A stretch of DNA of 64,000 bases from Vicingaceae bacterium (GTDB taxonomy: Bacteria > Bacteroidota > Bacteroidia > Flavobacteriales_E > Vicingaceae): the NCBI GenBank assembly GCA_018402765.1, contig JAGYIE010000003.1, positions 124,001 through 188,000 on the forward strand. The letters are read 5' to 3'. Made by a program: the position numbers and the translations under genes. The notes beneath the pieces are model-generated. The model saw only the letters and a program-made list of their open reading frames with translations, was not told the origin of the DNA and did not search any database. This document shows positions 1-64,000 of the stretch, in pieces. The stretch's first letter is position 1. The number at the start of each line of letters is the position of its first letter.

Positions 1-1612
1 AGCGTTTAACAATCAATTTGTGGGTTAACTTTTCAGAGGCAGTTTCTATTGAAATTAAATAAACACTGCCTTTGGCTAAATTCGTTATGGTTTTCTTGAA
101 ATTATTTGGTCCAGGATTTAGGCCTGTTAAAATAGTTTTTTCAATTAAGGCTCCCTTAGTGTCGACAATAGAGATGGTTACATTCTCTTTTTTTGATAGA
201 TTAAATAAAATATTTAGTTCTCCATTATTGGGATTAGGGTAGATGGTAAGGTTTAATACACTTACACTAGATTTATTTAGGTTGTCAATAGATAGAGGAC
301 TTGGTTTTTTGATATAAACCTTAAATATTTGACTACTTGCACTACTTTGGGTTCCTGTATTTGTGAAAAATATGTTGGGCTGAGTACTACTGATACCGCC
401 ATATATGTAACCAATTAACGTGCTATCTGTAGTTAAGCTGTCTAATTTAAAAACCTCATTTCTATAGTGCGGGAAATTAACATTCGGAATAAACTCAGCA
501 CCTGCACCCAGCAGAGATGGCATTTCTACAGGAAGTTTATATTCTGCCATGCTTCCTGAGGAGTCTCTGGTTACCCGCGCTATTGTATTTACAAAGGGAA
601 CATTATTATCTTGTACCAAAGTGCCTTGATTATCATAAAATTGGGCAATACCGCCAAAGAATACCGTATGCATTTCATTTTTTTGTTCTGAATAGATAGG
701 CAAAACAGGGCAATGGTAGTGATTGTAGTATTGCTGAAATGTATTGTTTACAGTGTATGAGTTTGAGTCTACTGTCACTGAATTGAGAAAGGGTAAGTTA
801 GCATTTTGTTGGAAAACTCCTGAAAATAGTGTAATTCCTTCTTCTCCATTCGGCAGAATTTGTGGTTCTGCATTATAATCCCTTCTGCGAAGATTGGCTG
901 CGTCTATTGAGGGACTTAAGTGAGTGATAGAAATGGTAGTTCCATTATCAGTTAAGTTAAATTTTCTGATCGCATTAGTATATTCTTGAATAAATCCTGG
1001 GCCATTAGTTGGTCCCATTGGATTATATCGCCCAATAAACTTGTGTCCCCCTAATAGATAAAAGGTGTTGCCTATTTTTTCGAGTCTTCCGCCAGTTACT
1101 TGAAATTGGTTGTCGGTAATTTGTCGAAAATAGCTAGTGAAGCTAGTGTTGTTAATCACTGCATTTATAACATCAGAAACCTTTACCGCAGTTAAGTTAT
1201 TATAAGTTGTATGATCACCAGCGGTAGCACTATAGCCATAGCCTCCTAAGATATATAAATAGTCTCCATCTTGATAGAACTCCATATTAGTTGAGCTTAA
1301 CTGTTCTTGCAGAGCTGTTGGTAGTGAGGTTAAGGGAGCCGACCATTTTTGCTGAGTAGTAGGATCTACAACAATTAACTGATTATTATGACCTGCGATA
1401 TCAAATGCAGCAAACGGCTGTCTTTGATGTAAACCGTCTAGTCGTCCACCTATAATCAGCCATTTTCCATTGTCTTGTCCTACAGCAAAAGATTGGATAC
1501 CACCAAGGCCCGATATATTCATTGGCTCAATAAAAACTTCAAATGGTGCAGTTTGAGAATAACTGAAGTAGGAAATAAGGTAGGAAACTGTTATTAGTAA
1601 ATATTTTTTCAT
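1..1612 (-). CDS. T9SS-sorted secreted beta-propeller protein (3' end off the window)
   Basis: The reading frame runs from ATG at 1612 to the left edge, 537 codons with no stop; the stop is probably the next codon, because the visible end, KLIVKR, is how many T9SS sorting domains finish. Residues 1-19 form a signal peptide ending in a SYSQ-type site. The body has Kelch-like motifs (WLIIGGR, YILGGYG, FYLLGGHKF, VFFGGIAQF), suggesting a galactose-oxidase-like beta-propeller. The last ~85 residues hold IYPNPNNGELNI, the classic type A T9SS C-terminal domain. The protein is inferred to be carried to the surface or medium by the Por secretion system; its ligand or activity is not visible. It is the only clear T9SS cargo in the window. 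Confidence 0.85.
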   Translation of the reverse strand, partial: MKKYLLITVSYLISYFSYSQTAPFEVFIEPMNISGLGGIQSFAVGQDNGKWLIIGGRLDGLHQRQPFAAFDIAGHNNQLIVVDPTTQQKWSAPLTSLPTALQEQLSSTNMEFYQDGDYLYILGGYGYSATAGDHTTYNNLTAVKVSDVINAVINNTSFTSYFRQITDNQFQVTGGRLEKIGNTFYLLGGHKFIGRYNPMGPTNGPGFIQEYTNAIRKFNLTDNGTTISITHLSPSIDAANLRRRDYNAEPQILPNGEEGITLFSGVFQQNANLPFLNSVTVDSNSYTVNNTFQQYYNHYHCPVLPIYSEQKNEMHTVFFGGIAQFYDNQGTLVQDNNVPFVNTIARVTRDSSGSMAEYKLPVEMPSLLGAGAEFIPNVNFPHYRNEVFKLDSLTTDSTLIGYIYGGISSTQPNIFFTNTGTQSSASSQIFKVYIKKPSPLSIDNLNKSSVSVLNLTIYPNPNNGELNILFNLSKKENVTISIVDTKGALIEKTILTGLNPGPNNFKKTITNLAKGSVYLISIETASEKLTHKLIVKR

Positions 1613-1738
1613 TGTGTTTGGTTTGTCAATTTTTTTGCTAAACTACTATATTGAAACAAGTAGAATTGTAACATTTATTACATAAGAAATTTCCTTTATT
1701 TACTAGTAAATTAAGAAAGCATTTAGAATTTTTTAGAT

Positions 1739-1777
1739 AAAAAAAGCCACACAGCTAATTGTTTGTTGTGTGGCTTT
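1739..1777 (-). terminator. Rho-independent terminator after the DUF4399 gene
   Basis: An 11-bp stem (1743-1753 with 1767-1777, core GCCACACA/TGTGTGGC) closes a 13-nt loop. Read on the minus strand it is followed by a run of seven T. It lies 20 bp past the stop of the DUF4399 lipoprotein gene and upstream of the T9SS cargo gene, so the two are transcribed separately. Confidence 0.85.
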
Positions 1778-1796
1778 AAATGGTAATTTATTTTTC

Positions 1797-2318
1797 TTAT
1801 TCTACAATCACCTTAATTGTTGTGCTCATTTGCTCACCATAACTTTGGTGATAGCCGTCTGCAAATTGCATTGTTAGAGTATGCTCTCCTTTTGGTAACT
1901 CTAATTCAGTTTCAGTTTGTCCTTTTCCATAGTGGATGTTTACTGAATCAGCGGGAACCATTGTTCCTTTTTCTAATGCACCGCCATTTATTATAACATG
2001 ATGATGACCTTTTCCTTGGTGTAACTCTCCAGCTGGTTCTACTTCCATACCCTCTATGCCAAACTGTATTTGCACAGGAGAAGTAACTTTTTGTCCATCT
2101 TTTAGGTTGGCAAAGAACACTCTTGCACCTTCAGGCACAGTTAGGGACTCTACTTTAGCAGCTTTCTCTTCCATGGCAGCATGGTCGTGACCTGTATGAC
2201 CATCGTGCATTTCTTTATTTTGCATTTCTTTTTCTTCAGTTGGTTTTGGTGCTTCTCCACAAGAAGCTGCAAATAAGCCCAAAGCAATTACCAATACATT
2301 TATTTTTTTCATGTTCAT
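1797..2318 (-). CDS. DUF4399 domain lipoprotein with His-rich linker
   Basis: A 173-residue predicted lipoprotein. The signal sequence ends in the lipobox FAASC, with Cys20 as the expected lipidated residue. Residues ~25-55 are charged and rich in His and Met (MHDGHTGHDHAAM), a composition that often binds metals such as copper. Residues ~60-173 match DUF4399: the GARVFFANLKDGQKV opening, a GKGHHHVIING core and a C-terminal LPKGEHTLTMQFADG strand. DUF4399 proteins are secreted beta-sandwich proteins of unknown function. The gene is monocistronic with its own terminator. Metal binding is an inference from composition only. Confidence 0.8.
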   Translation of the reverse strand: MNMKKINVLVIALGLFAASCGEAPKPTEEKEMQNKEMHDGHTGHDHAAMEEKAAKVESLTVPEGARVFFANLKDGQKVTSPVQIQFGIEGMEVEPAGELHQGKGHHHVIINGGALEKGTMVPADSVNIHYGKGQTETELELPKGEHTLTMQFADGYHQSYGEQMSTTIKVIVE

Positions 2319-2420
2319 TGTTTTTAATTAATTTCTAAAATTAGGCAATAAATTACTGCTTGTAAAAAGTATTAAGTAGAATAATATTGAACTATAAAAA
2401 TCAGCTTTTGTAGCTTTGAT

Positions 2421-2771
2421 TTATAAAAACTGGTTGCTTTCAATTAGTTTTGATACTTGCTTTTTAAGAAGTGGTAAATCTTTGTCAATAACTCCCCAAA
2501 TAATGATATTATCAATATTGTTGTAGGCATGAATTACCCACTTTCGAAGGCTTATAATTCTTTAGGCATTTGATATATCAATCGTGGAATCAATTTTTAT
2601 AACGCGATTAGTCGCCTCTCCAATTATTTCTAATTCACGCTCTACAGCCCTTCGAAGTAATTTATTTGAATCATAATGGTTGAAGTCCCTTTTGTCTCCC
2701 AAATAGTCAAAAATGGAATCAATTGCATTTAAGATATCATGCAAATACATATTTATTCTATGCTGCGGCAT
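2421..2771 (-). pseudogene. hepT: HepT-like RNase toxin, broken by an in-frame TAA
   Basis: HepT (DUF86) is the HEPN RNase toxin of MntA/HepT toxin-antitoxin systems. The frame opens at ATG 2771, overlaps the end of mntA by 14 bp as is usual for the pair, and reads 69 residues to a TAA at 2562-2564. The same frame then continues for 46 more codons to a second TAA at 2421-2423, and this downstream part carries the family's catalytic motif RX4HXY (R76, H81, Y83; bases 2523-2546) and a normal HepT C-terminus (IIIWGVIDKDLPLL). The full frame of 116 positions matches the usual HepT length of ~110-115. The stop is a single codon inside an otherwise intact frame, so any product made lacks the active site. 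Confidence 0.8.
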
Positions 2772-3066
2772 ACAATAATTGCTTGGTTTGATCTATACTT
2801 TCAATAAAGTAAGGGTTTGATAGGGAACGTTCAGTAAGTAAGTCTATTTTTCTTTCCAATAGCTTTTCAAGATCAATATGTAGCTTAAAAAAATTATCGG
2901 TGTATTGATCAAAAGGGAGTTCTTTGAACGTTATTAAAATATCGATATCACTTTTAGCATTGAATTGGTCAGTAGTAACTGAACCAAAAGCATACATGCT
3001 TTTGATTGAATATTGCTCGCACAGTTTTATTAACGCTTCTTTTTTATTTTCCAGAATGGGCAACAT
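2758..3066 (-). CDS. mntA: MntA-type nucleotidyltransferase antitoxin
   Basis: A 102-residue minimal nucleotidyltransferase. It carries the full GSX10DXD motif (G28-S29, then D40-I-D42), which binds Mg-ATP in this family. Known MntA antitoxins neutralise HepT by adding AMP to the Tyr of its RX4HXY motif. Here MntA is intact, but its partner just downstream is truncated before that Tyr, so MntA may have nothing to modify at this locus. A -7 promoter box lies only 15 bp before the start, implying a very short leader. The family assignment is firm; activity is inferred. Confidence 0.85.
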   Translation of the reverse strand: MLPILENKKEALIKLCEQYSIKSMYAFGSVTTDQFNAKSDIDILITFKELPFDQYTDNFFKLHIDLEKLLERKIDLLTERSLSNPYFIESIDQTKQLLYAAA

Positions 3067-3080
3067 GGTTGCTTTTTATT

Positions 3081-3088
3081 CAAAGATA
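3081..3088 (-). promoter_or_regulatory. -7 box of the mntA promoter
   Basis: Read on the minus strand this is TATCTTTG, a perfect match to the Bacteroidota -7 consensus TAnnTTTG. It sits 14 nt upstream of the mntA ATG. No convincing -33 TTTG is present at 19-20 nt, so the assignment rests on the -7 box alone. Confidence 0.45.
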
Positions 3089-3161
3089 CTAAAGAAGAGA
3101 TTGGTTTTGATTATTCAAAATAATTCTAAATTAATATTACAATAATGCACATGAAGTTATG

Positions 3162-3338
3162 TTATTTATTCTCGAAACTATGTGAGAACGGTCTAGTAAG
3201 TTTAACTTTTTCTAAAGGAAAGTAGTCAACTTTTCCAAATACTTCATACTTCCCTTTAGATAGTTTGTTGGTTAATAAATTGCTAAAAGCATAATTAGTT
3301 TGAATTGTAAAAGTAGATTCTGTAATTACTCCATTGAA
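3162..3338 (-). pseudogene. Start-less C-terminal remnant of an unknown protein
   Basis: A minus-strand frame of 58 codons runs from just after a TAA to a stop at 3162-3164 and has no ATG. Its composition is protein-like (segments FTIQTNYAFSN and KYEVFGKVDYFPLEK), alternating polar and aromatic residues as in a beta-rich domain. No family was recognised. It lies between the mntA promoter and another decayed gene, so the likeliest reading is the tail of a degraded gene. It could also be a chance open frame. Confidence 0.3.
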
Positions 3339-3483
3339 TTATGAAAATCTAAAAGTTGGAATGCAAAATGATTAGAAGAGGAGTGTGGTTTAGGTTTAAG
3401 TGGTACGAATCAAATGAATGTCGCTATTAAAAACGAAGGGTTCAGGAATCCAACTATTAATAATGTGAATAAAAATAGAAGTA

Positions 3484-3870
3484 TCATGTTGTACAATTTA
3501 TTTTGGTTGGGTTTAAATAGAATAAATAGAGTTGTGAAAGAAACAAATAAATGTACCATTGATGCTGTTTTGTTTCAAAAGGAGGAAGGTTTATACGCAT
3601 TAAGGCGAAGTAGAAAAATAGGCTCATTAGGGAAATAAAAATAGCAATACCTTAATTTGATTCTCTATTCAACCTTAAATTAATGTGTAGGTTGATTGTT
3701 ATAAGTGGGAAAAGAAACAGAGAAAGTAGCAATTCTTCAGCACCCGAGAGAAGTTCATTATTACTATTTGGGATTAGCGCTAAGCTAGCAAATAGATAGC
3801 TCAAAGTTGAGATGAACAAAATAGAAGCTTTAGCCTCTTTGTTTAAATTTGGACTAAATTTGAATTTCAA
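3484..3870 (-). pseudogene. Small membrane protein gene split by an in-frame TAA
   Basis: ATG at 3870 opens a 72-codon frame coding two hydrophobic segments (ILFISTLSYLFASLALI and LLLSLFLFPLITINL) and ends in TAA at 3652-3654. The same frame continues for 55 codons to 3484 with two more hydrophobic segments (AIFISLMSLFFYFALM and WYIYLFLSQLYLFYL). Together they would make a ~128-residue protein with four membrane spans. A further hydrophobic stretch (LLFLFTLLIVGFL) follows in another frame, suggesting additional decay. No family was recognised. Alternatively, only the 72-residue ORF is real. Confidence 0.35.
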
Positions 3871-3903
3871 ATGATATTAATTTTAGATAACAAAATACAC
3901 TTA

Positions 3904-5538
3904 CTACTCTCCCCAAACCACTTCACCACCAACTACTGTATATAAGACTTTAGCTTTTAAAATCTCACTTTCTTCTATAGTCATCAAGTCTTTGTCTAGC
4001 AGAATGAAGTCGGCGTATTTCCCAACTTCCAAACTCCCTTTCTCGTTTTCTTCAAAACTTGCAATTGCAGGCCAGATGGTCATTCCTTTTAATGTTTCTA
4101 AACGACTTAAACCTTCCTCAGGCAAAAAGCCTTGTTCAGGCTTCCCTTCTGAGTTTTTACGAGCAACTGCGGTATAAAAGGTCAATAAGGGATCTATTTT
4201 TTCTATCGGAAAATCTGTTCCCAATGGCAATAACCCATTTTGCGAAAGCAATGTTTTAAAGGCATAAGCCCCTTTCAATCGTTCTGCGCCCAATCGTTCT
4301 TCTACCCAGCCCATATCCGAAATGGCGTGTGTTGGCTGCACTGAAGGAATAATGGTGAATTTTCGGAACAGCTCCATGTCGTCAGGATGAACGATTTGGG
4401 CATGCTCAATTCTCCATCTTCGATCATTTACTTGTTTTAAAGCATTTCCGTATATATTTAATATCAGTCTGTTGGCAGCATCTCCAATGCAATGGGTATT
4501 CATTTGCAACCCTGATTGGTAGATCTTGTGCGCCATGTCTTGTAAGTAGGCTGAATCATTCAAGAATAGTCCCGAATTGGTGGAGTCATCTGAATACGGC
4601 TCGATCAATTTAGCTCCTCGTGAACCCAAAGCTCCATCAGCAAAGAACTTAATCGAACCGATGTGCAAACGATCTGTTTTGTATGCAGAATCCAATAAAT
4701 ATTCAGCTAAGTTTTCTTCTGAAGGAGTTGCCATTCCGTAGATGCGCATTTTTAGTTTTCCTTCTTTTTGAAGATCGTCAATGAGGTGAATCATCTTGTT
4801 TGCTAACATGGCATCGGCTACTGTAGTCAATCCTTTTTCGAAACACTTTTCTTGAGCAGTCAATAGTGATTTCTGATCTTCTTCATCGGAGTAGCGAGGA
4901 AGTTTTTGCTCCACATACGTAATCGCCATGTCCACTAAAAGGCCTGTTAATTTGCCATTTTCTGTTTTTTTGAAAATACCACCTTCTGTAATGGTAGTTT
5001 CATTAACTTCTGCCATGTCCAAAGCTGCTTGATTGGCAACTGCCGCATGAGAATCTATACGTTTTAGTAGAACTGGTGTGTCAGGGAAAAGGCTGTCTAA
5101 TTTATGTTTGCTTGGGAAAGCTTTTCCCGCCCATAAGTTTTGATCCCATCCATTTCCACCAATGAATTTTAGCTCTTTTCCTTTGGCGAAATCTATGACC
5201 CTTTGTACGGCTTCGTCCCAATTTTTAGTACCTGTAAGATCGACTTCCTGAAACGAACGTCCGTACCAAAAAAAGTGGCAATGCGCATCGTTGAATCCGG
5301 GGTAAACAGGTCGAGTGCCTGCATCAATGGTCTTTTCACCAAAGTATTTATTCATGATCTGGTTCTCTGGCCCGATGGCAATAATTTTCCCATCTTTAAT
5401 CGCCATTGCTTCCGCCATAGAATTGGCTTCATCCATGGTGTAAATGGTGGCGTTGTGTATGATTAAATCGACTGTTTCTGATTTATAGCAAGATGTCATA
5501 AAAAGAGAAGATATTAAAATGATTATCAGATTCTTCAT
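3904..5538 (-). CDS. YtcJ-like amidohydrolase, predicted lipoprotein
   Basis: A 544-residue metal-dependent hydrolase of the amidohydrolase family 3 (YtcJ/NfdA-like) group. Residues 1-17 are a lipoprotein signal (LFMTSC, Cys17), so the enzyme is expected on the outer face of a membrane. The family body follows: an N-terminal composite beta-sandwich (VDLIIHNATIYTMD), the metal-binding HXH in FNDAHCHF, a second metal-ligand region around RIEHAQIVHP, the late Asp region PLGTDFPIE, and a C-terminal KGSLEVGKYADFILLD strand. Family members hydrolyse formamides or other amides; the substrate here is unknown. Its ATG overlaps the stop of the upstream membrane-protein gene by 4 bp, so the two are translationally coupled. 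Confidence 0.88.
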   Translation of the reverse strand: MKNLIIILISSLFMTSCYKSETVDLIIHNATIYTMDEANSMAEAMAIKDGKIIAIGPENQIMNKYFGEKTIDAGTRPVYPGFNDAHCHFFWYGRSFQEVDLTGTKNWDEAVQRVIDFAKGKELKFIGGNGWDQNLWAGKAFPSKHKLDSLFPDTPVLLKRIDSHAAVANQAALDMAEVNETTITEGGIFKKTENGKLTGLLVDMAITYVEQKLPRYSDEEDQKSLLTAQEKCFEKGLTTVADAMLANKMIHLIDDLQKEGKLKMRIYGMATPSEENLAEYLLDSAYKTDRLHIGSIKFFADGALGSRGAKLIEPYSDDSTNSGLFLNDSAYLQDMAHKIYQSGLQMNTHCIGDAANRLILNIYGNALKQVNDRRWRIEHAQIVHPDDMELFRKFTIIPSVQPTHAISDMGWVEERLGAERLKGAYAFKTLLSQNGLLPLGTDFPIEKIDPLLTFYTAVARKNSEGKPEQGFLPEEGLSRLETLKGMTIWPAIASFEENEKGSLEVGKYADFILLDKDLMTIEESEILKAKVLYTVVGGEVVWGE

Positions 5539-6833
5539 CGGATAGATAAATTGAATTTTTGATTGATTTTATTGAAATCAATACATGAAAAAATAATGGT
5601 AAAGATAAAAGGCAAAAATGGGACTTTATAACGAACTATTGCTCCTAAAATAGGAGTTGTCCAACCAATTAAGGTTCCTAAAGTTAAGGTGAAAAATAAT
5701 CCAAAAAATAAAAAGTTGAGTTGAGATTTTGTTGGACGTTTGAAGAAGAAAGTCATCACTACAATTGCAATCAGTAGGAATAAATTCTCAGCTGACGCTA
5801 GCAAATAAAAAATAGAATTGATTTCAGTAATAAATGGTCGAAAAAGCACTGTCATCAATACTTCTGGTTGGGCAAAAATAGCCGATAAAGGAGTTTGTAT
5901 AGTTGGTACATCAATTACGCTTCCTGCTTCATTCAGCATAGCGACATTATAAAATGCCGTTTGTTTCTGTTGCAATAGATCGAATAAGTCAAAAATACCT
6001 AAGCCTTTAAACAACAGAATTAAAGCAAGTCCCAATAGCGCAACAGCTGGATAGGTAAGCAATGGTTTTATTTTGAAAAATTTTACACTAATAGCAGCAG
6101 CAGAAGCAGGTACTAGTGAAAGCAGTACATAGGGTTTTATGATAAGCATTAATGCAATTCCGAGAAGGAGTAATAAGCTATTTTTTAAAGTAACAACTAA
6201 AATCCAGTTAAACAAGAAGTAGACAAACAGCCCTAATGAGAACAGTAAAAATCCTTCCTTTAAAATTCCTGAACCCCAAAGCAGAGTAGATGGAATCAGA
6301 AACAAGCCAAATAATAGTGCTGATTTAGGCAATTCAAGTTGTTTGTCGACTACTTTATAAATTGCGATAAGCCCTATGAAAGAAATAAAATTGATAAACA
6401 AGGTGTGTAAATGTATAAACCCAAATGAAAGATAATTGATTAAAAAGTTAAAGCGGATCATGGTTCGGTTGTCGTTTAATACGCCAAAATTGTATTCCCT
6501 TGACCAGTTCATAGTTCCTTTTAATATTTTGGTTATTTCTGGATTTTCAATGCCCAAAAACCATTGGATGGCTAAAGTTGGTTGATCCCTTAATTGACTA
6601 AAAAGATAGTATCCGTCATCGAAGTATTTATAAATGTCGGCATTAGCCCGGTCAGTGTAATAGTAAGTGTATAGAGCCCAAAGTCCTGTGCCGGCAATTA
6701 CTTTTACTAGAAAAGCCAATTGAAGTACGATTGGTTTTACGCCTTCTAGTTGAAAGAAATTGAAGCGCTTAATTAGGAATATAAACCATAATAGAAAAGC
6801 GATGAATACAATTACTTGAATGGCTAACGTCAT
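5535..6833 (-). CDS. Polytopic membrane protein, possibly GT-C-like
   Basis: A 432-residue protein with roughly ten hydrophobic helices. After the first two helices comes an outside loop with acidic residues (ADIYKYFDDGYYLF), and near residue 190 a conserved-looking LLWGSGILKEGFL segment. This layout resembles GT-C type glycosyltransferases or EpsG-like polymerases, which put an acidic motif in the first periplasmic loop, but no signature is strong enough to assign an activity. Its stop overlaps the start of the amidohydrolase gene by 4 bp (ATGA). It diverges from purL across a 114-bp gap. Confidence 0.7.
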   Translation of the reverse strand: MTLAIQVIVFIAFLLWFIFLIKRFNFFQLEGVKPIVLQLAFLVKVIAGTGLWALYTYYYTDRANADIYKYFDDGYYLFSQLRDQPTLAIQWFLGIENPEITKILKGTMNWSREYNFGVLNDNRTMIRFNFLINYLSFGFIHLHTLFINFISFIGLIAIYKVVDKQLELPKSALLFGLFLIPSTLLWGSGILKEGFLLFSLGLFVYFLFNWILVVTLKNSLLLLLGIALMLIIKPYVLLSLVPASAAAISVKFFKIKPLLTYPAVALLGLALILLFKGLGIFDLFDLLQQKQTAFYNVAMLNEAGSVIDVPTIQTPLSAIFAQPEVLMTVLFRPFITEINSIFYLLASAENLFLLIAIVVMTFFFKRPTKSQLNFLFFGLFFTLTLGTLIGWTTPILGAIVRYKVPFLPFIFTIIFSCIDFNKINQKFNLSIR

Positions 6834-6890
6834 TATTCAAAATTAATTTAAAAATAGTCAGTCTTTGGTGAAAAATATGCATTAATTGGG

Positions 6891-6921
6891 TTGGTAGATG
6901 GGAATCAAAATTTTACTTTTG
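6891..6921 (+). promoter_or_regulatory. purL promoter
   Basis: TTGG at 6891-6894 and TACTTTTG at 6914-6921, separated by 19 nt, match the Bacteroidota primary-sigma consensus (TTTG/TTG, 17-23 nt, TAnnTTTG). The purL ATG is 26 nt downstream of the -7 box. Confidence 0.7.
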
Positions 6922-6947
6922 CAGCTTACTAACCGCACCTTCAAAAA

Positions 6948-9185
6948 ATGGAAGAGAACACATTGAACGAAGCAACCGTAGAAACGGCAGTTGAATTAGG
7001 TTTACTACCTGAGGAATTTGAAAAAATCAAGCAGATATTGGGTCGCACGCCCAACTTTACAGAGGTGAGTATATACTCTGTAATGTGGTCAGAGCATTGT
7101 TCCTACAAGAATTCGATTACTTGGTTGAAAAAATTACCAAAAGAAGGTCCGCATATGTTGGCAGAAGCAGGCGAAGAAAACGCTGGTTTAGTTGATATTG
7201 GTGATGGATTAGCATGTGCTTTTAAGATAGAGTCACATAATCACCCGTCAGCATTAGAACCCTTCCAAGGTGCGGCAACTGGTGTAGGTGGTATCAATCG
7301 AGATATTTTTACAATGGGCGCCCGCCCGATAGCTCAATTGAATTCCTTGCGTTTTGGTTCTATTGATTCAGACCGAACAAAATGGTTATTGAAAGGAGTG
7401 GTAAAAGGAATTGGAAGTTATGGAAATGCATTTGGTATTCCTGTAGTTGGGGGAGAGGTGTTCTTTGATGAATGTTACAACACCAATCCATTAGTAAATG
7501 CCATGTCTGCCGGAATTATGAAGGCGGATAAAATGATTTCAGCTACATCTTATGGAGTTGGAAATCCAGTTTATATCGTTGGGTCTGCCACAGGTAAAGA
7601 TGGAATCCATGGAGCAGCATTTGCTTCGAAAGATATAACCGAAGAATCTGCAAATGATTTACCTGCTGTTCAAGTGGGTGATCCTTTTCAAGAGAAATTA
7701 TTACTTGAGGCTTCTTTAGAATTAGCTGAAACCGATGCAATTATTGGAATGCAAGATATGGGTGCGGCTGGAATTACCTGTTCTACTTCAGAAATGAGTG
7801 GAAAAGAAGGATTCGGTATGACCATCGATTTAGATAAAGTGCCTACTCGTCAGGAAGGCATGAAGCCCTTTGAGATTTTGTTATCAGAGTCTCAAGAGCG
7901 TATGTTGGTAGTAGTAAAGAAAGGAAGAGAAGCTGAAGTAGAAGCTATTTTTGACAAATGGGATTTGAATTGTGAGCAAATCGGTGAAGTAACCGAAGGT
8001 GGACAATTGGAGTATTATATGGGTGGTAAATTAGTTGCTCATGTTCCTGCTGAATCATTAGTATTAGGTGGTGGAGCACCCGTTTATGAAAGGGAATATA
8101 AAGAACCGGCTTATTTTGCGGAATCTCAAAAGTTCAAAATTGATTCAATTGAAGAGCCGAAAGACTTAAAAGAAGTGGCTTACTTTCTAATCAATCACCC
8201 GAATATCGCTTCTAAGAAGTGGGTAATTGAGCAGTATGACTCTATGGTTGGTACGATTAATATGAGCACCAATAAACCTACTGATGCAGGTATTGTAAAT
8301 ATCAAAGGGTTGAATAAAGCCTTAGCATTTACAGTAGATTGCAATGCGCGTTACGTGAATGCAAACCCAGAAGAAGGTTGTGCAATCGCAGTTGCAGAAG
8401 CAGCTAGGAACATTGTTTGTTCAGGTGGAGAGCCTTCTGCAATTACTAATTGTTTGAATTTTGGTAACCCATATAACCCTGAAGTGTACTGGCAGTTTGT
8501 AGGAGCGATTAAAGGAATGAAAAAGTCGTGTGAGAAATTTAAAACTCCTGTAACTGGTGGAAACGTTAGTTTCTATAACCAAAGTATGCAGAATGGAAAA
8601 GATGTACCTGTATTCCCTACGCCGACAATTGGTATGATGGGAATCGTTACAGATAAGAAGTTCATAACTTCTTTGGCTTTCCAAAACGAAGGAGATTTAA
8701 TTTACCTAATTGGTGGTGCTCAAAATGATATCAATTCATCAGAATATTTATATTCTTACCATAAAGTAAAACAATCGCCTTCTCCATACTTTAATTTGGA
8801 TGAAGAGCATGCATTGCAGAATCAAGTAAAAAGATTGATTCAAGCAGGTATGTTGAACTCAGCTCACGATGTGGCGGATGGGGGTTTATTCATCACCTTA
8901 TTGGAGGCAGGTATGCCAAACGGATTAGGATTCTTAGTAGAAACAGATAGTGACTTTAGAAAAGATGCGTACTTATTTGGTGAAGCTCAAAGTAGAGTAG
9001 TGGCGTCTATCAACCCTGATAATCAAAATGAGTTTGTAGAGCACATGGTAGCTTCTGGATTGGAGTATACATTCTTAGGAACGGCAGAAGGAAAAGAAAT
9101 GATCATCGATGGGGTATCATTCGGAACAGTAGCTGATGCGAAACACCAATTTGAAACTGCTTTAGAGAATAGATTGAATAGCTAA
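6948..9185 (+). CDS. purL: Phosphoribosylformylglycinamidine synthase subunit PurL
   Basis: This 745-residue protein is the small, ATP-dependent PurL subunit of purine synthesis, converting FGAR to FGAM with ammonia supplied by separate PurQ and PurS proteins. Visible features: N-terminal [13 protein letters not shown], the substrate-binding [20 protein letters not shown] stretch, GGINRDIF, and the repeated second PurM-like half with DVADGGLF. Length fits the small form; the large single-chain form is ~1200-1300 residues. No purQ or purS is in the window. It has its own promoter and a strong terminator, so it is monocistronic. purB, elsewhere in the window, acts later in the same pathway. Confidence 0.97.
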
Positions 9186-9211
9186 TTCAGGACTAGACAA
9201 TAATGTAAATG

Positions 9212-9246
9212 AAAAGCATTCTTCCGAAAGGGGGGATGCTTTTTTA
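9212..9246 (+). terminator. purL terminator with GAAA tetraloop
   Basis: A 14-bp stem (9212-9225 with 9230-9243, some G-T pairs) is closed by a GAAA tetraloop, a stable GNRA loop, and followed by a T run. It begins 26 nt past the purL stop and precedes radC, which therefore needs its own promoter. Confidence 0.9.
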
Positions 9247-9292
9247 TTCGCTCCATTTTCTATAAATAATTTATTCTCTTATCTTTAGAGTT

Positions 9293-9991
9293 ATGGAACA
9301 CATCGAAAAGCATTTGGGAATAAAAGCTTGGGCTGAGGAAGACCGGCCTAGAGAAAAGCTGCTTTTAAAAGGGAAGACGGCACTAAGTGATGCAGAGTTG
9401 ATCGCTATTTTGATCGGTTCAGGAAGTCGAGATGAAACTGCCGTAGAGTTGTCCAAACGAATTTTATCTTCTGCTTCCAATAATCTCAATCAATTGGGTA
9501 AAATGAGCATTGCTGATCTTCAAAAATTTAAAGGGATTGGTGAAGCCAAAGCAATTTCAATTGCTGCAGCATTGGAGTTAGGGAGAAGGCGAAAAGAAAC
9601 AGATGCAGTAAAACGAGTTAAAATTACTGCTAGTTCTGTCGTGTTTGAGAATATGAGAGAAGTAATGGAAGATTTACCACATGAAGAATTTTGGGTCTTG
9701 TTACTCAATCGTGGAAATCAAATTCTGGAGCGAGTAAACATCAGTAAAGGTGGCGTTAGCCAAACGGTGGTAGATTCTAAGATTGTGTTTAAAATGGCTA
9801 TCGATAAATTGGCTTCTTCAATTATTTTATGTCACAATCACCCTTCTGGTAATCTAAAACCTAGCGATGCCGACATTCAGCTCACCAAGAAATTGAAAGA
9901 AGCTGGAAGAATCCTTGATCTTCCTATATTAGATCATTTGATTTTCGCCGACAATACTTACTTTAGCTTCGCGGATGAAGGCTTGTTATAA
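9293..9991 (+). CDS. radC: RadC family JAMM protein
   Basis: A 232-residue RadC/YsxA-family protein. Residues ~1-100 form the UPF0758 N-terminal domain: LSDAELIAILIGSG, then a helix-hairpin-helix-like LQKFKGIGEAKA segment. Residues ~105-232 are the MPN+/JAMM domain with the complete zinc motif HNHPSGNLKPSDAD (His181, His183, Asp194). The historic link to DNA repair is weak, and the biochemical role of the family remains unsettled. The stop is followed immediately by the ATG of the deacetylase gene (no gap), so the two are co-transcribed. Confidence 0.93.
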   Translation: MEHIEKHLGIKAWAEEDRPREKLLLKGKTALSDAELIAILIGSGSRDETAVELSKRILSSASNNLNQLGKMSIADLQKFKGIGEAKAISIAAALELGRRRKETDAVKRVKITASSVVFENMREVMEDLPHEEFWVLLLNRGNQILERVNISKGGVSQTVVDSKIVFKMAIDKLASSIILCHNHPSGNLKPSDADIQLTKKLKEAGRILDLPILDHLIFADNTYFSFADEGLL

Positions 9992-11296
9992 ATGATACTG
10001 ATCTATACACATAAAATAACCAACAGAGTTAAGTATACCCTTGATTTGGTATTATCTACTATACTAGGTTTAGAATTTGAACTTACAGCTGATAAAGAAG
10101 TTTTTATGGTATATGGTGGACCTAAACTATCCTATAGTTTTAGGCCAATAGCTGATGAATTACATTTAACTGCAGTTGATTTTCTTTTTCAAACAGGTAT
10201 TGCAGAGCAAGATTTAAAGGTTTTTGAGATAGATGGCTTGCCTGCCTTTTTTAAAACGAAAGAGCGTTCGTTATTTCCATTTGACATTTTTGCACTTTCT
10301 TTTTACTTAGTTTCTAGATATGAAGAGTACCTTCCTCATATCCGCGATATATATGATCGATTTGATCCAAAAGCGAGTATTGCAGTAAAAAATAAATTTA
10401 TAAAAAGACCTATAGTCAACATTTGGGCTAAGAAATTTAAAGCAATATTGCTAACTCATTTTCCAGATTTGAGGTTTGCAACCCGTGTGTATCAGTTTAT
10501 ACCAACGTTAGATGTAGACAATGCTTACGCTTTTCGTCAAAAAGGTATTGTAAGAACAATTGGAGCAGCGGCAAGGTCAGCCTTTCAGCTTCAATTAAAG
10601 AAGTTAGTCCAGCAGCAGAAAGTGGTTTTCGGTTTAGAGCGTGATCCATATGATACATTTGAGCATCTCAATGCAGTACATGAGCAATTTAATGTGCGCC
10701 CAATTTATTTCTTTCTCGTAGCCGATTATGGATTGAATGATAAAAATGTGCCCTTTGGAAGTAGGAAATTTCAGTATCTAATAAAATCAACTGCAGATGT
10801 CGCTGATGTTGGAATTCATCCCGGATACATTTCTAATCAAAATATTGATAAATTAGAAAAGGAGATTAAACGATTATCTGCTGTTTTAAAAAGAGATATA
10901 ACAAAAAGTAGACAGCATTTTTTGAAAATTACATTACCCGAAACATATCGAAATTTAATTCATTTTGATATTCAGGAAGATTATTCAATGGGATATGCTG
11001 CAAATATTGGTTTTCGTGCAAGTATTTGTATTCCATATCGTTTTTACGACCTTGACCTTGAAATTTCAACTGATTTAACCGTTTTTCCATTTGCAATCAT
11101 GGATGCAAGCCTAAAATTCTATTATAACTATTCTGTAGATGAAGCTAAAGAGGCCATAGTAGAAATGATAGATGAAGTAAAGAAGGTCGACGGTACATTT
11201 ATTAGTTTATGGCATAATGAAAGTCTATCTGATGAGGATATTTGGAAAGGTTGGCGAACGATTTATACCTACTTATTAGAACAAGCAACAAATTAA
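9992..11296 (+). CDS. Polysaccharide deacetylase family protein
   Basis: A 434-residue protein of a Bacteroidota-specific polysaccharide-deacetylase group (N-terminal DUF7033-type domain, C-terminal NodB-like barrel). Visible cues: FIPTLDVDNAY near residue 170, matching the metal-binding Asp motif of NodB enzymes, VGIHPGYISN near 270, resembling the HXXXH-type metal site, and FISLWHNESLSD near 405, matching the late catalytic His. There is no signal peptide, so it probably acts in the cytoplasm, perhaps on a nucleotide- or lipid-linked sugar. Co-transcription with radC is suggested by the zero-length gap. The substrate is unknown. Confidence 0.8.
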   Translation: MILIYTHKITNRVKYTLDLVLSTILGLEFELTADKEVFMVYGGPKLSYSFRPIADELHLTAVDFLFQTGIAEQDLKVFEIDGLPAFFKTKERSLFPFDIFALSFYLVSRYEEYLPHIRDIYDRFDPKASIAVKNKFIKRPIVNIWAKKFKAILLTHFPDLRFATRVYQFIPTLDVDNAYAFRQKGIVRTIGAAARSAFQLQLKKLVQQQKVVFGLERDPYDTFEHLNAVHEQFNVRPIYFFLVADYGLNDKNVPFGSRKFQYLIKSTADVADVGIHPGYISNQNIDKLEKEIKRLSAVLKRDITKSRQHFLKITLPETYRNLIHFDIQEDYSMGYAANIGFRASICIPYRFYDLDLEISTDLTVFPFAIMDASLKFYYNYSVDEAKEAIVEMIDEVKKVDGTFISLWHNESLSDEDIWKGWRTIYTYLLEQATN

Positions 11297-11361
11297 ATTT
11301 ACTCCAATTCTTAGGTTATCCGTTAAATAAAATAGGCATATTTGTAAAAAAAATAAATTAG

Positions 11362-12015
11362 ATGGCAAAGGTTAGAGTATTAGATAGAGATTTATCCATC
11401 ATTAGCCAATTTATGGCTGAAATTCGCGATGTGAATATTCAAAAGGACAGTATGCGTTTTAGGAGAAATTTAGAGCGCGTAGGTGAAATATTTGCTTACG
11501 AGATTAGTAAAACCATGTCATTTAAAAAGAAAGAAGTGCAAACAGCTCTGGGTCTATCAGATGAATTTGTTTTTAAGAATCAACCGGTTATTGCAACTAT
11601 TTTACGCGCTGGATTACCCTTACACCAAGGGTTGTTGAATTATTTTGATGCTGCTCAAAATGGATTTATTTCAGCTTACAGAAAACACCACAAAGATGGG
11701 AGCTTTGATATAGAGTTAGAATATCTAGCTTGTCCTTCAATAGAGAAAAAAACATTGATTCTTTCAGATCCTATGTTGGCTACGGGAGCGTCTATGGTTC
11801 TAGCTTATAAATCATTATTGTCAAAAGGAAAACCATCACATGTGCATATCGTTGCCGTTATTGGTAGCACAGAAGGCCTAGAATATGCTAAAAGAAATCT
11901 ACCGAGTAATGTAACTATTTGGTTGGCCGCATTGGATGAAGAATTAACCGCACAATCGTATATCGTTCCCGGGTTGGGAGATGCAGGAGACCTAGCATTT
12001 GGAGAAAAGGAATAA
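11362..12015 (+). CDS. upp: Uracil phosphoribosyltransferase
   Basis: This enzyme salvages uracil by joining it to PRPP to form UMP. The 217-residue protein has the PRPP-binding loop LILSDPMLATGASM near residues 131-144, the ATILRAGLPLHQG segment near 77 and the uracil-binding SYIVPGLGDAGDLAFG C-terminus, all typical of Upp. The start is ATG 11362; the preceding 65-bp gap has a weak promoter-like CATATTTG at about 11338-11345. The HAD phosphatase gene starts one base after its stop, so the pair is likely an operon linked to nucleotide turnover. Confidence 0.95.
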   Translation: MAKVRVLDRDLSIISQFMAEIRDVNIQKDSMRFRRNLERVGEIFAYEISKTMSFKKKEVQTALGLSDEFVFKNQPVIATILRAGLPLHQGLLNYFDAAQNGFISAYRKHHKDGSFDIELEYLACPSIEKKTLILSDPMLATGASMVLAYKSLLSKGKPSHVHIVAVIGSTEGLEYAKRNLPSNVTIWLAALDEELTAQSYIVPGLGDAGDLAFGEKE

Positions 12016-12016
12016 A

Positions 12017-12712
12017 ATGGCCGATTATAACCATGTTTTTTTTGATTTGGATCGCACCCTTTGGGATTTTGAAAGAAACTCATTAGAAGCGATTTATGAC
12101 CTATTTCATGAATTTGAATTACAACATAAAAGTGTGCCTAGCTTTGATGAATTTTTTAGTATCTACAGAGTGAAGAATCACGATTTGTGGGCATTATATC
12201 GAGTAGGTAAAGTGACTAAAGATGAATTAAGACAACTGCGATTTCATTTAGCGTTACAACATTTTCATATTGATGACAAGAATATGGCGTTACAATTTAA
12301 TGACCGGTATGTAGAAACCTGCAGTATTAAGCCACATTTACTACCAGATACATTACCCGTTCTAGAATACTTAAATAACAAGTATGACCTTCATATCATA
12401 ACAAATGGATTTAAGGAAGCCCAATTCGTTAAACTTAAAAATTCTGGCATTGATCAGTTTTTTAAGGAAGTTGTTATTTCTGAATTGATTGGTAAAGCAA
12501 AGCCGCATGCAGATATTTTCAATCATGCATTTGAGCGAAGTGGGGCTACACCACAAAATAGCATAATGATAGGTGATGATTTTGATGCCGATATTGTCGG
12601 TGCTCAGAAAGTTGGAATGGATAGTATTTATTTAGCGGAATTTCCAAAGAAATCTGCTGTAAAGCCAACTCATCACATCAAGGGGTTAGTAGAATTAAAA
12701 AGTATTTTGTAA
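12017..12712 (+). CDS. yjjG: YjjG-type HAD noncanonical pyrimidine nucleotidase
   Basis: A 231-residue HAD hydrolase. Motif I is FDLDRTLWD (Asp nucleophile and acid/base Asp), motif II is IITNG, motif III is the Lys in GKAKPHADIF, and motif IV is IMIGDDFDADIVGA; an alpha-helical cap lies between I and II. YjjG-family enzymes dephosphorylate noncanonical and excess nucleoside monophosphates, which fits its place one base after upp. ATG 12017 is preferred over an in-frame TTG at 11999, because the latter would add six residues inside the end of upp. Confidence 0.85.
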   Translation: MADYNHVFFDLDRTLWDFERNSLEAIYDLFHEFELQHKSVPSFDEFFSIYRVKNHDLWALYRVGKVTKDELRQLRFHLALQHFHIDDKNMALQFNDRYVETCSIKPHLLPDTLPVLEYLNNKYDLHIITNGFKEAQFVKLKNSGIDQFFKEVVISELIGKAKPHADIFNHAFERSGATPQNSIMIGDDFDADIVGAQKVGMDSIYLAEFPKKSAVKPTHHIKGLVELKSIL

Positions 12713-12810
12713 AGGCAAATCTCTAATTATTAATTAATTGTTTTCTTAGGTGGAATACATGAAGATAAATTTCTTAATGTAGCAGAATCTTTTAGATGTG
12801 CCAATTATAT

Positions 12811-13470
12811 CTATTGAAATTCGCCAATTACATCAATTCCGCCCGTTACTTTTTGCTCTAATTCAACATTGATTTTAGTACCAATTGGTAAAAATAGGTC
12901 CACTCTGGATCCGAACTTGATAAAGCCACACTCTGAACCCTGATCTACTTTATCTCCTTCTGTACCGTAAAATACAATTCTTCTAGCAAGGGCTCCTGCA
13001 ATTTGTCTAAACAATACACTTCTACCTTTATTATCCTCTACCAAAGCAGTAGTGCGCTCATTCTCTGTTGAAGATTTAGGATGCCATGCTACTAAAAACT
13101 TACCCGGATGATATTTAAAATTCTTTAATGTTCCACTTATCGGATAACGGTTGTTGTGGACATTAATTGGTGACATGAAAATAGAAACTTGGATTCTTTT
13201 TTCATTTATAAATTCGGTCTCTTGAACCTCTTCAATTACGACTACTTTTCCATCACATGGAGAAATAACATGATTCTCATTCTGAGTGACCGTTCTATTC
13301 GGGCTTCTAAAAAATTGGAGAATCACAAGAATTAAGAAAGCAGATACAGCATATCCGATGTAAATCGCCCCAGGATAATCAGACAAAAATGTATGCGTTA
13401 AATAGTTAATTATCGCTGATACAATAAGTACTAAGAAAATACTTGGATAACCTTCTTTATGAAATGTCAT
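12811..13470 (-). CDS. psd: Phosphatidylserine decarboxylase family protein
   Basis: A 219-residue decarboxylase that makes phosphatidylethanolamine from phosphatidylserine. Residues ~12-55 form two membrane helices. HVISPCDGKVVVIEEV opens the catalytic domain, FMSPINVHNNRYPISG is the conserved metal or substrate region, and IKFGSRVDLFLP near the C-terminus holds the Gly-Ser self-cleavage site that creates the pyruvoyl cofactor. The short length is typical of the proenzyme type found in Bacteroidota. It is the last gene of the rsfS-ftsH-DUF2007-cdsA-psd run, 34 bp after cdsA, which makes the CDP-diacylglycerol precursor. Confidence 0.92.
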   Translation of the reverse strand: MTFHKEGYPSIFLVLIVSAIINYLTHTFLSDYPGAIYIGYAVSAFLILVILQFFRSPNRTVTQNENHVISPCDGKVVVIEEVQETEFINEKRIQVSIFMSPINVHNNRYPISGTLKNFKYHPGKFLVAWHPKSSTENERTTALVEDNKGRSVLFRQIAGALARRIVFYGTEGDKVDQGSECGFIKFGSRVDLFLPIGTKINVELEQKVTGGIDVIGEFQ

Positions 13471-13504
13471 GGTAAGTGGTAATAAATATTAGGTTGTGAA
13501 GATA

Positions 13505-14335
13505 CTAAATTGCAAATATAAAGCGCAGATACGTATAAACAATTGGAGCAGCTATAAATATACCATCAAAGCGATCTAGTAATCCGCCATGACCTGGCAA
13601 GAGTTTACCTGAATCCTTTATATTTAAGCTTCTTTTAAACATTGATTCTACTAAATCACCCAGAGATCCAAAAATAACTACTAAGAGGGCAACCACTAGC
13701 CAGTTAACTAATGACAAGTCAGGAAAAATCTGAGCATTCAAATAGCCGATAACCAAGCCCATTAGTGCTCCTCCTAATGAACCTTCCCAAGTTTTTTTAG
13801 GGGAAATTCGTTCAAATAACTTAGTTCTTCCTAGCTTTCTTCCTACTAAGTAAGCACCTGTGTCATTAGCCCACAATAAGAAGAAAAAGCCTAACACTAT
13901 TTGATAGTTGTAGTCTCCGCCAAACTGATTGTTGTTGATAAAAGATAATTCGTACAACAAGGTCATTGGTAACGCTACATATATTATTCCCAATAGGGTA
14001 TAGGATATGTTAGCAATAGGGGTAGAGTGATTTCTAAAAAGCTCTTTTAAAAAGATGAAAAAGGTAATTGGAACTAAGGTAAAAAGAGCCGTATCTGCCA
14101 GCTGACCTTGATTGATAAAAACAGTTATTATAAAGTAAATCAAAGAACTAACAATTCCTGTTAGTGTTTGTGGAGAAACGGCTTGATCTTTAAAGAAACT
14201 ATAAAATTCTCTTGTACCTAAAAGGATTATAAAAAAGAACAAAATAGCAGAGGCATACTCGCTTAGTACAATAGCTCCAAGTAAAACTAAAACAAAAATT
14301 ACTCCTGTTAGTGCTCGTTGTGTAAAATTAGTCAA
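13505..14335 (-). CDS. cdsA: Phosphatidate cytidylyltransferase
   Basis: CdsA makes CDP-diacylglycerol from phosphatidate and CTP at the inner membrane. The 276-residue protein has about eight hydrophobic helices. The family signature is near the C-terminus, residues ~235-262: MFKRSLNIKDSGKLLPGHGG followed by LLDRFDGIFIAAPI. An earlier cytosolic loop holds FERISPKKTWEGSLGG, also characteristic. The start overlaps the end of the DUF2007 gene by 8 bp, and psd follows, so two consecutive branches of phospholipid synthesis share a transcript with ftsH. Confidence 0.95.
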   Translation of the reverse strand: MTNFTQRALTGVIFVLVLLGAIVLSEYASAILFFFIILLGTREFYSFFKDQAVSPQTLTGIVSSLIYFIITVFINQGQLADTALFTLVPITFFIFLKELFRNHSTPIANISYTLLGIIYVALPMTLLYELSFINNNQFGGDYNYQIVLGFFFLLWANDTGAYLVGRKLGRTKLFERISPKKTWEGSLGGALMGLVIGYLNAQIFPDLSLVNWLVVALLVVIFGSLGDLVESMFKRSLNIKDSGKLLPGHGGLLDRFDGIFIAAPIVYTYLRFIFAI

Positions 14336-14543
14336 ATTGATTTTTTTCGATTAATCTCTTAGCCTTAATGACATCTTCTGGCTGAACATATAGCTCTACA
14401 TCACCATTGTTTAAATGTAAATGCATAGAGTCAGTTTTGTTTACTAAGACAGATTTTATTGAGTTTTCTTCTAGAATACCCTTATACATTTCTACAATAA
14501 ATGCATTAGCAGCTCCAAAGATTTTAACCCAATTGTCGGCCAT
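14328..14543 (-). CDS. DUF2007 domain protein
   Basis: A 71-residue soluble protein. The ferredoxin-like DUF2007 fold is suggested by the order of elements: WVKIFGAANAFIVEMYKGIL, a strand with SVLVNK, GDVELYVQPEDVIKAKRLI and a short tail. Family members are sometimes annotated as putative signal-transducing proteins and may bind small ligands or PII-like partners, but no function is established. It sits between ftsH and cdsA, 14 bp after ftsH and overlapping cdsA by 8 bp. Confidence 0.8.
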   Translation of the reverse strand: MADNWVKIFGAANAFIVEMYKGILEENSIKSVLVNKTDSMHLHLNNGDVELYVQPEDVIKAKRLIEKNQFD

Positions 14544-14557
14544 GGTAACAGTATAAA

Positions 14558-16621
14558 TTAACTTTTCTTTTCTTCTTCAGTTATTTCTTCAGGGCTATTT
14601 TCTTTTTCTGATTCCTTCTTTTCAGAGGCTTCTTGTGCTATTTGACGTGTAGTTTCTTTGTCTGCAATTATCTGTTCTAACTGCTTTTTTTCTTCACGCT
14701 CAGCATCGAAATCAGCAGGTCTTTTTCCAAAAATATTTTCAACATCCTCTTTAAAGATTACTTCCTTCTCTAAAAGTAATTCCGCTAATTTGGTTAATTC
14801 TTCTTTATGCTTGATTAAAATTTCTTTAGTTCTGACATAAGCAGCTTCTATCATTTTACTTACTTCTTCATCAATTAACTGACCTGTTTTTTCACTGTAA
14901 GGTTTATTAAAGCTGTATTCATTCTGTCCTGTTGAGTCATAAAAACTAATATTCCCAACTTTCTCATTTAGTCCGTAAATTGAAACCATTGCATATGCCT
15001 GCTTGGTAATTTTCTCTAGGTCGCTCAGGGCTCCAGTAGAAATTCTTCCAAATATAATTTCTTCAGCAGCTCTACCTCCAAGTGCAGCGCACATTTCGTC
15101 CATTAGCTGATCTGTGGTTGTTATTTGTCTTTCTTCTGGTAGATACCATGCTGCTCCTAAGGATCTTCCTCTCGGAACAATGGTTACTTTAACCAATGGA
15201 TTAGCATATTTTACTAACCAACTAACAGATGCATGACCTGCTTCGTGAAAAGCAATTACTTTCTTTTCATCACTAGTAATAATTTTATTCTTTTTCTCAA
15301 GACCACCAATTACTCGATCTATCGCATCTAAAAAATCTTGCTGGCCAATAGATTTCTTGTCTCTTCTTGCGGCAATTAATGCTGCCTCGTTACAGATATT
15401 TGCAATATCAGCACCTGAAAATCCTGGAGTTTGTTTTGATAAAAACTCAATATCAACTGTATTGTCTATTTTTAAAGTTTTTACATGAACCTTAAAAATT
15501 TGCTTACGCTCATTTAATTCTGGTAAATCAACAGAGATTTGTCTATCGAAACGTCCCGGACGAAGCAATGCTCTATCTAATATTTCAGCTCTGTTTGTTG
15601 CTCCAAGAATAATAATTCCTGAGTTACTTCCAAAACCATCCATCTCTGTCAATAATTGGTTCAATGTATTTTCTCTTTCATCATTAGCACCTTGAGAGGT
15701 TCCTTTTCCTCTGGCTCTTCCAATAGCATCTATTTCATCAATAAATATAATTGCAGGTGCTTTTTCTTTAGCTTGCTTAAATAGGTCTCTAACTCTTGAA
15801 GCCCCAACACCAACAAACATCTCAACAAAATCAGAGCCTGAAAGGCTGAAAAATGGAACTTGAGCTTCCCCTGCTACAGCTTTTGCCAATAAGGTTTTAC
15901 CTGTTCCAGGGGGTCCTACAAGCAGCGCTCCTTTCGGAATTTTTGCTCCTAACTCGGTGTATTTTTTAGGATTCTTCAAAAACTCTACGATTTCTTGAAT
16001 CTCCACTTTGGCTTCATCTAAACCTGCAACATCGTTAAAAGATACTTTTACATTTTTTTCTTTATCGAATAATGTAGCTTTGGATTTCCCAATATTGAAT
16101 AATTGTCCTCCCGGTCCACCTGCTCCGCCTGACATTCTGCGCATTATAAATACCCATAAACCAATCATAATAACGATTGGTAAAACCCAACCTAATATTT
16201 CGCCTGTCCAGTTCTTTCGTTGATCATACTCAGGATTAATCTGGGCTCCTTCAGGTAAATTTTCTTGCACTCTATTTAAGTCTCTACTAAATTGGTCTAC
16301 AGATCCTATAGAAAGGTAAAACTGGGGTGAGTTTGTGTTGCTAAAAGTACCCTTTTTTAAATCTTTATATTTGTCAGAAGCTAGTGCCTCTTTAGTAAGA
16401 AAGATTTCAACAGTAAGTTCATTATTAACTACTACAAGCCTACTGATCTCTTGTTCTTTTAACATTTCATTTACAAACTTGTCCCAAGTTACTTTTTGAG
16501 ATCCAGAACTATAACTAAATAAATTTAGTCCAATTAATAGTACACCAATTGTAACATAAATCCAGTAAAAATTAAATTGCTTTTTAGGTTGATTTCCTTT
16601 CGGACTTTTTTTATTCGCCAT
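14558..16621 (-). CDS. ftsH: ATP-dependent zinc metalloprotease FtsH
   Basis: A membrane-anchored AAA+ protease that degrades misfolded and regulatory membrane and cytosolic proteins. The 687-residue protein has two membrane helices (residues ~19-36 and ~143-162) around a periplasmic domain, Walker A GPPGTGKT near 234, Walker B IIFIDEID, the SRH region [11 protein letters not shown], and the zinc site HEAGH at 458-462. The C-terminal ~50 residues are a charged Glu/Lys tail. It lies 36 bp after rsfS. In other bacteria FtsH controls lipid A and phospholipid enzymes, which fits co-transcription with cdsA and psd. Confidence 0.98.
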
Positions 16622-16657
16622 TTCGTTAGAAATAATAGTTGGGGTTGTTAAGTGTAC

Positions 16658-17035
16658 TTAATTGATTGCTGCTATAGTTGTAATATCAGCATCAGCCCAT
16701 AGGCCTTCGATGTTAAAAAATGCACGAGTTTCTTTTTGGAAAATATGAACAACAACGTTTACATAATCCATTAAAATCCATTCCGCATTGTCTGTCCCTT
16801 CTATGTGCCATGCTTTTTCGCCCAAATTTTCGCGTACTTCTTTCTCTATTGAGTCTTTAATTGCCGAAACCTGGGTATTTGATGTTCCATCACATATCAC
16901 AAAAAAGTCAGTAACTGCTGCATCTATATTTTTTAAATTTAGACAAACGATGTTGTCTCCTTTTTTTTCTTGTATTGCTCTTACTATGTTATCAGTCAAT
17001 AATTGCGATTCGTCTGTAATCGTTTTTTTAGCCAT
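16658..17035 (-). CDS. rsfS: Ribosomal silencing factor RsfS
   Basis: RsfS binds ribosomal protein uL14 on the large subunit and blocks subunit joining when nutrients are short. The 125-residue sequence has the family core: KKGDNIVCLNLKN, TDFFVICDGTSNTQVSAIKD, HIEGTDNAEWILMDYVNVVVHIF and a C-terminal FFNIEGLWADA. It is the first gene of the run to ftsH, DUF2007, cdsA and psd, with a perfect -7 box 22 bp upstream of its start. It diverges from birA across 83 bp. Confidence 0.95.
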   Translation of the reverse strand: MAKKTITDESQLLTDNIVRAIQEKKGDNIVCLNLKNIDAAVTDFFVICDGTSNTQVSAIKDSIEKEVRENLGEKAWHIEGTDNAEWILMDYVNVVVHIFQKETRAFFNIEGLWADADITTIAAIN

Positions 17036-17057
17036 TCTTCTATTTAAATTAATGGAA

Positions 17058-17065
17058 CAAAAGTA
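17058..17065 (-). promoter_or_regulatory. -7 box for the rsfS-ftsH-cdsA-psd operon
   Basis: On the minus strand this reads TACTTTTG, the same -7 octamer used by purL and rpsF. It lies 22 nt upstream of the rsfS ATG. No TTTG is seen at the expected 19-nt distance, so the -33 element is weak or absent. Confidence 0.5.
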
Positions 17066-17118
17066 ACGAATTAATGTTGAGAAACGCTTAATATTGTCCT
17101 TTACAAATCCTTTGTTTT

Positions 17119-17874
17119 ATGATAGATAGGCAAATCTTTGGTGGCCAACTAATAGAAATTGATGAAGTTGATTCAACTAATTTGCGCGCACAAGAGTTGT
17201 TAAAAAATCAAAAAGTAGTTGAAGGAGCTGTAATTGCATCAAATTTTCAAACGAATGGAAGGGGGCAGATTGGGACGAGTTGGTTTGCCGAAAAAGGTCA
17301 AAATCTACTATTCAGTCTTGTACTATTTCCTTCTCAATTACCATTAGAAAGACAATTTTATCTCAGCAAAGTCATTGCTGTTGGTATTGTAACTTTTATA
17401 CATGAAATAGGGATTCCTTGTGCAAAAATTAAGTGGCCAAATGATATTTATGTTGGATCTAAAAAGGTTTGTGGCGTATTAATTGAAAATAACTTAAGAG
17501 GGTATCGTATAGAGTCATCAATTGTGGGAGTTGGGTTGAATGTAAATCAAGAGGATTTTGGGATTTTTGGCGAGTCAGCTTCCTCTTTGAAATTACTCCT
17601 GGGTCAAGATTTTAATAGAAACGGTTTACGCTCTATGCTTTTGTTACAGTTAGCGTATTGGTATAATATGCTGATGAAAGGAGATTACTCAGAAATTGAC
17701 TCTATGTATCATCAAAATTTATTGTATTCAAATCAGTGGGCTGAATTTGAAATAAATAATCGTCGGTTACTTCGAAAGGTAATTGAAGTCAATCCTCAGG
17801 GACTTCTTTGTTTGGAATCAGAAACAGGACAAATAGAAACTTATGGCATGAAGCAGCTCAAATTTATAATTTAA
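17119..17874 (+). CDS. birA: Biotin--[acetyl-CoA-carboxylase] ligase
   Basis: This enzyme activates biotin with ATP and attaches it to the carrier domain of biotin carboxylase complexes. The 251-residue protein starts directly in the catalytic domain, with no N-terminal DNA-binding helix-turn-helix, so it is a ligase and not a repressor. Visible motifs: IDEVDSTNLRA, the biotinyl-AMP loop TNGRGQIGTSW (residues ~48-58), KIKWPNDIYVGSKKVCGVLIE with the catalytic Lys, and VGVGLNVNQ. The 3' end overlaps the end of the convergent SRPBCC gene by 11 bp. Confidence 0.94.
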   Translation: MIDRQIFGGQLIEIDEVDSTNLRAQELLKNQKVVEGAVIASNFQTNGRGQIGTSWFAEKGQNLLFSLVLFPSQLPLERQFYLSKVIAVGIVTFIHEIGIPCAKIKWPNDIYVGSKKVCGVLIENNLRGYRIESSIVGVGLNVNQEDFGIFGESASSLKLLLGQDFNRNGLRSMLLLQLAYWYNMLMKGDYSEIDSMYHQNLLYSNQWAEFEINNRRLLRKVIEVNPQGLLCLESETGQIETYGMKQLKFII

Positions 17875-18265
17875 GCTCCCCGACTTTAGCGGTAAGCAAA
17901 TTGAAAAAGTTTGTTAAAGGTTTCTCTACCATAACTTTCATGAATGGATTTACATCTCCATCAAAAATCATTTTAGCCTTTGCATTTGTTGCATCTACTT
18001 CTTCAATGTGAATGTTTAATTTGAATTTGAATGGAGCTTTGCCAAATGATTCAATATTAACTTCACTGCTTGGTTTGCGATCAATAACTTTTAGACCAAT
18101 AGTTGCCATTCCTTTTATACCAAATTGACAGCTATCAGCGTCAGATTGCCATTTTTCAATTTTACCCTCTGGCATTAATTGTTCTAGGTTATTTAAATCC
18201 GATAAGAAGGTATATACCGCTTCTCGACTGTTCGATGTATCTACTGTCGCTGTTTCTATTATCAT
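17864..18265 (-). CDS. SRPBCC (START-like) domain protein
   Basis: A 133-residue protein spanning one START/Bet v1-like fold: an N-terminal strand and helix (SREAVYTFLSDLNNLEQLMP), a run of seven alternating strands, and a long C-terminal amphipathic helix (FMKVMVEKPLTNFFNLLTAKV). Such domains bind hydrophobic ligands or act in lipid and polyketide handling; no specific ligand is apparent. The gene starts 5 bp after the pyrE stop, so it is probably co-transcribed with pyrE. Its last 11 bp overlap birA on the other strand. Confidence 0.8.
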   Translation of the reverse strand: MIIETATVDTSNSREAVYTFLSDLNNLEQLMPEGKIEKWQSDADSCQFGIKGMATIGLKVIDRKPSSEVNIESFGKAPFKFKLNIHIEEVDATNAKAKMIFDGDVNPFMKVMVEKPLTNFFNLLTAKVGELKL

Positions 18266-18270
18266 AATTG

Positions 18271-18912
18271 TTATTGTTTCCAGGTTGATGGATTAGCTCT
18301 CCATTCTTTTAGTGATGCGATATCATCCTTTTTAATGTATGAGGTGCTTAAAGCAATTTCTAATAAATGTTCGTAATCAGTAAGTGTTTCTAACGTACAA
18401 TTGTAGTCTTCAAAGTTTTTCTTTGCTACTTCGAAACCGTAGGTAAAAATTGCGACCATACCCAAAACCTCTGCTCCAAATTCCTTCAGCGCTTCTACAG
18501 CCTTCAGGCTACTCATTCCTGAAGAAATAAGGTCTTCTATAACCACAACTTTTTGCCCTTTTTCTATAGCACCTTCAATCTGGTTTTGCAAGCCGTGTCC
18601 TTTTGAAGATGAACGCACATAAATCATAGGTAAATCCATTTCTTGTGCAATTAGCGCTGCCTGGGCTATTCCGCCTGTTGCTACTCCTGCAATTACATCC
18701 GGAGAGCCAAATGCCTCTCTTATTTTGTCAACATATTGCTGACGGATATATGTTCTAATTGGTGGATAAGACAATGTTTTTCTATTGTCGCAATATATAG
18801 GCGATTTCCAACCGGATGCCCAAGTAAATGGCGCCGCATTATTTAACTTAATTGCTTTTATTTGCAATAGAAATTCAGCCACCTTTAAGGCCGTGTCATT
18901 CGTAACATTCAT
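18271..18912 (-). CDS. pyrE: Orotate phosphoribosyltransferase
   Basis: PyrE makes OMP from orotate and PRPP in pyrimidine synthesis. The 213-residue protein has the N-terminal FTWASGWKSPIYCDNRK substrate segment, GVATGGIAQAALIA, the flexible catalytic loop region YVRSSSKGHGLQNQIEG, and the PRPP-binding motif VVVIEDLISSGMSSLKA near residues 121-137. It starts at ATG 18912, which shares two bases with the ATG of the divergent NUDIX gene. The SRPBCC gene follows 5 bp after it. Confidence 0.96.
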   Translation of the reverse strand: MNVTNDTALKVAEFLLQIKAIKLNNAAPFTWASGWKSPIYCDNRKTLSYPPIRTYIRQQYVDKIREAFGSPDVIAGVATGGIAQAALIAQEMDLPMIYVRSSSKGHGLQNQIEGAIEKGQKVVVIEDLISSGMSSLKAVEALKEFGAEVLGMVAIFTYGFEVAKKNFEDYNCTLETLTDYEHLLEIALSTSYIKKDDIASLKEWRANPSTWKQ

Positions 18913-19531
18913 GTCGCAAATGTATCAAGTTTTTATCAATCAATCTTCTATTACTTTTCAACAAAAAGAGACTTTAGATAATCTATTTTTGCCGTATAAT
19001 AATATAATAATTAATAGTTTAAGTCAAGTTTTGTTGATTGTAAATCGTCTTAAAGATGTGAATAATTCAGAGCACTTAATTTTACATGTAACTAAATTAG
19101 ATCTCATCTGGCATGAATTACAAGACAATGTTAAGGTTGTAGTAGCAGCTGGAGGTTTAGTTGAAAATAATCAAGGTGAATGGTTATTTATCTTTCGAAA
19201 TGGAAAATGGGATTTGCCGAAAGGTAAGCTAGAGGCCGGAGAAGAGATTGCTGAAGCAGCCGTTAGAGAAGTAGAAGAAGAGTGTGGGTTGTCTAATATT
19301 AAGCTTGGTAAAGCTCTTTCAACTACATTTCACATATATTGGATCAATGATGAAGTAATTTTAAAGCCTACCTATTGGTTTAAGATGAGTGTTCAAACCA
19401 TACAACAGCTATTGCCTCAAGAGGAAGAAGGGATTGAAACTGCAGAGTGGATTTCTCTTTATCAACTAGATAAAGTAAGAGAAAATTCCTATTCTTCAAT
19501 ATTGAAATTGTTAGATTCTGTTACTTCGTAA
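18911..19531 (+). CDS. NUDIX hydrolase
   Basis: A 206-residue protein. The first ~72 residues form an N-terminal extension with no recognised family; residues ~73-206 are a NUDIX domain. The NUDIX box GX5EX7REUXEEXGU is complete at residues ~105-127 (GKLEAGEEIAEAAV then REVEEECGL), so it should cleave an X-linked nucleoside diphosphate; the substrate is unknown. ATG 18911 (or the near ATG at 18920) is preferred over an in-frame upstream ATG at 18785, because the latter would run antisense through the start of pyrE. The 3' end overlaps the convergent TlpA-like gene by 11 bp. Confidence 0.86.
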   Translation: MSQMYQVFINQSSITFQQKETLDNLFLPYNNIIINSLSQVLLIVNRLKDVNNSEHLILHVTKLDLIWHELQDNVKVVVAAGGLVENNQGEWLFIFRNGKWDLPKGKLEAGEEIAEAAVREVEEECGLSNIKLGKALSTTFHIYWINDEVILKPTYWFKMSVQTIQQLLPQEEEGIETAEWISLYQLDKVRENSYSSILKLLDSVTS

Positions 19532-20891
19532 GATTATGTAAATACATTTCTAATCCTGAGTCATCAGGTTGAATAGCTTGATTACTTTCTATAAATCCTG
19601 TTGGATTAATCACAATATACGATGGAATAGTTTTTACCTGATAATTCTCCTTCACTGAAAAATCATTGCCGTAATGCAGGGTCGTCCAATTAAATTTAAA
19701 TCGGTTTACTGCTGCTTTGTAATCTTCGAAATTATCATCTAAATTGATGCTTATAAACGCTATTTTATCCCCATGTCTTTCTTCCAACACGCGAATAATT
19801 TGCATTTGCTTAACAGATGTTATATTCCAAGAGGCCCAAAAATTTAGATAAATATATTTCCCTTTATAATCAGATAGCTCTACTAAGTTTTTATTTTGGT
19901 TGTAAAGAGAAAAATTTGGCGCCTGAACGTCTTTTCCATAAAAACTAAGTTTAGTTAAAATGTTGGTAGCAATATTTTTATTTTCACTAGATTTTCCTTT
20001 TAGGCTAACTTCGTTAAGAATTTTTAAAGCACTTTTTTGATTAAAAACACCATCAAAATATACTTGGTATAATCCATTTATTAAAAACAACTCCGCAAAA
20101 GTTTCGCTTTCGTTTTTTAATTCAGATTTAATAATTTCAATAGCCCCTCTAGTATTATTTTCTAAGGTGAGTAGTTTTAGAATTTCAGACCCTTTATTTC
20201 CGATAATTAATCGCTTAAACATATTGTCATAGAACTGGTTAAAGAAATAAACATATTCTCTATTATTGTATGCAATCGCTCTATTATTTAAGTAGAGGTT
20301 ATTTAGTTCTTTTTTACTGTAGTAGGCGGCATCTTTTAGACTTGCACACGTGTAAGCTACGTATGTTTTAACATATGCATTTGTGGAGTATACTTCATTT
20401 AAAGTTACTTTTTTAACAAAAGCTTCTACAGCTTTTTCACCTTGTTTATTTGCTAATAAAACTGCATTTCGTTCAAAAAAAGTACTGTATTCGTTATTGA
20501 ATTTTTTTATCAATTGATTGATTCCATCAGTTTGAGGATAGCTAAAAGATATACTTAATTCTTTATCATATATTTTACTTCTATTCCATTCTTCATCATA
20601 ACTCAAAACAATATTGTAAACCTTTCCTTCTTCTATATACAAAAATGCCGATTTATCTTCTATGGTTAGTCTAACTTGGTTAACACCATCGATAGTAGTT
20701 GAAAGTTGAAATTTGCCATCTTTTATGGTGGTTTTAGATAGAATTACTTCTGTATTTGTGAAGTAATCACTTATTGCCGTCAGTCGAATTGTTTTATTAT
20801 CAAAGTCTTGAATTGTTCCTTTGATAACGGATTCACTAGCAGATGTATTATACCCAATTAAGGATAAGAATACAATAATTAAGTACCTCAT
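19521..20891 (-). CDS. TlpA-like thioredoxin-fold protein lacking the CXXC cysteines
   Basis: A 456-residue exported protein. Residues 1-18 are a signal peptide, residues ~20-110 look like a DUF4369-type beta domain, a helical middle runs to ~310, and residues ~315-456 are a TlpA/thioredoxin fold (APNFSLYNQNKNLVELSDYKGKYIY is split here by position only: its core is at ~316-340). The active-site segment reads FWASWNITSVKQM: the normal WCxxC is WNITS (residues 355-359), so both redox cysteines are missing. The cis-Pro loop TIPSYIVINP is kept. It cannot be a conventional thiol reductase; it may be a scaffold. It starts 9 bp after coaD. Confidence 0.82.
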   Translation of the reverse strand: MRYLIIVFLSLIGYNTSASESVIKGTIQDFDNKTIRLTAISDYFTNTEVILSKTTIKDGKFQLSTTIDGVNQVRLTIEDKSAFLYIEEGKVYNIVLSYDEEWNRSKIYDKELSISFSYPQTDGINQLIKKFNNEYSTFFERNAVLLANKQGEKAVEAFVKKVTLNEVYSTNAYVKTYVAYTCASLKDAAYYSKKELNNLYLNNRAIAYNNREYVYFFNQFYDNMFKRLIIGNKGSEILKLLTLENNTRGAIEIIKSELKNESETFAELFLINGLYQVYFDGVFNQKSALKILNEVSLKGKSSENKNIATNILTKLSFYGKDVQAPNFSLYNQNKNLVELSDYKGKYIYLNFWASWNITSVKQMQIIRVLEERHGDKIAFISINLDDNFEDYKAAVNRFKFNWTTLHYGNDFSVKENYQVKTIPSYIVINPTGFIESNQAIQPDDSGLEMYLHNLTK

Positions 20892-20900
20892 GAGAATAGT

Positions 20901-21353
20901 TTAAAGTTCAAACGGAAGAAACTGATTGGCATTTCCTCCATTGCGAATAATATCACGTACAATAGAAGAATTTATTGCTGCTAATTTTGGATCGGTGAAT
21001 AAAAAAATTGTTTCTAGATCGGGTTGTAAATTTTTATTCATTTGAGCGATAGATTTTTCGAACTCAAAATCTACTGTATTGCGAAGTCCGCGTATAATTG
21101 TAGTTGCATTATTCTTCTTACAAAAATCAATTGTTAGGCCTTCATACGACTTTACTAAAACCCCCTTTAGGTGCTTCGTAGCAGCTTGTATCTGTTCGAT
21201 TCTATCATCAATAGGGAAAAGTCCGCTTTGCTTAATGCTGTTAAAGCCGACAGCAACAATAATTTCATCAAATAGAGGAATAGATCGTTCTATAATATCA
21301 AGATGTCCCAATGTGATTGGATCAAATGAACCCGGAAATACGGCTACCTTCAT
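20901..21353 (-). CDS. coaD: Pantetheine-phosphate adenylyltransferase
   Basis: CoaD carries out the penultimate step of coenzyme A synthesis, transferring AMP to 4'-phosphopantetheine. The 150-residue protein has the nucleotidyltransferase start KVAVFPGSFDPITLGHLDII with the TxGH motif, the TTIIRGLRNTVDFEFE substrate loop, and the C-terminal SSIVRDIIRNGG. Length and motifs are those of the bacterial enzyme. It lies 12 bp after rsmD, and this rsmD-coaD pairing is common in bacteria. Confidence 0.97.
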   Translation of the reverse strand: MKVAVFPGSFDPITLGHLDIIERSIPLFDEIIVAVGFNSIKQSGLFPIDDRIEQIQAATKHLKGVLVKSYEGLTIDFCKKNNATTIIRGLRNTVDFEFEKSIAQMNKNLQPDLETIFLFTDPKLAAINSSIVRDIIRNGGNANQFLPFEL

Positions 21354-21365
21354 AATCGTAAAAAA

Positions 21366-21899
21366 TTAGTGTTGGAATAAACTGAAATGGACATTTCCAA
21401 ATTTGCGCGTCATTACTAAATTTGGGTGATCGTCATAGTTGATGTCTTTAGGATGTTCCATTATAAAGATACCATTTTGCTTTAACAAACTACCTTTTAA
21501 TAGTTCATCAGGTAGCCCTTGACTTTCTTTAAGTCCATAGGGTGGGTCTGCAAATATTAGATCATACACCCCAAATGACTTTTTAACCACTGAAAAGACA
21601 TCGCTTTTTAAAACGTTGATTTGGTTAAAATTTAAATCTTCAGCGGTCTTTCTAATGAAATTAATACAGCTTCTTTCTTGATCTACCGCGGTTATAAGAC
21701 TCGCTCCTCTTGATGCAAATTCGAATGAAATATTACCTGTTCCGGAAAATAAGTCAAGAACTGTAATTTCCTCAAAGTCAATACGGCTGTTTAGTATATT
21801 GAACAGCCCCTCTTTAGCAAAGTCTGTTGTTGGTCTGACAGGTAAATTTTTTGGAGCTAAAAGTCGTTTACCTTTATAAATTCCACTAATTATGCGCAC
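21366..21899 (-). CDS. rsmD: 16S rRNA (guanine966-N2)-methyltransferase RsmD
   Basis: A 177-residue SAM-dependent methyltransferase that modifies G966 of 16S rRNA. Visible: the N-terminal MRIISGIYKGKRL with the PVRPTTDFAKEGLFNIL substrate segment, the SAM-binding VLDLFSGTGNISFEFASRG (residues ~47-65), and the catalytic DPPYG near residue 118. It overlaps the end of the DUF3822 gene by 10 bp, and coaD follows 12 bp later, so all three are translated from one transcript. Confidence 0.94.
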   Translation of the reverse strand: MRIISGIYKGKRLLAPKNLPVRPTTDFAKEGLFNILNSRIDFEEITVLDLFSGTGNISFEFASRGASLITAVDQERSCINFIRKTAEDLNFNQINVLKSDVFSVVKKSFGVYDLIFADPPYGLKESQGLPDELLKGSLLKQNGIFIMEHPKDINYDDHPNLVMTRKFGNVHFSLFQH

Positions 21900-22747
21900 A
21901 AGTATTGTTGTATTAAAAGATAATATTGGTGTGGTTCTGCTAATCGAAGAGGCTGTGAATAGTCTACTTGATTCGGCAATTCCCGTAATTTTATTTCCTT
22001 AATGTATTTATAAAGTAAATCATAGATTTTACTTTCCTCAACTATTTTTCCTGAAATGTAAAGTTCTGTTGTTTCTTGACTCAATCCCAATTGCTCCATT
22101 ACATAAAGTAGGAAGTAAATCACGTCTTCCGCTGTTTTGTAATCAAAGGTATTTTGCAGCTGTAGCTTGTTGTTTTTAAATGCTACAATGTCTATACTTT
22201 TCCTATTGAATTGGATGTGAATATATTCATTTTTAATTGATTGATGAAGAGAAGATTCAATTAGTGTGGAATTTTGATGTAAGAATTGAGTTGAAGGGAA
22301 ATATTTTAAAATTACATTAAACAGGGATTCTGAAAAAGAATAACAATTAACTATTTCACTTCTTAAAAGTCTATCAAATTTAAGTTGATTAAGACTTGTC
22401 GATCCTGCGTTTAGTGACAAATAGTCTGATAACTTATTTTCTTCAAATAGAGCAGAGGGAATAAGTGTGTTTTTATACTGATTAAAACTTGCTGTTACAG
22501 ATTTGAACGTTCCTTTCAGCCATTGGTCTTCTGCAAAGATCGAATCGATAAATTCTGCAATGGTTTGATTAGATGCGTTTGAAATAACATATTCTCCAAT
22601 TCCGATAAACTTTCGTTCTTGCAAATGAAAGAGAGCAAAACAAAAACCATCTATGCTAATTTGTAGCGATAGATGGTAATTATTTTTTGATTCCTCAGTT
22701 CTAGAATGATCGAATTGATAAAATACAGGCTTAATGCTTCCTGTCAT
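21890..22747 (-). CDS. DUF3822 family protein
   Basis: A 285-residue protein of the Bacteroidota-specific DUF3822 family, which has an actin/ASKHA-like layout: LSLQISIDGFCFALFH at the N-terminus, a mid-protein FNRKSIDIVAFKNNKLQLQNTF strand pair and a late ETTELYISGKI segment. Its function is unknown, but it is recurrently found just before rsmD and coaD. ATG 22747 is preferred; an in-frame ATG at 22798 would overlap the upstream gene by 44 bp. Its stop overlaps rsmD by 10 bp. Confidence 0.8.
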   Translation of the reverse strand: MTGSIKPVFYQFDHSRTEESKNNYHLSLQISIDGFCFALFHLQERKFIGIGEYVISNASNQTIAEFIDSIFAEDQWLKGTFKSVTASFNQYKNTLIPSALFEENKLSDYLSLNAGSTSLNQLKFDRLLRSEIVNCYSFSESLFNVILKYFPSTQFLHQNSTLIESSLHQSIKNEYIHIQFNRKSIDIVAFKNNKLQLQNTFDYKTAEDVIYFLLYVMEQLGLSQETTELYISGKIVEESKIYDLLYKYIKEIKLRELPNQVDYSQPLRLAEPHQYYLLIQQYLCA

Positions 22748-22754
22748 ATTTTTA

Positions 22755-23336
22755 TTATTCCCAGTTTCCGCTGGTCGTAGGATCTTCCATTGAACCAACT
22801 TTTAAATCTTTTTCTAAGTCGACGTTTTCATTTTTCGTATCCAATCCTTTTAAGAATTGGCCATACTTGGCCGATACTTCAAAAACGTTAACATTTACTT
22901 TGTTTTTCTCAATTTTAGCTGCGTCAATTTTAAAAATTTCGCCACCTGAGAAAGGGATAAATTTCAATGAATCTATATTTACTCCTTTTAAAACAGTGTC
23001 AATAACGGCAATCATTGTAGTATCTCTGCTTACAATACCCATTTCAACCGCTTGTTGCTCAGTTAACGTATCAGGAACTGTTCCAATCGCTTTGATTAAA
23101 GAAATTGAATCAAATTTCACAAAGTTGAATAATTCGTCAAATGTCTTCGCATAGCGCTTTTTTTCAGCCTTAAATTCTGTTTGTGCTGTTCTAATATCAA
23201 TTAGTTTTTCTACCACTACGCCCTGACGGTAGCCTAGTTTCTCTTCAAAAACAATTCTACTGTTAACACTATCATAAACAAGGTACGCAAGGACAATTGC
23301 TGCCACTAAAAGTAATGCTTGAATCGCGATTTTCAT
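22755..23336 (-). CDS. Conserved Bacteroidota protein with N-terminal membrane anchor
   Basis: A 193-residue protein with one N-terminal membrane helix (ALLLVAAIVLAYLVYDSV) and an external domain. The segment just after the helix, RQGVVVEKLIDIRTAQTEFK followed by YAKTFDELFNFV, resembles the alpha-helical stalk of type II secretion/pilin-like proteins, but there is no prepilin cleavage site. The C-terminus is acidic. No function is known. It is first in the operon leading to DUF3822, rsmD, coaD and the TlpA-like gene, with a -7 box 39 bp upstream. Confidence 0.7.
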   Translation of the reverse strand: MKIAIQALLLVAAIVLAYLVYDSVNSRIVFEEKLGYRQGVVVEKLIDIRTAQTEFKAEKKRYAKTFDELFNFVKFDSISLIKAIGTVPDTLTEQQAVEMGIVSRDTTMIAVIDTVLKGVNIDSLKFIPFSGGEIFKIDAAKIEKNKVNVNVFEVSAKYGQFLKGLDTKNENVDLEKDLKVGSMEDPTTSGNWE

Positions 23337-23375
23337 TTCCTAAATATATTTATCTGTTACAAAGATTGAATCTGC

Positions 23376-23383
23376 CAAATGTA
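23376..23383 (-). promoter_or_regulatory. -7 box upstream of the DUF3822-rsmD-coaD operon
   Basis: On the minus strand this is TACATTTG, a perfect TAnnTTTG match. It is 39 nt upstream of the first gene. No TTTG lies at 17-23 nt. Confidence 0.4.
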
Positions 23384-23501
23384 TGCAGAAAGCTTTTTTA
23401 AAAGCTTTACAAAACTACAATTTTTTATGCTCTGTCAAAATTAATAAATCATTAATAGTTCTCTTACCTTTATGCTTTCTTAAATGAACTAAAAAGTTTC
23501 C

Positions 23502-24923
23502 ATGTCTAACGCTTTTATCGACTTATTTATTTCGCAGATGGGCCATACGCCTACAAACGACCAAATGGTCCTTATAGAGCGAATGGGTCGATTTGTAACC
23601 AAGCGAGATGGACACTGGGCATACATTATAAGAGGATACGCAGGAACAGGTAAAACCACCACGGTAGGCGCGTTAGTAAAAGCACTACCAATCGTTGGAC
23701 AGCAGTCAGTTTTATTAGCCCCAACAGGTAGAGCTGCGAAAGTTCTTTCCAATTTTGCTGGTAAGAAAGCATTTACCATTCACAAAGCAATTTATCAAAT
23801 AAAGAGTGGGGCAGATGGGCTATCTCGATTTTCTCTTACAGCCAATAAAAGTCAAAATACTGTATTTATTGTTGATGAGGCATCAATGATATCAGATGTT
23901 GGTGGCTTATCGTCATCAAAATTTGGCTCGAGCAGAAGCCTTTTGGATGATCTAATGGAATTTGTGTTCAGTGGTCATAACTGCAAGCTTATTTTTATTG
24001 GTGATATCGCTCAATTGCCTCCTGTTGGTATGGATATTAGCCCTGCATTGGAGCCCAAGCAATTAAAAGCGAATTATCCAATAGAGTTAAAAGGTGCAGA
24101 GTTAAAGGAAGTGGTTCGACAAAAAGAAGAATCAGGTATTTTGTACAATGCAACTAAGTTAAGAGCGAGTTTAATGGGTAAAAATATGGAGATTCAGTTT
24201 GAAGTTGCTCCGTATGATGATGTTTATAGAATTACAGGTGAAGATTTGGAAGATGTTTTAAACACGGCTTACTCTGCCGATAGCGAAGATGACACGATAG
24301 TAATTTGCCGCTCGAATAAAAGAGCCAACTTATTTAATGGTGAGATTCGTCAGCGTATCCGTTGGATGGAAAATGAAATAGCCACAGGAGAATACATAAT
24401 GATTGTTAAGAACAACTACTTCTGGCTAGACGAAAAATCAAAAGCAGGGTTTATTGCAAACGGAGATATAGCAGAAATTCTTCGATTAGGAAATACTGAG
24501 ATACTGTATGGTTTTCGATTTATTGATGCCACTTTACGATTAGTTGATTATCCTGATGAACCCCCAATTGACGTAAAGCTGTTGCTAGATTCACTGTCTT
24601 CTGAAAGCCCTGCTTTACCGGCTGAAGATGCTCAGCGTTTGTTTAATAGCGTAATAGAAGATTATGCAGATGAGCCCAATAGACAAAAAAAATATGAGTT
24701 GTTAAAAAAGAACCCTTACTTTAATGCACTTCAGATAAAATTCGCTTATGCTATAACTTGTCATAAATCACAAGGCGGACAGTGGAAGAATGTTATTGTT
24801 GATCAGGGCTATTTAACAGAAGAAATGATTGATGTAGCCTACATGCGTTGGCTTTACACTGCCATTACAAGAGCCACCTCCAAGTTATACCTATTAAATT
24901 TTAATGATCGATTTTTTAATTAA
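23502..24923 (+). CDS. RecD/Pif1-like ATP-dependent DNA helicase
   Basis: A 473-residue superfamily 1B helicase. Walker A is GYAGTGKTTT near residues 45-54, motif II is FIVDEASMI near 124, a GDIAQLPPVG motif III follows near 170, and the C-terminal UvrD-like half ends with the conserved YAITCHKSQGGQW and YTAITRATSKLYL motifs. It is shorter than full RecD and lacks the N-terminal RecD domains, so it is a stand-alone helicase as found in many Bacteroidota. The last 8 bp overlap the end of the convergent PorE-like gene. Confidence 0.9.
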   Translation: MSNAFIDLFISQMGHTPTNDQMVLIERMGRFVTKRDGHWAYIIRGYAGTGKTTTVGALVKALPIVGQQSVLLAPTGRAAKVLSNFAGKKAFTIHKAIYQIKSGADGLSRFSLTANKSQNTVFIVDEASMISDVGGLSSSKFGSSRSLLDDLMEFVFSGHNCKLIFIGDIAQLPPVGMDISPALEPKQLKANYPIELKGAELKEVVRQKEESGILYNATKLRASLMGKNMEIQFEVAPYDDVYRITGEDLEDVLNTAYSADSEDDTIVICRSNKRANLFNGEIRQRIRWMENEIATGEYIMIVKNNYFWLDEKSKAGFIANGDIAEILRLGNTEILYGFRFIDATLRLVDYPDEPPIDVKLLLDSLSSESPALPAEDAQRLFNSVIEDYADEPNRQKKYELLKKNPYFNALQIKFAYAITCHKSQGGQWKNVIVDQGYLTEEMIDVAYMRWLYTAITRATSKLYLLNFNDRFFN

Positions 24924-27705
24924 GTCCTAAAGCATTTTCATAAGTTCCCTTAACTAGATCTATCATTAATAACCTTTTATCTTTATAGAATGGAGTAATC
25001 CATGCATCCTTAGTTCCATTTTTAATGATTTGTTGTCGTAAAACCTCTGCATCGCTAAATGTTTTAAAATCACCTTGTGTAAATCGTGTTATGGCATCAC
25101 CATAGTTTCTAATTTTAGGTTCTCCAAATGCTAATAGGTGAGCATATTTAAAATTATTGGGCTTTCTATATGCACCAATTTGCACTTCAAAATGTAAATC
25201 TGGGTGGCAGATAGGTCCTACTAGTTTTAATAGTCGGTTGTAATTTTCTTCTTCTTGGATATCTTTTAGTATAAATGCAGTAAAAGCTTCGAGCGTGTAT
25301 TTATCGCAAGGGTCTTTCATTAAGTCCAATTTCTTTGCTTTGATTTGATCATCGGTTGGCAAGGTAGATTTACTTTCAGCATCTTTTGCGGTTTCATTTT
25401 CACTAGGTTGAAATTGAGCTATTATTTCTTGATCTGTGGCTTCACCTGTTTCAACTTTTGTAGACCCTTCGTCAGGCAATGATGAAGGGTCTGCAGGAAT
25501 TCCTTCTTCTTTTTCTAGAGTTGGTGTAATGGCTGCAACATCCTCTTTAGTTTTACTTATTTCCACCTCTTCGTTCGTTGAGGTGTTTGGCTCTAGTCCA
25601 TCCAAGGTGAACTCTTGTGTAAATTCATCCACTGTTTTTCGCTGTCCAAAAACAAAAACGGTTATAAATGCATCAGCAGCAAGAGGTTCTCTCTCAATGA
25701 GCATGTCTCTGAAATTTTCAGCAAACTCTAATGTTTCAAAAGGCCCAAAGGTATATCTGTGAAATCCGTCATCATACAGTTTTCTTGATATTTTACCGTA
25801 CTTATTAAGTTCAATTAATTGAAAATCATTTGTATCCTTAAATGCACCTAATTCAACTTTAAAAGACAATCCTGCTATCTTTTTATCATTTGCAGATTCC
25901 AATCCTCCGCCTGCTAATTCATCTGTTTTAGCGGCCTCTCTTAATTCTCTATTGAATTTTTTTAGTTTAGAAATTTGTTGATTTAAATCAATATTAGAAT
26001 ATTCTATACTATCGCCTGCAAATTCTTTAACTCTTAAGATTTGTTCATTTAGCTTGTCTTGTAATGATGGTTCATTTTCTTTGAGTGATTCTAACTCTTC
26101 TCGTTCTTTTTTAGGCGTTTCATTTGTATATAAATTTATATTATGATTCACCTGAATAAATGTTTCTACAGATTCTACATCAATATATTCATAAGTGGTT
26201 TTAGCTCCCTCTATCTCTATGGCAATTCTGTATTTTTTGCCTGGAATTAGGGAAAGCATAAATTGCCCTGATTTGTCGTCAGAAACGGTACTACTTGCAT
26301 ATTCGCCTGTTTGAGCATCAGAAGCTACTATATCAGCTTTTATGGCTTGACCGTCTGCTCTAGTAACTCCTACAAGCAATGTTAATATTGGTCGTTTCCC
26401 AAAATGACCTGGACTTACTACATAGATATCATTACCACCATAAGAGTCTTCTTTGCCTGCAGATGAATAATAGCCTCTAGAACCATCAGCTGTTAATACG
26501 TAATATCGATCATCTTCAATCGTATTTACAGGGTAACCTATATTAGTAGGGGCATCCCAAACTCCTTCATCTAAGTAAGTGTAGAAAATGTCATATCCAC
26601 CAATACTGTTATGCCCTTTTGAACTATAATATAAGGTTCGTCCATCGGGATGGATGAAAGGCGCATCCTCATCATAGCGGGTATTGATTGTTGGGCCTAA
26701 ATTTTGAACATTACCCCAATCGCCATTGGATTTTAGTTCTGCTTTGTAGATATCTCGACCACCATAGCCTCCTGGACGTTCACTTGTAAAATAAAGAGTT
26801 TTTTCATCACTTGATAGACTTGCGCTGCCTTCCCACCACTCCGAGTTAATTTCTGAATTTAATATAGATGGAGTCGTCCATGCACCTTTTTTAAGCTCAC
26901 TTAAATAGATATCTCCGGCGTTCTTATTACTGCTTTTGTATGTAAATAATTTATTTCCACTTGCAGAAATTGCAATACCTGCATCGTGCTTACTAGAGTT
27001 GATATTACTTCCAATGCTTCTTGGGCTAGACCATTCGTCTCCTGATTTGTACGAAATCATTATATCTTCATAATATTCTCCTTTTGGATCGCTATTGCCT
27101 GCTCTATCCATTCTGCCGCCTATACTTTTCTCACCTCTATACGTAAAAATAAGTATGCGTTCATCGGGAGTAATTATGGGTACATATTCTTCGTATTTTG
27201 TATTGATAGGTGATCCAATGTTTTTAATTACTAACGCTAAACTGTCTGATACTATACTTTTAGCATTTTTACAGTTAGCTATAAATAGTTTAGCCTTTTC
27301 CCTTTCTTCTGCAAGTAAGTCAGGATTGTTTAAGTATTCGTTGAAATAGTTAATTGCATTGTCAAACTCATGATTGACTGCATAAGCACGACCAATGAAA
27401 AAATTAACCTCAGCGTATTCAGGATTTTTCTTTTTTACATCAAGAAGGTACGTCAATGACTCTTCTTTTTTATCAGTTAAAAAAGTATAACAAATTCCAA
27501 TCATCAACTCGTAATAGAGATCGTTTGGATTGGCTTTGTTTAACCGCTCAAAGATCGTTGCAGCAGTGCTATAATATCCATCGTTATAGTAGCCTTCTCC
27601 TTTTTGAGTAAGTAGTTTTACTTCTTTTTTCGAAAAAACTTCTTGTGCAAATAGGTTTGACGATATAATCGCTATAAAAATTAAGCTGGTCGTTATATTC
27701 TTCAT
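24916..27705 (-). CDS. PorE-like PD40 protein with two SPOR-like repeats
   Basis: A 929-residue exported protein. Order of parts: signal peptide (residues 1-20), TPR-like helices (~25-135), a PD40/WD40-like propeller with repeated EDAPFIHPDGRTLYYSS-type and SERPGGYGGRDIY-type motifs (~170-435), a carboxypeptidase-regulatory-like beta domain (~440-530), a coiled coil (~540-600), a SPOR-like domain (~613-695), an acidic low-complexity linker (~695-800) and a second SPOR-like domain (~838-925). The first three parts match PorE, a T9SS envelope protein that ends in a peptidoglycan-binding OmpA domain. Here SPOR-like repeats, which bind glycan strands in other proteins, sit in its place. A periplasmic scaffolding role is inferred. 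Confidence 0.78.
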   Translation of the reverse strand: MKNITTSLIFIAIISSNLFAQEVFSKKEVKLLTQKGEGYYNDGYYSTAATIFERLNKANPNDLYYELMIGICYTFLTDKKEESLTYLLDVKKKNPEYAEVNFFIGRAYAVNHEFDNAINYFNEYLNNPDLLAEEREKAKLFIANCKNAKSIVSDSLALVIKNIGSPINTKYEEYVPIITPDERILIFTYRGEKSIGGRMDRAGNSDPKGEYYEDIMISYKSGDEWSSPRSIGSNINSSKHDAGIAISASGNKLFTYKSSNKNAGDIYLSELKKGAWTTPSILNSEINSEWWEGSASLSSDEKTLYFTSERPGGYGGRDIYKAELKSNGDWGNVQNLGPTINTRYDEDAPFIHPDGRTLYYSSKGHNSIGGYDIFYTYLDEGVWDAPTNIGYPVNTIEDDRYYVLTADGSRGYYSSAGKEDSYGGNDIYVVSPGHFGKRPILTLLVGVTRADGQAIKADIVASDAQTGEYASSTVSDDKSGQFMLSLIPGKKYRIAIEIEGAKTTYEYIDVESVETFIQVNHNINLYTNETPKKEREELESLKENEPSLQDKLNEQILRVKEFAGDSIEYSNIDLNQQISKLKKFNRELREAAKTDELAGGGLESANDKKIAGLSFKVELGAFKDTNDFQLIELNKYGKISRKLYDDGFHRYTFGPFETLEFAENFRDMLIEREPLAADAFITVFVFGQRKTVDEFTQEFTLDGLEPNTSTNEEVEISKTKEDVAAITPTLEKEEGIPADPSSLPDEGSTKVETGEATDQEIIAQFQPSENETAKDAESKSTLPTDDQIKAKKLDLMKDPCDKYTLEAFTAFILKDIQEEENYNRLLKLVGPICHPDLHFEVQIGAYRKPNNFKYAHLLAFGEPKIRNYGDAITRFTQGDFKTFSDAEVLRQQIIKNGTKDAWITPFYKDKRLLMIDLVKGTYENALGLN

Positions 27706-27824
27706 CGTTTTAAGATAAGGTACATCTTTTCGATAAAAGTAGAAATTAATGTATTTAACAAATGTTCATAAATCTATAGTTATCAACATAAAAATCTTAA
27801 CAAACTTGTTCTCTAGATTCTAAT

Positions 27825-29030
27825 CTATTGTAAGTTAATGATTTTAGTTTTAACTATATTTTCTGTGTGAAGCGTGTTATGAACAGGACATTTATTTGAA
27901 ACCTCTAAAAGGCGTTGTTTTTGATCCGCTGTTAATTCTCCAATTAGTTCAATTTCTCTAGAAAAATGGTCTATCTTTTTATTTATACTGTCCTTATTTT
28001 CTTTGCTATGATTAACGTGTACAGTAACGGCTTTTAAATCCCATTTTTTATGTTGAGCGTACATTTGCAATGTTAGTGATGTGCAGGTGGCAAGTGCAGC
28101 ACTTAGCAAGCCGTATGGGTTCGGACCTAAATTATTCCCTCCCATATCTAACGGTTCATCAGCTAATAAATAATGGCCATCAGCTAACACCTCTGTTGTT
28201 AGGCTATCATGTGTTGTTTGCGCTGCTGCTTTATGTTTACTTGTGAGTTCAGTATTGTCTTCAATAACTATATAACGTTTTATCCAGCTGCCAATTATGT
28301 CTCCCACATATTTGGAATCTTTTGTATTCGATAGTAAGTGGTTAGCGCCGTCCATAGATATAAAGCTTTTTGGATGAAGTGCTGCTTTGTATATTTTTTC
28401 TGCATTTGTTACTTCTACGATTTCATCTTGTGGAGAATGAAGTATAAGTAGCGCTTTGTTTAGTTTTTTTATAAGCAGGTCATTATTGTCTTTTTCTAGC
28501 GTATCGAGAAGAGCTTGATTTACTGTAAAGGGTCTTCCTCCAATGTGCACTTTAGCCTTTCCATGCTCCTTTATTTCTGCTAATTTATTTTCAAAAAGGT
28601 GGGTAGCATGACTTGGATGAAAAGGCGAGCCAATCGTAACAATGCCTTTTGCTGAATTAATTTTATGCGCTGCATGCAGGACTGCAGTTCCTCCTAGAGA
28701 ATGGCCAATTAATAGTTTTGGAGAATCAATGCGCTTAGCTAGATATTCAGCTGCTAATTCCAAATCATCAATATTGGTATCGAAATTGGTATCTTCAAAA
28801 TCACCTTCACTTTCACCTAATCCTGTAAAATCAAAACGCAATACTGCAATACCGGACTCTGTTAGGCCTCTGCTAATATTTTTTACGGCTGTTAAGTTTT
28901 TATTACAAGTAAAACAATGAGCAAATAAGGCTGTAGCCTTTGGAGATTTAATAAGTGGCCAGTCTATAATTGCTGAAATATTTTCTCCTTTTTGATTTTT
29001 AAAACTTACTTTTTCTGATCGCATCTTCAA
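27825..29030 (-). CDS. Alpha/beta hydrolase-OsmC fusion protein
   Basis: A 401-residue two-domain protein. Residues ~1-255 are an alpha/beta hydrolase with oxyanion region AHCFTCNKN, nucleophile elbow GHSLGG, Asp near HSPQDEIVEV and His near MDGANHLL. Residues ~265-401 are an OsmC domain with its two redox cysteines in LATCTSLTL and NKCPVHNTL; OsmC proteins reduce organic hydroperoxides. This fusion is a known architecture, suggesting a hydrolase product handled by the peroxidase domain. It starts 22 bp after the usher-like gene, so it may ride on that transcript. An ATG two codons downstream is an equal start candidate. Confidence 0.9.
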   Translation of the reverse strand: MKMRSEKVSFKNQKGENISAIIDWPLIKSPKATALFAHCFTCNKNLTAVKNISRGLTESGIAVLRFDFTGLGESEGDFEDTNFDTNIDDLELAAEYLAKRIDSPKLLIGHSLGGTAVLHAAHKINSAKGIVTIGSPFHPSHATHLFENKLAEIKEHGKAKVHIGGRPFTVNQALLDTLEKDNNDLLIKKLNKALLILHSPQDEIVEVTNAEKIYKAALHPKSFISMDGANHLLSNTKDSKYVGDIIGSWIKRYIVIEDNTELTSKHKAAAQTTHDSLTTEVLADGHYLLADEPLDMGGNNLGPNPYGLLSAALATCTSLTLQMYAQHKKWDLKAVTVHVNHSKENKDSINKKIDHFSREIELIGELTADQKQRLLEVSNKCPVHNTLHTENIVKTKIINLQ

Positions 29031-29052
29031 ACTTAATCAATTGTAAGTTTTA

Positions 29053-31989
29053 CTAAAAGTCCTTAATATTTATTTTTCTTCTCTTTTCGATTATATAAAA
29101 TGAAGAATATAACCCCTCCTTGTCTTTCGTTAGTGTGATAGGAATATTATTTTCTACTAGTTTGAAGCGATCTCCTAGTATGCTTTCGTCTAGGGTAAGT
29201 GTATAGTTTCCAATCGGAAGATAAAACTCAAATTTGCCTTCTGAATCAGTTAACGTATTGTATGTATTTCTGCCATTAGCCGTTATCATTATTCGATCTA
29301 AATTAACACGATCTTTATCGTCAGAAATAGTAATTTGTTGTTGATCAATATTAACCTCTCCAATTACTTGAATTCCTCTTACAAATGGTATGTAAATAAT
29401 GCTGTTGTTAAATATTTCTATACTATCTCTAATTTCGGGAAACCAGCCATTTATTTTAGTAAGGCTAATAATACCTAGTTTGTAATTTCCAAACGATAAG
29501 TTAGTTAACTCTGCTTCTCCATTTTCATCGGTGATAACTTCAAATTCATTTATTCTTAGAACGGTATTTTCTATTGGAATTTCCTTTTCATCATATCGCC
29601 CGTTACCATTTAAGTCATAAAATACTTTAAACTGAGAATTGGAGGAAGTGCTTTTTAAAAAAGGCAGCGGAATTCCAAAGTCTTTCATTATATTAATAGA
29701 AAGGTTTAACGTTGATTGGGTAATGCTTTCTTGATCGGCTGACGTATTTGGTGTGTTGCTTTGGTAACTATCGAACAATGATGAATAGTTATTTGACCTT
29801 AAGTTGTAATTTGCCATCAAACCAAACCGATAACCGTTATTTGTAAAGTATAGAATTTGAGGAAATAATCCAAGATTGTGACTATTAAATCGATTTGTAA
29901 AATTATATGATAACGTGTTTTCCAAAATGAATTTTGGATTTTTAAACTGATATTGATTGTTGATTGACAGTCTTATTTTTTGTGCAGTATAATTCTGCTC
30001 TCTCATGTTAATTAACTCAGATATCGACTGTGCTCCGTAATGATAACGTGACGTAACGTTCCAAACCTTATATCTAATAATACTAGTAAATTCGAAGTTA
30101 AAATAGTTAGGGATTTCTTTAAGATCTATTGGGTCGCTATATCCGGCTTTGAATAACAACGACATTATGGCATTTCGTTTAAAATTGTAATTGGCATATC
30201 TAAAGGAAAGACCGCGGCTGTGCGTTTTGTTTAATCTTACATTATTTACATTATAATATCCGCCCGGCTGCCATGTTCCATTTTTATTGGTTGTGGAAAA
30301 AAAGAAATTATTGAAAAGGTATTCTTGAAGCGGATTATTAAATGCTGCTTGTTTTCTGGAATCAATTTTTTGATAGTTATTATTGATAAAAAAGTTCCAA
30401 TCTCGATTAAAGGTATACCGTGTTCTGTGATTCACGATTGTTCGAGAAAAACCTCCTGAACTAAATTTCCGATCATTGAATCTAAATGTAATCGATGAGT
30501 TTGCTCTTTTATCTAAATAATTAGTAGAATAGCTCCCGCCAAAAAGACTACCAATCTCGGTGCCTCTTAAGCCAATTTTTTGTCTATCTGTTAATGTTGT
30601 TAGTAGGTTTATGGAATGCCTTTTTCCTATAGTAAATGTTGGGCTAATAGAGTAAGCATTGATTTCGTTTCCACTTATTCTGTTAATATTTCTACCTAGC
30701 TTGGCAGTAAGTTTAAAGTTATTGCTTATTCTAGATTCATGTTCAATACCAACGGATTCATTTTGAGCAAGTCCAATTAAAGTTGGGTTTCTTAAATAAT
30801 AAACGGTTGATTTTTGATTTTCAAGATATTTGTAAGAGACTTTAAATCCTTTTCCAAAATTGTTTATCCCATTAATATTTCCTGAAATGTTACCAACTTC
30901 TATTGTTTTCCGTTCATCAAAATAACCAATATACCATGGCGAATTCATAATCGATTTGCTATTCCAGTATGATTCGTTATAATTTAATTGAGCAAAATAG
31001 GAAAGGCTAGCATCTTTGTTTAGTTGCTTAAATCCCCTTGCATTTACATTCATAAAAGAGAAGTCAGAAAGTACATTTTGAATGTTTGCTTCTACTGTTA
31101 GCGGCAATTCATTATCACCAAATTTTCCTACTTCCTTTCTACTATCTAGTCTTAATATATCGATTTTGCTGTTTTTAGAATACTGATTTTCGCCTTTAAG
31201 TTTAGGTTCTGAGGTATGTAAAAACAAGGTAAACTTTTCTACTTCATTCAAGCGTTTAGGATGATATGTCAAAGAAGAAACTTTCTTAAAATTTCGCTCT
31301 CTAAATGGGATAACCTCAGCAGAAAGCTCAATTATTGTATCTTGATATCTCTTTAAATTTATTTGTTGTTTAGGTTTTATTTTACTTTCTAAACTATCTC
31401 TAAGGATAATATTATTCTTTTGTGGTTCAGTACTAAATAGTATTTCTTGATCAAAATTTCCTGTATTCACTATTTGGTAATTAATAGTGGTCTTTTTTTC
31501 ACCTTTTTTTAAGTAGATCCGCTCAGGTGTTAACGATCTAGCTTCCCATGAAACTTCTTTTTTGGTATAAAGTGTAAAATAGGCATTGCCGATTTGTTGA
31601 TTGTCTTGATCTAATAAATATGCATTAATGAAAATATCAGTATTTGTATTGCTAACTTGCTTTGGAATAAAGATGATTGGAATATATATATCATCACCAG
31701 GCTCTAGTGTGTACCCTTTTTGGTCGTCTAACCGCACCCATTCTGAAGGATACAAAATATCGTAGATAAAAAACTTCGTTTCACTTGTTTGATTAACAAT
31801 ATGAAGAACATTGGTGACTAACTGTCCTTTTTTTAATTCTTGAATACTATCTCTAAAAGAAATAGTTAACTGTTCTTGTTTGGTAGGTTGGCCATTCTGA
31901 GATTGTAATGTATGAACAGTGGAAAATAAACATAGGCTTAGTGCTAGCCTGAGTAAGTAGTAGAATAGTTTATTTTTAAGAAGAAACAT
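29053..31989 (-). CDS. Usher-like outer-membrane barrel with Ig-like ends
   Basis: A 978-residue exported protein, last of a four-gene run that begins with a PapD-like chaperone. Residues 1-31 are a signal peptide. Residues ~35-270 form two Ig/CARDB-like beta domains. Residues ~270-780 alternate short polar turns with Tyr/Phe/Asn-rich strands, as in a large outer-membrane barrel. The segment near 789 (FYDLNGNGRYDEKEIP) is a Ca-binding SdrD-B-like motif, and ~860-960 holds a carboxypeptidase-regulatory-like fold (DSEGKFEFYLPIGNYTL). Barrel plus beta-sandwich ends, next to a chaperone and two small secreted proteins, suggests an usher that exports and assembles surface fibres. No usher signature is strong enough to prove it. 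Confidence 0.62.
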   Translation of the reverse strand: MFLLKNKLFYYLLRLALSLCLFSTVHTLQSQNGQPTKQEQLTISFRDSIQELKKGQLVTNVLHIVNQTSETKFFIYDILYPSEWVRLDDQKGYTLEPGDDIYIPIIFIPKQVSNTNTDIFINAYLLDQDNQQIGNAYFTLYTKKEVSWEARSLTPERIYLKKGEKKTTINYQIVNTGNFDQEILFSTEPQKNNIILRDSLESKIKPKQQINLKRYQDTIIELSAEVIPFRERNFKKVSSLTYHPKRLNEVEKFTLFLHTSEPKLKGENQYSKNSKIDILRLDSRKEVGKFGDNELPLTVEANIQNVLSDFSFMNVNARGFKQLNKDASLSYFAQLNYNESYWNSKSIMNSPWYIGYFDERKTIEVGNISGNINGINNFGKGFKVSYKYLENQKSTVYYLRNPTLIGLAQNESVGIEHESRISNNFKLTAKLGRNINRISGNEINAYSISPTFTIGKRHSINLLTTLTDRQKIGLRGTEIGSLFGGSYSTNYLDKRANSSITFRFNDRKFSSGGFSRTIVNHRTRYTFNRDWNFFINNNYQKIDSRKQAAFNNPLQEYLFNNFFFSTTNKNGTWQPGGYYNVNNVRLNKTHSRGLSFRYANYNFKRNAIMSLLFKAGYSDPIDLKEIPNYFNFEFTSIIRYKVWNVTSRYHYGAQSISELINMREQNYTAQKIRLSINNQYQFKNPKFILENTLSYNFTNRFNSHNLGLFPQILYFTNNGYRFGLMANYNLRSNNYSSLFDSYQSNTPNTSADQESITQSTLNLSINIMKDFGIPLPFLKSTSSNSQFKVFYDLNGNGRYDEKEIPIENTVLRINEFEVITDENGEAELTNLSFGNYKLGIISLTKINGWFPEIRDSIEIFNNSIIYIPFVRGIQVIGEVNIDQQQITISDDKDRVNLDRIMITANGRNTYNTLTDSEGKFEFYLPIGNYTLTLDESILGDRFKLVENNIPITLTKDKEGLYSSFYIIEKRRKINIKDF

Positions 31990-31996
31990 CTGTGGC

Positions 31997-32641
31997 TTAT
32001 GGATTTTCTTCTAAAACAAACTTCACGTTCAGTTCGAATAGACCGGGATTAAAAGTAAAATTTGGTTTAACTTTTATGTCAATAGTAAAATTAAACTCAC
32101 TGTAATTTATTTGATAGCTTCCGGGACCATTAACATTTAGAGTGCAGCTTCCTGCAGGAGTAACAGCTAAAAGTGGAGCTATAATATCTATGATGTCTTG
32201 ATCATTGTTGAAATTGGTAAATACTCCATCTATTGGCGATGTATTGCATTCATTTCGCACCCTAATTTCTAAAGCATCTATGGTCGGATTGGAGCCGTTC
32301 CCTAAACCATATAAGTATAACTCCTCCCACTCATTTATAGGAGTTCCACTCACGGAATTATTATCCACAATCATTCTAAGGCTCCATGAGCATAGTGGAT
32401 CGGGTGTACTTTTGTTCTCAACCTTTACTCTAATTCTAGCTACACTATTTATGGTATAACCTCCTTGATAGCGTTGGAAACTATCGAAGGTTAATAGACT
32501 ATTGATACTTGTGTTTGGTTCTATTTCAACTAAACCACAATGAATTTGACTATAAACTGAAGACGTAAAGAAAACAACAAGCGTAATGAAGAGTAAGTTT
32601 TCTCTCAAATGCTGTAGATTAAAATCATAAAGAGGAATCAT
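31997..32641 (-). CDS. Secreted beta-rich protein, candidate fibre subunit
   Basis: A 214-residue exported protein with no recognised family. The signal peptide ends at SVYSQ. The mature part is a beta-sandwich-like sequence with four cysteines, including CSWSLRMIVDNNS and NECNTSPIDG, and finishes in an alternating strand, LFELNVKFVLEENP, that resembles the end of its neighbour (YTMYVQYILLEDQ). Edge strands of this sort carry donor-strand exchange in pilins. The annotated ATG lies inside one arm of a 12-bp hairpin; TTG 32608 is a good alternative start that gives a compact signal peptide beginning RENLLFITLVV. The usher-like gene begins 7 bp after its stop. Confidence 0.6.
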   Translation of the reverse strand: MIPLYDFNLQHLRENLLFITLVVFFTSSVYSQIHCGLVEIEPNTSINSLLTFDSFQRYQGGYTINSVARIRVKVENKSTPDPLCSWSLRMIVDNNSVSGTPINEWEELYLYGLGNGSNPTIDALEIRVRNECNTSPIDGVFTNFNNDQDIIDIIAPLLAVTPAGSCTLNVNGPGSYQINYSEFNFTIDIKVKPNFTFNPGLFELNVKFVLEENP

Positions 32642-32660
32642 CTGTAAGATGATTCCTCTT
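32630..32660 (-). promoter_or_regulatory. 12-bp intercistronic hairpin between the two subunit genes
   Basis: AAGAGGAATCAT (32630-32641) and ATGATTCCTCTT (32649-32660) form a perfect 12-bp stem with a 7-nt loop. On the coding strand it starts 8 nt past the stop of the first subunit gene and its second arm contains the ATG of the next gene. There is no long T run after it, so it is more likely an mRNA-stability or attenuation element than a full terminator. Confidence 0.7.
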
Positions 32661-32668
32661 AGTTTTGT

Positions 32669-33448
32669 TTATTGATCTTCTAATAAAATGTATTGTACAT
32701 ACATGGTATAAACTCCAGGCTCAGCATAAGAACCTGCTCCATTTACAGTTTCGATATCTTCAAATGTTGCACCATCTGCATCTGCAGCCATTGGAAAAAT
32801 AGCAGGAAGACCTGGTAATATTCTGTAATCAATCGTATAGTAATAATTAGAGTTTACCGTATTTTGAGTCATGTAACTCCCTCCTGGCATAAAATCATCA
32901 CCTGCAACTCCTGTAGTTCCTGCATGACCTGCAATATATTTGTCATTAGTACTTGGTGGTGTATTTGTTCCTGCATTTACATAAAGACTGTTTCCTGCGC
33001 TTGGTGTATTCACATCTGACAATGCTTGAGAATAGTCAGAGAATGTTCCTACTGCTGCTCCATCTCCTGTGTTTGGTTGTGTTTGTCTTAGTTCTAGTAA
33101 TGATAAAGGTAGATCAGGAATTGCGTTAGCATTATTGTTTCCATAATCAATTTGTTGATCCCAAAATTCTGGGCCGTTACCTCCATTTGATCTGCCAACT
33201 GCATATAAGTCCCAGCTAACTGTAGAGCTCACTTTTAAAATTGTTGCAGCATACCTGGTGATTCCTGCATAGTAATCATTAATGTCATCAAACACAAATT
33301 CTATTTGGTCTGATGTAGTCATATCTAACTGAAGAACAGGTTGAAGATCCATAGTTATGGTTACATCTTTTTCATCAATAAGTTGTGCTTTTGAAATTCC
33401 AACACCAAGTAATATGATGTTGCTTAAGAGTAGGGTTAGTTTTTTCAT
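32669..33448 (-). CDS. Secreted protein, candidate major fibre subunit
   Basis: A 259-residue exported protein of no recognised family. The signal peptide ends near ISKAQ. The mature part opens with VTITMDLQPVLQLDM, has Gly/Asn-rich loops, no cysteine, and ends in GVYTMYVQYILLEDQ, a Tyr/Val strand at the extreme C-terminus. These traits fit a beta-sandwich pilin-like subunit of a chaperone-assembled fibre, as in spore-coat-U or WxL-type proteins. It is second in the operon, 23 bp after the chaperone gene, and is followed by a strong hairpin, the place where pilin operons often down-tune later genes. Confidence 0.6.
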   Translation of the reverse strand: MKKLTLLLSNIILLGVGISKAQLIDEKDVTITMDLQPVLQLDMTTSDQIEFVFDDINDYYAGITRYAATILKVSSTVSWDLYAVGRSNGGNGPEFWDQQIDYGNNNANAIPDLPLSLLELRQTQPNTGDGAAVGTFSDYSQALSDVNTPSAGNSLYVNAGTNTPPSTNDKYIAGHAGTTGVAGDDFMPGGSYMTQNTVNSNYYYTIDYRILPGLPAIFPMAADADGATFEDIETVNGAGSYAEPGVYTMYVQYILLEDQ

Positions 33449-33471
33449 TGTTATTTAGTTTTAGTTACATG

Positions 33472-34326
33472 TTAATTTATTGTGAATTGCATTTTTGCAG
33501 CTTGTATTTCATCTGCACCCTCAAAATCTAAGACACCTATCGCTGTGTATGTGCCTATCGGTAGTTCTGGAAGTTGAAATTTAAAGTCGCGAATTAGAGA
33601 AGGAACAATAGTAAAGCGTTTTACATTTAATCTATTTTGCTCACCGGTTTCATTATTGATTAAATCAATATATGAATTACAATAAGCAATACCATCCCCC
33701 ATATTCTTTGCTTCAATAATTATAAAGTTTCCATCATCTTCATTTGTAAAGGAAAAATTGATAATTTCTACTTTGTTGTAAGTTACTGTAGGTGGATTTT
33801 GATAGATGTAAACGCCAAAAGCAAAGGTTGGAATAACACCTAATGCTATTGTGCCTGCTCCTTTTTTCTTAGGAGTTAATTCTTTTTTAGGCTCAGCCTG
33901 CTCTATCATAATTACTGACCAAGCAGCTCTATTTCCTTCATCTGTCGCGGGTATTGAAACGGTGTAAGAAAATTCCTTTTTTTCTCCTGGGGCTACTTCA
34001 AAAAATGTCGGAGAGATATTCATAAATTTTGAAAGAGAATATACCCCTTCTCCTTTTGGAATAAAGCTACTTTTCCCTTTTCCATTCATATTAAAGTCAT
34101 AGACCTTTACTTGGAATAGCTGTTTTTTGTCGGTTTGATTAGTAACCGCAATTTTGTGCGTTTCCTGATTTCCAGGCTCTATGGATAAGTGAAAATGTGC
34201 AGGCGATACTGAAATTCCTTTAGATTCTATATCGCGTGAAGCAGTTTTGTCTGAAGCGTTTTGTGCGAAAATTACTTTTGTAAATAGGAGGGAACCTAAA
34301 CAAAATAAGCGTATTTTATTTTTCAA
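33472..34326 (-). CDS. PapD-like periplasmic chaperone
   Basis: A 284-residue exported protein with two Ig-like halves. Signal peptide: KNKIRLFCLGSLLFTKVIFAQ. Domain 1 (~30-150): SVSPAHFHLSIEPGNQETHK, ISPTFFEVAPGEKKEFSYTV and NRAAWSVIMIEQAEP follow the strand pattern of PapD/FimC and WxL-interacting proteins (an N-terminal beta edge, an f(x)VxPGE turn, a G-strand). Domain 2 (~175-284) is another beta-sandwich ending in AAKMQFTIN. No ATG fits; TTG 34326 gives a clean signal peptide. An in-frame TTG at 34365 adds 13 residues but lies across a -7-like box (TACTATTG at 34363-34370). First gene of the operon. Confidence 0.68.
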   Translation of the reverse strand: MKNKIRLFCLGSLLFTKVIFAQNASDKTASRDIESKGISVSPAHFHLSIEPGNQETHKIAVTNQTDKKQLFQVKVYDFNMNGKGKSSFIPKGEGVYSLSKFMNISPTFFEVAPGEKKEFSYTVSIPATDEGNRAAWSVIMIEQAEPKKELTPKKKGAGTIALGVIPTFAFGVYIYQNPPTVTYNKVEIINFSFTNEDDGNFIIIEAKNMGDGIAYCNSYIDLINNETGEQNRLNVKRFTIVPSLIRDFKFQLPELPIGTYTAIGVLDFEGADEIQAAKMQFTIN

Positions 34327-34422
34327 ATCTTTGGGTGATTTTATTAAGTAGTGTTTATAATACAATAGTAACTATAATTTTTGTTAAAGTAAGTTTTTAA
34401 ATAATAATTAGTTTTAAGCTAC

Positions 34423-34452
34423 TTTCTTCTTGATAATTATTAGCTAAATTCG
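34423..34452 (+). promoter_or_regulatory. Candidate tpx promoter, variant -7 box
   Basis: TTTC at 34423-34426 and TAAATTCG at 34445-34452 are 18 nt apart. The same variant octamer TAAATTCG with TTTC 19 nt upstream occurs before the aconitase gene. It differs from TAnnTTTG by one base (TTCG for TTTG). It ends 43 nt upstream of the tpx ATG. Confidence 0.4.
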
Positions 34453-34495
34453 TGAACTAGTTATAGCAATAAACGTTAAAGTAAAAAATACAATT

Positions 34496-35005
34496 ATGGA
34501 TAAAACAAATTTCAAAGGGAATCCCGTGAATTTAGCAGGAAACCTTCCAAAAGTTGGTGATGAAGCACCAAATTTTAAATATGTAAAATCTGACTTGTCG
34601 GAAGGTTCGCTTGCTGAAATTAATGATAAGGTTAAAGTATTAATTGTTGTTCCAAGTTTAGATACTGGAGTTTGTCAAATGGAGACAAGGCAATTTAATG
34701 CGCAATTAAAAGAACGAGATGGAGTAGAAGGTTTGATAATTTCTAAAGATTTACCTTTTGCAATGAATCGTTTCTGTGAGGCGGAAGGGATAAAAAATGT
34801 AACCAATGCGTCAGACTTTAGATACCACGAGTTTTCTAAAGCATATGGTTTAGATATGACTGAAGGGCCTCTTAAAGGTCTGCATGCAAGAGCTGTATTT
34901 GTGGTTGATAAGAACAATAAAATAACCTTTTCTGAATTGGTAGATGATATTACACATGAACCAAATTATGACAACGTAATGAAAGCAGTAGATGCATTAA
35001 AATAA
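34496..35005 (+). CDS. tpx: Thiol peroxidase
   Basis: A 169-residue atypical 2-Cys peroxiredoxin that reduces hydrogen peroxide and organic peroxides using thioredoxin. The peroxidatic Cys60 is in VVPSLDTGVCQMETRQF and the resolving Cys94 is in NRFCEAEGI, both as in E. coli Tpx. Length is normal for the family. It is monocistronic with a terminator beginning 18 bp past the stop that it shares with the convergent hydrolase gene. An OsmC-fusion peroxidase lies 6 kb away, giving a second organic-peroxide defence. Confidence 0.95.
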   Translation: MDKTNFKGNPVNLAGNLPKVGDEAPNFKYVKSDLSEGSLAEINDKVKVLIVVPSLDTGVCQMETRQFNAQLKERDGVEGLIISKDLPFAMNRFCEAEGIKNVTNASDFRYHEFSKAYGLDMTEGPLKGLHARAVFVVDKNNKITFSELVDDITHEPNYDNVMKAVDALK

Positions 35006-35023
35006 TGCAGTATCACAAATTTG

Positions 35024-35068
35024 AAAAAGCCTTTCACAGGTGCTTAACAGCATTAAGAAAGGCTTTTT
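35024..35068. terminator. Bidirectional terminator shared by tpx and a convergent hydrolase
   Basis: A 12-bp stem (AAAAAGCCTTTC 35024-35035 with GAAAGGCTTTTT 35057-35068) and a 21-nt loop, T-rich on both strands. It terminates tpx on the plus strand. On the minus strand it overlaps the last 16 bases of the hydrolase gene, whose stop is at 35053, so the hairpin forms partly within coding sequence. Confidence 0.85.
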
Positions 35069-35715
35069 TGTGTTATCAATTTTAGTTCTTCGTTTATTAT
35101 TGGACCAATCATGTCCGCTTTATCTACCACCATAAAATGTGATCCATTTTTTATTTCGGTATAATTATTTACCCATTTTGTGGGAAATACAAGGTCAAGG
35201 GTTCCATGAATATGAAGGTATTCGCTTGTGACAGTTTCATTATTCCAATGAGATACGGCATTTACTCCCCAATTAATAAAGTCGTCAGGAGTTTGTATAA
35301 GCATTGATTTAAATAACTCCATTTCTTCTTGACTTATCTTATTGTAGAAAGGTTTGAGCCATTCTCCATAATTTTTAAACCAACTTGCAGTTTTTGAAAT
35401 ATTAAATGGCAAGTGGTCTACCAAAGAGAAGTATGGAGGAAGTTCCCCTTTTGACTTCACCGTAGAGATCAGTATAAGTTTCTTAACAGGAATTAGCTTA
35501 CTAATTTCTATAGCCAAGATACCACCTAAAGAGACACCCATTAAAATAGGATTTTCCTCCTTAATTTGTGTTAGTAATTTTGCAGCATAGCTTTGTGCTG
35601 TATCATCAGATTCGGCTGTAATATATTCTACAGGAATTAATTCTGCTTCTAATTTTAGCTTACTAAATAGGCGATGATCTGCTCCTAGGCCAGGTATGCA
35701 ATAGATCTGCTGCAT
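35053..35715 (-). CDS. Small alpha/beta hydrolase
   Basis: A 220-residue esterase-like alpha/beta hydrolase. The oxyanion region is YCIPGLGADHRLF (residues 4-16), the nucleophile elbow GVSLGG (near residue 60), and the later Asp and His lie in HGTLDLVFPTKW and NGSHFMVVDKAD, completing the triad in the expected order. It has no signal peptide, so it is cytoplasmic. The substrate is unknown. A perfect -7 box lies 18 nt upstream; the 3' end is embedded in the tpx terminator. Confidence 0.82.
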   Translation of the reverse strand: MQQIYCIPGLGADHRLFSKLKLEAELIPVEYITAESDDTAQSYAAKLLTQIKEENPILMGVSLGGILAIEISKLIPVKKLILISTVKSKGELPPYFSLVDHLPFNISKTASWFKNYGEWLKPFYNKISQEEMELFKSMLIQTPDDFINWGVNAVSHWNNETVTSEYLHIHGTLDLVFPTKWVNNYTEIKNGSHFMVVDKADMIGPIINEELKLITQKSLS

Positions 35716-35732
35716 GAGATAAAATCTTTTTG

Positions 35733-35740
35733 CAAAGGTA
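35733..35740 (-). promoter_or_regulatory. -7 box of the small hydrolase gene
   Basis: Minus strand TACCTTTG, a perfect TAnnTTTG match, 17 nt upstream of the ATG. A -33 box is not evident at 19 nt (a TTTA lies at 23 nt). Confidence 0.45.
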
Positions 35741-35974
35741 TTTATATTGTTCTACTGTAGGAATTAAATTACCTTAAAATACGACTAGTTAAAATGCCCG
35801 ATAACTTTTTATTGGACCTTTTTACAAATTACAGTTTAAACAATCTTGGTATCTTTTAATAAAGAATTGCTAGTTTGTCTAAAAACGTAAGACATCAAAA
35901 ACACTATAAATGGCTACAATAAAAAAAAGGACTAATGATTTCATAAGTTCCCTTGTAATTATGATTATTGCTTT

Positions 35975-38197
35975 TTAAATAGCATTTTCTAAAATCGCAT
36001 TAAACGTTGCACTGGGACGCATTGCTTTTGCAACTAATGTTTTGTTTGGATGATAATATCCTCCCATATCTATTGCAACGCCTTGTGCTTTATTTAATTC
36101 TGTTACTATTTTAACTTCATTTGCTTTAAGATTGGCGGCTAATTCATCAAACTTTTTACTGAATTCTTCATCTTGTGATTGAGCAGCAAGTGCTTCAGCC
36201 CAATATAGTGCAAGGTAAAAGTGGCTTCCTCTATTATCTAGTTCGCCTACTTTTCTAGATGGAGACTTACTGTTCATTAAAAATTTAGCCGTAGCATCAT
36301 CCAAGCAATCAGCTAATATTTGTGCTTGCGCATTATTGTTTTTTTCTGCTAAGTGAGCAAGTGAAACAATTAGTGCAAGAAACTCTCCAAGAGAATCCCA
36401 TCTTAAGTGGTTTTCTTCTATGAACTGCTCTACATGTTTTGGCGCTGAACCACCTGCACCTGTTTCAAATAAACCACCACCATTCATTAATGGCACTATT
36501 GATAGCATTTTTGCACTGGTTCCAAGCTCAAGTATTGGAAATAAGTCGGTTAAGTAATCCCTTAAAACATTACCTGTTACTGATATGGTGTTTTCTCCTT
36601 TTTTTACACGCTCTAATGTAAATCTTGTGGCAGCAGCAGGAGACATGATCTGGATATCTAATCCATTGGTATCGTGATTTTTTAGGTAAGACTTTACCTT
36701 TAAAATCATTTGCGCATCATGTGCTCTATTTTCATCTAACCAAAAAATTGTAGGCCAACCTGTCGCTCTTGCTCTATTTACAGCTAAATCAACCCAGTTC
36801 TCTATTGGTGCTCCTTTTGCCTGACACATTCTCCAAATATCACCTGCTTCTAGCTGATGCTCCATTAAAGTACTACCATCTTTTGCTACAACCTTAACAA
36901 CTCCATCATTTTGAATCTCAAATGTTTTATCGTGTGAGCCATATTCTTCAGCCTTCTGAGCCATTAAGCCAACATTTGGCACAGTACCCATAGTTGTTGG
37001 GTTAAATGCGCCGTTTTCTTTACAAAACTTTATAGTTTCATCATAAATACTAGCATAGCTGCTATCTGGAATAATTGCTTTTGTATCTTGTTGTTTTCCT
37101 TCTGAATTCCACATTTGACCTGATGTGCGTATCATTGCAGGCATTGATGCATCGATAATTACATCACTTGGAACATGTAGATTGGTTATTCCAGTATCAG
37201 AATTAACCATAGCCATGGCAGGACCACTTTTTATTTCTGCATCTATTTCAGCTAATATTTTTGCTTTTTTTGTTGAGCCTAATTGATCTAACTTGCCAAT
37301 TATTGACCCTAAACCATCATTTGAACTAGCCCCTATAGAAGTAAAATCTGCACCATATTTTTCAAAAACGCTCGGAAAGAACCGCTCTACTGCATGGCCA
37401 AAAATTATTGGATCAGATACTTTCATCATAGTTGCCTTCATATGCAAAGAGTATAAAACTCCTTTTGCTTTAGCATCTTCTTTCTGAGTATCTAAAAAGT
37501 CAATTAATGCTTTCTTGCTTAAGAATGTAGCATCAATAATTTCTCCTTTAAGAACTGGAGTGCTGGCCTTTAAAATAGTTTCTGTACCATCAGTAGCAAA
37601 ATGTATAATTTTTACATCATCATCTTGTTTTATAGTTACAGACTTCTCATTGGTCGCAAAATCATTAGCACCCATTGTCGCTACATGTGATTTAGAATCT
37701 TTTGACCACTCTCCCATACGGTGAGGGTTTCTTTTAGCAAATTCTTTTACTGCCTTAGGAGCGCGTCTGTCAGAATTCCCTTCTCTTAAAACAGGGTTTA
37801 CTGCACTACCTTTAATTTTATCATAAATTACCTTTACTTTTTTATCTTCTTCAGTAACTACTGAATTTGGATAATCAGGAATGGCATATCCTTGACTTTG
37901 CAGCTCTTTAATAGCTGCTAGTAATTGAGGAACAGAAGCGCTTATATTAGGAAGTTTAATAATATTGGCTTCTGGTTTTCTAGCTAACTCTCCTAGTTCT
38001 GCAAGTGCATCACCAACTTTTTGTTCTTCTGTTAGATATTCGGGAAAAACGGCTAAAATTCTACCTGCTAGTGAGATGTCTCTTGTTTCTACTGCAACTC
38101 CTGCAGCTTTTGTAAAGGTTTCTATAATTGGTAAAAATGAATAAGTGGCTAATGCAGGAGCTTCATCAGTCTCCGTATAAATAATCTTTTGTGACAT
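35975..38197 (-). CDS. icd: NADP-dependent isocitrate dehydrogenase, monomeric type
   Basis: This enzyme oxidises isocitrate to 2-oxoglutarate with NADP+. The 740-residue length and sequence ([20 protein letters not shown] at the N-terminus, [23 protein letters not shown] near residue 133, [21 protein letters not shown] mid-protein) are those of the monomeric IDH-II family, unrelated in length to the ~420-residue dimeric enzyme. It is monocistronic with a likely promoter 60 bp upstream. Aconitase, which makes its substrate, is encoded 4 kb away on the same strand. Confidence 0.96.
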
Positions 38198-38256
38198 CTA
38201 ATTGGTGTGTTTAAGTAAGCAATTGCCTATTCTATTGAACAATTTTTTTAATCCTG

Positions 38257-38288
38257 CAAATTTAAGGTTTTACCACCTATTTATGAAA
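38257..38288 (-). promoter_or_regulatory. icd promoter
   Basis: Minus strand TAAATTTG (38257-38264), a perfect -7 box, with TTTC 20 nt upstream (38285-38288). The leader to the icd ATG is ~59 nt. Confidence 0.5.
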
Positions 38289-38314
38289 TGGATTTATGAC
38301 CACTATAAAGCAAA

Positions 38315-40633
38315 TTAATTTTTGCAACTATTGCACCATTCTTTTTTTACTTTATCACTTTTAAGATAGAGGTAATGTGCTTTTTTGGAGCTGAATAATT
38401 CACAAAATCGTTCGGTATTCTTTTGCTTTACGTTAATCAATAACTCACCAATTCTTTCATGGCTTATTTCAGCTGAAGGGTATGACGAAATGCTAATGAG
38501 CTGCTCAGCAAGCTCCAATTGAAATCCTTTTTTTAATTCTTTTTCTAGAATTTCAGCAGCCCATTTTATTTGTAATTGAAACATAAAGTACTGCGCATAC
38601 ATTATCGACTCCGCAATAGAATTTTCAGAGCTCATAATATTCGAAAAAGCGGTTTCTAAACTTTTTTTTCGTTCTCGAATATCTCCTTTATCATAATAGT
38701 AATCAGCTGACAAAAGATGAAAGTTTGTGCTTAATCGCTTTAACTTTTCTGCATCTATAACGTCATTATAACTTGCTGAAGTGTAATATTCTTCCCACTC
38801 TTCTGGGGTGATTGGTGCTTTTTTCCCCAGTTCCCAAGTGTATAATATAGAGAGGCATAAATTATAAGCAACGATCTGATTGTTTTTATCTACTAAATGC
38901 AACCCTAATAAGGTTCGTCTAAGGTTTTCTCTTTCTGCTAGTGTTGTACTTTTCTTTATGGCAAACTGCGTAATTGCAGCATTCGAAATACATGTTAAGT
39001 TGGGCTTTATCTGTTCTATTTCGCTGTTGCTTAGAGCTAAAATCGCTACCTGGTCGCCTGCTTTACTTCGGTCGATAATAACTGACTGAATGGTTATTGC
39101 AGAGGGTATTTTTCCTTGCTTTATCGAATGTAGGTAGTTGTTTTTTAGTTCGTCACTTGAAAAAGAGGTTAGGTCTTTTAATATACCTACTGATATATTG
39201 GTTTGATGAATTGATTTTAAATACTCGTTTAACTCTTTGTCCTCAGATGACTGTAGTACCCCTAATTTTTCTTTTTCACTTAAGTCAATCAGATCTAAAG
39301 CAATAGTCCTATTGGCAATAAAGCTGTTGATTTCATCATATTTATTTGAAAAGATTAGATTAGGCTTACTAAAATAGGGTGAAACTATGCCTTTGATTGT
39401 ATTGCGAATAGAACTGATAGAATCAATAATAACAGGAGTATAGCTATAATTTATATCTAGTAACATCATACTGTCTTTATAAATCGACAGCGATTTCAAA
39501 TAGTCCTTTATTTTTGAAGTATCTGAAGAATTAAAGTTAGTAGTGGATATAATCATCCCTTCTGTATTTTCAGATGTTTTCAATTCCCACTGAGGATCTA
39601 TCCAATGCAAGTTCTTCGCATCTGTTTTATTGAAAGGAATGTAACTACATACTACAGCATCTTTAAATAATAATAAGTTTATGTTTGTGTTTTGTGGATT
39701 GTAACCTTTTGGTAAGTCTCCAAGTTTTATTTTTGTTAAGTATTCGCCTCGGGCTGTCTTATAACTGGTTGTTCCTCCTTTTATCGGTCTCAAAAGCAAG
39801 CCTTCATGAAAGTTACTTGGATAAAGTCTGTTTCCATCCTTACAATCAAATTGATCAGATGAAACTAAATCTACTGCAAATCCATCTCTTCCCTCATTTA
39901 AAATTTCACTTAATAGCTCTCTATCGTTGTTATCTAAATATATATTGCCATCCTCAACAATTATTTTGTCAGACAATAACTCAGGGAGGAATGGGTTTTT
40001 TCTATTGAAAGCATCGCAAACTGTTTTATTGTATTCGTTTAATGCATACTCATCTTTTCGATCTTTTTCACCTTTAAGATCAAACGGGGGAGAAGCGATA
40101 ATGGTAATTATAGCTATCTCATTTCGTTCTTGACTATAACTAGCGGCTACACCCAAGGCAAAATAAGATTGGTCGAATAGTATTTCTTTTGTGTCTGGTT
40201 TGTCTAGCCATTCCTCTATTGCAGCTTTTGCAGCATGTTCATATGTGCTAATCGTTATTGGGCTTGCTCCGGGCGTGGTTTTTATTGGTACACCAATAGT
40301 TGCCGTATAAATCAACTCACCCATTTCATAATGTAAACCTCCATAGTTTCTCACTCTTAGGGTCACATCTTTTTTTTCAGGGTCAGACTGTTCATGGCCT
40401 TCTTTGTTATTTTTTTGGTTGTATTCTGCTTGATCAAAAGCCGCAGCATCTAATGTTTCTAACCTTAATACAGCGGGTAGGTTTTGTTTGCTTCTAACCG
40501 AATTAATCGATTCTTGAAGCACACTTTCCATTAGTAATTGATCAAAATTATCGCTTTCAATAACTTGATCTTCTTGTCCAAAAACAAGATTAACCAATAA
40601 GATTAATAAAATGGAAAATGCTTTAGATTTCAT
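38315..40633 (-). CDS. Exported CAP (SCP-like) domain protein with large unknown C-terminal region
   Basis: A 772-residue exported protein. The signal peptide ends at LVFGQ. Residues ~33-180 look like a CAP/SCP domain: LQESINSVRSKQNLPAVLRL, a GGLHYEMGEL metal-type segment, and an AAIEEWLDKPDTKEILFD-like region leading to FALGVAAS. Many CAP proteins act outside the cell. The remaining ~590 residues are not recognised; they include a helical C-terminal third and end in CNSCKN. No sorting domain is visible. It starts 63 bp after the OmpA-like gene across a terminator hairpin, so it may have its own weak promoter. Confidence 0.72.
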   Translation of the reverse strand: MKSKAFSILLILLVNLVFGQEDQVIESDNFDQLLMESVLQESINSVRSKQNLPAVLRLETLDAAAFDQAEYNQKNNKEGHEQSDPEKKDVTLRVRNYGGLHYEMGELIYTATIGVPIKTTPGASPITISTYEHAAKAAIEEWLDKPDTKEILFDQSYFALGVAASYSQERNEIAIITIIASPPFDLKGEKDRKDEYALNEYNKTVCDAFNRKNPFLPELLSDKIIVEDGNIYLDNNDRELLSEILNEGRDGFAVDLVSSDQFDCKDGNRLYPSNFHEGLLLRPIKGGTTSYKTARGEYLTKIKLGDLPKGYNPQNTNINLLLFKDAVVCSYIPFNKTDAKNLHWIDPQWELKTSENTEGMIISTTNFNSSDTSKIKDYLKSLSIYKDSMMLLDINYSYTPVIIDSISSIRNTIKGIVSPYFSKPNLIFSNKYDEINSFIANRTIALDLIDLSEKEKLGVLQSSEDKELNEYLKSIHQTNISVGILKDLTSFSSDELKNNYLHSIKQGKIPSAITIQSVIIDRSKAGDQVAILALSNSEIEQIKPNLTCISNAAITQFAIKKSTTLAERENLRRTLLGLHLVDKNNQIVAYNLCLSILYTWELGKKAPITPEEWEEYYTSASYNDVIDAEKLKRLSTNFHLLSADYYYDKGDIRERKKSLETAFSNIMSSENSIAESIMYAQYFMFQLQIKWAAEILEKELKKGFQLELAEQLISISSYPSAEISHERIGELLINVKQKNTERFCELFSSKKAHYLYLKSDKVKKEWCNSCKN

Positions 40634-40648
40634 ACTCGTGAATAAAAA

Positions 40649-40677
40649 ATGGTTGTAATTTTTTAAATTACAACCAT
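40649..40677 (-). terminator. Terminator after the OmpA-like gene
   Basis: A perfect 13-bp stem (40649-40661 with 40665-40677, ATGGTTGTAATTT/AAATTACAACCAT) with a 3-nt loop, followed on the minus strand by TTTTTTA. It sits between the OmpA-like stop and the CAP gene start. Confidence 0.85.
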
Positions 40678-40696
40678 CAAATTAGCTTGTTTTATA

Positions 40697-41872
40697 TTAA
40701 TCTACAAATTCGAAAGTTACCTTTCTATTTTCAGGTTTATTATCAGGGTGTACTTCTGTATCTAATACAATTCTGCCTGTTAATCCTTTTGCATCAAAAT
40801 ATTTTTTCATTCCGAAGGCTCTTCCTTTTGCTAAGTTTTCGGCATTTGCTTCTGACTTATTTGAATGACCTATCGCCTTTAGTTTCTTTTTTGGATTTTT
40901 CTTTAAATACTCAGCTATCTGATCTAAGCTAGCTTTTGCATCTTCAGCAATTTCTTTTTTTTCTGCCTCGTAAGTAATTACTTGGTCTACAATAGAAAAT
41001 GATCCTTCAGTTTCTGCTTCTTCAGTTTTACTTGGGCCTTTAGTTCCATCAGAGTTTATGATAACAAGTTCTCCCTTGTTTTGGGCTTTATCTTTATCAG
41101 AAGTTGAAAATGATTTAAACTCAGTTTCTAATGACCCTCCGGCTATTTTTTCACACACACAAGAGCTTGCTGGCTGTCCTGCCATGTCGATTACTGAAAC
41201 ATTGTCAACATAATAGTAGCCATCCATTTTTTGCGCTCCTGTAAACTCTCTTGATTGTTTTACACGTTCAGTAACGGTGTTTTCTTCGCTGAAAAAGTTA
41301 CCGATAGTGATAAACTTTTCACCACCAATTGCTTCAAATGTTCCACAGATAGGCGTCCAATCAAATTGTTTTTCTACAGGAGAATTTATCAATTTCATTA
41401 TCTGAGGTTTAGCATTTAAATCTCCTTCATCAGTAGAACTAATTGCCTCAGCAGAAAGATGTGCTCCCAAATTATTGGATGCATATTTTGAACGGTCCGA
41501 AAAACTAACGTGAAACTTTACGCAATACTTTTTTCCTGCTTCAAGTTCTTTAGTTAGTTCAGTTTGTAGGTAAGACTTCGGAGATCGGCCTCTATAGCCA
41601 TAAAAATTTATGCCAACATAGTTATTGCCGTCTTGTGCTTTTTCCTCTCCATATGCATTCTCAGGTACAGAAAATTCATCAGCTTTTGCATCAGCGCTAT
41701 ATAAATCAACTTGTTTTAAGGTAGCAGAAACCCAAGGATAGGCGAGCTCAATTTTTCCGCCTTCTTTAATTTTTCCTTCTACCTCTTCAAAACTTGGATT
41801 AGGAACGAGGTTTTCTTGCGCAATACCGCCAAATGAGATAAGTGTTACTAGGGTATAAATTATTTTTTTCAT
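40697..41872 (-). CDS. OmpA-family outer-membrane protein with N-terminal carbohydrate-binding-like domain
   Basis: A 391-residue exported protein. Signal peptide ends at GGIAQ. Residues ~20-235 are a beta-sandwich of the type found in gliding/OmpA proteins: NLVPNPSFEEVEG opening, then YLQTELTKELEAGKKYCVKFHVSFSDRS-like strands and YYVDNVSVI close it (galactose-binding-like layout). Residues ~290-391 are the OmpA peptidoglycan-binding domain (LDQIAEYLKKNPKKKLKAIG and NLAKGRAFGMKKYF). It probably ties the outer membrane to the cell wall, possibly with a ligand at the N-terminus. It is monocistronic. Confidence 0.85.
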   Translation of the reverse strand: MKKIIYTLVTLISFGGIAQENLVPNPSFEEVEGKIKEGGKIELAYPWVSATLKQVDLYSADAKADEFSVPENAYGEEKAQDGNNYVGINFYGYRGRSPKSYLQTELTKELEAGKKYCVKFHVSFSDRSKYASNNLGAHLSAEAISSTDEGDLNAKPQIMKLINSPVEKQFDWTPICGTFEAIGGEKFITIGNFFSEENTVTERVKQSREFTGAQKMDGYYYVDNVSVIDMAGQPASSCVCEKIAGGSLETEFKSFSTSDKDKAQNKGELVIINSDGTKGPSKTEEAETEGSFSIVDQVITYEAEKKEIAEDAKASLDQIAEYLKKNPKKKLKAIGHSNKSEANAENLAKGRAFGMKKYFDAKGLTGRIVLDTEVHPDNKPENRKVTFEFVD

Positions 41873-41946
41873 AGTATTTTTTTATTCCGATTTATTCAAC
41901 TATTGTACCAGTTTATAAAGATAAAGGAATCCTTGAACCTTACAAA

Positions 41947-41983
41947 CAAAAAAATCCCCATTCTCATAAAGAAAAAGGGGATT
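41947..41983 (-). terminator. Aconitase terminator
   Basis: On the minus strand AATCCCC (complement of 41977-41983) pairs with GGGGATT (41953-41959), followed by a T run. It begins 24 bp past the aconitase stop. Confidence 0.8.
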
Positions 41984-42007
41984 CTATAATCAAACATAAC
42001 AGTTTGC

Positions 42008-44278
42008 TTACGCGTTGTTTTGTTTCTTTATTAAGTTTAATGCTGAACCTTCTTTAAACCATCCAATTTGCTGAGCATTGTAAGTGTGGTTTAATTTGAT
42101 TTCTTCTTTAGATCCATCTGCATGAACTAACTCTAGCGTTAATTGCTTTTCAGGTGCAAAGTTTTCTAAATCGATAAAGTTGAATGTATCAGCTTCTTGA
42201 ATTTTATCGTAATCAGCTTCATTAGCAAACGTTAACCCTAACATTCCTTGTTTCTTCAAGTTTGTTTCGTGGATACGTGCAAATGACTTCACAATTACTG
42301 CAACTACACCTAGGTGACGTGGTTCCATTGCTGCATGCTCTCTTGAAGAACCTTCACCATAATTATGATCTCCAACAACTATTGAAGGAACGCCTTCAGC
42401 TTTGTATGCTCTTGCTGTAGCAGGAACTGCTCCTTTTTCGCCATTCAATTGATTAACTACTTCGTTAGTTGCTTTTCCGAATGCATTTACAGCACCGATT
42501 AGACAGTTGTCTGAAATGTTATCCAAATGGCCTCTATATCTCAACCATGGACCCGCCATAGAAATATGATCTGTAGTACATTTACCAAATGCTTTAATTA
42601 GCAATTTTGCGCCATTAATGTTTTTGCCATCCCAAGCTGGGAAAGGCTCTAGCAATTGCAAGCGGTTTGAATCAGGAGCTACATTTATAATTACAGCACT
42701 TCCGTCTTCTGATGGTGCTTGGTAGCCATTATCCTCTACTGCGAAACCTCTGCTTGGCAATTCCATGCCTTTTGGTTCAGCTAATTTTACCTCTTCTCCT
42801 TTTTCATTGGTCAAGGTATCAGTAATCGGATTAAAATCTAAACGACCACTAATTGCAACTGCAGCAACCATTTCTGGTGATGTAACAAATGCATGTGTAT
42901 TTGGATTCCCATCTGCTCGCTTAGAAAAGTTTCTGTTAAACGAGTGAACGATAGAATTTTTTTCTTCTTTTTCAGCACCTGCTCTATCCCATTGACCAAT
43001 ACATGGACCACAAGCATTCGTAAATATGGTTACCGAAGGAAATTTCTTAAAAGTATCGAGTAACCCATCTCGTTCTGCAGTAAATCTTACTTGTTCTGAA
43101 CCTGGATTAATTCCTAATTTAGAAACAGGTTTTACTCCTTTATTGAATGCATCATCTACAATAGAAGCGGCTCTTGTTAAATCTTCATAAGAAGAGTTAG
43201 TACAAGAACCAATTAATGCCCATTCTATTTCAGTTGGCCAGTCATTAGCAGCAGCTTTTTCCTTCATATCTGCCACAGGTGTAGCTAAATCAGGAGTAAA
43301 AGGTCCGTTTAAGTGAGGACTTAACGTATCTAAATTAATTTCAATTACTTGATCGAAATATTTTTCTGGATTTGCATATACTTCGTCATCGCCTGTCAAG
43401 TGCTCAGCTACTTGATCTGCCAATTCTACAACATCAGCTCTTCCTGTGGCATTTAAATATCGTCTCATTGAATCATCATAACCAAATGTAGAAGTGGTAG
43501 CACCAATCTCTGCTCCCATGTTACAAATGGTTCCTTTTCCTGTACAAGAAAGATTTTTTGCCCCATCGCCAAAGTATTCAACGATTGCGCCAGTTCCACC
43601 TTTAACGGTAAGTATTCCTGCTACTTTTAAGATAATATCTTTTGCAGAAGTCCATCCATTTAATCGTCCTATTAATTTAACACCGATTAACTTAGGGAAT
43701 TTCAATTCCCAAGGCATTCCTGCCATAACATCTACGGCATCAGCACCACCAACGCCAACAGCTACCATACCTAATCCACCTGCGTTTACGGTATGCGAGT
43801 CCGTTCCAATCATCATTCCACCAGGGAACGCATAATTTTCTAAAACTACTTGGTGTATAATACCCGAACCTGGTTTCCAAAAACCAATTCCATATTTTTC
43901 ACAAACAGAACTTAAAAAGTTAAAAACTTCATTGTTCTTGTTTAACGATTCTTGTAAATCTTTATCAGCACCTATTTTTGCTTGAATCAAGTGATCAGCA
44001 TGAGCGGTAGAAGGTACTGCTACCTTTTTCTTGCCTGCTTGCATAAACTGTAACAAGGCCATCTGTGCCGTAGCATCTTGCATTGCTACACGGTCAGGTT
44101 TGAAATCTACGTATGATTTTCCACGTTGAAATTCCTCGGTAGGTACCCCTTGGTCAAGGTGGCTGTAAAGTATCTTTTCACTTAGCGTTAACGGACGGTT
44201 GACAATTTTGCGAGCCGCGTCTACGCGTTCTCCCATTACTGCATAAACCGCTTTAATCATTTCTATATCAAAAGCCAT
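42008..44278 (-). CDS. acnA: Aconitate hydratase, mitochondrial type
   Basis: Aconitase interconverts citrate and isocitrate with a [4Fe-4S] cluster. The 756-residue protein has the mitochondrial-type layout: SEKILYSHL and [16 protein letters not shown] at the start, [40 protein letters not shown] (given in part), the cluster cysteines in [12 protein letters not shown] and [10 protein letters not shown], and the swivel domain with [17 protein letters not shown]. Symbol choice (acn/acnA) is by family. It is monocistronic, with a terminator and a candidate promoter, and precedes icd in the pathway. Confidence 0.95.
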
Positions 44279-44322
44279 TTGTTTCTTTTGTTAATGCGTT
44301 ATTAAAGTTATTTTGAAGGTTG

Positions 44323-44353
44323 CGAATTTAACGATTTTCAACCATTTCTGAAA
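44323..44353 (-). promoter_or_regulatory. Candidate aconitase promoter, variant -7 box
   Basis: Minus strand TAAATTCG (44323-44330) with TTTC 19 nt upstream (44350-44353). Identical -7 variant and -33 variant occur before tpx. The box is 44 nt upstream of the aconitase ATG. Confidence 0.4.
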
Positions 44354-44421
44354 CCGTTCTTCACATTTTATCCTTTCTGAGATTCGATATTTCGTAATAT
44401 TGTTGTTAAATCAAATTGTTC

Positions 44422-45663
44422 ATGCAAGACGTCGTACTCGAAAATATTAAGGAATCGTTTAAGTCGGTTAGGAATCAATTATTGCGAACTATTTTAACAG
44501 TTCTGATTATTGCGATTGGAATTTGTGCACTAGTAGGAATTTTAACATCAATTGATGCTATCAAAAGTTCTATAAGTAGCAATTTTAGCAGTATGGGCTC
44601 CAATACCTTTTCCATAAAGAATGAAGGAAGCAATATAAGAATGGGGAAGGGCGGAAAGAAAGCAAAAGTTTATCCCATCATTGATTTTCAGGATGCAAGG
44701 GAGTTTAAAGAACAGTTCAATTATCCGGCTACGGTGTCTATTAGTTCAAGAGCTACCGCTACTGCCACTTTAAAGTATAAATCAGAGAAAACGAATCCCA
44801 ATATTTTTGTGTTCGGCTGTGATGAAGATTATACCATTACTTCGGGTTACGAAATAGCCGAAGGACGAAATTTTTCTATTTCTGAAGTTAACTCAGGAGC
44901 TCATACAGTTATCATTGGTCATGAAATTCGAACTACGTTATTCGGGAGTAAAGAAGAGGCTGTTGATAAAATAATTTCTATCGGGGCTAGTAAATATAGA
45001 GTGGTTGGAGTGCTTAAAGAGAAAGGTAGCAGTATGGGGTTTAGTGCTGATAAAAACGCCTTGATTCCCCTACAAAATGCACGGCAATATTTTTCTTCTG
45101 CGAATACTTCTTATCTAATTAATGTAATGGTAGAATCTCCAGATGAGCTGGATGGGGCTATTGGTGAAGCCAGAGGTGCCTTTAGGACGGTTAGAGGGGA
45201 TCGAATTAAAGAGGAAGCGTCTTTTGATATTACACGATCTGATAATGTAGCTAGTTTGTTAATTGAAAACTTATCAATGGTTAGTTTTTCAGCCTACATT
45301 ATTGGTTTTATAACCTTGCTAGGTGCAGCGATTGGTTTAATGAATATTATGCTAGTAACAGTAACTGAACGCACCAAAGAAATAGGAGTAAGAAAAGCAT
45401 TAGGGGCAAGTAGCCGGTTTATATTGATGCAGTTTCTTGTGGAGGCCATTATAGTTTGTCAGATTGGCGGAGCTGTAGGAATTGTTTTGGGAATTATTAT
45501 AGGTAATGTAGTTGCAGGATTTGTAGGTGCTGGGTTTATCATCCCTTGGGATTGGATGATATTAGCAGTTGTGCTGTGTGTGCTAGTTGGTGTAGTTGCC
45601 GGAATTTATCCTGCAAAAAGAGCAGCCGATCTAGACCCGATAGAGTCGTTGAGATATGAATAG
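44422..45663 (+). CDS. MacB-type ABC transporter permease
   Basis: A 413-residue membrane protein of the MacB/FtsX permease group. Residues ~15-40 are the first membrane helix (LLRTILTVLIIAIGICALVG), followed by a ~220-residue periplasmic MacB_PCD domain (IKNEGSNIRM onward) and three C-terminal helices with the family motif GLMNIMLVTVTERTKEIGVRKALGAS in part. Such permeases move peptides or lipoproteins or transmit signals with a separate ATPase; no ATPase gene is adjacent. ATG 44422 is preferred over TTG 44416, two codons upstream. Confidence 0.9.
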   Translation: MQDVVLENIKESFKSVRNQLLRTILTVLIIAIGICALVGILTSIDAIKSSISSNFSSMGSNTFSIKNEGSNIRMGKGGKKAKVYPIIDFQDAREFKEQFNYPATVSISSRATATATLKYKSEKTNPNIFVFGCDEDYTITSGYEIAEGRNFSISEVNSGAHTVIIGHEIRTTLFGSKEEAVDKIISIGASKYRVVGVLKEKGSSMGFSADKNALIPLQNARQYFSSANTSYLINVMVESPDELDGAIGEARGAFRTVRGDRIKEEASFDITRSDNVASLLIENLSMVSFSAYIIGFITLLGAAIGLMNIMLVTVTERTKEIGVRKALGASSRFILMQFLVEAIIVCQIGGAVGIVLGIIIGNVVAGFVGAGFIIPWDWMILAVVLCVLVGVVAGIYPAKRAADLDPIESLRYE

Positions 45664-45866
45664 TTTCTTTTTTTCTGCAGAGTCCTTATGCATCGCGATT
45701 CTACAGAAAAATTCTACAGTATCTGCGCTGCGATAGCAATGGTTATTGCTTAGTAATCTCAATTGGTCAGTTTAGCTGTTGATTTATATAATTGATAAAA
45801 GAGCCTTCGAATAAAAACAAAAGGATTCTATCTGGGGAGTCGAAATGGTCAGAAATTAACCAATAA

Positions 45867-45898
45867 AAAACCTCTTCCGAATAAACGAAAGAGGTTTT
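45867..45898. terminator. Terminator of the rpsF-rpsR-rplI operon
   Basis: AAAACCTCTT (45867-45876) pairs with AAGAGGTTTT (45889-45898) around a 12-nt loop with an extra CG/CG pair. It is T-rich on both strands and stops the minus-strand ribosomal operon 20 bp past rplI. It may also serve the ABC permease gene. The remaining ~200 bp back to 45664 hold only a 6-bp hairpin (AGCAAT/ATTGCT at 45735-45750) and no gene. Confidence 0.85.
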
Positions 45899-45917
45899 AC
45901 TATAATTTCAGATTTAA

Positions 45918-46367
45918 TTACTCTGCAATAACTTCAAAATCCATAGTAATGATAAGATCTCTATGTAATCTAATTTCTGCTTGGTAAGAACCTACTTCTT
46001 TAATTTGAGATCCTAAAATTTTGATGGTCTTTTTATCTACTTCAAATCCTTGTGCATTTAATGCTTCAGCGATTTGAATAGTATTTACAGAACCAAATAT
46101 TTTAGTACCAGCTTCGCCAACTTTAGCACCAATTTTTACAGTAGCTTTTTCTAATTTCTTAGCAGTAGCTAAAGCTGCATCTTTAATTTTAGCTTCTTTG
46201 TGACTTCTCTGACGCAACGTTTCTTCTAACATCTTTTTTGCTGAAGGAGTTGCTATTGAAGCAAAGCCTTGAGGAATAAGTAGATTTCTTGCGTAACCTG
46301 GTTTTACAACTACGATATCGTCTTTATACCCTAAATTTTCAACGTCTTTCTTTAAAATAATTTCCAT
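45918..46367 (-). CDS. rplI: 50S ribosomal protein bL9
   Basis: A 149-residue ribosomal protein of the large subunit. The N-terminal signature MEIILKKDVENLGYKDDIVVVKPGYARNLLIP (first half typical of bL9), the long connecting helix (~45-80) and the C-terminal rRNA-binding domain are all present. It starts after an unusually strong Shine-Dalgarno sequence that overlaps the rpsR stop codon, in a genome where most starts lack one. Last gene of rpsF-rpsR-rplI. Confidence 0.98.
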   Translation of the reverse strand: MEIILKKDVENLGYKDDIVVVKPGYARNLLIPQGFASIATPSAKKMLEETLRQRSHKEAKIKDAALATAKKLEKATVKIGAKVGEAGTKIFGSVNTIQIAEALNAQGFEVDKKTIKILGSQIKEVGSYQAEIRLHRDLIITMDFEVIAE

Positions 46368-46372
46368 CTCTT

Positions 46373-46381
46373 ATCCTCCTT
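46373..46381 (-). promoter_or_regulatory. Strong Shine-Dalgarno before rplI, overlapping the rpsR stop
   Basis: On the minus strand the sequence AAGGAGGAT ends 5 nt before the rplI ATG, with GGAGG spaced 7 nt from it. Its first AA belong to the rpsR stop codon TAA. Bacteroidota ribosomes rarely use Shine-Dalgarno pairing, because the anti-SD is held by bS21, bS18 and bS6, so a perfect SD is exceptional here. Confidence 0.85.
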
Positions 46382-46646
46382 ATTTGTATAAATCAGTTAC
46401 GTATGGCATCAAACCTAAGTGACGACATCTTTTGATTGCCTGAGCCACTTTTCGTTGATACTTTAATGAAGTTCCTGTAATTCTTCTTGGAAGAATTTTT
46501 CCTTGCTCGTTTACAAACTGAGTTAAGAAGTCAGGGTTTTTATAATCGATGAATTTAATTCTGTTTTTCTTGAAACGACAGTATTTGTCTTTCTTTACCT
46601 CAATTGAAGGAGGATTTAAATATCTAATTTCAGATTTATCAGCCAT
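46380..46646 (-). CDS. rpsR: 30S ribosomal protein bS18
   Basis: An 88-residue small-subunit protein that pairs with bS6 on the platform. It has [19 protein letters not shown] at the start and the core [20 protein letters not shown] and [12 protein letters not shown] at the end. It lies 30 bp after rpsF. In Bacteroidota bS18, with bS6 and bS21, helps to mask the 3' end of 16S rRNA. Its own start has no Shine-Dalgarno. Confidence 0.98.
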
Positions 46647-46676
46647 AATGGTTCTTTTTTACCTGTTTTTACTAAA

Positions 46677-47030
46677 TTATTTTTTTGTACCTAACGCTTT
46701 GTTCTTTTCGATTCTCTTTGCTGCGTACTCAACTCCGTATTTGTCAAGTTTTACAGTCAAGAATCTCATGATTCTTTCATCACGTTTAAAAGCTACTTCT
46801 AACTTCGCGATTAACTCGCCATTAGTAGATTCAAACTGATACATTTGGTAAAAACCGGTTGATTTTTTCTGAATTGGGTAAGCCAATTTTTTTAAGCCCC
46901 AATTTTCGTCGTTTACGATAGTACCTTCGTTTTCAGTTACGATCGCTTTGAATTTTTCGGCTGTTTCCTTTGTCTGCTCTGGAGACAAAACGGGAGTCAT
47001 AATGAAAACTGCCTCATAATGATTGCTCAT
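46677..47030 (-). CDS. rpsF: 30S ribosomal protein bS6
   Basis: A 117-residue small-subunit protein with the ferredoxin-like bS6 pattern: [35 protein letters not shown] and [14 protein letters not shown], with a short basic C-terminal tail. First gene of the operon; the promoter is a perfect Bacteroidota consensus, and a 5-bp hairpin sits in its leader, where bS6:bS18 feedback operators are found in other bacteria. Confidence 0.98.
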
Positions 47031-47055
47031 TGGTATAAATTTTAGTTAATAATAA

Positions 47056-47069
47056 TCCCTAAAAAGGGA
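47056..47069 (-). promoter_or_regulatory. Leader hairpin upstream of rpsF
   Basis: On the minus strand TCCCT-TTTT-AGGGA makes a 5-bp stem in the 5' leader, between the -7 box and the rpsF start (25 nt away). It is a candidate site for autoregulation, but it was not matched to the known bS6:bS18 RNA motif. Confidence 0.4.
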
Positions 47070-47072
47070 GCA

Positions 47073-47103
47073 CAAAAGTACATAAAGATTTATTGATTTC
47101 AAA
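47073..47103 (-). promoter_or_regulatory. rpsF operon promoter
   Basis: On the minus strand TTTG (47100-47103), 19 nt, TACTTTTG (47073-47080): a complete match to the Bacteroidota consensus. The -7 octamer and the spacing equal those of purL. The distance from the -7 box to the rpsF ATG is 42 nt. Confidence 0.8.
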
Positions 47104-47178
47104 TACTTTGTTCCTATCAGAAAATTGAAGTGGTGAAATTATTTAAAATTAACTCAATTTTAATAGGTATAGAATTTA

Positions 47179-48405
47179 TTGGATCATTTTTGTAGCTATC
47201 GTCTATCCGAAATTATTCCTAATTTAGATGCAAATGCACTTTACGAATTTACCATAATGCTAACCGAAAGCCAAGGACGAGGAATAACTGCCACGATGGA
47301 CACTGCCACAGTAGCCGTAAGTGCGCCTGGTGCTGCGAGTAATGCTGCTATCTTAGCCTCAGGAACGAAGTATATAACCTATTACTACAAAGGTAGCCAC
47401 CTAACTACACTAGCAGGAAGTGGCAATAGTGTGAACCTAACTATAAAAGTAGACGCTTTACAAGGATTTGGTGCAAATGGGGTTATTGTTAGCGATATTA
47501 GTGTAAATGCAGTTTCATTTGGTGTAAATACACCAATAGCCTTGAGAAATGGTGCGGCTTATCGGTATGGGTTTAACGGTATGGAAAGGGATGATGAAAT
47601 TAAAGGCTCAGGAAATTCTTATGACTTTGGGGCGAGGATGTATGATAGTAGACTGGGGAGATGGATGAGTGTTGACCCATTAGCAAGCCTTCAGCGTGGA
47701 TGGTCTCCTTATAAGTTTGCTCTAGACAATCCAATAATCTTTATTGACCCCGAAGGTGAAACTGAGTTCTATTTTAGAGGAAAACATATTGGAAGTGACG
47801 GTAGGAAAGATAATATGATTGGACTAGTAAGTGATAGAAAGGTAAAAAGAAGTATTGAAAATGCTGCAAAAGAGGGTTTAAATACTGATTTAGGTTCTTT
47901 TGGGAATGGTGATAGAAGAGGTGGAGTATATGCAATTGATGCTACGGTTCTTCAAACTGCCGATGCAGTTCTTGATAAAGCTAGAACAAGCGGTCAAGAG
48001 AGAGAGTATGGAGTTAGTTTAAGTAAAGATTCAGAAGGGTCATTTCAAATGAATGGCGAAATCCAAGAAGGCCCTGTCAGACCTTTAGAAGGAAGTCAGT
48101 CGGGTGAAGTCAATTATTCTCCGGGAGAAGTAAGTATTCATTCACATAGAACAGGTGTTGGTGAGGAAGGAACTCATGCTAATGCTGACGAACCCAGTCT
48201 TACAGATAAATCCTCAATGAAAAAAGAGGATATGTCTATTATAGTAGGTAAAAAAGGGGAAGTAACAAAAGTAGATGGCGTTGTCTCAGATAACCGTTCT
48301 GATGATGGAACGATAGAGATATTTAAGAATGGGAAGCGAAATCAATCAATAAGTGGAACACGAACGAAAGAGATTTTGAAAGATTATAAAACTAGGAAAC
48401 AATAA
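47179..48405 (+). CDS. Orphan Rhs tip with JAMM-like C-terminal toxin candidate
   Basis: A 408-codon frame opening with TTG 47179, four codons after a TAG. Residues ~1-125 are an internal-looking beta-rich fragment with no signal peptide. Residues ~128-190 are the Rhs-repeat core (YRYGFNGMERDDE, YDFGARMYDSRLGRWMSVDP, FALDNPIIFIDPEGE). The C-terminal ~215 residues form a different domain: Glu in REYGVSL, then H321-S-H323 and S340-L-T-D343, the order of the JAMM zinc motif (E, HxH, SxxD), as in JAB-type polymorphic toxins. The bulk of a normal Rhs protein (>1000 residues) is missing, so this is a displaced C-terminal cassette. A candidate immunity gene starts 2 bp after it. Confidence 0.72.
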   Translation: MDHFCSYRLSEIIPNLDANALYEFTIMLTESQGRGITATMDTATVAVSAPGAASNAAILASGTKYITYYYKGSHLTTLAGSGNSVNLTIKVDALQGFGANGVIVSDISVNAVSFGVNTPIALRNGAAYRYGFNGMERDDEIKGSGNSYDFGARMYDSRLGRWMSVDPLASLQRGWSPYKFALDNPIIFIDPEGETEFYFRGKHIGSDGRKDNMIGLVSDRKVKRSIENAAKEGLNTDLGSFGNGDRRGGVYAIDATVLQTADAVLDKARTSGQEREYGVSLSKDSEGSFQMNGEIQEGPVRPLEGSQSGEVNYSPGEVSIHSHRTGVGEEGTHANADEPSLTDKSSMKKEDMSIIVGKKGEVTKVDGVVSDNRSDDGTIEIFKNGKRNQSISGTRTKEILKDYKTRKQ

Positions 48406-48407
48406 TT

Positions 48408-48857
48408 ATGAGAGTATTGTACTTATATTTTTTTTGCTTGTTATTTTTCTCCGTTAATTCTGTTAATGCTCAAAAGTTTCTTTCAATTGATTATTCTCGT
48501 ACTTTGAAGAAGTATAATTTAGAGGGAGCCGAAGTTTATTTTATTATTGAAGGAGATAGTATCTTTTTAACAAAAACCGATGAATATGAATTTCGATTTG
48601 AAACAGATGGGATTTTAAAATTAGAGCATAGTCAAGATACCATGATAGAAATTTTAGTAAAAAATTGCAAGTGGGTTTTTTCTTTCCAAAGACAAAAGAA
48701 GATAATTAGTCAATATCAAAATTTCAAGATAAGATTCATTAAGTCTAAAAGAATTGAGAATGTAATATTTGGTTATGATAATGGAGGATGGTTGTTAACT
48801 CCAAGTGAGTTTAGAAAAGAAAAGAGATGTCTAAAAACCTTCAAAAAAAAATTGTAA
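48408..48857 (+). CDS. Candidate immunity protein, exported
   Basis: A 149-residue protein of no recognised family. The signal peptide YLYFFCLLFFSVNSVNAQ is clear, so the mature part (~130 residues, basic C-terminus with EKRCLKTFKKKL) is periplasmic or secreted. It starts 2 bp after the Rhs tip stop, which is the usual place for the immunity gene of a polymorphic toxin, and it is followed by a terminator. The immunity role is inferred only from position and size. Confidence 0.55.
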   Translation: MRVLYLYFFCLLFFSVNSVNAQKFLSIDYSRTLKKYNLEGAEVYFIIEGDSIFLTKTDEYEFRFETDGILKLEHSQDTMIEILVKNCKWVFSFQRQKKIISQYQNFKIRFIKSKRIENVIFGYDNGGWLLTPSEFRKEKRCLKTFKKKL

Positions 48858-48928
48858 AAATGTTGTCGATGAAGAATATCATGGTAACCGTTAGCACGGA
48901 CTTGCAGTCGGTGAAGTAGATATGAAGA

Positions 48929-48959
48929 AAAAACCAACTTTAGGGTTGGTTTTTATGGG
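48929..48959 (+). terminator. Terminator after the candidate immunity gene
   Basis: AAAAACCAAC (48929-48938) pairs with GTTGGTTTTT (48945-48954) around a 6-nt loop. It lies 72 nt past the stop. Between stop and hairpin the sequence has short open frames but no gene I can support; nor is there one from 48960 to the pseudogene start. Confidence 0.7.
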
Positions 48960-49114
48960 ATTGGTTTCCTTGAATATAAGTTTGTAAAAAGAGAAGACTA
49001 CAAGCCCATGTGAGCGGACTAAAATAGTTTCTTGTATAAAAAATCAGTTATTTACCCTATGGTTCTTTGCCGATGGCTCTGTTAATTTTGGTAACGCCAT
49101 AACAATTAACAACC

Positions 49115-49638
49115 CTGAAAAAAATATTGACCTTATTGGCTATCTCAATTACTCTAATAACCTACAAAAAAGAAGAAGATCAGCCGACGACTAATAACAA
49201 CAATGGCAACAACAACCCAAATCCAACGACAGATAACAACAGTTATCACTTTTCTGATGACATGAAGACGTGTTATCCGTTATTTGATCCCGGTTTATCT
49301 GCCAATGGAATTTTGAGCATTATAAGTTAACTGTGCAGTAAGTCAGGCTCTAAATTTGATGGTTACTTTAAGTTCAATACTGTTCCTTCGCCAGGCACTA
49401 ATAAAATTGTCGGGGCGATTGGTTCTGTTCCTAATGCATTTAGCTTAAATACAGATGAATTTTCAATTGTTTTTATGGACATGGAGAGTCAACGCTATAT
49501 TCCGTTTGAGGTATCGTAGAAGTTGCAACCAATGCACTAGATACCAATAAACTTGATATTAATTGGAAAGACGTAAATATGGGGTATGAGCATGACAGCA
49601 GTATTATTCAGTTTAGTAGAAACTTAAACGGACTTTAA
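49115..49638 (+). pseudogene. Decayed lipoprotein gene (four visible lesions)
   Basis: The frame matches a lipoprotein of ~170 residues. Lesions in order: the expected start codon before KKILTLLAIS is CTG (49115-49117); the lipobox Cys position before KKEEDQP reads Tyr (TAC, 49163-49165); an in-frame TAA follows at 49328-49330; and the frame shifts near 49510, after which GIVEVATNALDTNKLDINW continues to a stop at 49636-49638. The N-terminal linker is Asn/Pro-rich (NNNNGNNNPNPTTDNN). The sequence between lesions is protein-like throughout, so decay is recent. Next to the Rhs tip this marks a plastic insert between rpsF and dnaX. Confidence 0.75.
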
Positions 49639-49762
49639 AATTTATTGGTTAGAATTTTATTTCCGATATGGCCGCTTTGCTGTAAAGGTTGCGTGGCTGC
49701 ATTTATTCCATCATTTCTATTATAACTTTTCAACAACTCGCCTACCCGAAAAAGATTAATGA

Positions 49763-49770
49763 TATATTTG
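49763..49770 (+). promoter_or_regulatory. -7 box of dnaX
   Basis: TATATTTG, a perfect TAnnTTTG, 27 nt upstream of the dnaX ATG. No TTTG at the 19-nt position. The same octamer precedes mscL. Confidence 0.45.
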
Positions 49771-49797
49771 TTTTCGTAAATAAAGAAGAAGGATTGA

Positions 49798-51609
49798 ATG
49801 GAGAATTTTGTTGTTTCAGCGCGTAAGTATAGACCGGCCACTTTTGATACCGTAGTTGGTCAACAGTCCATTACCAATACGTTAAAGAATGCAATAAAAA
49901 CAGGTCATTTGGCTCAAGCCTTCTTGTTTTGTGGTCCTAGGGGAGTTGGAAAAACAACTTGTGCCCGTATTTTGGCTAAAACCATCAACTGCTTTAACAG
50001 AACGGCGTCCATAGAAGCATGTGACGAATGTGAATCCTGCAAGTCGTTCAATGAGGGTCAGTCCTTAAATGTTTATGAGTTAGATGCGGCCTCCAATAAC
50101 TTAGTAGATGATATTCGAAGTTTAGTAGATCAGGTTCGTTTTGCACCGCAACTAGGTTCTCATAAGGTATATATTATAGATGAGGTGCACATGCTGTCCA
50201 ATGCAGCGTTTAATGCTTTTTTAAAGACCTTAGAAGAGCCTCCTAAGCATGCTATTTTTATTTTAGCTACTACAGAGAAGCACAAGATAATTCCTACTAT
50301 ACTTTCTCGTTGTCAGATATTTGATTTTAATCGAATTCAAGTAGAAGACATTGCTCACCATTTAGGTGGAATAGCTGAGAAAGAACAAATAAAGGCTGAA
50401 GAGGGTGCCTTGCACATCATTGCTCAAAAAGCAGATGGAGCATTGCGAGATGCCTTATCCATGTTTGATCAGATTGTGTCCTTTTCAGGGGATAATATGA
50501 CGTATGAGCATGTAATTGAGAACTTAAATATCCTTGATTACGATTATTATTTTAAAGTAACCGAAATGCTTTTGGCGAATCAGATTCCTGATGTGCTAAT
50601 GGTGTATAATGAGATTTTAAATAAGGGTTTCGACGGACATAACTTTATTGTTGGTCTAGCCGAGCATATGAGAAACTTATTGGTAAGTAAAGATCCTATT
50701 ACTGTTCAACTCTTAGAAGTAGGAGCATCGATTAAAGAGAAATACCTTGCTCAGTCAAAAGCAGCTGACGGTCATTTTCTAATGCAAGGTTTGCAATTGG
50801 CAAATCAAGCAGACTTACAGTATAAAGCAGCCAAAAATCAACGGCTCCTCATAGAGATCTGTTTAATGCAGCTTTGTTCGATTACAAACGGTGGTTTAGA
50901 TACTACGGTTCAAAAAAAAAATGACGGATTTAAAGTAGCGGCAAATATAAAGCCCTCTCAATCAGTTAAAAATGAAAGTGCTGCTCCATCTAGCTCTACG
51001 GAACTATCTAGGCCTGCTGTTCAAGTAGAAAAAACACCTGAAATAGTAGATTCTGCTCCAAAATCTGCACCTGATAAGGTAGAAGCGACTGACATTATCG
51101 TTAACAAGCCTTCAGCTCCTTTGGGTAAAAGAAGAATTCCCTCAGTTTCTGCATCATTAGGACAAATGCTCAATGATGTACCTAAAGCTAAAGAAGTTAT
51201 TACTGAAGAAGGGAAGGCCGCCGGACCAAAGTTGACTGCTGAATTTTCTGATGAAACTTTTAATGCGGTATGGAAGGAGCTGATGGATAAAATAGAGGTA
51301 GAAGGAAAAGAGGGCAGCTCATTGGTAACTTCTGCTATGCGAGAACGAATGCCCAAGCGCGAAGGAAATACTCTTCACATGTTAGTTGACAACAAAAGTC
51401 AAGAAGAAGAGGTAATGATTTTTAGACCCGATATGCATGAGGTGTTGCGTCAGCGACTAAAGAATACTGAGGTTACCATAGCAGTATCTATCAATAGAGA
51501 TTTGAGTGAGCGAAAAGCATATACCGATGCGGAGAAGTTTCAAAAAATGATTGATAGAAATCCTAATCTACTATCTTTAAAGCAGAAATTGGATTTGGAT
51601 TTTATTTAA
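49798..51609 (+). CDS. dnaX: DNA polymerase III subunit gamma/tau
   Basis: The 603-residue clamp-loader ATPase of the replicative polymerase. AAA+ motifs: Walker A GPRGVGKTTCARI near residue 44, four zinc cysteines (NCFN ... ACDECESCKSF) in the gamma-family position, Walker B YIIDEVHML near 127, and the SRC motif LSRCQIFDFN. Domain III follows to ~360, then a Pro/Ser-rich linker (~370-470) and a C-terminal tau-like domain that ends in a conserved LKQKLDLDFI-type tail. No slippery frameshift heptamer was noted, so gamma need not be made. UMF1 and lhgO follow on the same strand. Confidence 0.95.
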   Translation: MENFVVSARKYRPATFDTVVGQQSITNTLKNAIKTGHLAQAFLFCGPRGVGKTTCARILAKTINCFNRTASIEACDECESCKSFNEGQSLNVYELDAASNNLVDDIRSLVDQVRFAPQLGSHKVYIIDEVHMLSNAAFNAFLKTLEEPPKHAIFILATTEKHKIIPTILSRCQIFDFNRIQVEDIAHHLGGIAEKEQIKAEEGALHIIAQKADGALRDALSMFDQIVSFSGDNMTYEHVIENLNILDYDYYFKVTEMLLANQIPDVLMVYNEILNKGFDGHNFIVGLAEHMRNLLVSKDPITVQLLEVGASIKEKYLAQSKAADGHFLMQGLQLANQADLQYKAAKNQRLLIEICLMQLCSITNGGLDTTVQKKNDGFKVAANIKPSQSVKNESAAPSSSTELSRPAVQVEKTPEIVDSAPKSAPDKVEATDIIVNKPSAPLGKRRIPSVSASLGQMLNDVPKAKEVITEEGKAAGPKLTAEFSDETFNAVWKELMDKIEVEGKEGSSLVTSAMRERMPKREGNTLHMLVDNKSQEEEVMIFRPDMHEVLRQRLKNTEVTIAVSINRDLSERKAYTDAEKFQKMIDRNPNLLSLKQKLDLDFI

Positions 51610-51631
51610 TTGACTAATCAACGTTGACAGC

Positions 51632-52924
51632 ATGAAGGGAAATAAAAGAATCATTAATGCATGGGCTTTTTATGATTGGGCAAATTCGGCGTATCCTTTG
51701 GTAATTACGACGGCTATATTTCCGATGTTTTACGAGGCCGTTACCACAACGACAACACCTGACGGAACTTCGGATTTTGTTACTTTTTTTGGCTATCAAT
51801 TTAAGAATACTGAATTATATGCCTACGTAAGTTCGATGGCGCTGTTAATTGTCGCTTTTATTTCACCTATACTTTCAGGAGTAGCGGATTACATCGACGA
51901 TAAAAAAGCATTTTTAAAATTCTTTTGTTATTTAGGAGCCATCTCTTGTGCATCTTTATTCCTTTTTGATGTAAATCATTTAGAATGGAGTATGTTACCT
52001 GTAATGACGGCCAGTATAGGTTTTTGGGGCAGTATAGTGTTCTACAATTCCTATCTCCCTATTATTGCAGAGCCTAAAGATCACGATCGAATTTCAGCAA
52101 AGGGTTATTCATTGGGCTATTTAGGAAGCTCTATTTTGCTAATTGCCAATCTGGTTGGTATTATGGCATTTGGAATGCCTGCTAAGTATGCATTCATATC
52201 TGTTGCAGTTTGGTGGATTGGTTTTAGCCAAATTACATATGCACGTTTGCCCAAACATGTGGGTATACCACCTGAAAAAGAAGACCATATTATTTGGAGA
52301 GGCTGGCGTGAGCTAAAAAAGGTAGCTTTAGAAATTAAAGGGCAGCTTGTGATTAGTCGTTACTTATCGGCATTTTTTGTATACAGTATGGGTGTGCAAA
52401 CAGTCATGCTAATGGCCACCCTATTTGCTGCTAAAGAGATTAATTGGGGTGAGGACGAAGCAGCTAAAACCGGACTAATTGTATCGGTATTAATTATTCA
52501 GTTTATCGCTATTGGTGGTTCTTACTTCTTTTCATTCTTGTCTAGAAAGATAGGAAATATAAAAGCCCTAATGGTTTCTTTAGTAATCTGGGTAGGTGTT
52601 TGTGTAGGAGCTTATTTTATACATTTACCCATAGAATTTTATGGAATTGCTGCAATTGTAGGTTTTGTAATGGGCGGTATTCAGTCATTATCAAGGTCTA
52701 CCTATGCTAAATTATTACCGGTGACCAAAGACCATGCCTCTTACTTTAGTTTTTACGATGTATTGGAAAAGCTAGGGATTGTAATCGGAACGTTCTCATT
52801 TGGTTTTATTGAAGGAGTAACGGGCGGAATGCGCAATTCAATTTTTGTTTTAGGAGTCTTCTTTATTTTAGGCGTAATTCTTTTATTGCGTGTTCCCAAA
52901 CAAAAAGTAATAGAAGGAGTTTAA
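51632..52924 (+). CDS. UMF1-family MFS transporter
   Basis: A 430-residue, ~12-helix major facilitator of the UMF1 (Atg22-like) group. It has the family opening WAFYDWANSAYPLVI, the loop 2-3 region SGVADYIDDKKAFLKFF and the C-terminal GGIQSLSRSTYAKLLP motif. Substrates of this group in bacteria are unknown; yeast Atg22 exports amino acids. It starts 22 bp after dnaX and is followed closely by lhgO, with which it may be co-transcribed. Confidence 0.9.
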   Translation: MKGNKRIINAWAFYDWANSAYPLVITTAIFPMFYEAVTTTTTPDGTSDFVTFFGYQFKNTELYAYVSSMALLIVAFISPILSGVADYIDDKKAFLKFFCYLGAISCASLFLFDVNHLEWSMLPVMTASIGFWGSIVFYNSYLPIIAEPKDHDRISAKGYSLGYLGSSILLIANLVGIMAFGMPAKYAFISVAVWWIGFSQITYARLPKHVGIPPEKEDHIIWRGWRELKKVALEIKGQLVISRYLSAFFVYSMGVQTVMLMATLFAAKEINWGEDEAAKTGLIVSVLIIQFIAIGGSYFFSFLSRKIGNIKALMVSLVIWVGVCVGAYFIHLPIEFYGIAAIVGFVMGGIQSLSRSTYAKLLPVTKDHASYFSFYDVLEKLGIVIGTFSFGFIEGVTGGMRNSIFVLGVFFILGVILLLRVPKQKVIEGV

Positions 52925-52942
52925 TATTTAAACTTTGAGTCC

Positions 52943-52950
52943 TAAATTTG
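52943..52950 (+). promoter_or_regulatory. -7 box inside the UMF1-lhgO gap
   Basis: TAAATTTG, a perfect TAnnTTTG, 20 nt upstream of the TTG proposed as the lhgO start. It argues against the in-frame TTG at 52935, which would place the box inside the coding region. Confidence 0.4.
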
Positions 52951-52970
52951 GGCTTCAAAAATCGAACACA

Positions 52971-54194
52971 TTGAGTAAAGAAACAATTTACGATATAGCC
53001 ATTATTGGTGGAGGTATAGTAGGAGCCGCGACACTGTATCAATTGCAAAAAAAATTCCCTAATCTCCATATTTTATTGATTGAAAAAGAGGATCGATTAG
53101 CGGGGCATCAAACAGGGCATAATTCAGGTGTAATTCATTCGGGATTATATTATAAGCCCGGCTCTAAGAAAGCCGTCAATTGTGTAAAGGGTCGTCATGA
53201 GTTGGTTGCATTTTCAAAAGAATATGATGTAAACCATGATGTGTGTGGTAAGGTAGTAGTCGCTACGGATAATAGCGAAATGCCTTTCTTGGATAAGATT
53301 TACAATACTGGCTTAAAAAATGAGATAGAAGGGATTGTTCGTATTTCGAGTGAGGAGATTAAAGATTTAGAGCCTTTTTGTGAAGGTATCGCAGGAATAC
53401 ATGTGCCTTGTACAGGGATTATCGATTTTGTAGGAGCTACCAATAGATTGGCTGAGGTGGCTTTGGCCAAGCAGTCAGAATCTAAGGTTTTGTTGTCTGA
53501 AGAATTTAAGAATGCATCGCATGGCGATGAGTATACTATAGTAACTACTTCTAAAGGAACTTATAAAGCAAAACACACGATTTATTGTGGAGGTCTTCAA
53601 GCAGACCGTTTAGCAAAGAAAGATGATGTAGATCTTGATTTACAGATTGTCGGTTTTAGAGGTGATTATTACGATTTGTCAGAGCAAGGGATGCACAAAG
53701 TAAAGAACTTGATTTATCCTGTTCCAAATCCTGCTTTTCCATTTTTGGGTGTTCACTTCACTAGAATGATAGAAGGTGGAGTAGAATGCGGACCAAATGC
53801 AGTATTTACATTCAAAAGAGAAGGCTACAATAAAACAGACTTCGATTTAAAAGATACGGTAGATGCGCTTACCTATTTAGGTACTTGGAAGCTATTCGCT
53901 AAACATTGGAAGTTTGGCCTAGATGAATACAGAAGAGCATTCTCTAAAGCCTTGTTTTTAAAAACACTTCAAAAACTAATCCCATCGCTTACCATGGAAG
54001 ATCTAGTGCCGGGGAGAGCAGGAGTAAGGGCAATGGCTTTGGGTCCTGATGGAGAGATGATTGACGATTTTAAGATAGAGTATAAAAGTAAAGCCATTCA
54101 CGTATTGAATGCTCCTTCACCTGCTGCTACTGCTTGCATGGCTATAGGTATGGATATAACTGAAATGGCTGAGAAACAATTTGGTTTAGTATAA
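52971..54194 (+). CDS. lhgO: L-2-hydroxyglutarate oxidase
   Basis: A FAD-dependent enzyme that oxidises L-2-hydroxyglutarate, a side product of central metabolism, to 2-oxoglutarate. The Rossmann motif is IYDIAIIGGGIVGAATLYQL, followed by LAGHQTGHNSGVIHSGLYYKPGS (in part), the family signature, and the C-terminal VPGRAGVRAMALGPDGEMIDD with HVLNAPSPAATACMAIG. There is no ATG start: TTG 52971 gives KETIYDIAIIGGG close to the first strand, whereas TTG 52935 adds 12 residues across a promoter box. Length from 52971 is 407 residues, normal for LhgO. Confidence 0.88.
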   Translation: MSKETIYDIAIIGGGIVGAATLYQLQKKFPNLHILLIEKEDRLAGHQTGHNSGVIHSGLYYKPGSKKAVNCVKGRHELVAFSKEYDVNHDVCGKVVVATDNSEMPFLDKIYNTGLKNEIEGIVRISSEEIKDLEPFCEGIAGIHVPCTGIIDFVGATNRLAEVALAKQSESKVLLSEEFKNASHGDEYTIVTTSKGTYKAKHTIYCGGLQADRLAKKDDVDLDLQIVGFRGDYYDLSEQGMHKVKNLIYPVPNPAFPFLGVHFTRMIEGGVECGPNAVFTFKREGYNKTDFDLKDTVDALTYLGTWKLFAKHWKFGLDEYRRAFSKALFLKTLQKLIPSLTMEDLVPGRAGVRAMALGPDGEMIDDFKIEYKSKAIHVLNAPSPAATACMAIGMDITEMAEKQFGLV

Positions 54195-54250
54195 TTTAAG
54201 ATAGGCTGATAGGACATAGAAAGGCTCAAGATTTCTCTTAAACCTTTTTA

Positions 54251-54796
54251 TTATCGTTCTACGAATTGATATTTGGCGGTAACGCTTTCCCAATCAAATA
54301 AAAATATTGGCATCACTTCATCCAATCTTTTTAAGAATAACGGATTAGGAGCTTTCATATTTCTAAAATATTCTTCTTGAAATTCTGCTAATCCAAACTT
54401 ATGAAAAACAGCTTTACTCATAGAGTAAACTGTATTGTTAGATGGGTGATTGACTTTCTTTAAAAAGCTTTTATATTCATTAATAGCCTGTTCAAAATCA
54501 GTAGCTTCAACATCAAAAACTTGGGCAAATTTTTCGATAATTTTTCTTGTGACTCTGCTATCTTGATGAGATTCTAAATGTTGTGGGAGTAGTTGTAGAT
54601 TAGCGGCAATGACTATCAGTAGAAATATATCTTGATGATTGTCGTTGATTTCAACTTCTGTAATTAATTCAGGAGAATTCTTAATGATTTCTGCAACTTC
54701 AGGAAAGCCTTGGTCTACTGTATCAAGAATAGCATTCACTGTGATGTTACTCAGCTTATTCTCATTTAGTTTCTTTTTTCCGAAAATGGCGAACAT
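54251..54796 (-). CDS. Conserved hypothetical protein
   Basis: A 181-residue, soluble, mainly helical protein with no family I recognise. It starts MFAIFGKKKLNENKLS and has a charged helical middle (DSRVTRKIIEKFAQVFDVEA) and a Trp/Phe-rich end (FLFDWESVTAKYQF). It has no signal peptide or membrane helix. It is convergent with lhgO (56-bp gap) and diverges from mscL across 313 bp that holds an inverted repeat. Confidence 0.65.
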   Translation of the reverse strand: MFAIFGKKKLNENKLSNITVNAILDTVDQGFPEVAEIIKNSPELITEVEINDNHQDIFLLIVIAANLQLLPQHLESHQDSRVTRKIIEKFAQVFDVEATDFEQAINEYKSFLKKVNHPSNNTVYSMSKAVFHKFGLAEFQEEYFRNMKAPNPLFLKRLDEVMPIFLFDWESVTAKYQFVER

Positions 54797-54885
54797 AGGA
54801 CTGGGTTATAGTTAGTTTCCTTGAAAACAAATTTAGATACTTCACACCCGCTTGGTTGAATGTTAAGAAATCCTTATCAACAAAG

Positions 54886-54916
54886 TTATTAACCATTCAC
54901 CTCAAATTGTTAATAA
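54886..54916. repeat. Inverted repeat, possible operator
   Basis: TTATTAAC (54886-54893) and GTTAATAA (54909-54916) are exact inverted copies 15 nt apart, lying between two divergent genes. The arrangement suits a dimeric regulator, but in AT-rich DNA an 8-bp repeat may arise by chance. Confidence 0.3.
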
Positions 54917-55070
54917 TCTCGTCTATAAGCCACGTTTGTTATATTTCTTAAGTGCGGATTTTGGTCAAAAGCGATTATTTTGAATTGCATTCATCTTAAT
55001 TATAGGTAATTCAATCGGCAGTAAGTATTGATTCAACGAAATAAGTATTTTAAAAGGTTGATTTATGCAC

Positions 55071-55078
55071 TATATTTG
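55071..55078 (+). promoter_or_regulatory. -7 box of mscL
   Basis: TATATTTG, a perfect TAnnTTTG, 31 nt upstream of the mscL ATG. A TTG lies only ~10 nt upstream, too close for a -33 box. Confidence 0.45.
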
Positions 55079-55109
55079 AATCAATTATTAACCATAACAA
55101 CCTTTAAAC

Positions 55110-55532
55110 ATGTTAAAAGAATTTCAGGCCTTTATTAAAAAAGGTAATGTACTGCAGATGGCAGTAGGATTAATTTTGGCACTATATTTTGGTGCAATTA
55201 CTAAGTCTTTTGTTGATGATATTTTAATGCCACCACTTGGCTTGTTAATTGGTGGAGTAGATTTTTCTACACTTAAATTAGTCTTGCAAGAAGGGGTTGC
55301 TGCTGTTACTGAAGGTGACGTAGTAGTAGTAGAGGCAGTTAAAGAAGTGAGTATTAATTACGGAACGTTTATTAATACCATTATCACATTTGTAATTGTT
55401 GCATTTGCAGTATTTATGCTAGTTAAAGCATACAGTAAAATGGAAGAGAAAGAAGATGCTGCTCCCTCAGGACCTTCAAAGGAAGAGGTGTTACTAGCAG
55501 AAATACGTGATGAATTAAGAAAAAGAAATTAA
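55110..55532 (+). CDS. mscL: Large-conductance mechanosensitive channel MscL
   Basis: A 140-residue channel that opens on severe hypo-osmotic shock. It has the N-terminal amphipathic helix (LKEFQAFIKKGNVLQMAVGLIL), pore helix M1, a periplasmic loop longer and richer in Val/Glu than in E. coli, helix M2 (INTIITFVIVAFAVFMLV) and a charged cytoplasmic helix ending in LLAEIRDELRKRN. Convergent with corA; their hairpin overlaps the corA stop. Confidence 0.96.
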   Translation: MLKEFQAFIKKGNVLQMAVGLILALYFGAITKSFVDDILMPPLGLLIGGVDFSTLKLVLQEGVAAVTEGDVVVVEAVKEVSINYGTFINTIITFVIVAFAVFMLVKAYSKMEEKEDAAPSGPSKEEVLLAEIRDELRKRN

Positions 55533-55561
55533 TTTTTAAGCTTATATAACCAACCAAGTTT

Positions 55562-55594
55562 AAAGTGGCTATAGATCACTATAGCCACTTTTTT
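55562..55594. terminator. mscL terminator containing the corA stop codon
   Basis: A perfect 13-bp stem (AAAGTGGCTATAG 55562-55574 with CTATAGCCACTTT 55579-55591), 4-nt loop, and a T run on the plus strand. The corA stop TAG is 55579-55581, so the hairpin's second arm is the 3' end of corA on the other strand. Confidence 0.85.
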
Positions 55595-56682
55595 CGTTTG
55601 AAGAATATTCCCATTAATAAAGTAATCAGAATCATGATGGTCCAGACAATCGGATAGGCATATTGATCGTCTAATTCTGGCATATACTTAAAGTTCATAC
55701 CATATATACCTGCAATAAATGTAAGGGGAATAAATATGGTTGAAATGATGGTTAGTACTTTCATTACTTCATTCATTTTATTGCTGAGTGTATTGATATG
55801 CAAATCTTTTATGCTGCTAAGTAGATCTCTACAAGACTCCAATGATTCTACCAGATGAATGGTATGATCATAAACATCTTGTAAATACGGACGTGTATCT
55901 TTTTTGATAAGTACACTTTCTGAACGGATCAAGCTGCTTAATGATTCTCTTACCGGTAACATCGACCTTCTTAAATAGATGAGGTCTTTCTTTAGTGATT
56001 GCAATTTTGCAAGCGAATCATTGTCAGCGTTGACCATTACGTTTTCTTCTAATGTTTCCAATTCCTCAGAAAAGTGTTCAATAGCAAAATAATAATAATC
56101 AACTATAGTATCTATAAATCTATAAAATAGATAATCAGGACCTTTTTTACGTACTCTTCCTAAATTGGTAGTCAACCGTTCTCTAATAATAGTAAATATA
56201 TCTTGTGGCTTTTCTTGGAAAGATATTACAAAGTTCTTACCCAATACGAAACTAACTTGTTCGTAGTCCAATTCTCCGTCTTGCACCCCATTAAACATTC
56301 TAATGGTGAAAAATATGTGATCGCCATAATCTTCAAATTTAGGTCGATGATTTAGGTTCATTACATCCTCGAGGAGTAGTGTATGTAAATTGAATCGTTG
56401 TCCTACTTCTTCTAGTAGTTTGATATTATGTAATCCATCGATATTGATCCAGTTCATTTTTGACTCATCGAATCCTTCCATAAAGTCGTTAACAGAATGA
56501 CCTTCCTTATAGTCTATATCTTCAGCATTGTAGCTGTAGACCTGACCTTTTACTTCGTCAACTTTTTGCTCACCTGAAAAAATCAATACACCCGGAGCTT
56601 GCCCTACTTTTTTCTTATGATGCTCTTTATTCGATGCACTTCTACTTTTTCTCTTGGTAGATTTTACATTAATTTTCTTCAT
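55579..56682 (-). CDS. corA: CorA-type magnesium/divalent cation transporter
   Basis: A 367-residue CorA pentamer subunit. It has a soluble cytoplasmic beta/alpha N-terminal part, a long stalk helix with acidic residues, two C-terminal membrane helices, and the selectivity motif YGMNF (GMN at residues 328-330). The tail ends in the basic FFKRKKWL, as usual. It starts 88 bp after the mscS-type gene on the same strand and is likely part of the P-loop-mscS-corA set. Confidence 0.94.
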   Translation of the reverse strand: MKKINVKSTKRKSRSASNKEHHKKKVGQAPGVLIFSGEQKVDEVKGQVYSYNAEDIDYKEGHSVNDFMEGFDESKMNWINIDGLHNIKLLEEVGQRFNLHTLLLEDVMNLNHRPKFEDYGDHIFFTIRMFNGVQDGELDYEQVSFVLGKNFVISFQEKPQDIFTIIRERLTTNLGRVRKKGPDYLFYRFIDTIVDYYYFAIEHFSEELETLEENVMVNADNDSLAKLQSLKKDLIYLRRSMLPVRESLSSLIRSESVLIKKDTRPYLQDVYDHTIHLVESLESCRDLLSSIKDLHINTLSNKMNEVMKVLTIISTIFIPLTFIAGIYGMNFKYMPELDDQYAYPIVWTIMILITLLMGIFFKRKKWL

Positions 56683-56770
56683 GTATTGACCTCATTTGTT
56701 AGCGTTAACTATTATCAATAATTTTAGAAAGCTGTAAGAAAAGCATAATTGTGTTTAGGGTTTAATTCGG

Positions 56771-57871
56771 TTAAATTAAATCCTCTTTCTTGATCACTTC
56801 TTGTCTAAGTAATTCTTTTACTACTCGTTCAGTAACATCGCTCATAAAAACAAACTCATTCCTCGTGTCAGACACGTACGCTTTCACCCTCATTTTTAAA
56901 TAACTTCTTTGCTGTTTTACTTCATTTACAAAAAGCACAACAATAGGCTTATTTAGGTAAACATATGGTGATACCTGTGCCGATTCTAATGCAATAGATC
57001 GCGCCTTGGCAGTATTCAGATCTATTGGTAACCAAATTTCTGCAACAACTTGACAATTAGATTCTCCAGAATTAGAGTTAGAAACCGCATTATTCACAGC
57101 TTCTGAGTTTGGAACAGTGACTAATGAATCGTCTTTTGTAACAATTCTAGTTGATCGCAAACCAATTTCTACTACCTCTCCATAATAGTTGCCAATTTCT
57201 ATTTTGTCGCCTACTTGAAAAGGTTTGTCAAAGACAATCATAATTCCGCCAAAAATATTCTTTAAAATATCTTGAGCAGCGAAACCAACTGCAATACTAA
57301 TAGAAGCTGTAACTGCTAATACTGTTTCAAATGGTGGTTGAAACACACCGGCAATTACAGTAGTAGTAACAAGCGCCCAACCTAAAATTTTTATAATTGG
57401 TATCAATCCTTTAATTGTAAATCGATACCTCGAATTTCGCTCTGCTAACGAATCAGTAATCTTTATTAATATGTTGATCAGGAAGTAACCAATTACAATA
57501 AGGACGATTGACCAAAATATATTACTAATCGAAAAAATATCATTTATTTTTGCAATAGGAGACCCTATTTTTGGTTCAATTTCTTCATTTGCAATAGTAT
57601 CACTTGATAGCTCTGCTATTTCTATCAACTTGATCGACTTAACGGTGTCTACCTTTTGGGTTGCCTTTTGTTTTTTCTCTTGAATAGAAGATTGATCAGA
57701 AAGCCCTACTTGATTAGTAATAGTATCACCTGTTATTAATTTTTCCGAAACAGTATTTAATTTACTTTCAAGAATAAAATCATCAGACTTAAAACCATTT
57801 GTTTGGCTTATTCCCACCAAATGAATTCCTACTAGTACAATGGATAATAAAATATGTAATGCAGATTTCAT
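56771..57871 (-). CDS. MscS-family small-conductance mechanosensitive channel
   Basis: A 366-residue MscS-like channel. Residues ~1-23 are a signal peptide or first helix; ~24-115 is a Ser/Thr/Lys-rich periplasmic segment; helices follow around 115-205 and the pore helix carries AVTASISIAVGFAAQDILKN, the MscS signature. The cytoplasmic beta domain starts with GGIMIVFDKPFQVGDKIEIG and includes VTKDDSLVTVPNSEAVNNAV. Length is intermediate between YggB and the larger Kef-type. It starts 2 bp after the 1009-residue P-loop gene, so they are co-transcribed. Confidence 0.93.
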   Translation of the reverse strand: MKSALHILLSIVLVGIHLVGISQTNGFKSDDFILESKLNTVSEKLITGDTITNQVGLSDQSSIQEKKQKATQKVDTVKSIKLIEIAELSSDTIANEEIEPKIGSPIAKINDIFSISNIFWSIVLIVIGYFLINILIKITDSLAERNSRYRFTIKGLIPIIKILGWALVTTTVIAGVFQPPFETVLAVTASISIAVGFAAQDILKNIFGGIMIVFDKPFQVGDKIEIGNYYGEVVEIGLRSTRIVTKDDSLVTVPNSEAVNNAVSNSNSGESNCQVVAEIWLPIDLNTAKARSIALESAQVSPYVYLNKPIVVLFVNEVKQQRSYLKMRVKAYVSDTRNEFVFMSDVTERVVKELLRQEVIKKEDLI

Positions 57872-57873
57872 AA

Positions 57874-60800
57874 TTAGTGGATAATATTTTTGTTTTTTAA
57901 TAAGTTAACAACCTGCCGAAACAGCAGCTGATTAATAGAGAATGTGCCGTTTTCATCCCGATTGATGATACCTCTATCTTCTAATGAGATCAGATCTAGC
58001 CTACTTTGGTCTATGGATTGATTGAAAAGAATAGCATGTTCTTCTAAACTTAGGCATTCATGAATAATTAGCGAATGAAGTGTAAGTATGTTGCCTGTTT
58101 CTATATTCTTTAAAAAGGAAAAGTCAAATCCGGAAAGCCTACCAATATAAATGGTGTTGTTTTTAACTTCTCGTGTAGACCTAAGCCAATATAATAGTGC
58201 GATGCTTATATTACTGTCTGAAAATCGATTTAACTCTTTAAAGAAAGCTATTCGTAAATAATCTTGTTGCTCAGCAGTGGTTAGTCGATTAAATTTGCCT
58301 TGAGAACCAACTAATTCGTTTTGTTCAAAAACAATGTTGTAACCACTTACTCTATGTCGATTGATTATAACCTTATTGATCTGCTCTTCATCTAATTTTT
58401 TAAGTTCAATTATGTTTCTATAATACGATTGAATGCGAATAGATTTAGATAAGTATTGCCAAGCGTATAGTTTGCATGTATTGATCCAATAAATACACTT
58501 TCCTGTTTTTGAAAGTATTTCAAAATAGGTTTTCATGGCTTCAAATCCATTTACCTTTTTTAAGAATAAAAAGTTAACATCCTCAAGAATGATTACTTGG
58601 TCAGAATATGTTGTTATTAATTGTTTAATGAGTTCCGTTTCAGAATAGGCATTCAAATTCAAAAACGTATTGAAGAAATTAAAAAGTTCTTTGTTTGTAG
58701 AAATGTTTTTAGTTAACCGAGTTCGCATTATGCGATTAGCAATATCGTTCTGTTTAATAAAAAAGTTTAGTAAAGTGCTCGAGCCACTTCCTTTCTCACC
58801 TGTGATGATTGTTGCTGAATATTTTCCACTTTTCCAATTATTAAAGTGGGTTGTTAAGTTGTCTAACTCGTTTACTCTGCCAACAAAAAAGCTTTCATCA
58901 ATAATGGGTTCAACTCGATATAAGCGCTGATATACATAAGGCAATTGTTCAATGGCTTTTTCTGTTTCACTCAAGAAGTCTGCTAGTTCAGGACTAATTG
59001 CTACTTCTTTATCATTTAGTCCGAAGCGTTTCATTAATTGCTTATATAATTCGGAACCTTTTCCAAAATACACGTAACCGATAGCTTTCCCTTTTATGAA
59101 AGCCTTCTCAGCATAGCTAATTATTATATCTCTATAATTCTGAGTATGTTTTATTGCTTTTGCTCTTGCTAACTGAATTCTAAGATTTAAAATATTCTCG
59201 TTTTTAGTTAATCGATCTAATTCTTTGTTAAGGCTATCGATTGATATTTTAAGCTCAGAAACAATAAGTTTACTTATTTCAATTAATGTAGAATTTATTT
59301 CCGCTGTCTTTGAAATGCTACGTTCCATGCCTTCTATAGCTAGTTGTTTTACTTCTTCAAATGATTTCCCATCGTTTGAGTAAGTAATGGCTGAATCAAG
59401 GTTATACGTAACGATACTGCTGATATCACTAATGGAAGTTCGTACATTTTCTATTTGTTGAACAAGTTTAGTTTTTAAAGCTTTGTTGTTATTGACAAAA
59501 TGAGGATAGGTTTCTAATTGCACAAGTTCTTTCGGATCAAAATGCTCCAATTCAGTCTTTTTAAATGCCCTATCATATTGAGCTGTTCCCACAATGATTC
59601 TTGGAGATTTAATTTTGTCAACCTCTGTTTTAATTTTAGTTTCTAATCGCTCAATTAAATAGGGTATGTTTTGACCATAAAGCTGCTCTAGGCTTTCAGG
59701 AATAAATTGCTCCGATAGGATAAGATTTAGTTTTGCCTTTTCTCTGATAAGGAAGTCGGAAAATGGAACTTCTTCACTTTCAGAATAAGTAGAAATTGAT
59801 TTTTCAAGTCCAATAAGTTGATCTTGAATTACATTTATTTGATTGATAATAGTATTGTCAATTCGAGTTGAGCAGCTATTACTTAATAGTTCATGTTGTT
59901 GTAAACCATTGTAGACGATATTGTATAATTCTAAGTCTAATTGAAAATCGTCCAACATCGCAAAGAGGGTGTTTTTCCACCCATTGCTTAATTTTAAATA
60001 GTTAGAATGTAGGCTTAGACTGGAACTTTCAATACTAGCTGTTGAAAAGTTATTGTATGGAATTTCCATCGTTCCAACTCTATCAAAAGTAAATCTATAT
60101 TGCTTAATATGAATCTGTAACTTATGCCGAATATCTCTTTCAAGACTTACCAATAGGTCTTCTAATTCATTATAAATTGATTCGAAGTGTTTTGGTTGAA
60201 TTCTATCAGCTACACTAGCTTTTAGCTCCTCTATGGATAATTTATTACTGTTAAAATCTGTAATCTGATGATTGATGAACTGATCAATTTTCCATACTTG
60301 ATCAATAGTTTTTGTCCTCGACGAAAGTAGTTTGGCATATTCATCAATTAAAGAGTAGGGAAACTGAAACTCGAAGTAATTCGCATACAAACTTCTAACA
60401 GGGACTTTATGTGTCCATACTTTTTTAACTTTCTTTTCTTTTCTGAATAGGTCGGCTATTTTTACAGGCCCTTGAGAAAGATTAAAGGCAAGGCTTTTAA
60501 AAGGCTTTTTAAATTTGATTTCGAATGAGTCTGATTCTAGAATCTTAAATCGATCATTATGCTGTTCAACTATTATCTCCTCTGGGATATCCTTTAATAC
60601 TTCATTACAAAATGAAATATATCCTTTAAAATCATCATTAAATCCATTCTCTTTTCTTTCAGGATAGTATGAGCTTAATAGATTGTAAAGATGGTTGTTG
60701 GTGTTGTTTATTTCTTTAATAACACGTAATTCTTCCTTGCGTTTGCTGTCTCCTGTTAGGCGAGAAGAAAAGTTAGAGTAAATGCTTGCCGCATCACTAA

Positions 60801-60903
60801 TGAATTGTCTTTGAGCTGTTACTTCGTCCTTAAAGAAAGAAAATAAGGCAGGGAAGAAATTGGCTTCAATTTGCTCATTTGTATTGGTAAAGTTCTCTTC
60901 CAT
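57874..60903 (-). CDS. Large P-loop protein with degenerate Walker A and C-terminal winged helix
   Basis: A 1009-residue cytoplasmic protein of unknown function. Residues ~1-640 are mostly long alpha-helices with coiled-coil heptads (LNKELDRLTKNENILNLRI). Around 672-715 lies an AAA/STAND-like start, FVGRVNELDNL, then the P-loop GEKGSGSSTLL at 702-712, where the invariant Walker A Lys (GxxxxGKS/T) is Ser (codon TCG). A Walker B-like VIILEDVNFLF follows near 765. Residues ~930-1005 look like a winged helix (LHSLIIHECLSLEEHAIL, DLISLEDRGIINRDENGTF). It is 2 bp upstream of the MscS gene. Nucleotide binding, if any, must be atypical; a sensor or regulator of the channel is an inference. Confidence 0.65.
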   Translation of the reverse strand: MEENFTNTNEQIEANFFPALFSFFKDEVTAQRQFISDAASIYSNFSSRLTGDSKRKEELRVIKEINNTNNHLYNLLSSYYPERKENGFNDDFKGYISFCNEVLKDIPEEIIVEQHNDRFKILESDSFEIKFKKPFKSLAFNLSQGPVKIADLFRKEKKVKKVWTHKVPVRSLYANYFEFQFPYSLIDEYAKLLSSRTKTIDQVWKIDQFINHQITDFNSNKLSIEELKASVADRIQPKHFESIYNELEDLLVSLERDIRHKLQIHIKQYRFTFDRVGTMEIPYNNFSTASIESSSLSLHSNYLKLSNGWKNTLFAMLDDFQLDLELYNIVYNGLQQHELLSNSCSTRIDNTIINQINVIQDQLIGLEKSISTYSESEEVPFSDFLIREKAKLNLILSEQFIPESLEQLYGQNIPYLIERLETKIKTEVDKIKSPRIIVGTAQYDRAFKKTELEHFDPKELVQLETYPHFVNNNKALKTKLVQQIENVRTSISDISSIVTYNLDSAITYSNDGKSFEEVKQLAIEGMERSISKTAEINSTLIEISKLIVSELKISIDSLNKELDRLTKNENILNLRIQLARAKAIKHTQNYRDIIISYAEKAFIKGKAIGYVYFGKGSELYKQLMKRFGLNDKEVAISPELADFLSETEKAIEQLPYVYQRLYRVEPIIDESFFVGRVNELDNLTTHFNNWKSGKYSATIITGEKGSGSSTLLNFFIKQNDIANRIMRTRLTKNISTNKELFNFFNTFLNLNAYSETELIKQLITTYSDQVIILEDVNFLFLKKVNGFEAMKTYFEILSKTGKCIYWINTCKLYAWQYLSKSIRIQSYYRNIIELKKLDEEQINKVIINRHRVSGYNIVFEQNELVGSQGKFNRLTTAEQQDYLRIAFFKELNRFSDSNISIALLYWLRSTREVKNNTIYIGRLSGFDFSFLKNIETGNILTLHSLIIHECLSLEEHAILFNQSIDQSRLDLISLEDRGIINRDENGTFSINQLLFRQVVNLLKNKNIIH

Positions 60904-60973
60904 ATTTGATTGAATTCAATCCGTTAAATTATGAATTTTTTGAGTAGTTAATGTCAGTTTATAATTGATTACA

Positions 60974-61005
60974 ATAAAAAAGGAGGTCTAATGCTAGACC
61001 TCCTT
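60974..61005 (-). terminator. purB terminator
   Basis: A perfect 11-bp stem (AAGGAGGTCTA 60980-60990 with TAGACCTCCTT 60995-61005) and a 4-nt loop, followed on the minus strand by TTTTT. It begins 20 bp past the purB stop. Confidence 0.9.
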
Positions 61006-61025
61006 CAATAAACGTAATTGTTTTT

Positions 61026-62369
61026 TTAGAGCCCGGTGTAATTATATGGACTAATATTTTTTAATTCTGTTTTTATTGAGTCCGAAACGGCTAACGTTTC
61101 AATAAAGGAATGGATCGATTGTTCCGTTATTTTATTATTGGTTCTAGTCAGTTCCTTAAGGGCTTCATATGGTTTAGGGAATCCTTCACGTCTTAGTACA
61201 GTTTGTATTGCTTCTGCCACAACTACCCAATTATTTTCCAAGTCAGCTTTTATCTTTTCTTCATTGATAATTAGTTTCCCTAATCCTTTTTGAAGTGACT
61301 TTAGAGCGATTAATTGGTGACCAAATGGAACGCCAACATTTCTCAACACAGTAGAGTCAGTTAAATCTCTCTGAAGTCTGCTGATTGGTAGTTTTGCCGA
61401 TAGGTGCTCAAAAATTGCGTTTGCTATTCCTAAATTGCCTTCTGAGTTCTCAAAATCAATTGGATTTACTTTATGCGGCATAGCTGATGAACCAATTTCA
61501 CCTTCTTTAATAACTTGCTTAAAGTAATCCATAGAAATGTAGGTCCAAATGTCTCTGTCTAAATCTATTAAAATATTATTTATCCGCTTATTTGCATCAA
61601 ATAAAGCAGCTAAATTATCATAGTGCTCAATTTGTGTAGTGGTTTGTGATCTGTTTAATGTTAATGAGTTTAACACAAAATTATTGGCAAAATTTGTCCA
61701 ATTTATTCCAGGATAGGCAACATGATGCGCATTTAAGTTGCCTGTGGCTCCACCAAATTTCGCCGAATATGGAATGGTTTTTAATTGTGATAACTGAATG
61801 GTTAAGCGTTCAACAAATACGTTTATTTCTTTTCCCATTCTCGTTGGAGATGCAGGCTGTCCATGTGTTCTTGCTAATAGAGGTATGTTTTTCCACTCAT
61901 TTGCTAGTACTGTAAGTTGAGCTATAGTAGCTTCTAGTTCAGGTAAAAGTACCTCTTCCATTGCATTTTTAATCGACAATGGAATAGCGGTATTGTTAAT
62001 ATCCTGAGAGGTTAACCCAAAATGGATAAACTCGCTACTTTCTCCTAAGCCAAAACCATCGATTTTTTCTTTTATGAAATATTCAACTGCCTTAACATCA
62101 TGATTGGTAATTCTTTCTATATCCTTTACACGCATGGCATCCTCATTTTTGAAAGTAAGGTATAAATTACGCAAATCAGGAAATATGGAGGGGTTTACAT
62201 TCTTAAGTTGTGGGAGCGGTAATTCACAAAGGGCAATAAAATATTCTACTTCTACTTTAATTCTATATCGAATTAGTGCCGCCTCAGAAAAAAATGGTTC
62301 AAGTGATTCAGTATGTCTTCTATACCTTCCATCTATGGGAGATATAGCATTGAGATTGTTAAAATCCAT
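61026..62369 (-). CDS. purB: Adenylosuccinate lyase
   Basis: PurB releases fumarate from SAICAR and from adenylosuccinate, two steps of purine synthesis. The 447-residue protein has the aspartase/fumarase-superfamily core: SPIDGRYRRHTESLEPFFSE at the N-terminus, FGLTSQDINNTAIP, the substrate-binding RTHGQPASPTRMGKE, and the signature GEIGSSAMPHKVNPIDFENSEG (first part) near residue 292. It follows the oligoendopeptidase gene after a 29-bp gap on the same strand and ends in a strong terminator. Confidence 0.96.
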   Translation of the reverse strand: MDFNNLNAISPIDGRYRRHTESLEPFFSEAALIRYRIKVEVEYFIALCELPLPQLKNVNPSIFPDLRNLYLTFKNEDAMRVKDIERITNHDVKAVEYFIKEKIDGFGLGESSEFIHFGLTSQDINNTAIPLSIKNAMEEVLLPELEATIAQLTVLANEWKNIPLLARTHGQPASPTRMGKEINVFVERLTIQLSQLKTIPYSAKFGGATGNLNAHHVAYPGINWTNFANNFVLNSLTLNRSQTTTQIEHYDNLAALFDANKRINNILIDLDRDIWTYISMDYFKQVIKEGEIGSSAMPHKVNPIDFENSEGNLGIANAIFEHLSAKLPISRLQRDLTDSTVLRNVGVPFGHQLIALKSLQKGLGKLIINEEKIKADLENNWVVVAEAIQTVLRREGFPKPYEALKELTRTNNKITEQSIHSFIETLAVSDSIKTELKNISPYNYTGL

Positions 62370-62398
62370 TGGTAATAAATATGGTAGTCGTTTGTTAA

Positions 62399-64000
62399 TT
62401 ATTTTAGTTTAGCTAACTCGCTCCAAACGAAGTCGATTAACTCTTTTACATAAGTTGACGAAAAGTCAAATTGGATTCCGGCTGTTTCGTAGATTTCTCC
62501 AATAGATTTAGTGTATCCAAGTTCTAAAGCAGCTTTGTAATTTGCAATAGCTTTTGATGGGTCTGATTTGTAGTTTCTCCAAACCGCAATCGCTCCAAGC
62601 TGCGCCATTCCATATTCTATATAATAAAATGGAACTTCGTATAAATGAAGCTGTCGTTGCCATGAATTCAATTTCGCATCTTCCCATCCACTCCAATCTG
62701 TTAAGGTGCCTGAAAATTTGTCGTTTATTCTTTCCCAAGCTTCGTATCGCTCAGGTAGGTTATGTGTTGGATTTTGATAGATCCAATGCTGAAAATTATC
62801 AATTGTAGCTACCCAAGGGAGGGTTTGTAAAACACCTTCAAGTTGCTCTATTTTTGCTCGTTTTAGGTCTTCTTTATCATCAAAAAATACATCCCAATGA
62901 TCCATGCTTATTAATTCCATGCTCATAGATGCCAATTCGGCAACTTCAGATGGTGTATTTTGGAAATCGACTAATGGTAAATTATGCATCAAAAAGGAAT
63001 GAACAGCATGGCCTCCTTCGTGCATCATAGTAACCATGTCTCTGAACGTTCCAACTGCATTCATGTAAATAAATGGAATTCCACTTTCATAAAGAGGATA
63101 GTTAAATCCACCTGGCGCTTTACCCTCTTTTGACTCTAAGTCCAAGTAATTTCGGTCTCTCATGGTAGTTAAACACTGCCCGAAATAGGAATCAATTTTG
63201 GTAAAAACTTCAATTGACTTTTGCAATAATTCAGCTCCTGTTTCAAACGGTTTTAATGGTGATTTTCCTGTTAAATCAACACTTTTATCCCAAGGTTTAA
63301 GCGTACCTAAATTTAAGGCTTCTTTTCTTTCTTGATCCAATTTATGCATATAGGGCATCAATGCTTCTTCAATGCTTTCATGAAAATCAAAGCAGTCTTG
63401 AGGAGAATAATCGAATCGACCCATAGCATCAAACATATAATCACGGAAATTTTCATAACCAGCATTTACTGCTACTTGGTGTCTGTCCGTTATAAGCTCA
63501 GAATATAAATTATTTAGCTTGTCTTTATCAGTAAGGCGACGTGTATTTATTTTTTCAAATGTTTCTTTACGAAGAGACCGATCAGTGCTTTCATAGAATT
63601 TAGCAGCCCTTTGAAGTGTCATTTTTTCGCCTTGAATCTCCACCGACATGTCAGCAGCAATAGCCCCAAATTCTTGTGATTTTTGTTCTAGCCGAGTTTG
63701 AATAGGAATATTCTCTTCTCTAAATAATTCTACGCTCTTTCTAATCCCTCGAATCATTATATAGTGAGTTCCCTTTTCTAACTCATCAATAAATGAGGAA
63801 CTCAATAATTTTTTCTCTAGTAAGTTGTTTAATGGAGCAACTTTGGGACTAATCTCCGTTACAAAAAAATTGAAGGATTGCTGTAGTCCTTCATCTTTTG
63901 TATTGATATTCATTTTGATATATCGCCAAGCCATGTCTTCCTCGAGGAAAGCATCTAGCTCACTTTTATTTTTTAACCATTTTTCTAATTCCGTTTTAGA
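62399..64000 (-). CDS. M3-family oligoendopeptidase (5' end off the window)
   Basis: The frame is open from the right edge (TCT at 64000-63998, Ser) to a stop at 62399, giving 533 residues; an estimated 30-40 N-terminal residues are missing. An internal ATG at 63934 is not the start, because protein-like sequence continues upstream (SKTELEKWLKNKSELDAF). The zinc site is MMHEGGHAVHSF (HEGGH at 63008-63022), with the downstream Glu in STPSEVAELASMSME-type sequence. M3 oligoendopeptidases cleave short peptides in the cytoplasm. It lies 29 bp before purB. Confidence 0.92.
   Translation of the reverse strand, partial: SKTELEKWLKNKSELDAFLEEDMAWRYIKMNINTKDEGLQQSFNFFVTEISPKVAPLNNLLEKKLLSSSFIDELEKGTHYIMIRGIRKSVELFREENIPIQTRLEQKSQEFGAIAADMSVEIQGEKMTLQRAAKFYESTDRSLRKETFEKINTRRLTDKDKLNNLYSELITDRHQVAVNAGYENFRDYMFDAMGRFDYSPQDCFDFHESIEEALMPYMHKLDQERKEALNLGTLKPWDKSVDLTGKSPLKPFETGAELLQKSIEVFTKIDSYFGQCLTTMRDRNYLDLESKEGKAPGGFNYPLYESGIPFIYMNAVGTFRDMVTMMHEGGHAVHSFLMHNLPLVDFQNTPSEVAELASMSMELISMDHWDVFFDDKEDLKRAKIEQLEGVLQTLPWVATIDNFQHWIYQNPTHNLPERYEAWERINDKFSGTLTDWSGWEDAKLNSWQRQLHLYEVPFYYIEYGMAQLGAIAVWRNYKSDPSKAIANYKAALELGYTKSIGEIYETAGIQFDFSSTYVKELIDFVWSELAKLK

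Follow-up and report, generated by a model that had tools for sequence, protein, structure and literature searches.

What do four closely spaced minus-strand genes of a Vicingaceae bacterium (Bacteroidota) build, and does their product belong to any known assembly system? The genes lie in a 64,000-nucleotide stretch of contig JAGYIE010000003.1 (the window, meaning the whole stretch that was analysed, to which all coordinates refer), and a sequence-only reading had proposed that they encode a divergent chaperone-usher-type fibre system. That main inference is supported. Based on the homology of subunit 1 to the TLP fibrils, the models of the chaperone and the barrel, and the conserved gene order, the operon likely specifies a divergent chaperone-usher-type pathway that assembles a donor-strand-exchange fibre on the Bacteroidota surface; no expression or imaging data bear on this. 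The open reading frames and their spacing were found as that reading had described them, and the length of the barrel protein and the subunit C-termini YTMYVQYILLEDQ and LFELNVKFVLEENP, which rank high in conservation within their proteins, held exactly. The features are as follows.

29053-34326, minus strand: four-gene operon (chaperone, subunit 1, subunit 2, barrel), with intergenic gaps of 23, 27 and 7 bp.
33472..34326, minus strand: periplasmic chaperone with two PapD/WxLIP-like Ig domains (Pfam WxLIP_PGBD above cut-off; model of a relative).
33784..33828, minus strand: putative donor strand (G1) of the chaperone (TFAFGVYIYQNPPTV; TFAFGVYIY), its most conserved 15-mer and a strand in the model; role inferred.
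32669..33448, minus strand: subunit 1, main fibre pilin and TLP-1/TLP-2 homologue (profile match to 9ikk/9ikj).
33326..33385, minus strand: residues that extend mature subunit 1 at its N-terminus (QLIDEKDVTITMDLQPVLQL), putative donor strand; near-invariant, its start coinciding with the TLP chain start; role inferred.
32672..32716, minus strand: strand at the C-terminus of subunit 1 (GVYTMYVQYILLEDQ), putatively the edge of the acceptor groove or a contact for the chaperone; second most conserved 15-mer, with a fixed C-terminus.
31997..32641, minus strand: subunit 2, pilin homologue without an N-terminal donor strand and putative tip (homology to subunit 1).
32000..32047, minus strand: C-terminal strand of subunit 2 (PGLFELNVKFVLEENP), conserved.
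29053..31989, minus strand: usher-like outer-membrane barrel protein of 978 aa (AF2 mean pLDDT 83.9; best Foldseek matches FimD/PapC).
31132..31869, minus strand: pair of periplasmic Ig-like domains (PapD/TMEM131-like) at the N-terminus of the barrel protein (strands 41-286; Pfam TMEM131_like_N E 2e-5, below cut-off).
29668..31110, minus strand: barrel of about 24-26 strands without a plug insertion (residues 294-774; DSSP of the model).
29086..29646, minus strand: two C-terminal prealbumin-like beta-domains (SpaA/SdrD_B/CarboxypepD_reg) of the barrel protein (Pfam; strands 782-968).

Chance does not account for these genes: all four have homologues, arranged in the same order, at 25 related Bacteroidota loci, the flanks of which are not shared. 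The conservation of gene neighbourhood that had been suggested as a check is thereby found, and so is the hallmark of chaperone-usher pathways, namely a chaperone, subunits and a usher-like barrel in one operon. One of these operons (L026) is carried by Wenyingzhuangia aestuarii DSM 105044, an isolate in culture. A single phylum count of 2 in 394 genomes underestimates the spread, as the TLP sequence used as query has matches in 30 of 395 Bacteroidia genomes. An extra gene between the subunits in L037 was considered as a third subunit and rejected; its reading frame resembles a transposase.

The clearest indication of what the operon makes comes from subunit 1. The TLP fibrils are helical fibrils solved straight from pond water and untied to any sequence or organism (PMC12967142); TLP-1 and TLP-2 (CryoSeek, Wang et al. 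2024) are reported to have remained unmatched to any sequence by proteomics or metagenomics, and the fibre is reportedly helical and about 8 nm wide. The subunit 1 profile (hmmsearch) matches PDB 9ikk (TLP-2) with an E-value of 8.3e-62 and 9ikj (TLP-1) with 4.3e-60, at 40.6% identity over 229 positions, and the homology spans the full mature length. Subunit 1 fulfils one requirement of a TLP fibre, a protomer homologous to 9ikj/9ikk, and the nearest TLP relatives found (45–50% identity) sit in the same four-gene operon. No Pfam family, WxL included, was matched by either subunit. TLP fibrils are reportedly built by donor-strand exchange in an n+4 arrangement (CryoSeek abstract). As for pilins that lack a G strand and are completed by a neighbor's N-terminal strand, the TLP homology and the conserved N- and C-terminal strands are seen here; the exchange itself is reported for TLP in the CryoSeek paper and would hold here by homology.

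Subunit 2 is homologous to subunit 1 (hhalign probability 98.5, E 3.4e-15) and is about 11 residues shorter before the F-D motif that both share. Because it is homologous to the pilin but lacks the N-terminal donor strand, subunit 2 is probably the tip, an assignment inferred from the missing strand. In two lineages, L035 and L041, it is naturally fused to a pilin domain, an arrangement that mimics a two-domain tip adhesin.

The chaperone reading frame is open from a TTG at 34365, but the signal peptide (MKNKIRLFCLGSLLFTKVIFAQ) is better with the start at 34326 that the sequence-only reading had chosen. The protein matches Pfam PF06030 (WxLIP_PGBD) at 29.8 bits against a cut-off of 27.3, and this is the best Pfam match in 25 of the 27 members of its family; PapD_N matches by sequence are weak (best 0.0013). 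Direct profile comparison with E. coli chaperones gave no link, and a single-sequence search of the PDB returned nothing useful. Weak matches of the profile to synaptotagmin were dismissed as Ig/C2-like noise. The model of a relative's chaperone (pLDDT 85–93) has its best PDB match in WxLIP (3e-13), followed by CsuC and Caf1M (2e-9 each) and FimC (about 3e-8), and it matches CsuC, Caf1M, FimC, and PapD across both domains (about 255–270 columns). A two-domain PapD-like periplasmic chaperone is therefore predicted by the relative's model, and the earlier description of a two-Ig, PapD/FimC-like periplasmic protein held, with WxLIP as a further neighbor. A chaperone-subunit strand contact had also been proposed for prediction; in the read-through fusion that we folded, the subunit part remained unfolded (pLDDT about 26, pTM 0.44), so the model gave no contact information.

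The model of the barrel protein shows the expected barrel of more than 20 strands, at about 24–26 by DSSP with the exact number unresolved (ushers have 24). In Foldseek searches of the PDB, FimD provides six of the eight best matches, from six different entries or chains, with a best E-value of 1.5e-13 versus 5e-7 for BtuB and 2e-6 for LptD; TM-scores to FimD are about 0.3, with an rmsd of about 16 Å. No inter-strand loop in the model is long enough for a plug, none of 33 homologues has one, their insertions being confined to the termini, and the usher-type N-domain is absent, the N-domains being different. Pfam Usher (PF00577) does not match the barrel, and 0 of 395 Bacteroidota genomes pass its cut-off. 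Comparison with six E. coli ushers gave no link (hhalign probability 0.2), a single-sequence PDB search gave nothing useful, and the barrel profile found nothing among PDB sequences. Enlarged intermediate families provide a 27% link to the barrels of L099-L128 across 544 colinear columns. A stronger link of the wider Bacteroidia barrel family (93.8%) falls in the C-terminal domains, and we therefore do not claim sequence homology between the barrel and ushers. Some homologues end in a SPOR domain and others begin with long charged repeats; judging from sequence alone, both termini thus appear periplasmic, which fits an even strand number. The SdrD-like end had been described as calcium-binding and without counterpart in standard ushers: no calcium binding is shown, and the two C-terminal beta-domains of ushers are its positional counterpart.

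In the assembly model that we propose, the subunits would be exported by Sec to the periplasm, on the basis of signal peptides alone. There the chaperone G1 strand would fill each subunit's incomplete Ig fold beside the conserved C-terminal strand, and the complexes would be received by the N-terminal Ig domains of the barrel protein, its C-terminal beta-domains, or both. Subunit 2, which has the acceptor groove without a strand to donate, would be first in line as the tip; the N-terminal strand of subunit 1 (QLIDEKDVTVTMDLQ) would then displace the chaperone, with the chain leaving through the 24–26-strand barrel. Subunit 1 would form a TLP-1/2-like tubular fibre; this rests on the homology found here and on the n+4 exchange reported for TLP. 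The putative exchange strands rank among the best-conserved parts of their proteins. The sequence-only reading had cast the C-terminal strands of the subunits as donors or chaperone contacts, which held in part: the likeliest donor is the N-terminal extension of subunit 1, with the C-terminal strand as the acceptor or chaperone-contact edge. If n+4 exchange applies, each fibre would contain four interleaved strand-exchange chains, which a single pore one subunit wide does not obviously explain.

Three alternatives were considered. The operon could belong to the archaic chaperone-usher family already known and merely have diverged, as FimD/PapC are the best structural matches of the barrel and CsuC is among those of the chaperone; however, no Bacteroidota genome (0/395) passes the Usher cut-off, neither subunit is in Pfam, and the plug and usher N-domain are missing, so we consider this unlikely. 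Equally doubtful is that the barrel serves as an unrelated transporter or anchor in the outer membrane, present in the operon by accident, with a self-assembling fibre: the lack of a sequence link to ushers, the low TM-scores, and the SPOR-like ends of some homologues, which suit an anchor, favor it, but the barrel is strictly linked to the chaperone and subunits across Bacteroidota, and ushers outrank all other outer-membrane proteins in the structure matches. A diderm WxL-type system, in which both small proteins have their beta-sandwich completed by the WxLIP-like protein, which also anchors them near the peptidoglycan or outer membrane as a coat, without a fibre and with the barrel as exporter, draws on WxLIP being the chaperone's best match in Pfam (25/27 members) and the PDB and on the predicted completion of WxL by WxLIP through strand insertion (PMC10599100), but is very unlikely, as the match of subunit 1 is to a fibre protomer of solved structure and to no Pfam family, WxL included, and the chaperone also matches chaperone-usher chaperones across both domains.

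Returning to the preferred chaperone-usher-type reading, the operon is a candidate for the genetic home of the TLP fibre and for a branch of chaperone-usher-type machines that is new. A bolder version, which we would neither press nor discard, is that it forms a class of its own among donor-strand-exchange fibre pathways, confined to Bacteroidota and relatives, in which a chaperone of the WxLIP type and a usher-like barrel lacking a plug make a multi-start fibre of tubular shape, and that it is the missing TLP locus; if so, Gram-positive WxL/WxLIP and PapD-type chaperone-usher systems would have branched within a single family of strand-donating chaperones. For the TLP family the operon supplies a phylum and a set of genes, including one for a chaperone, together with a tip and a pore that are both probable; assembly is directly testable because the cultured isolate DSM 105044 carries the operon. 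Chaperone-usher-type assembly would also be extended, with a usher-like barrel lacking a plug, to a phylum missing from the distributions given in the literature examined, and no paper on a Bacteroidota chaperone-usher system was found in the literature searched, although prior recognition of the operon is not excluded. How one pore could make a fibre with strands exchanged four subunits apart is a question that these loci raise.

Among known systems, the closest to subunit 1 are TLP-1 and TLP-2, which correspond to it over the whole mature chain with coinciding N- and C-termini; as identity is only about 40%, they are not from the same organism, and as far as we could check their publication gave neither a gene locus nor any machinery for assembly. 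Gram-positive WxL/WxLIP systems (DUF916-DUF3324) share the chaperone fold, the Pfam match, and the predicted strand insertion into a partner (PMC10599100), but have no outer-membrane barrel or fibre; of their two defining features, the operon has WxLIP domains in its chaperone and does not have a WxL-domain partner, its subunits not being WxL proteins. A sister system in another Bacteroidota order (the usher-like loci L069-L071) has a homologous chaperone (hhalign 93.5%) and a barrel with an SdrD_B-like end, but this barrel aligns with E. coli ushers (72–89%), its pilin-like proteins are short, one being weakly DUF4402-like, and the gene order differs. From sequence alone, the operon is probably not a member of the classical, alternative, or archaic chaperone-usher families. 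With the archaic systems (Csu, CupE), listed for Proteobacteria, Cyanobacteria, and Deinococcus-Thermus (PMC4654587, PMC10104325), it has in common a two-Ig chaperone, a barrel, and pilins with an N-terminal donor strand (putative in this operon) and a conserved C-terminal strand; it differs in lacking a plug and any match to PF00577 or another Pfam pilus family, and it pairs a WxLIP-like chaperone with what would be a tubular TLP-like fibre, whereas archaic systems form a zigzag thread.

The operon is a run of four minus-strand genes separated by gaps of 23, 27 and 7 bp, a layout that the sequence-only reading had proposed in its positions, strand and spacing and that held:

33472-34365, minus strand: chaperone ORF, with a better start at 34326
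32669-33448, minus strand: subunit 1, the main pilin
31997-32641, minus strand: subunit 2, the putative tip
29053-31989, minus strand: usher-like barrel gene (978 aa)

The barrel is encoded once in this genome, in which Pfam Usher finds no match. Just downstream of the operon, 24916-27705 encodes a 929-aa TPR/PD40-type protein whose C-terminal part looks SPOR-like (FEVQIGAY); the sister genome (L002) has a similar gene after its operon, and most others lack one there.

Subunit 1 is homologous to a fibre protomer. A profile built from 30 sequences matches the fibril proteins TLP-2 (PDB 9ikk, E 8.3e-62) and TLP-1 (9ikj, E 4.3e-60) along the full length of the mature chain, and the window's protein is 40.6% identical to TLP over 229 positions. 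The two entries, of 16 chains each, are reportedly helical fibrils that the CryoSeek study obtained from pond water; they are described as about 8 nm across, with a narrow tunnel inside, and protomer n+4 is reported to supply the N-terminal strand completing the Ig fold of protomer n. When TLP-2 itself is the query, identity rises to 50% in the best genomes, and the best matches sit amid the same four genes (L090-L093, L096); the exact source organism of the fibrils was not found among the genomes matched. Based on this shared gene context and the subunit 1 homology, there is good support, at the family level, for tying the TLP fibrils to the chaperone-subunits-barrel operon.

Gene set and order are established by comparison. 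Searching bacterial genomes with the barrel alignment turned up 33 true relatives, the nearest being a Vicingaceae (Flavobacteriales) locus, L010, with 82% identity in the barrel and a contig assigned to the window's genus. Where there is enough flank, the order chaperone, subunit 1, subunit 2, barrel recurs in 25 loci besides the window. Exceptions are L037, where a transposase-like ORF separates the subunit genes and the barrel frame is broken; L068, with the barrel gene first; L089, with the chaperone on the opposite side of the barrel; and L094, with subunit 1 only. The L037 copy, with the interruption at 6833-8189 and its barrel gene in two pieces, is decaying. The lone homologue at L094 (8557-9348) has none of the other three operon genes within 18 kb, and its genome carries a complete operon elsewhere (L093). 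Other neighbouring genes are common to close lineages only, and the four genes therefore form a self-contained unit. Hosts include Flavobacteriales, Crocinitomicaceae, Bacteroidales-labelled and other Bacteroidota MAGs, and the cultured Wenyingzhuangia aestuarii DSM 105044. Distribution is patchy: the barrel occurs in 9 of 60 relatives (counting the window's own genome, and one weak domain match), and TLP/subunit 1 in 30 of 395 Bacteroidia genomes.

The chaperone scores above the Pfam WxLIP_PGBD cut-off, as do 25 of 27 family members. For folding, the L020 homologue was joined to its own subunit 1 by read-through, with the stop codon treated as serine purely as a modelling device. Its chaperone half forms two Ig domains (pLDDT mostly 85-93), for which Foldseek returns WxLIP of Enterococcus faecium first (3e-13), then CsuC, Caf1M, CfaA, FimC and PapD (2e-9 to 1e-7). 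For WxLIP, too, insertion of a strand into WxL has been predicted (PMC10599100). The complementary chaperone-subunit contact that the sequence-only reading expected was not recovered in this fusion, as only the chaperone half folded confidently (pLDDT about 26 in the subunit half; pTM of the fusion 0.44). Residues 157-169, the loop directly before the G1 strand, are disordered in the model, and the chaperone's most conserved 15-mer, TFAFGVYIYQNPPTV, lies at the G1 position.

The AF2 barrel model (33 sequences; pLDDT 83.9, pTM 0.58) is predicted to contain:

residues 41-286: two N-terminal Ig-like domains
residues 294-774: barrel of about 24-26 strands
residues 782-968: two C-terminal beta-domains

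The expectation of a barrel of more than 20 strands thus held, in the model. In the PDB the model matches FimD (1.5e-13) and PapC (1.8e-9) best, with BtuB (5e-7) and LptD (2e-6) behind them; the Ig domains also draw in hits to some Ig-rich ciliary proteins. TM-scores are about 0.3, indicating that domain placement differs. The predicted fold resembles that of an usher, as the chaperone's does its counterparts, and the FimD/PapC match counts as support without being proof. No inter-strand loop in the model is long enough for a plug. Homologues have long insertions at two places only, behind the signal peptide and at the C-terminus, and at the latter some carry SPOR domains. C-terminal SPOR-like (peptidoglycan-binding) extensions of about 150-250 residues occur in L032, L034, L035 and L038-L041, with Pfam SPOR hits in two members. 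In the barrel proteins of L017 (7300-11817) and L018 (6478-11817), the signal peptide is followed by an additional 517 and 791 residues, respectively, with charged repeats such as KRKQDSINTAIAQQKAQREADSIRIAQE; this stretch is probably a periplasmic helix. From these C-terminal domains and N-terminal repeats we infer that both barrel termini are likely periplasmic.

Subunits 1 and 2 are homologous (hhalign probability 98.5, E 3.4e-15). Between the predicted cleavage site and a common F-D motif, subunit 2 is about 11 residues shorter, indicating that it lacks the N-terminal strand of subunit 1; it also has four invariant cysteines. At its position, L035 (7491-8816) and L041 (7603-8988) encode natural fusions in which a subunit-2-like domain with cysteines precedes a subunit-1-like pilin domain, an arrangement like that of two-domain tip adhesins.

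The candidate exchange strands are conserved, and the following steps are inferred. The chaperone would lend a strand to the subunits, neighbouring subunits would exchange strands, subunit 2 would act as the tip, and the fibre would be exported through the barrel. If TLP-type n+4 exchange holds, each fibre would have four interleaved chains, which might come from several barrels working together or from a tube that assembles outside.

Chaperone-usher systems have been reported from Proteobacteria, Cyanobacteria and Deinococcus-Thermus (PMC4654587; PMC10104325), and among 395 sampled Bacteroidota genomes there is no hit above the Pfam Usher cut-off. Despite this, a barrel is found in 75 of 129 genomes of another Bacteroidota order. 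Loci L069 (6391-11392), L070 (5058-12896) and L071 (6598-12778) from that order are chaperone-usher-like, and their barrels (994-1505 aa) have SdrD_B ends, with a SPOR end too in L069. More distant Bacteroidia loci (L066, L067) combine a chaperone and a pair of small secreted proteins with a barrel that is homologous to the window's. The CryoSeek study may already mention some of the homologues described here, which limits any claim of novelty. The window system reads best as a variant of the chaperone-usher type, with a fair chance of representing a separate class of pathway; its chaperone-subunit strand contact is only inferred. Homology between its barrel and ushers is unproven by sequence. 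The other order's barrel aligns with E. coli ushers (hhalign 72-89%) and, in the three inspected loci, adjoins a chaperone related to the window's (93.5%) and several short pilin-like proteins, one weakly DUF4402-like. Based on this pairing of a related chaperone with an usher-aligning barrel, it is likely through its chaperone that the window system connects to the chaperone-usher world.
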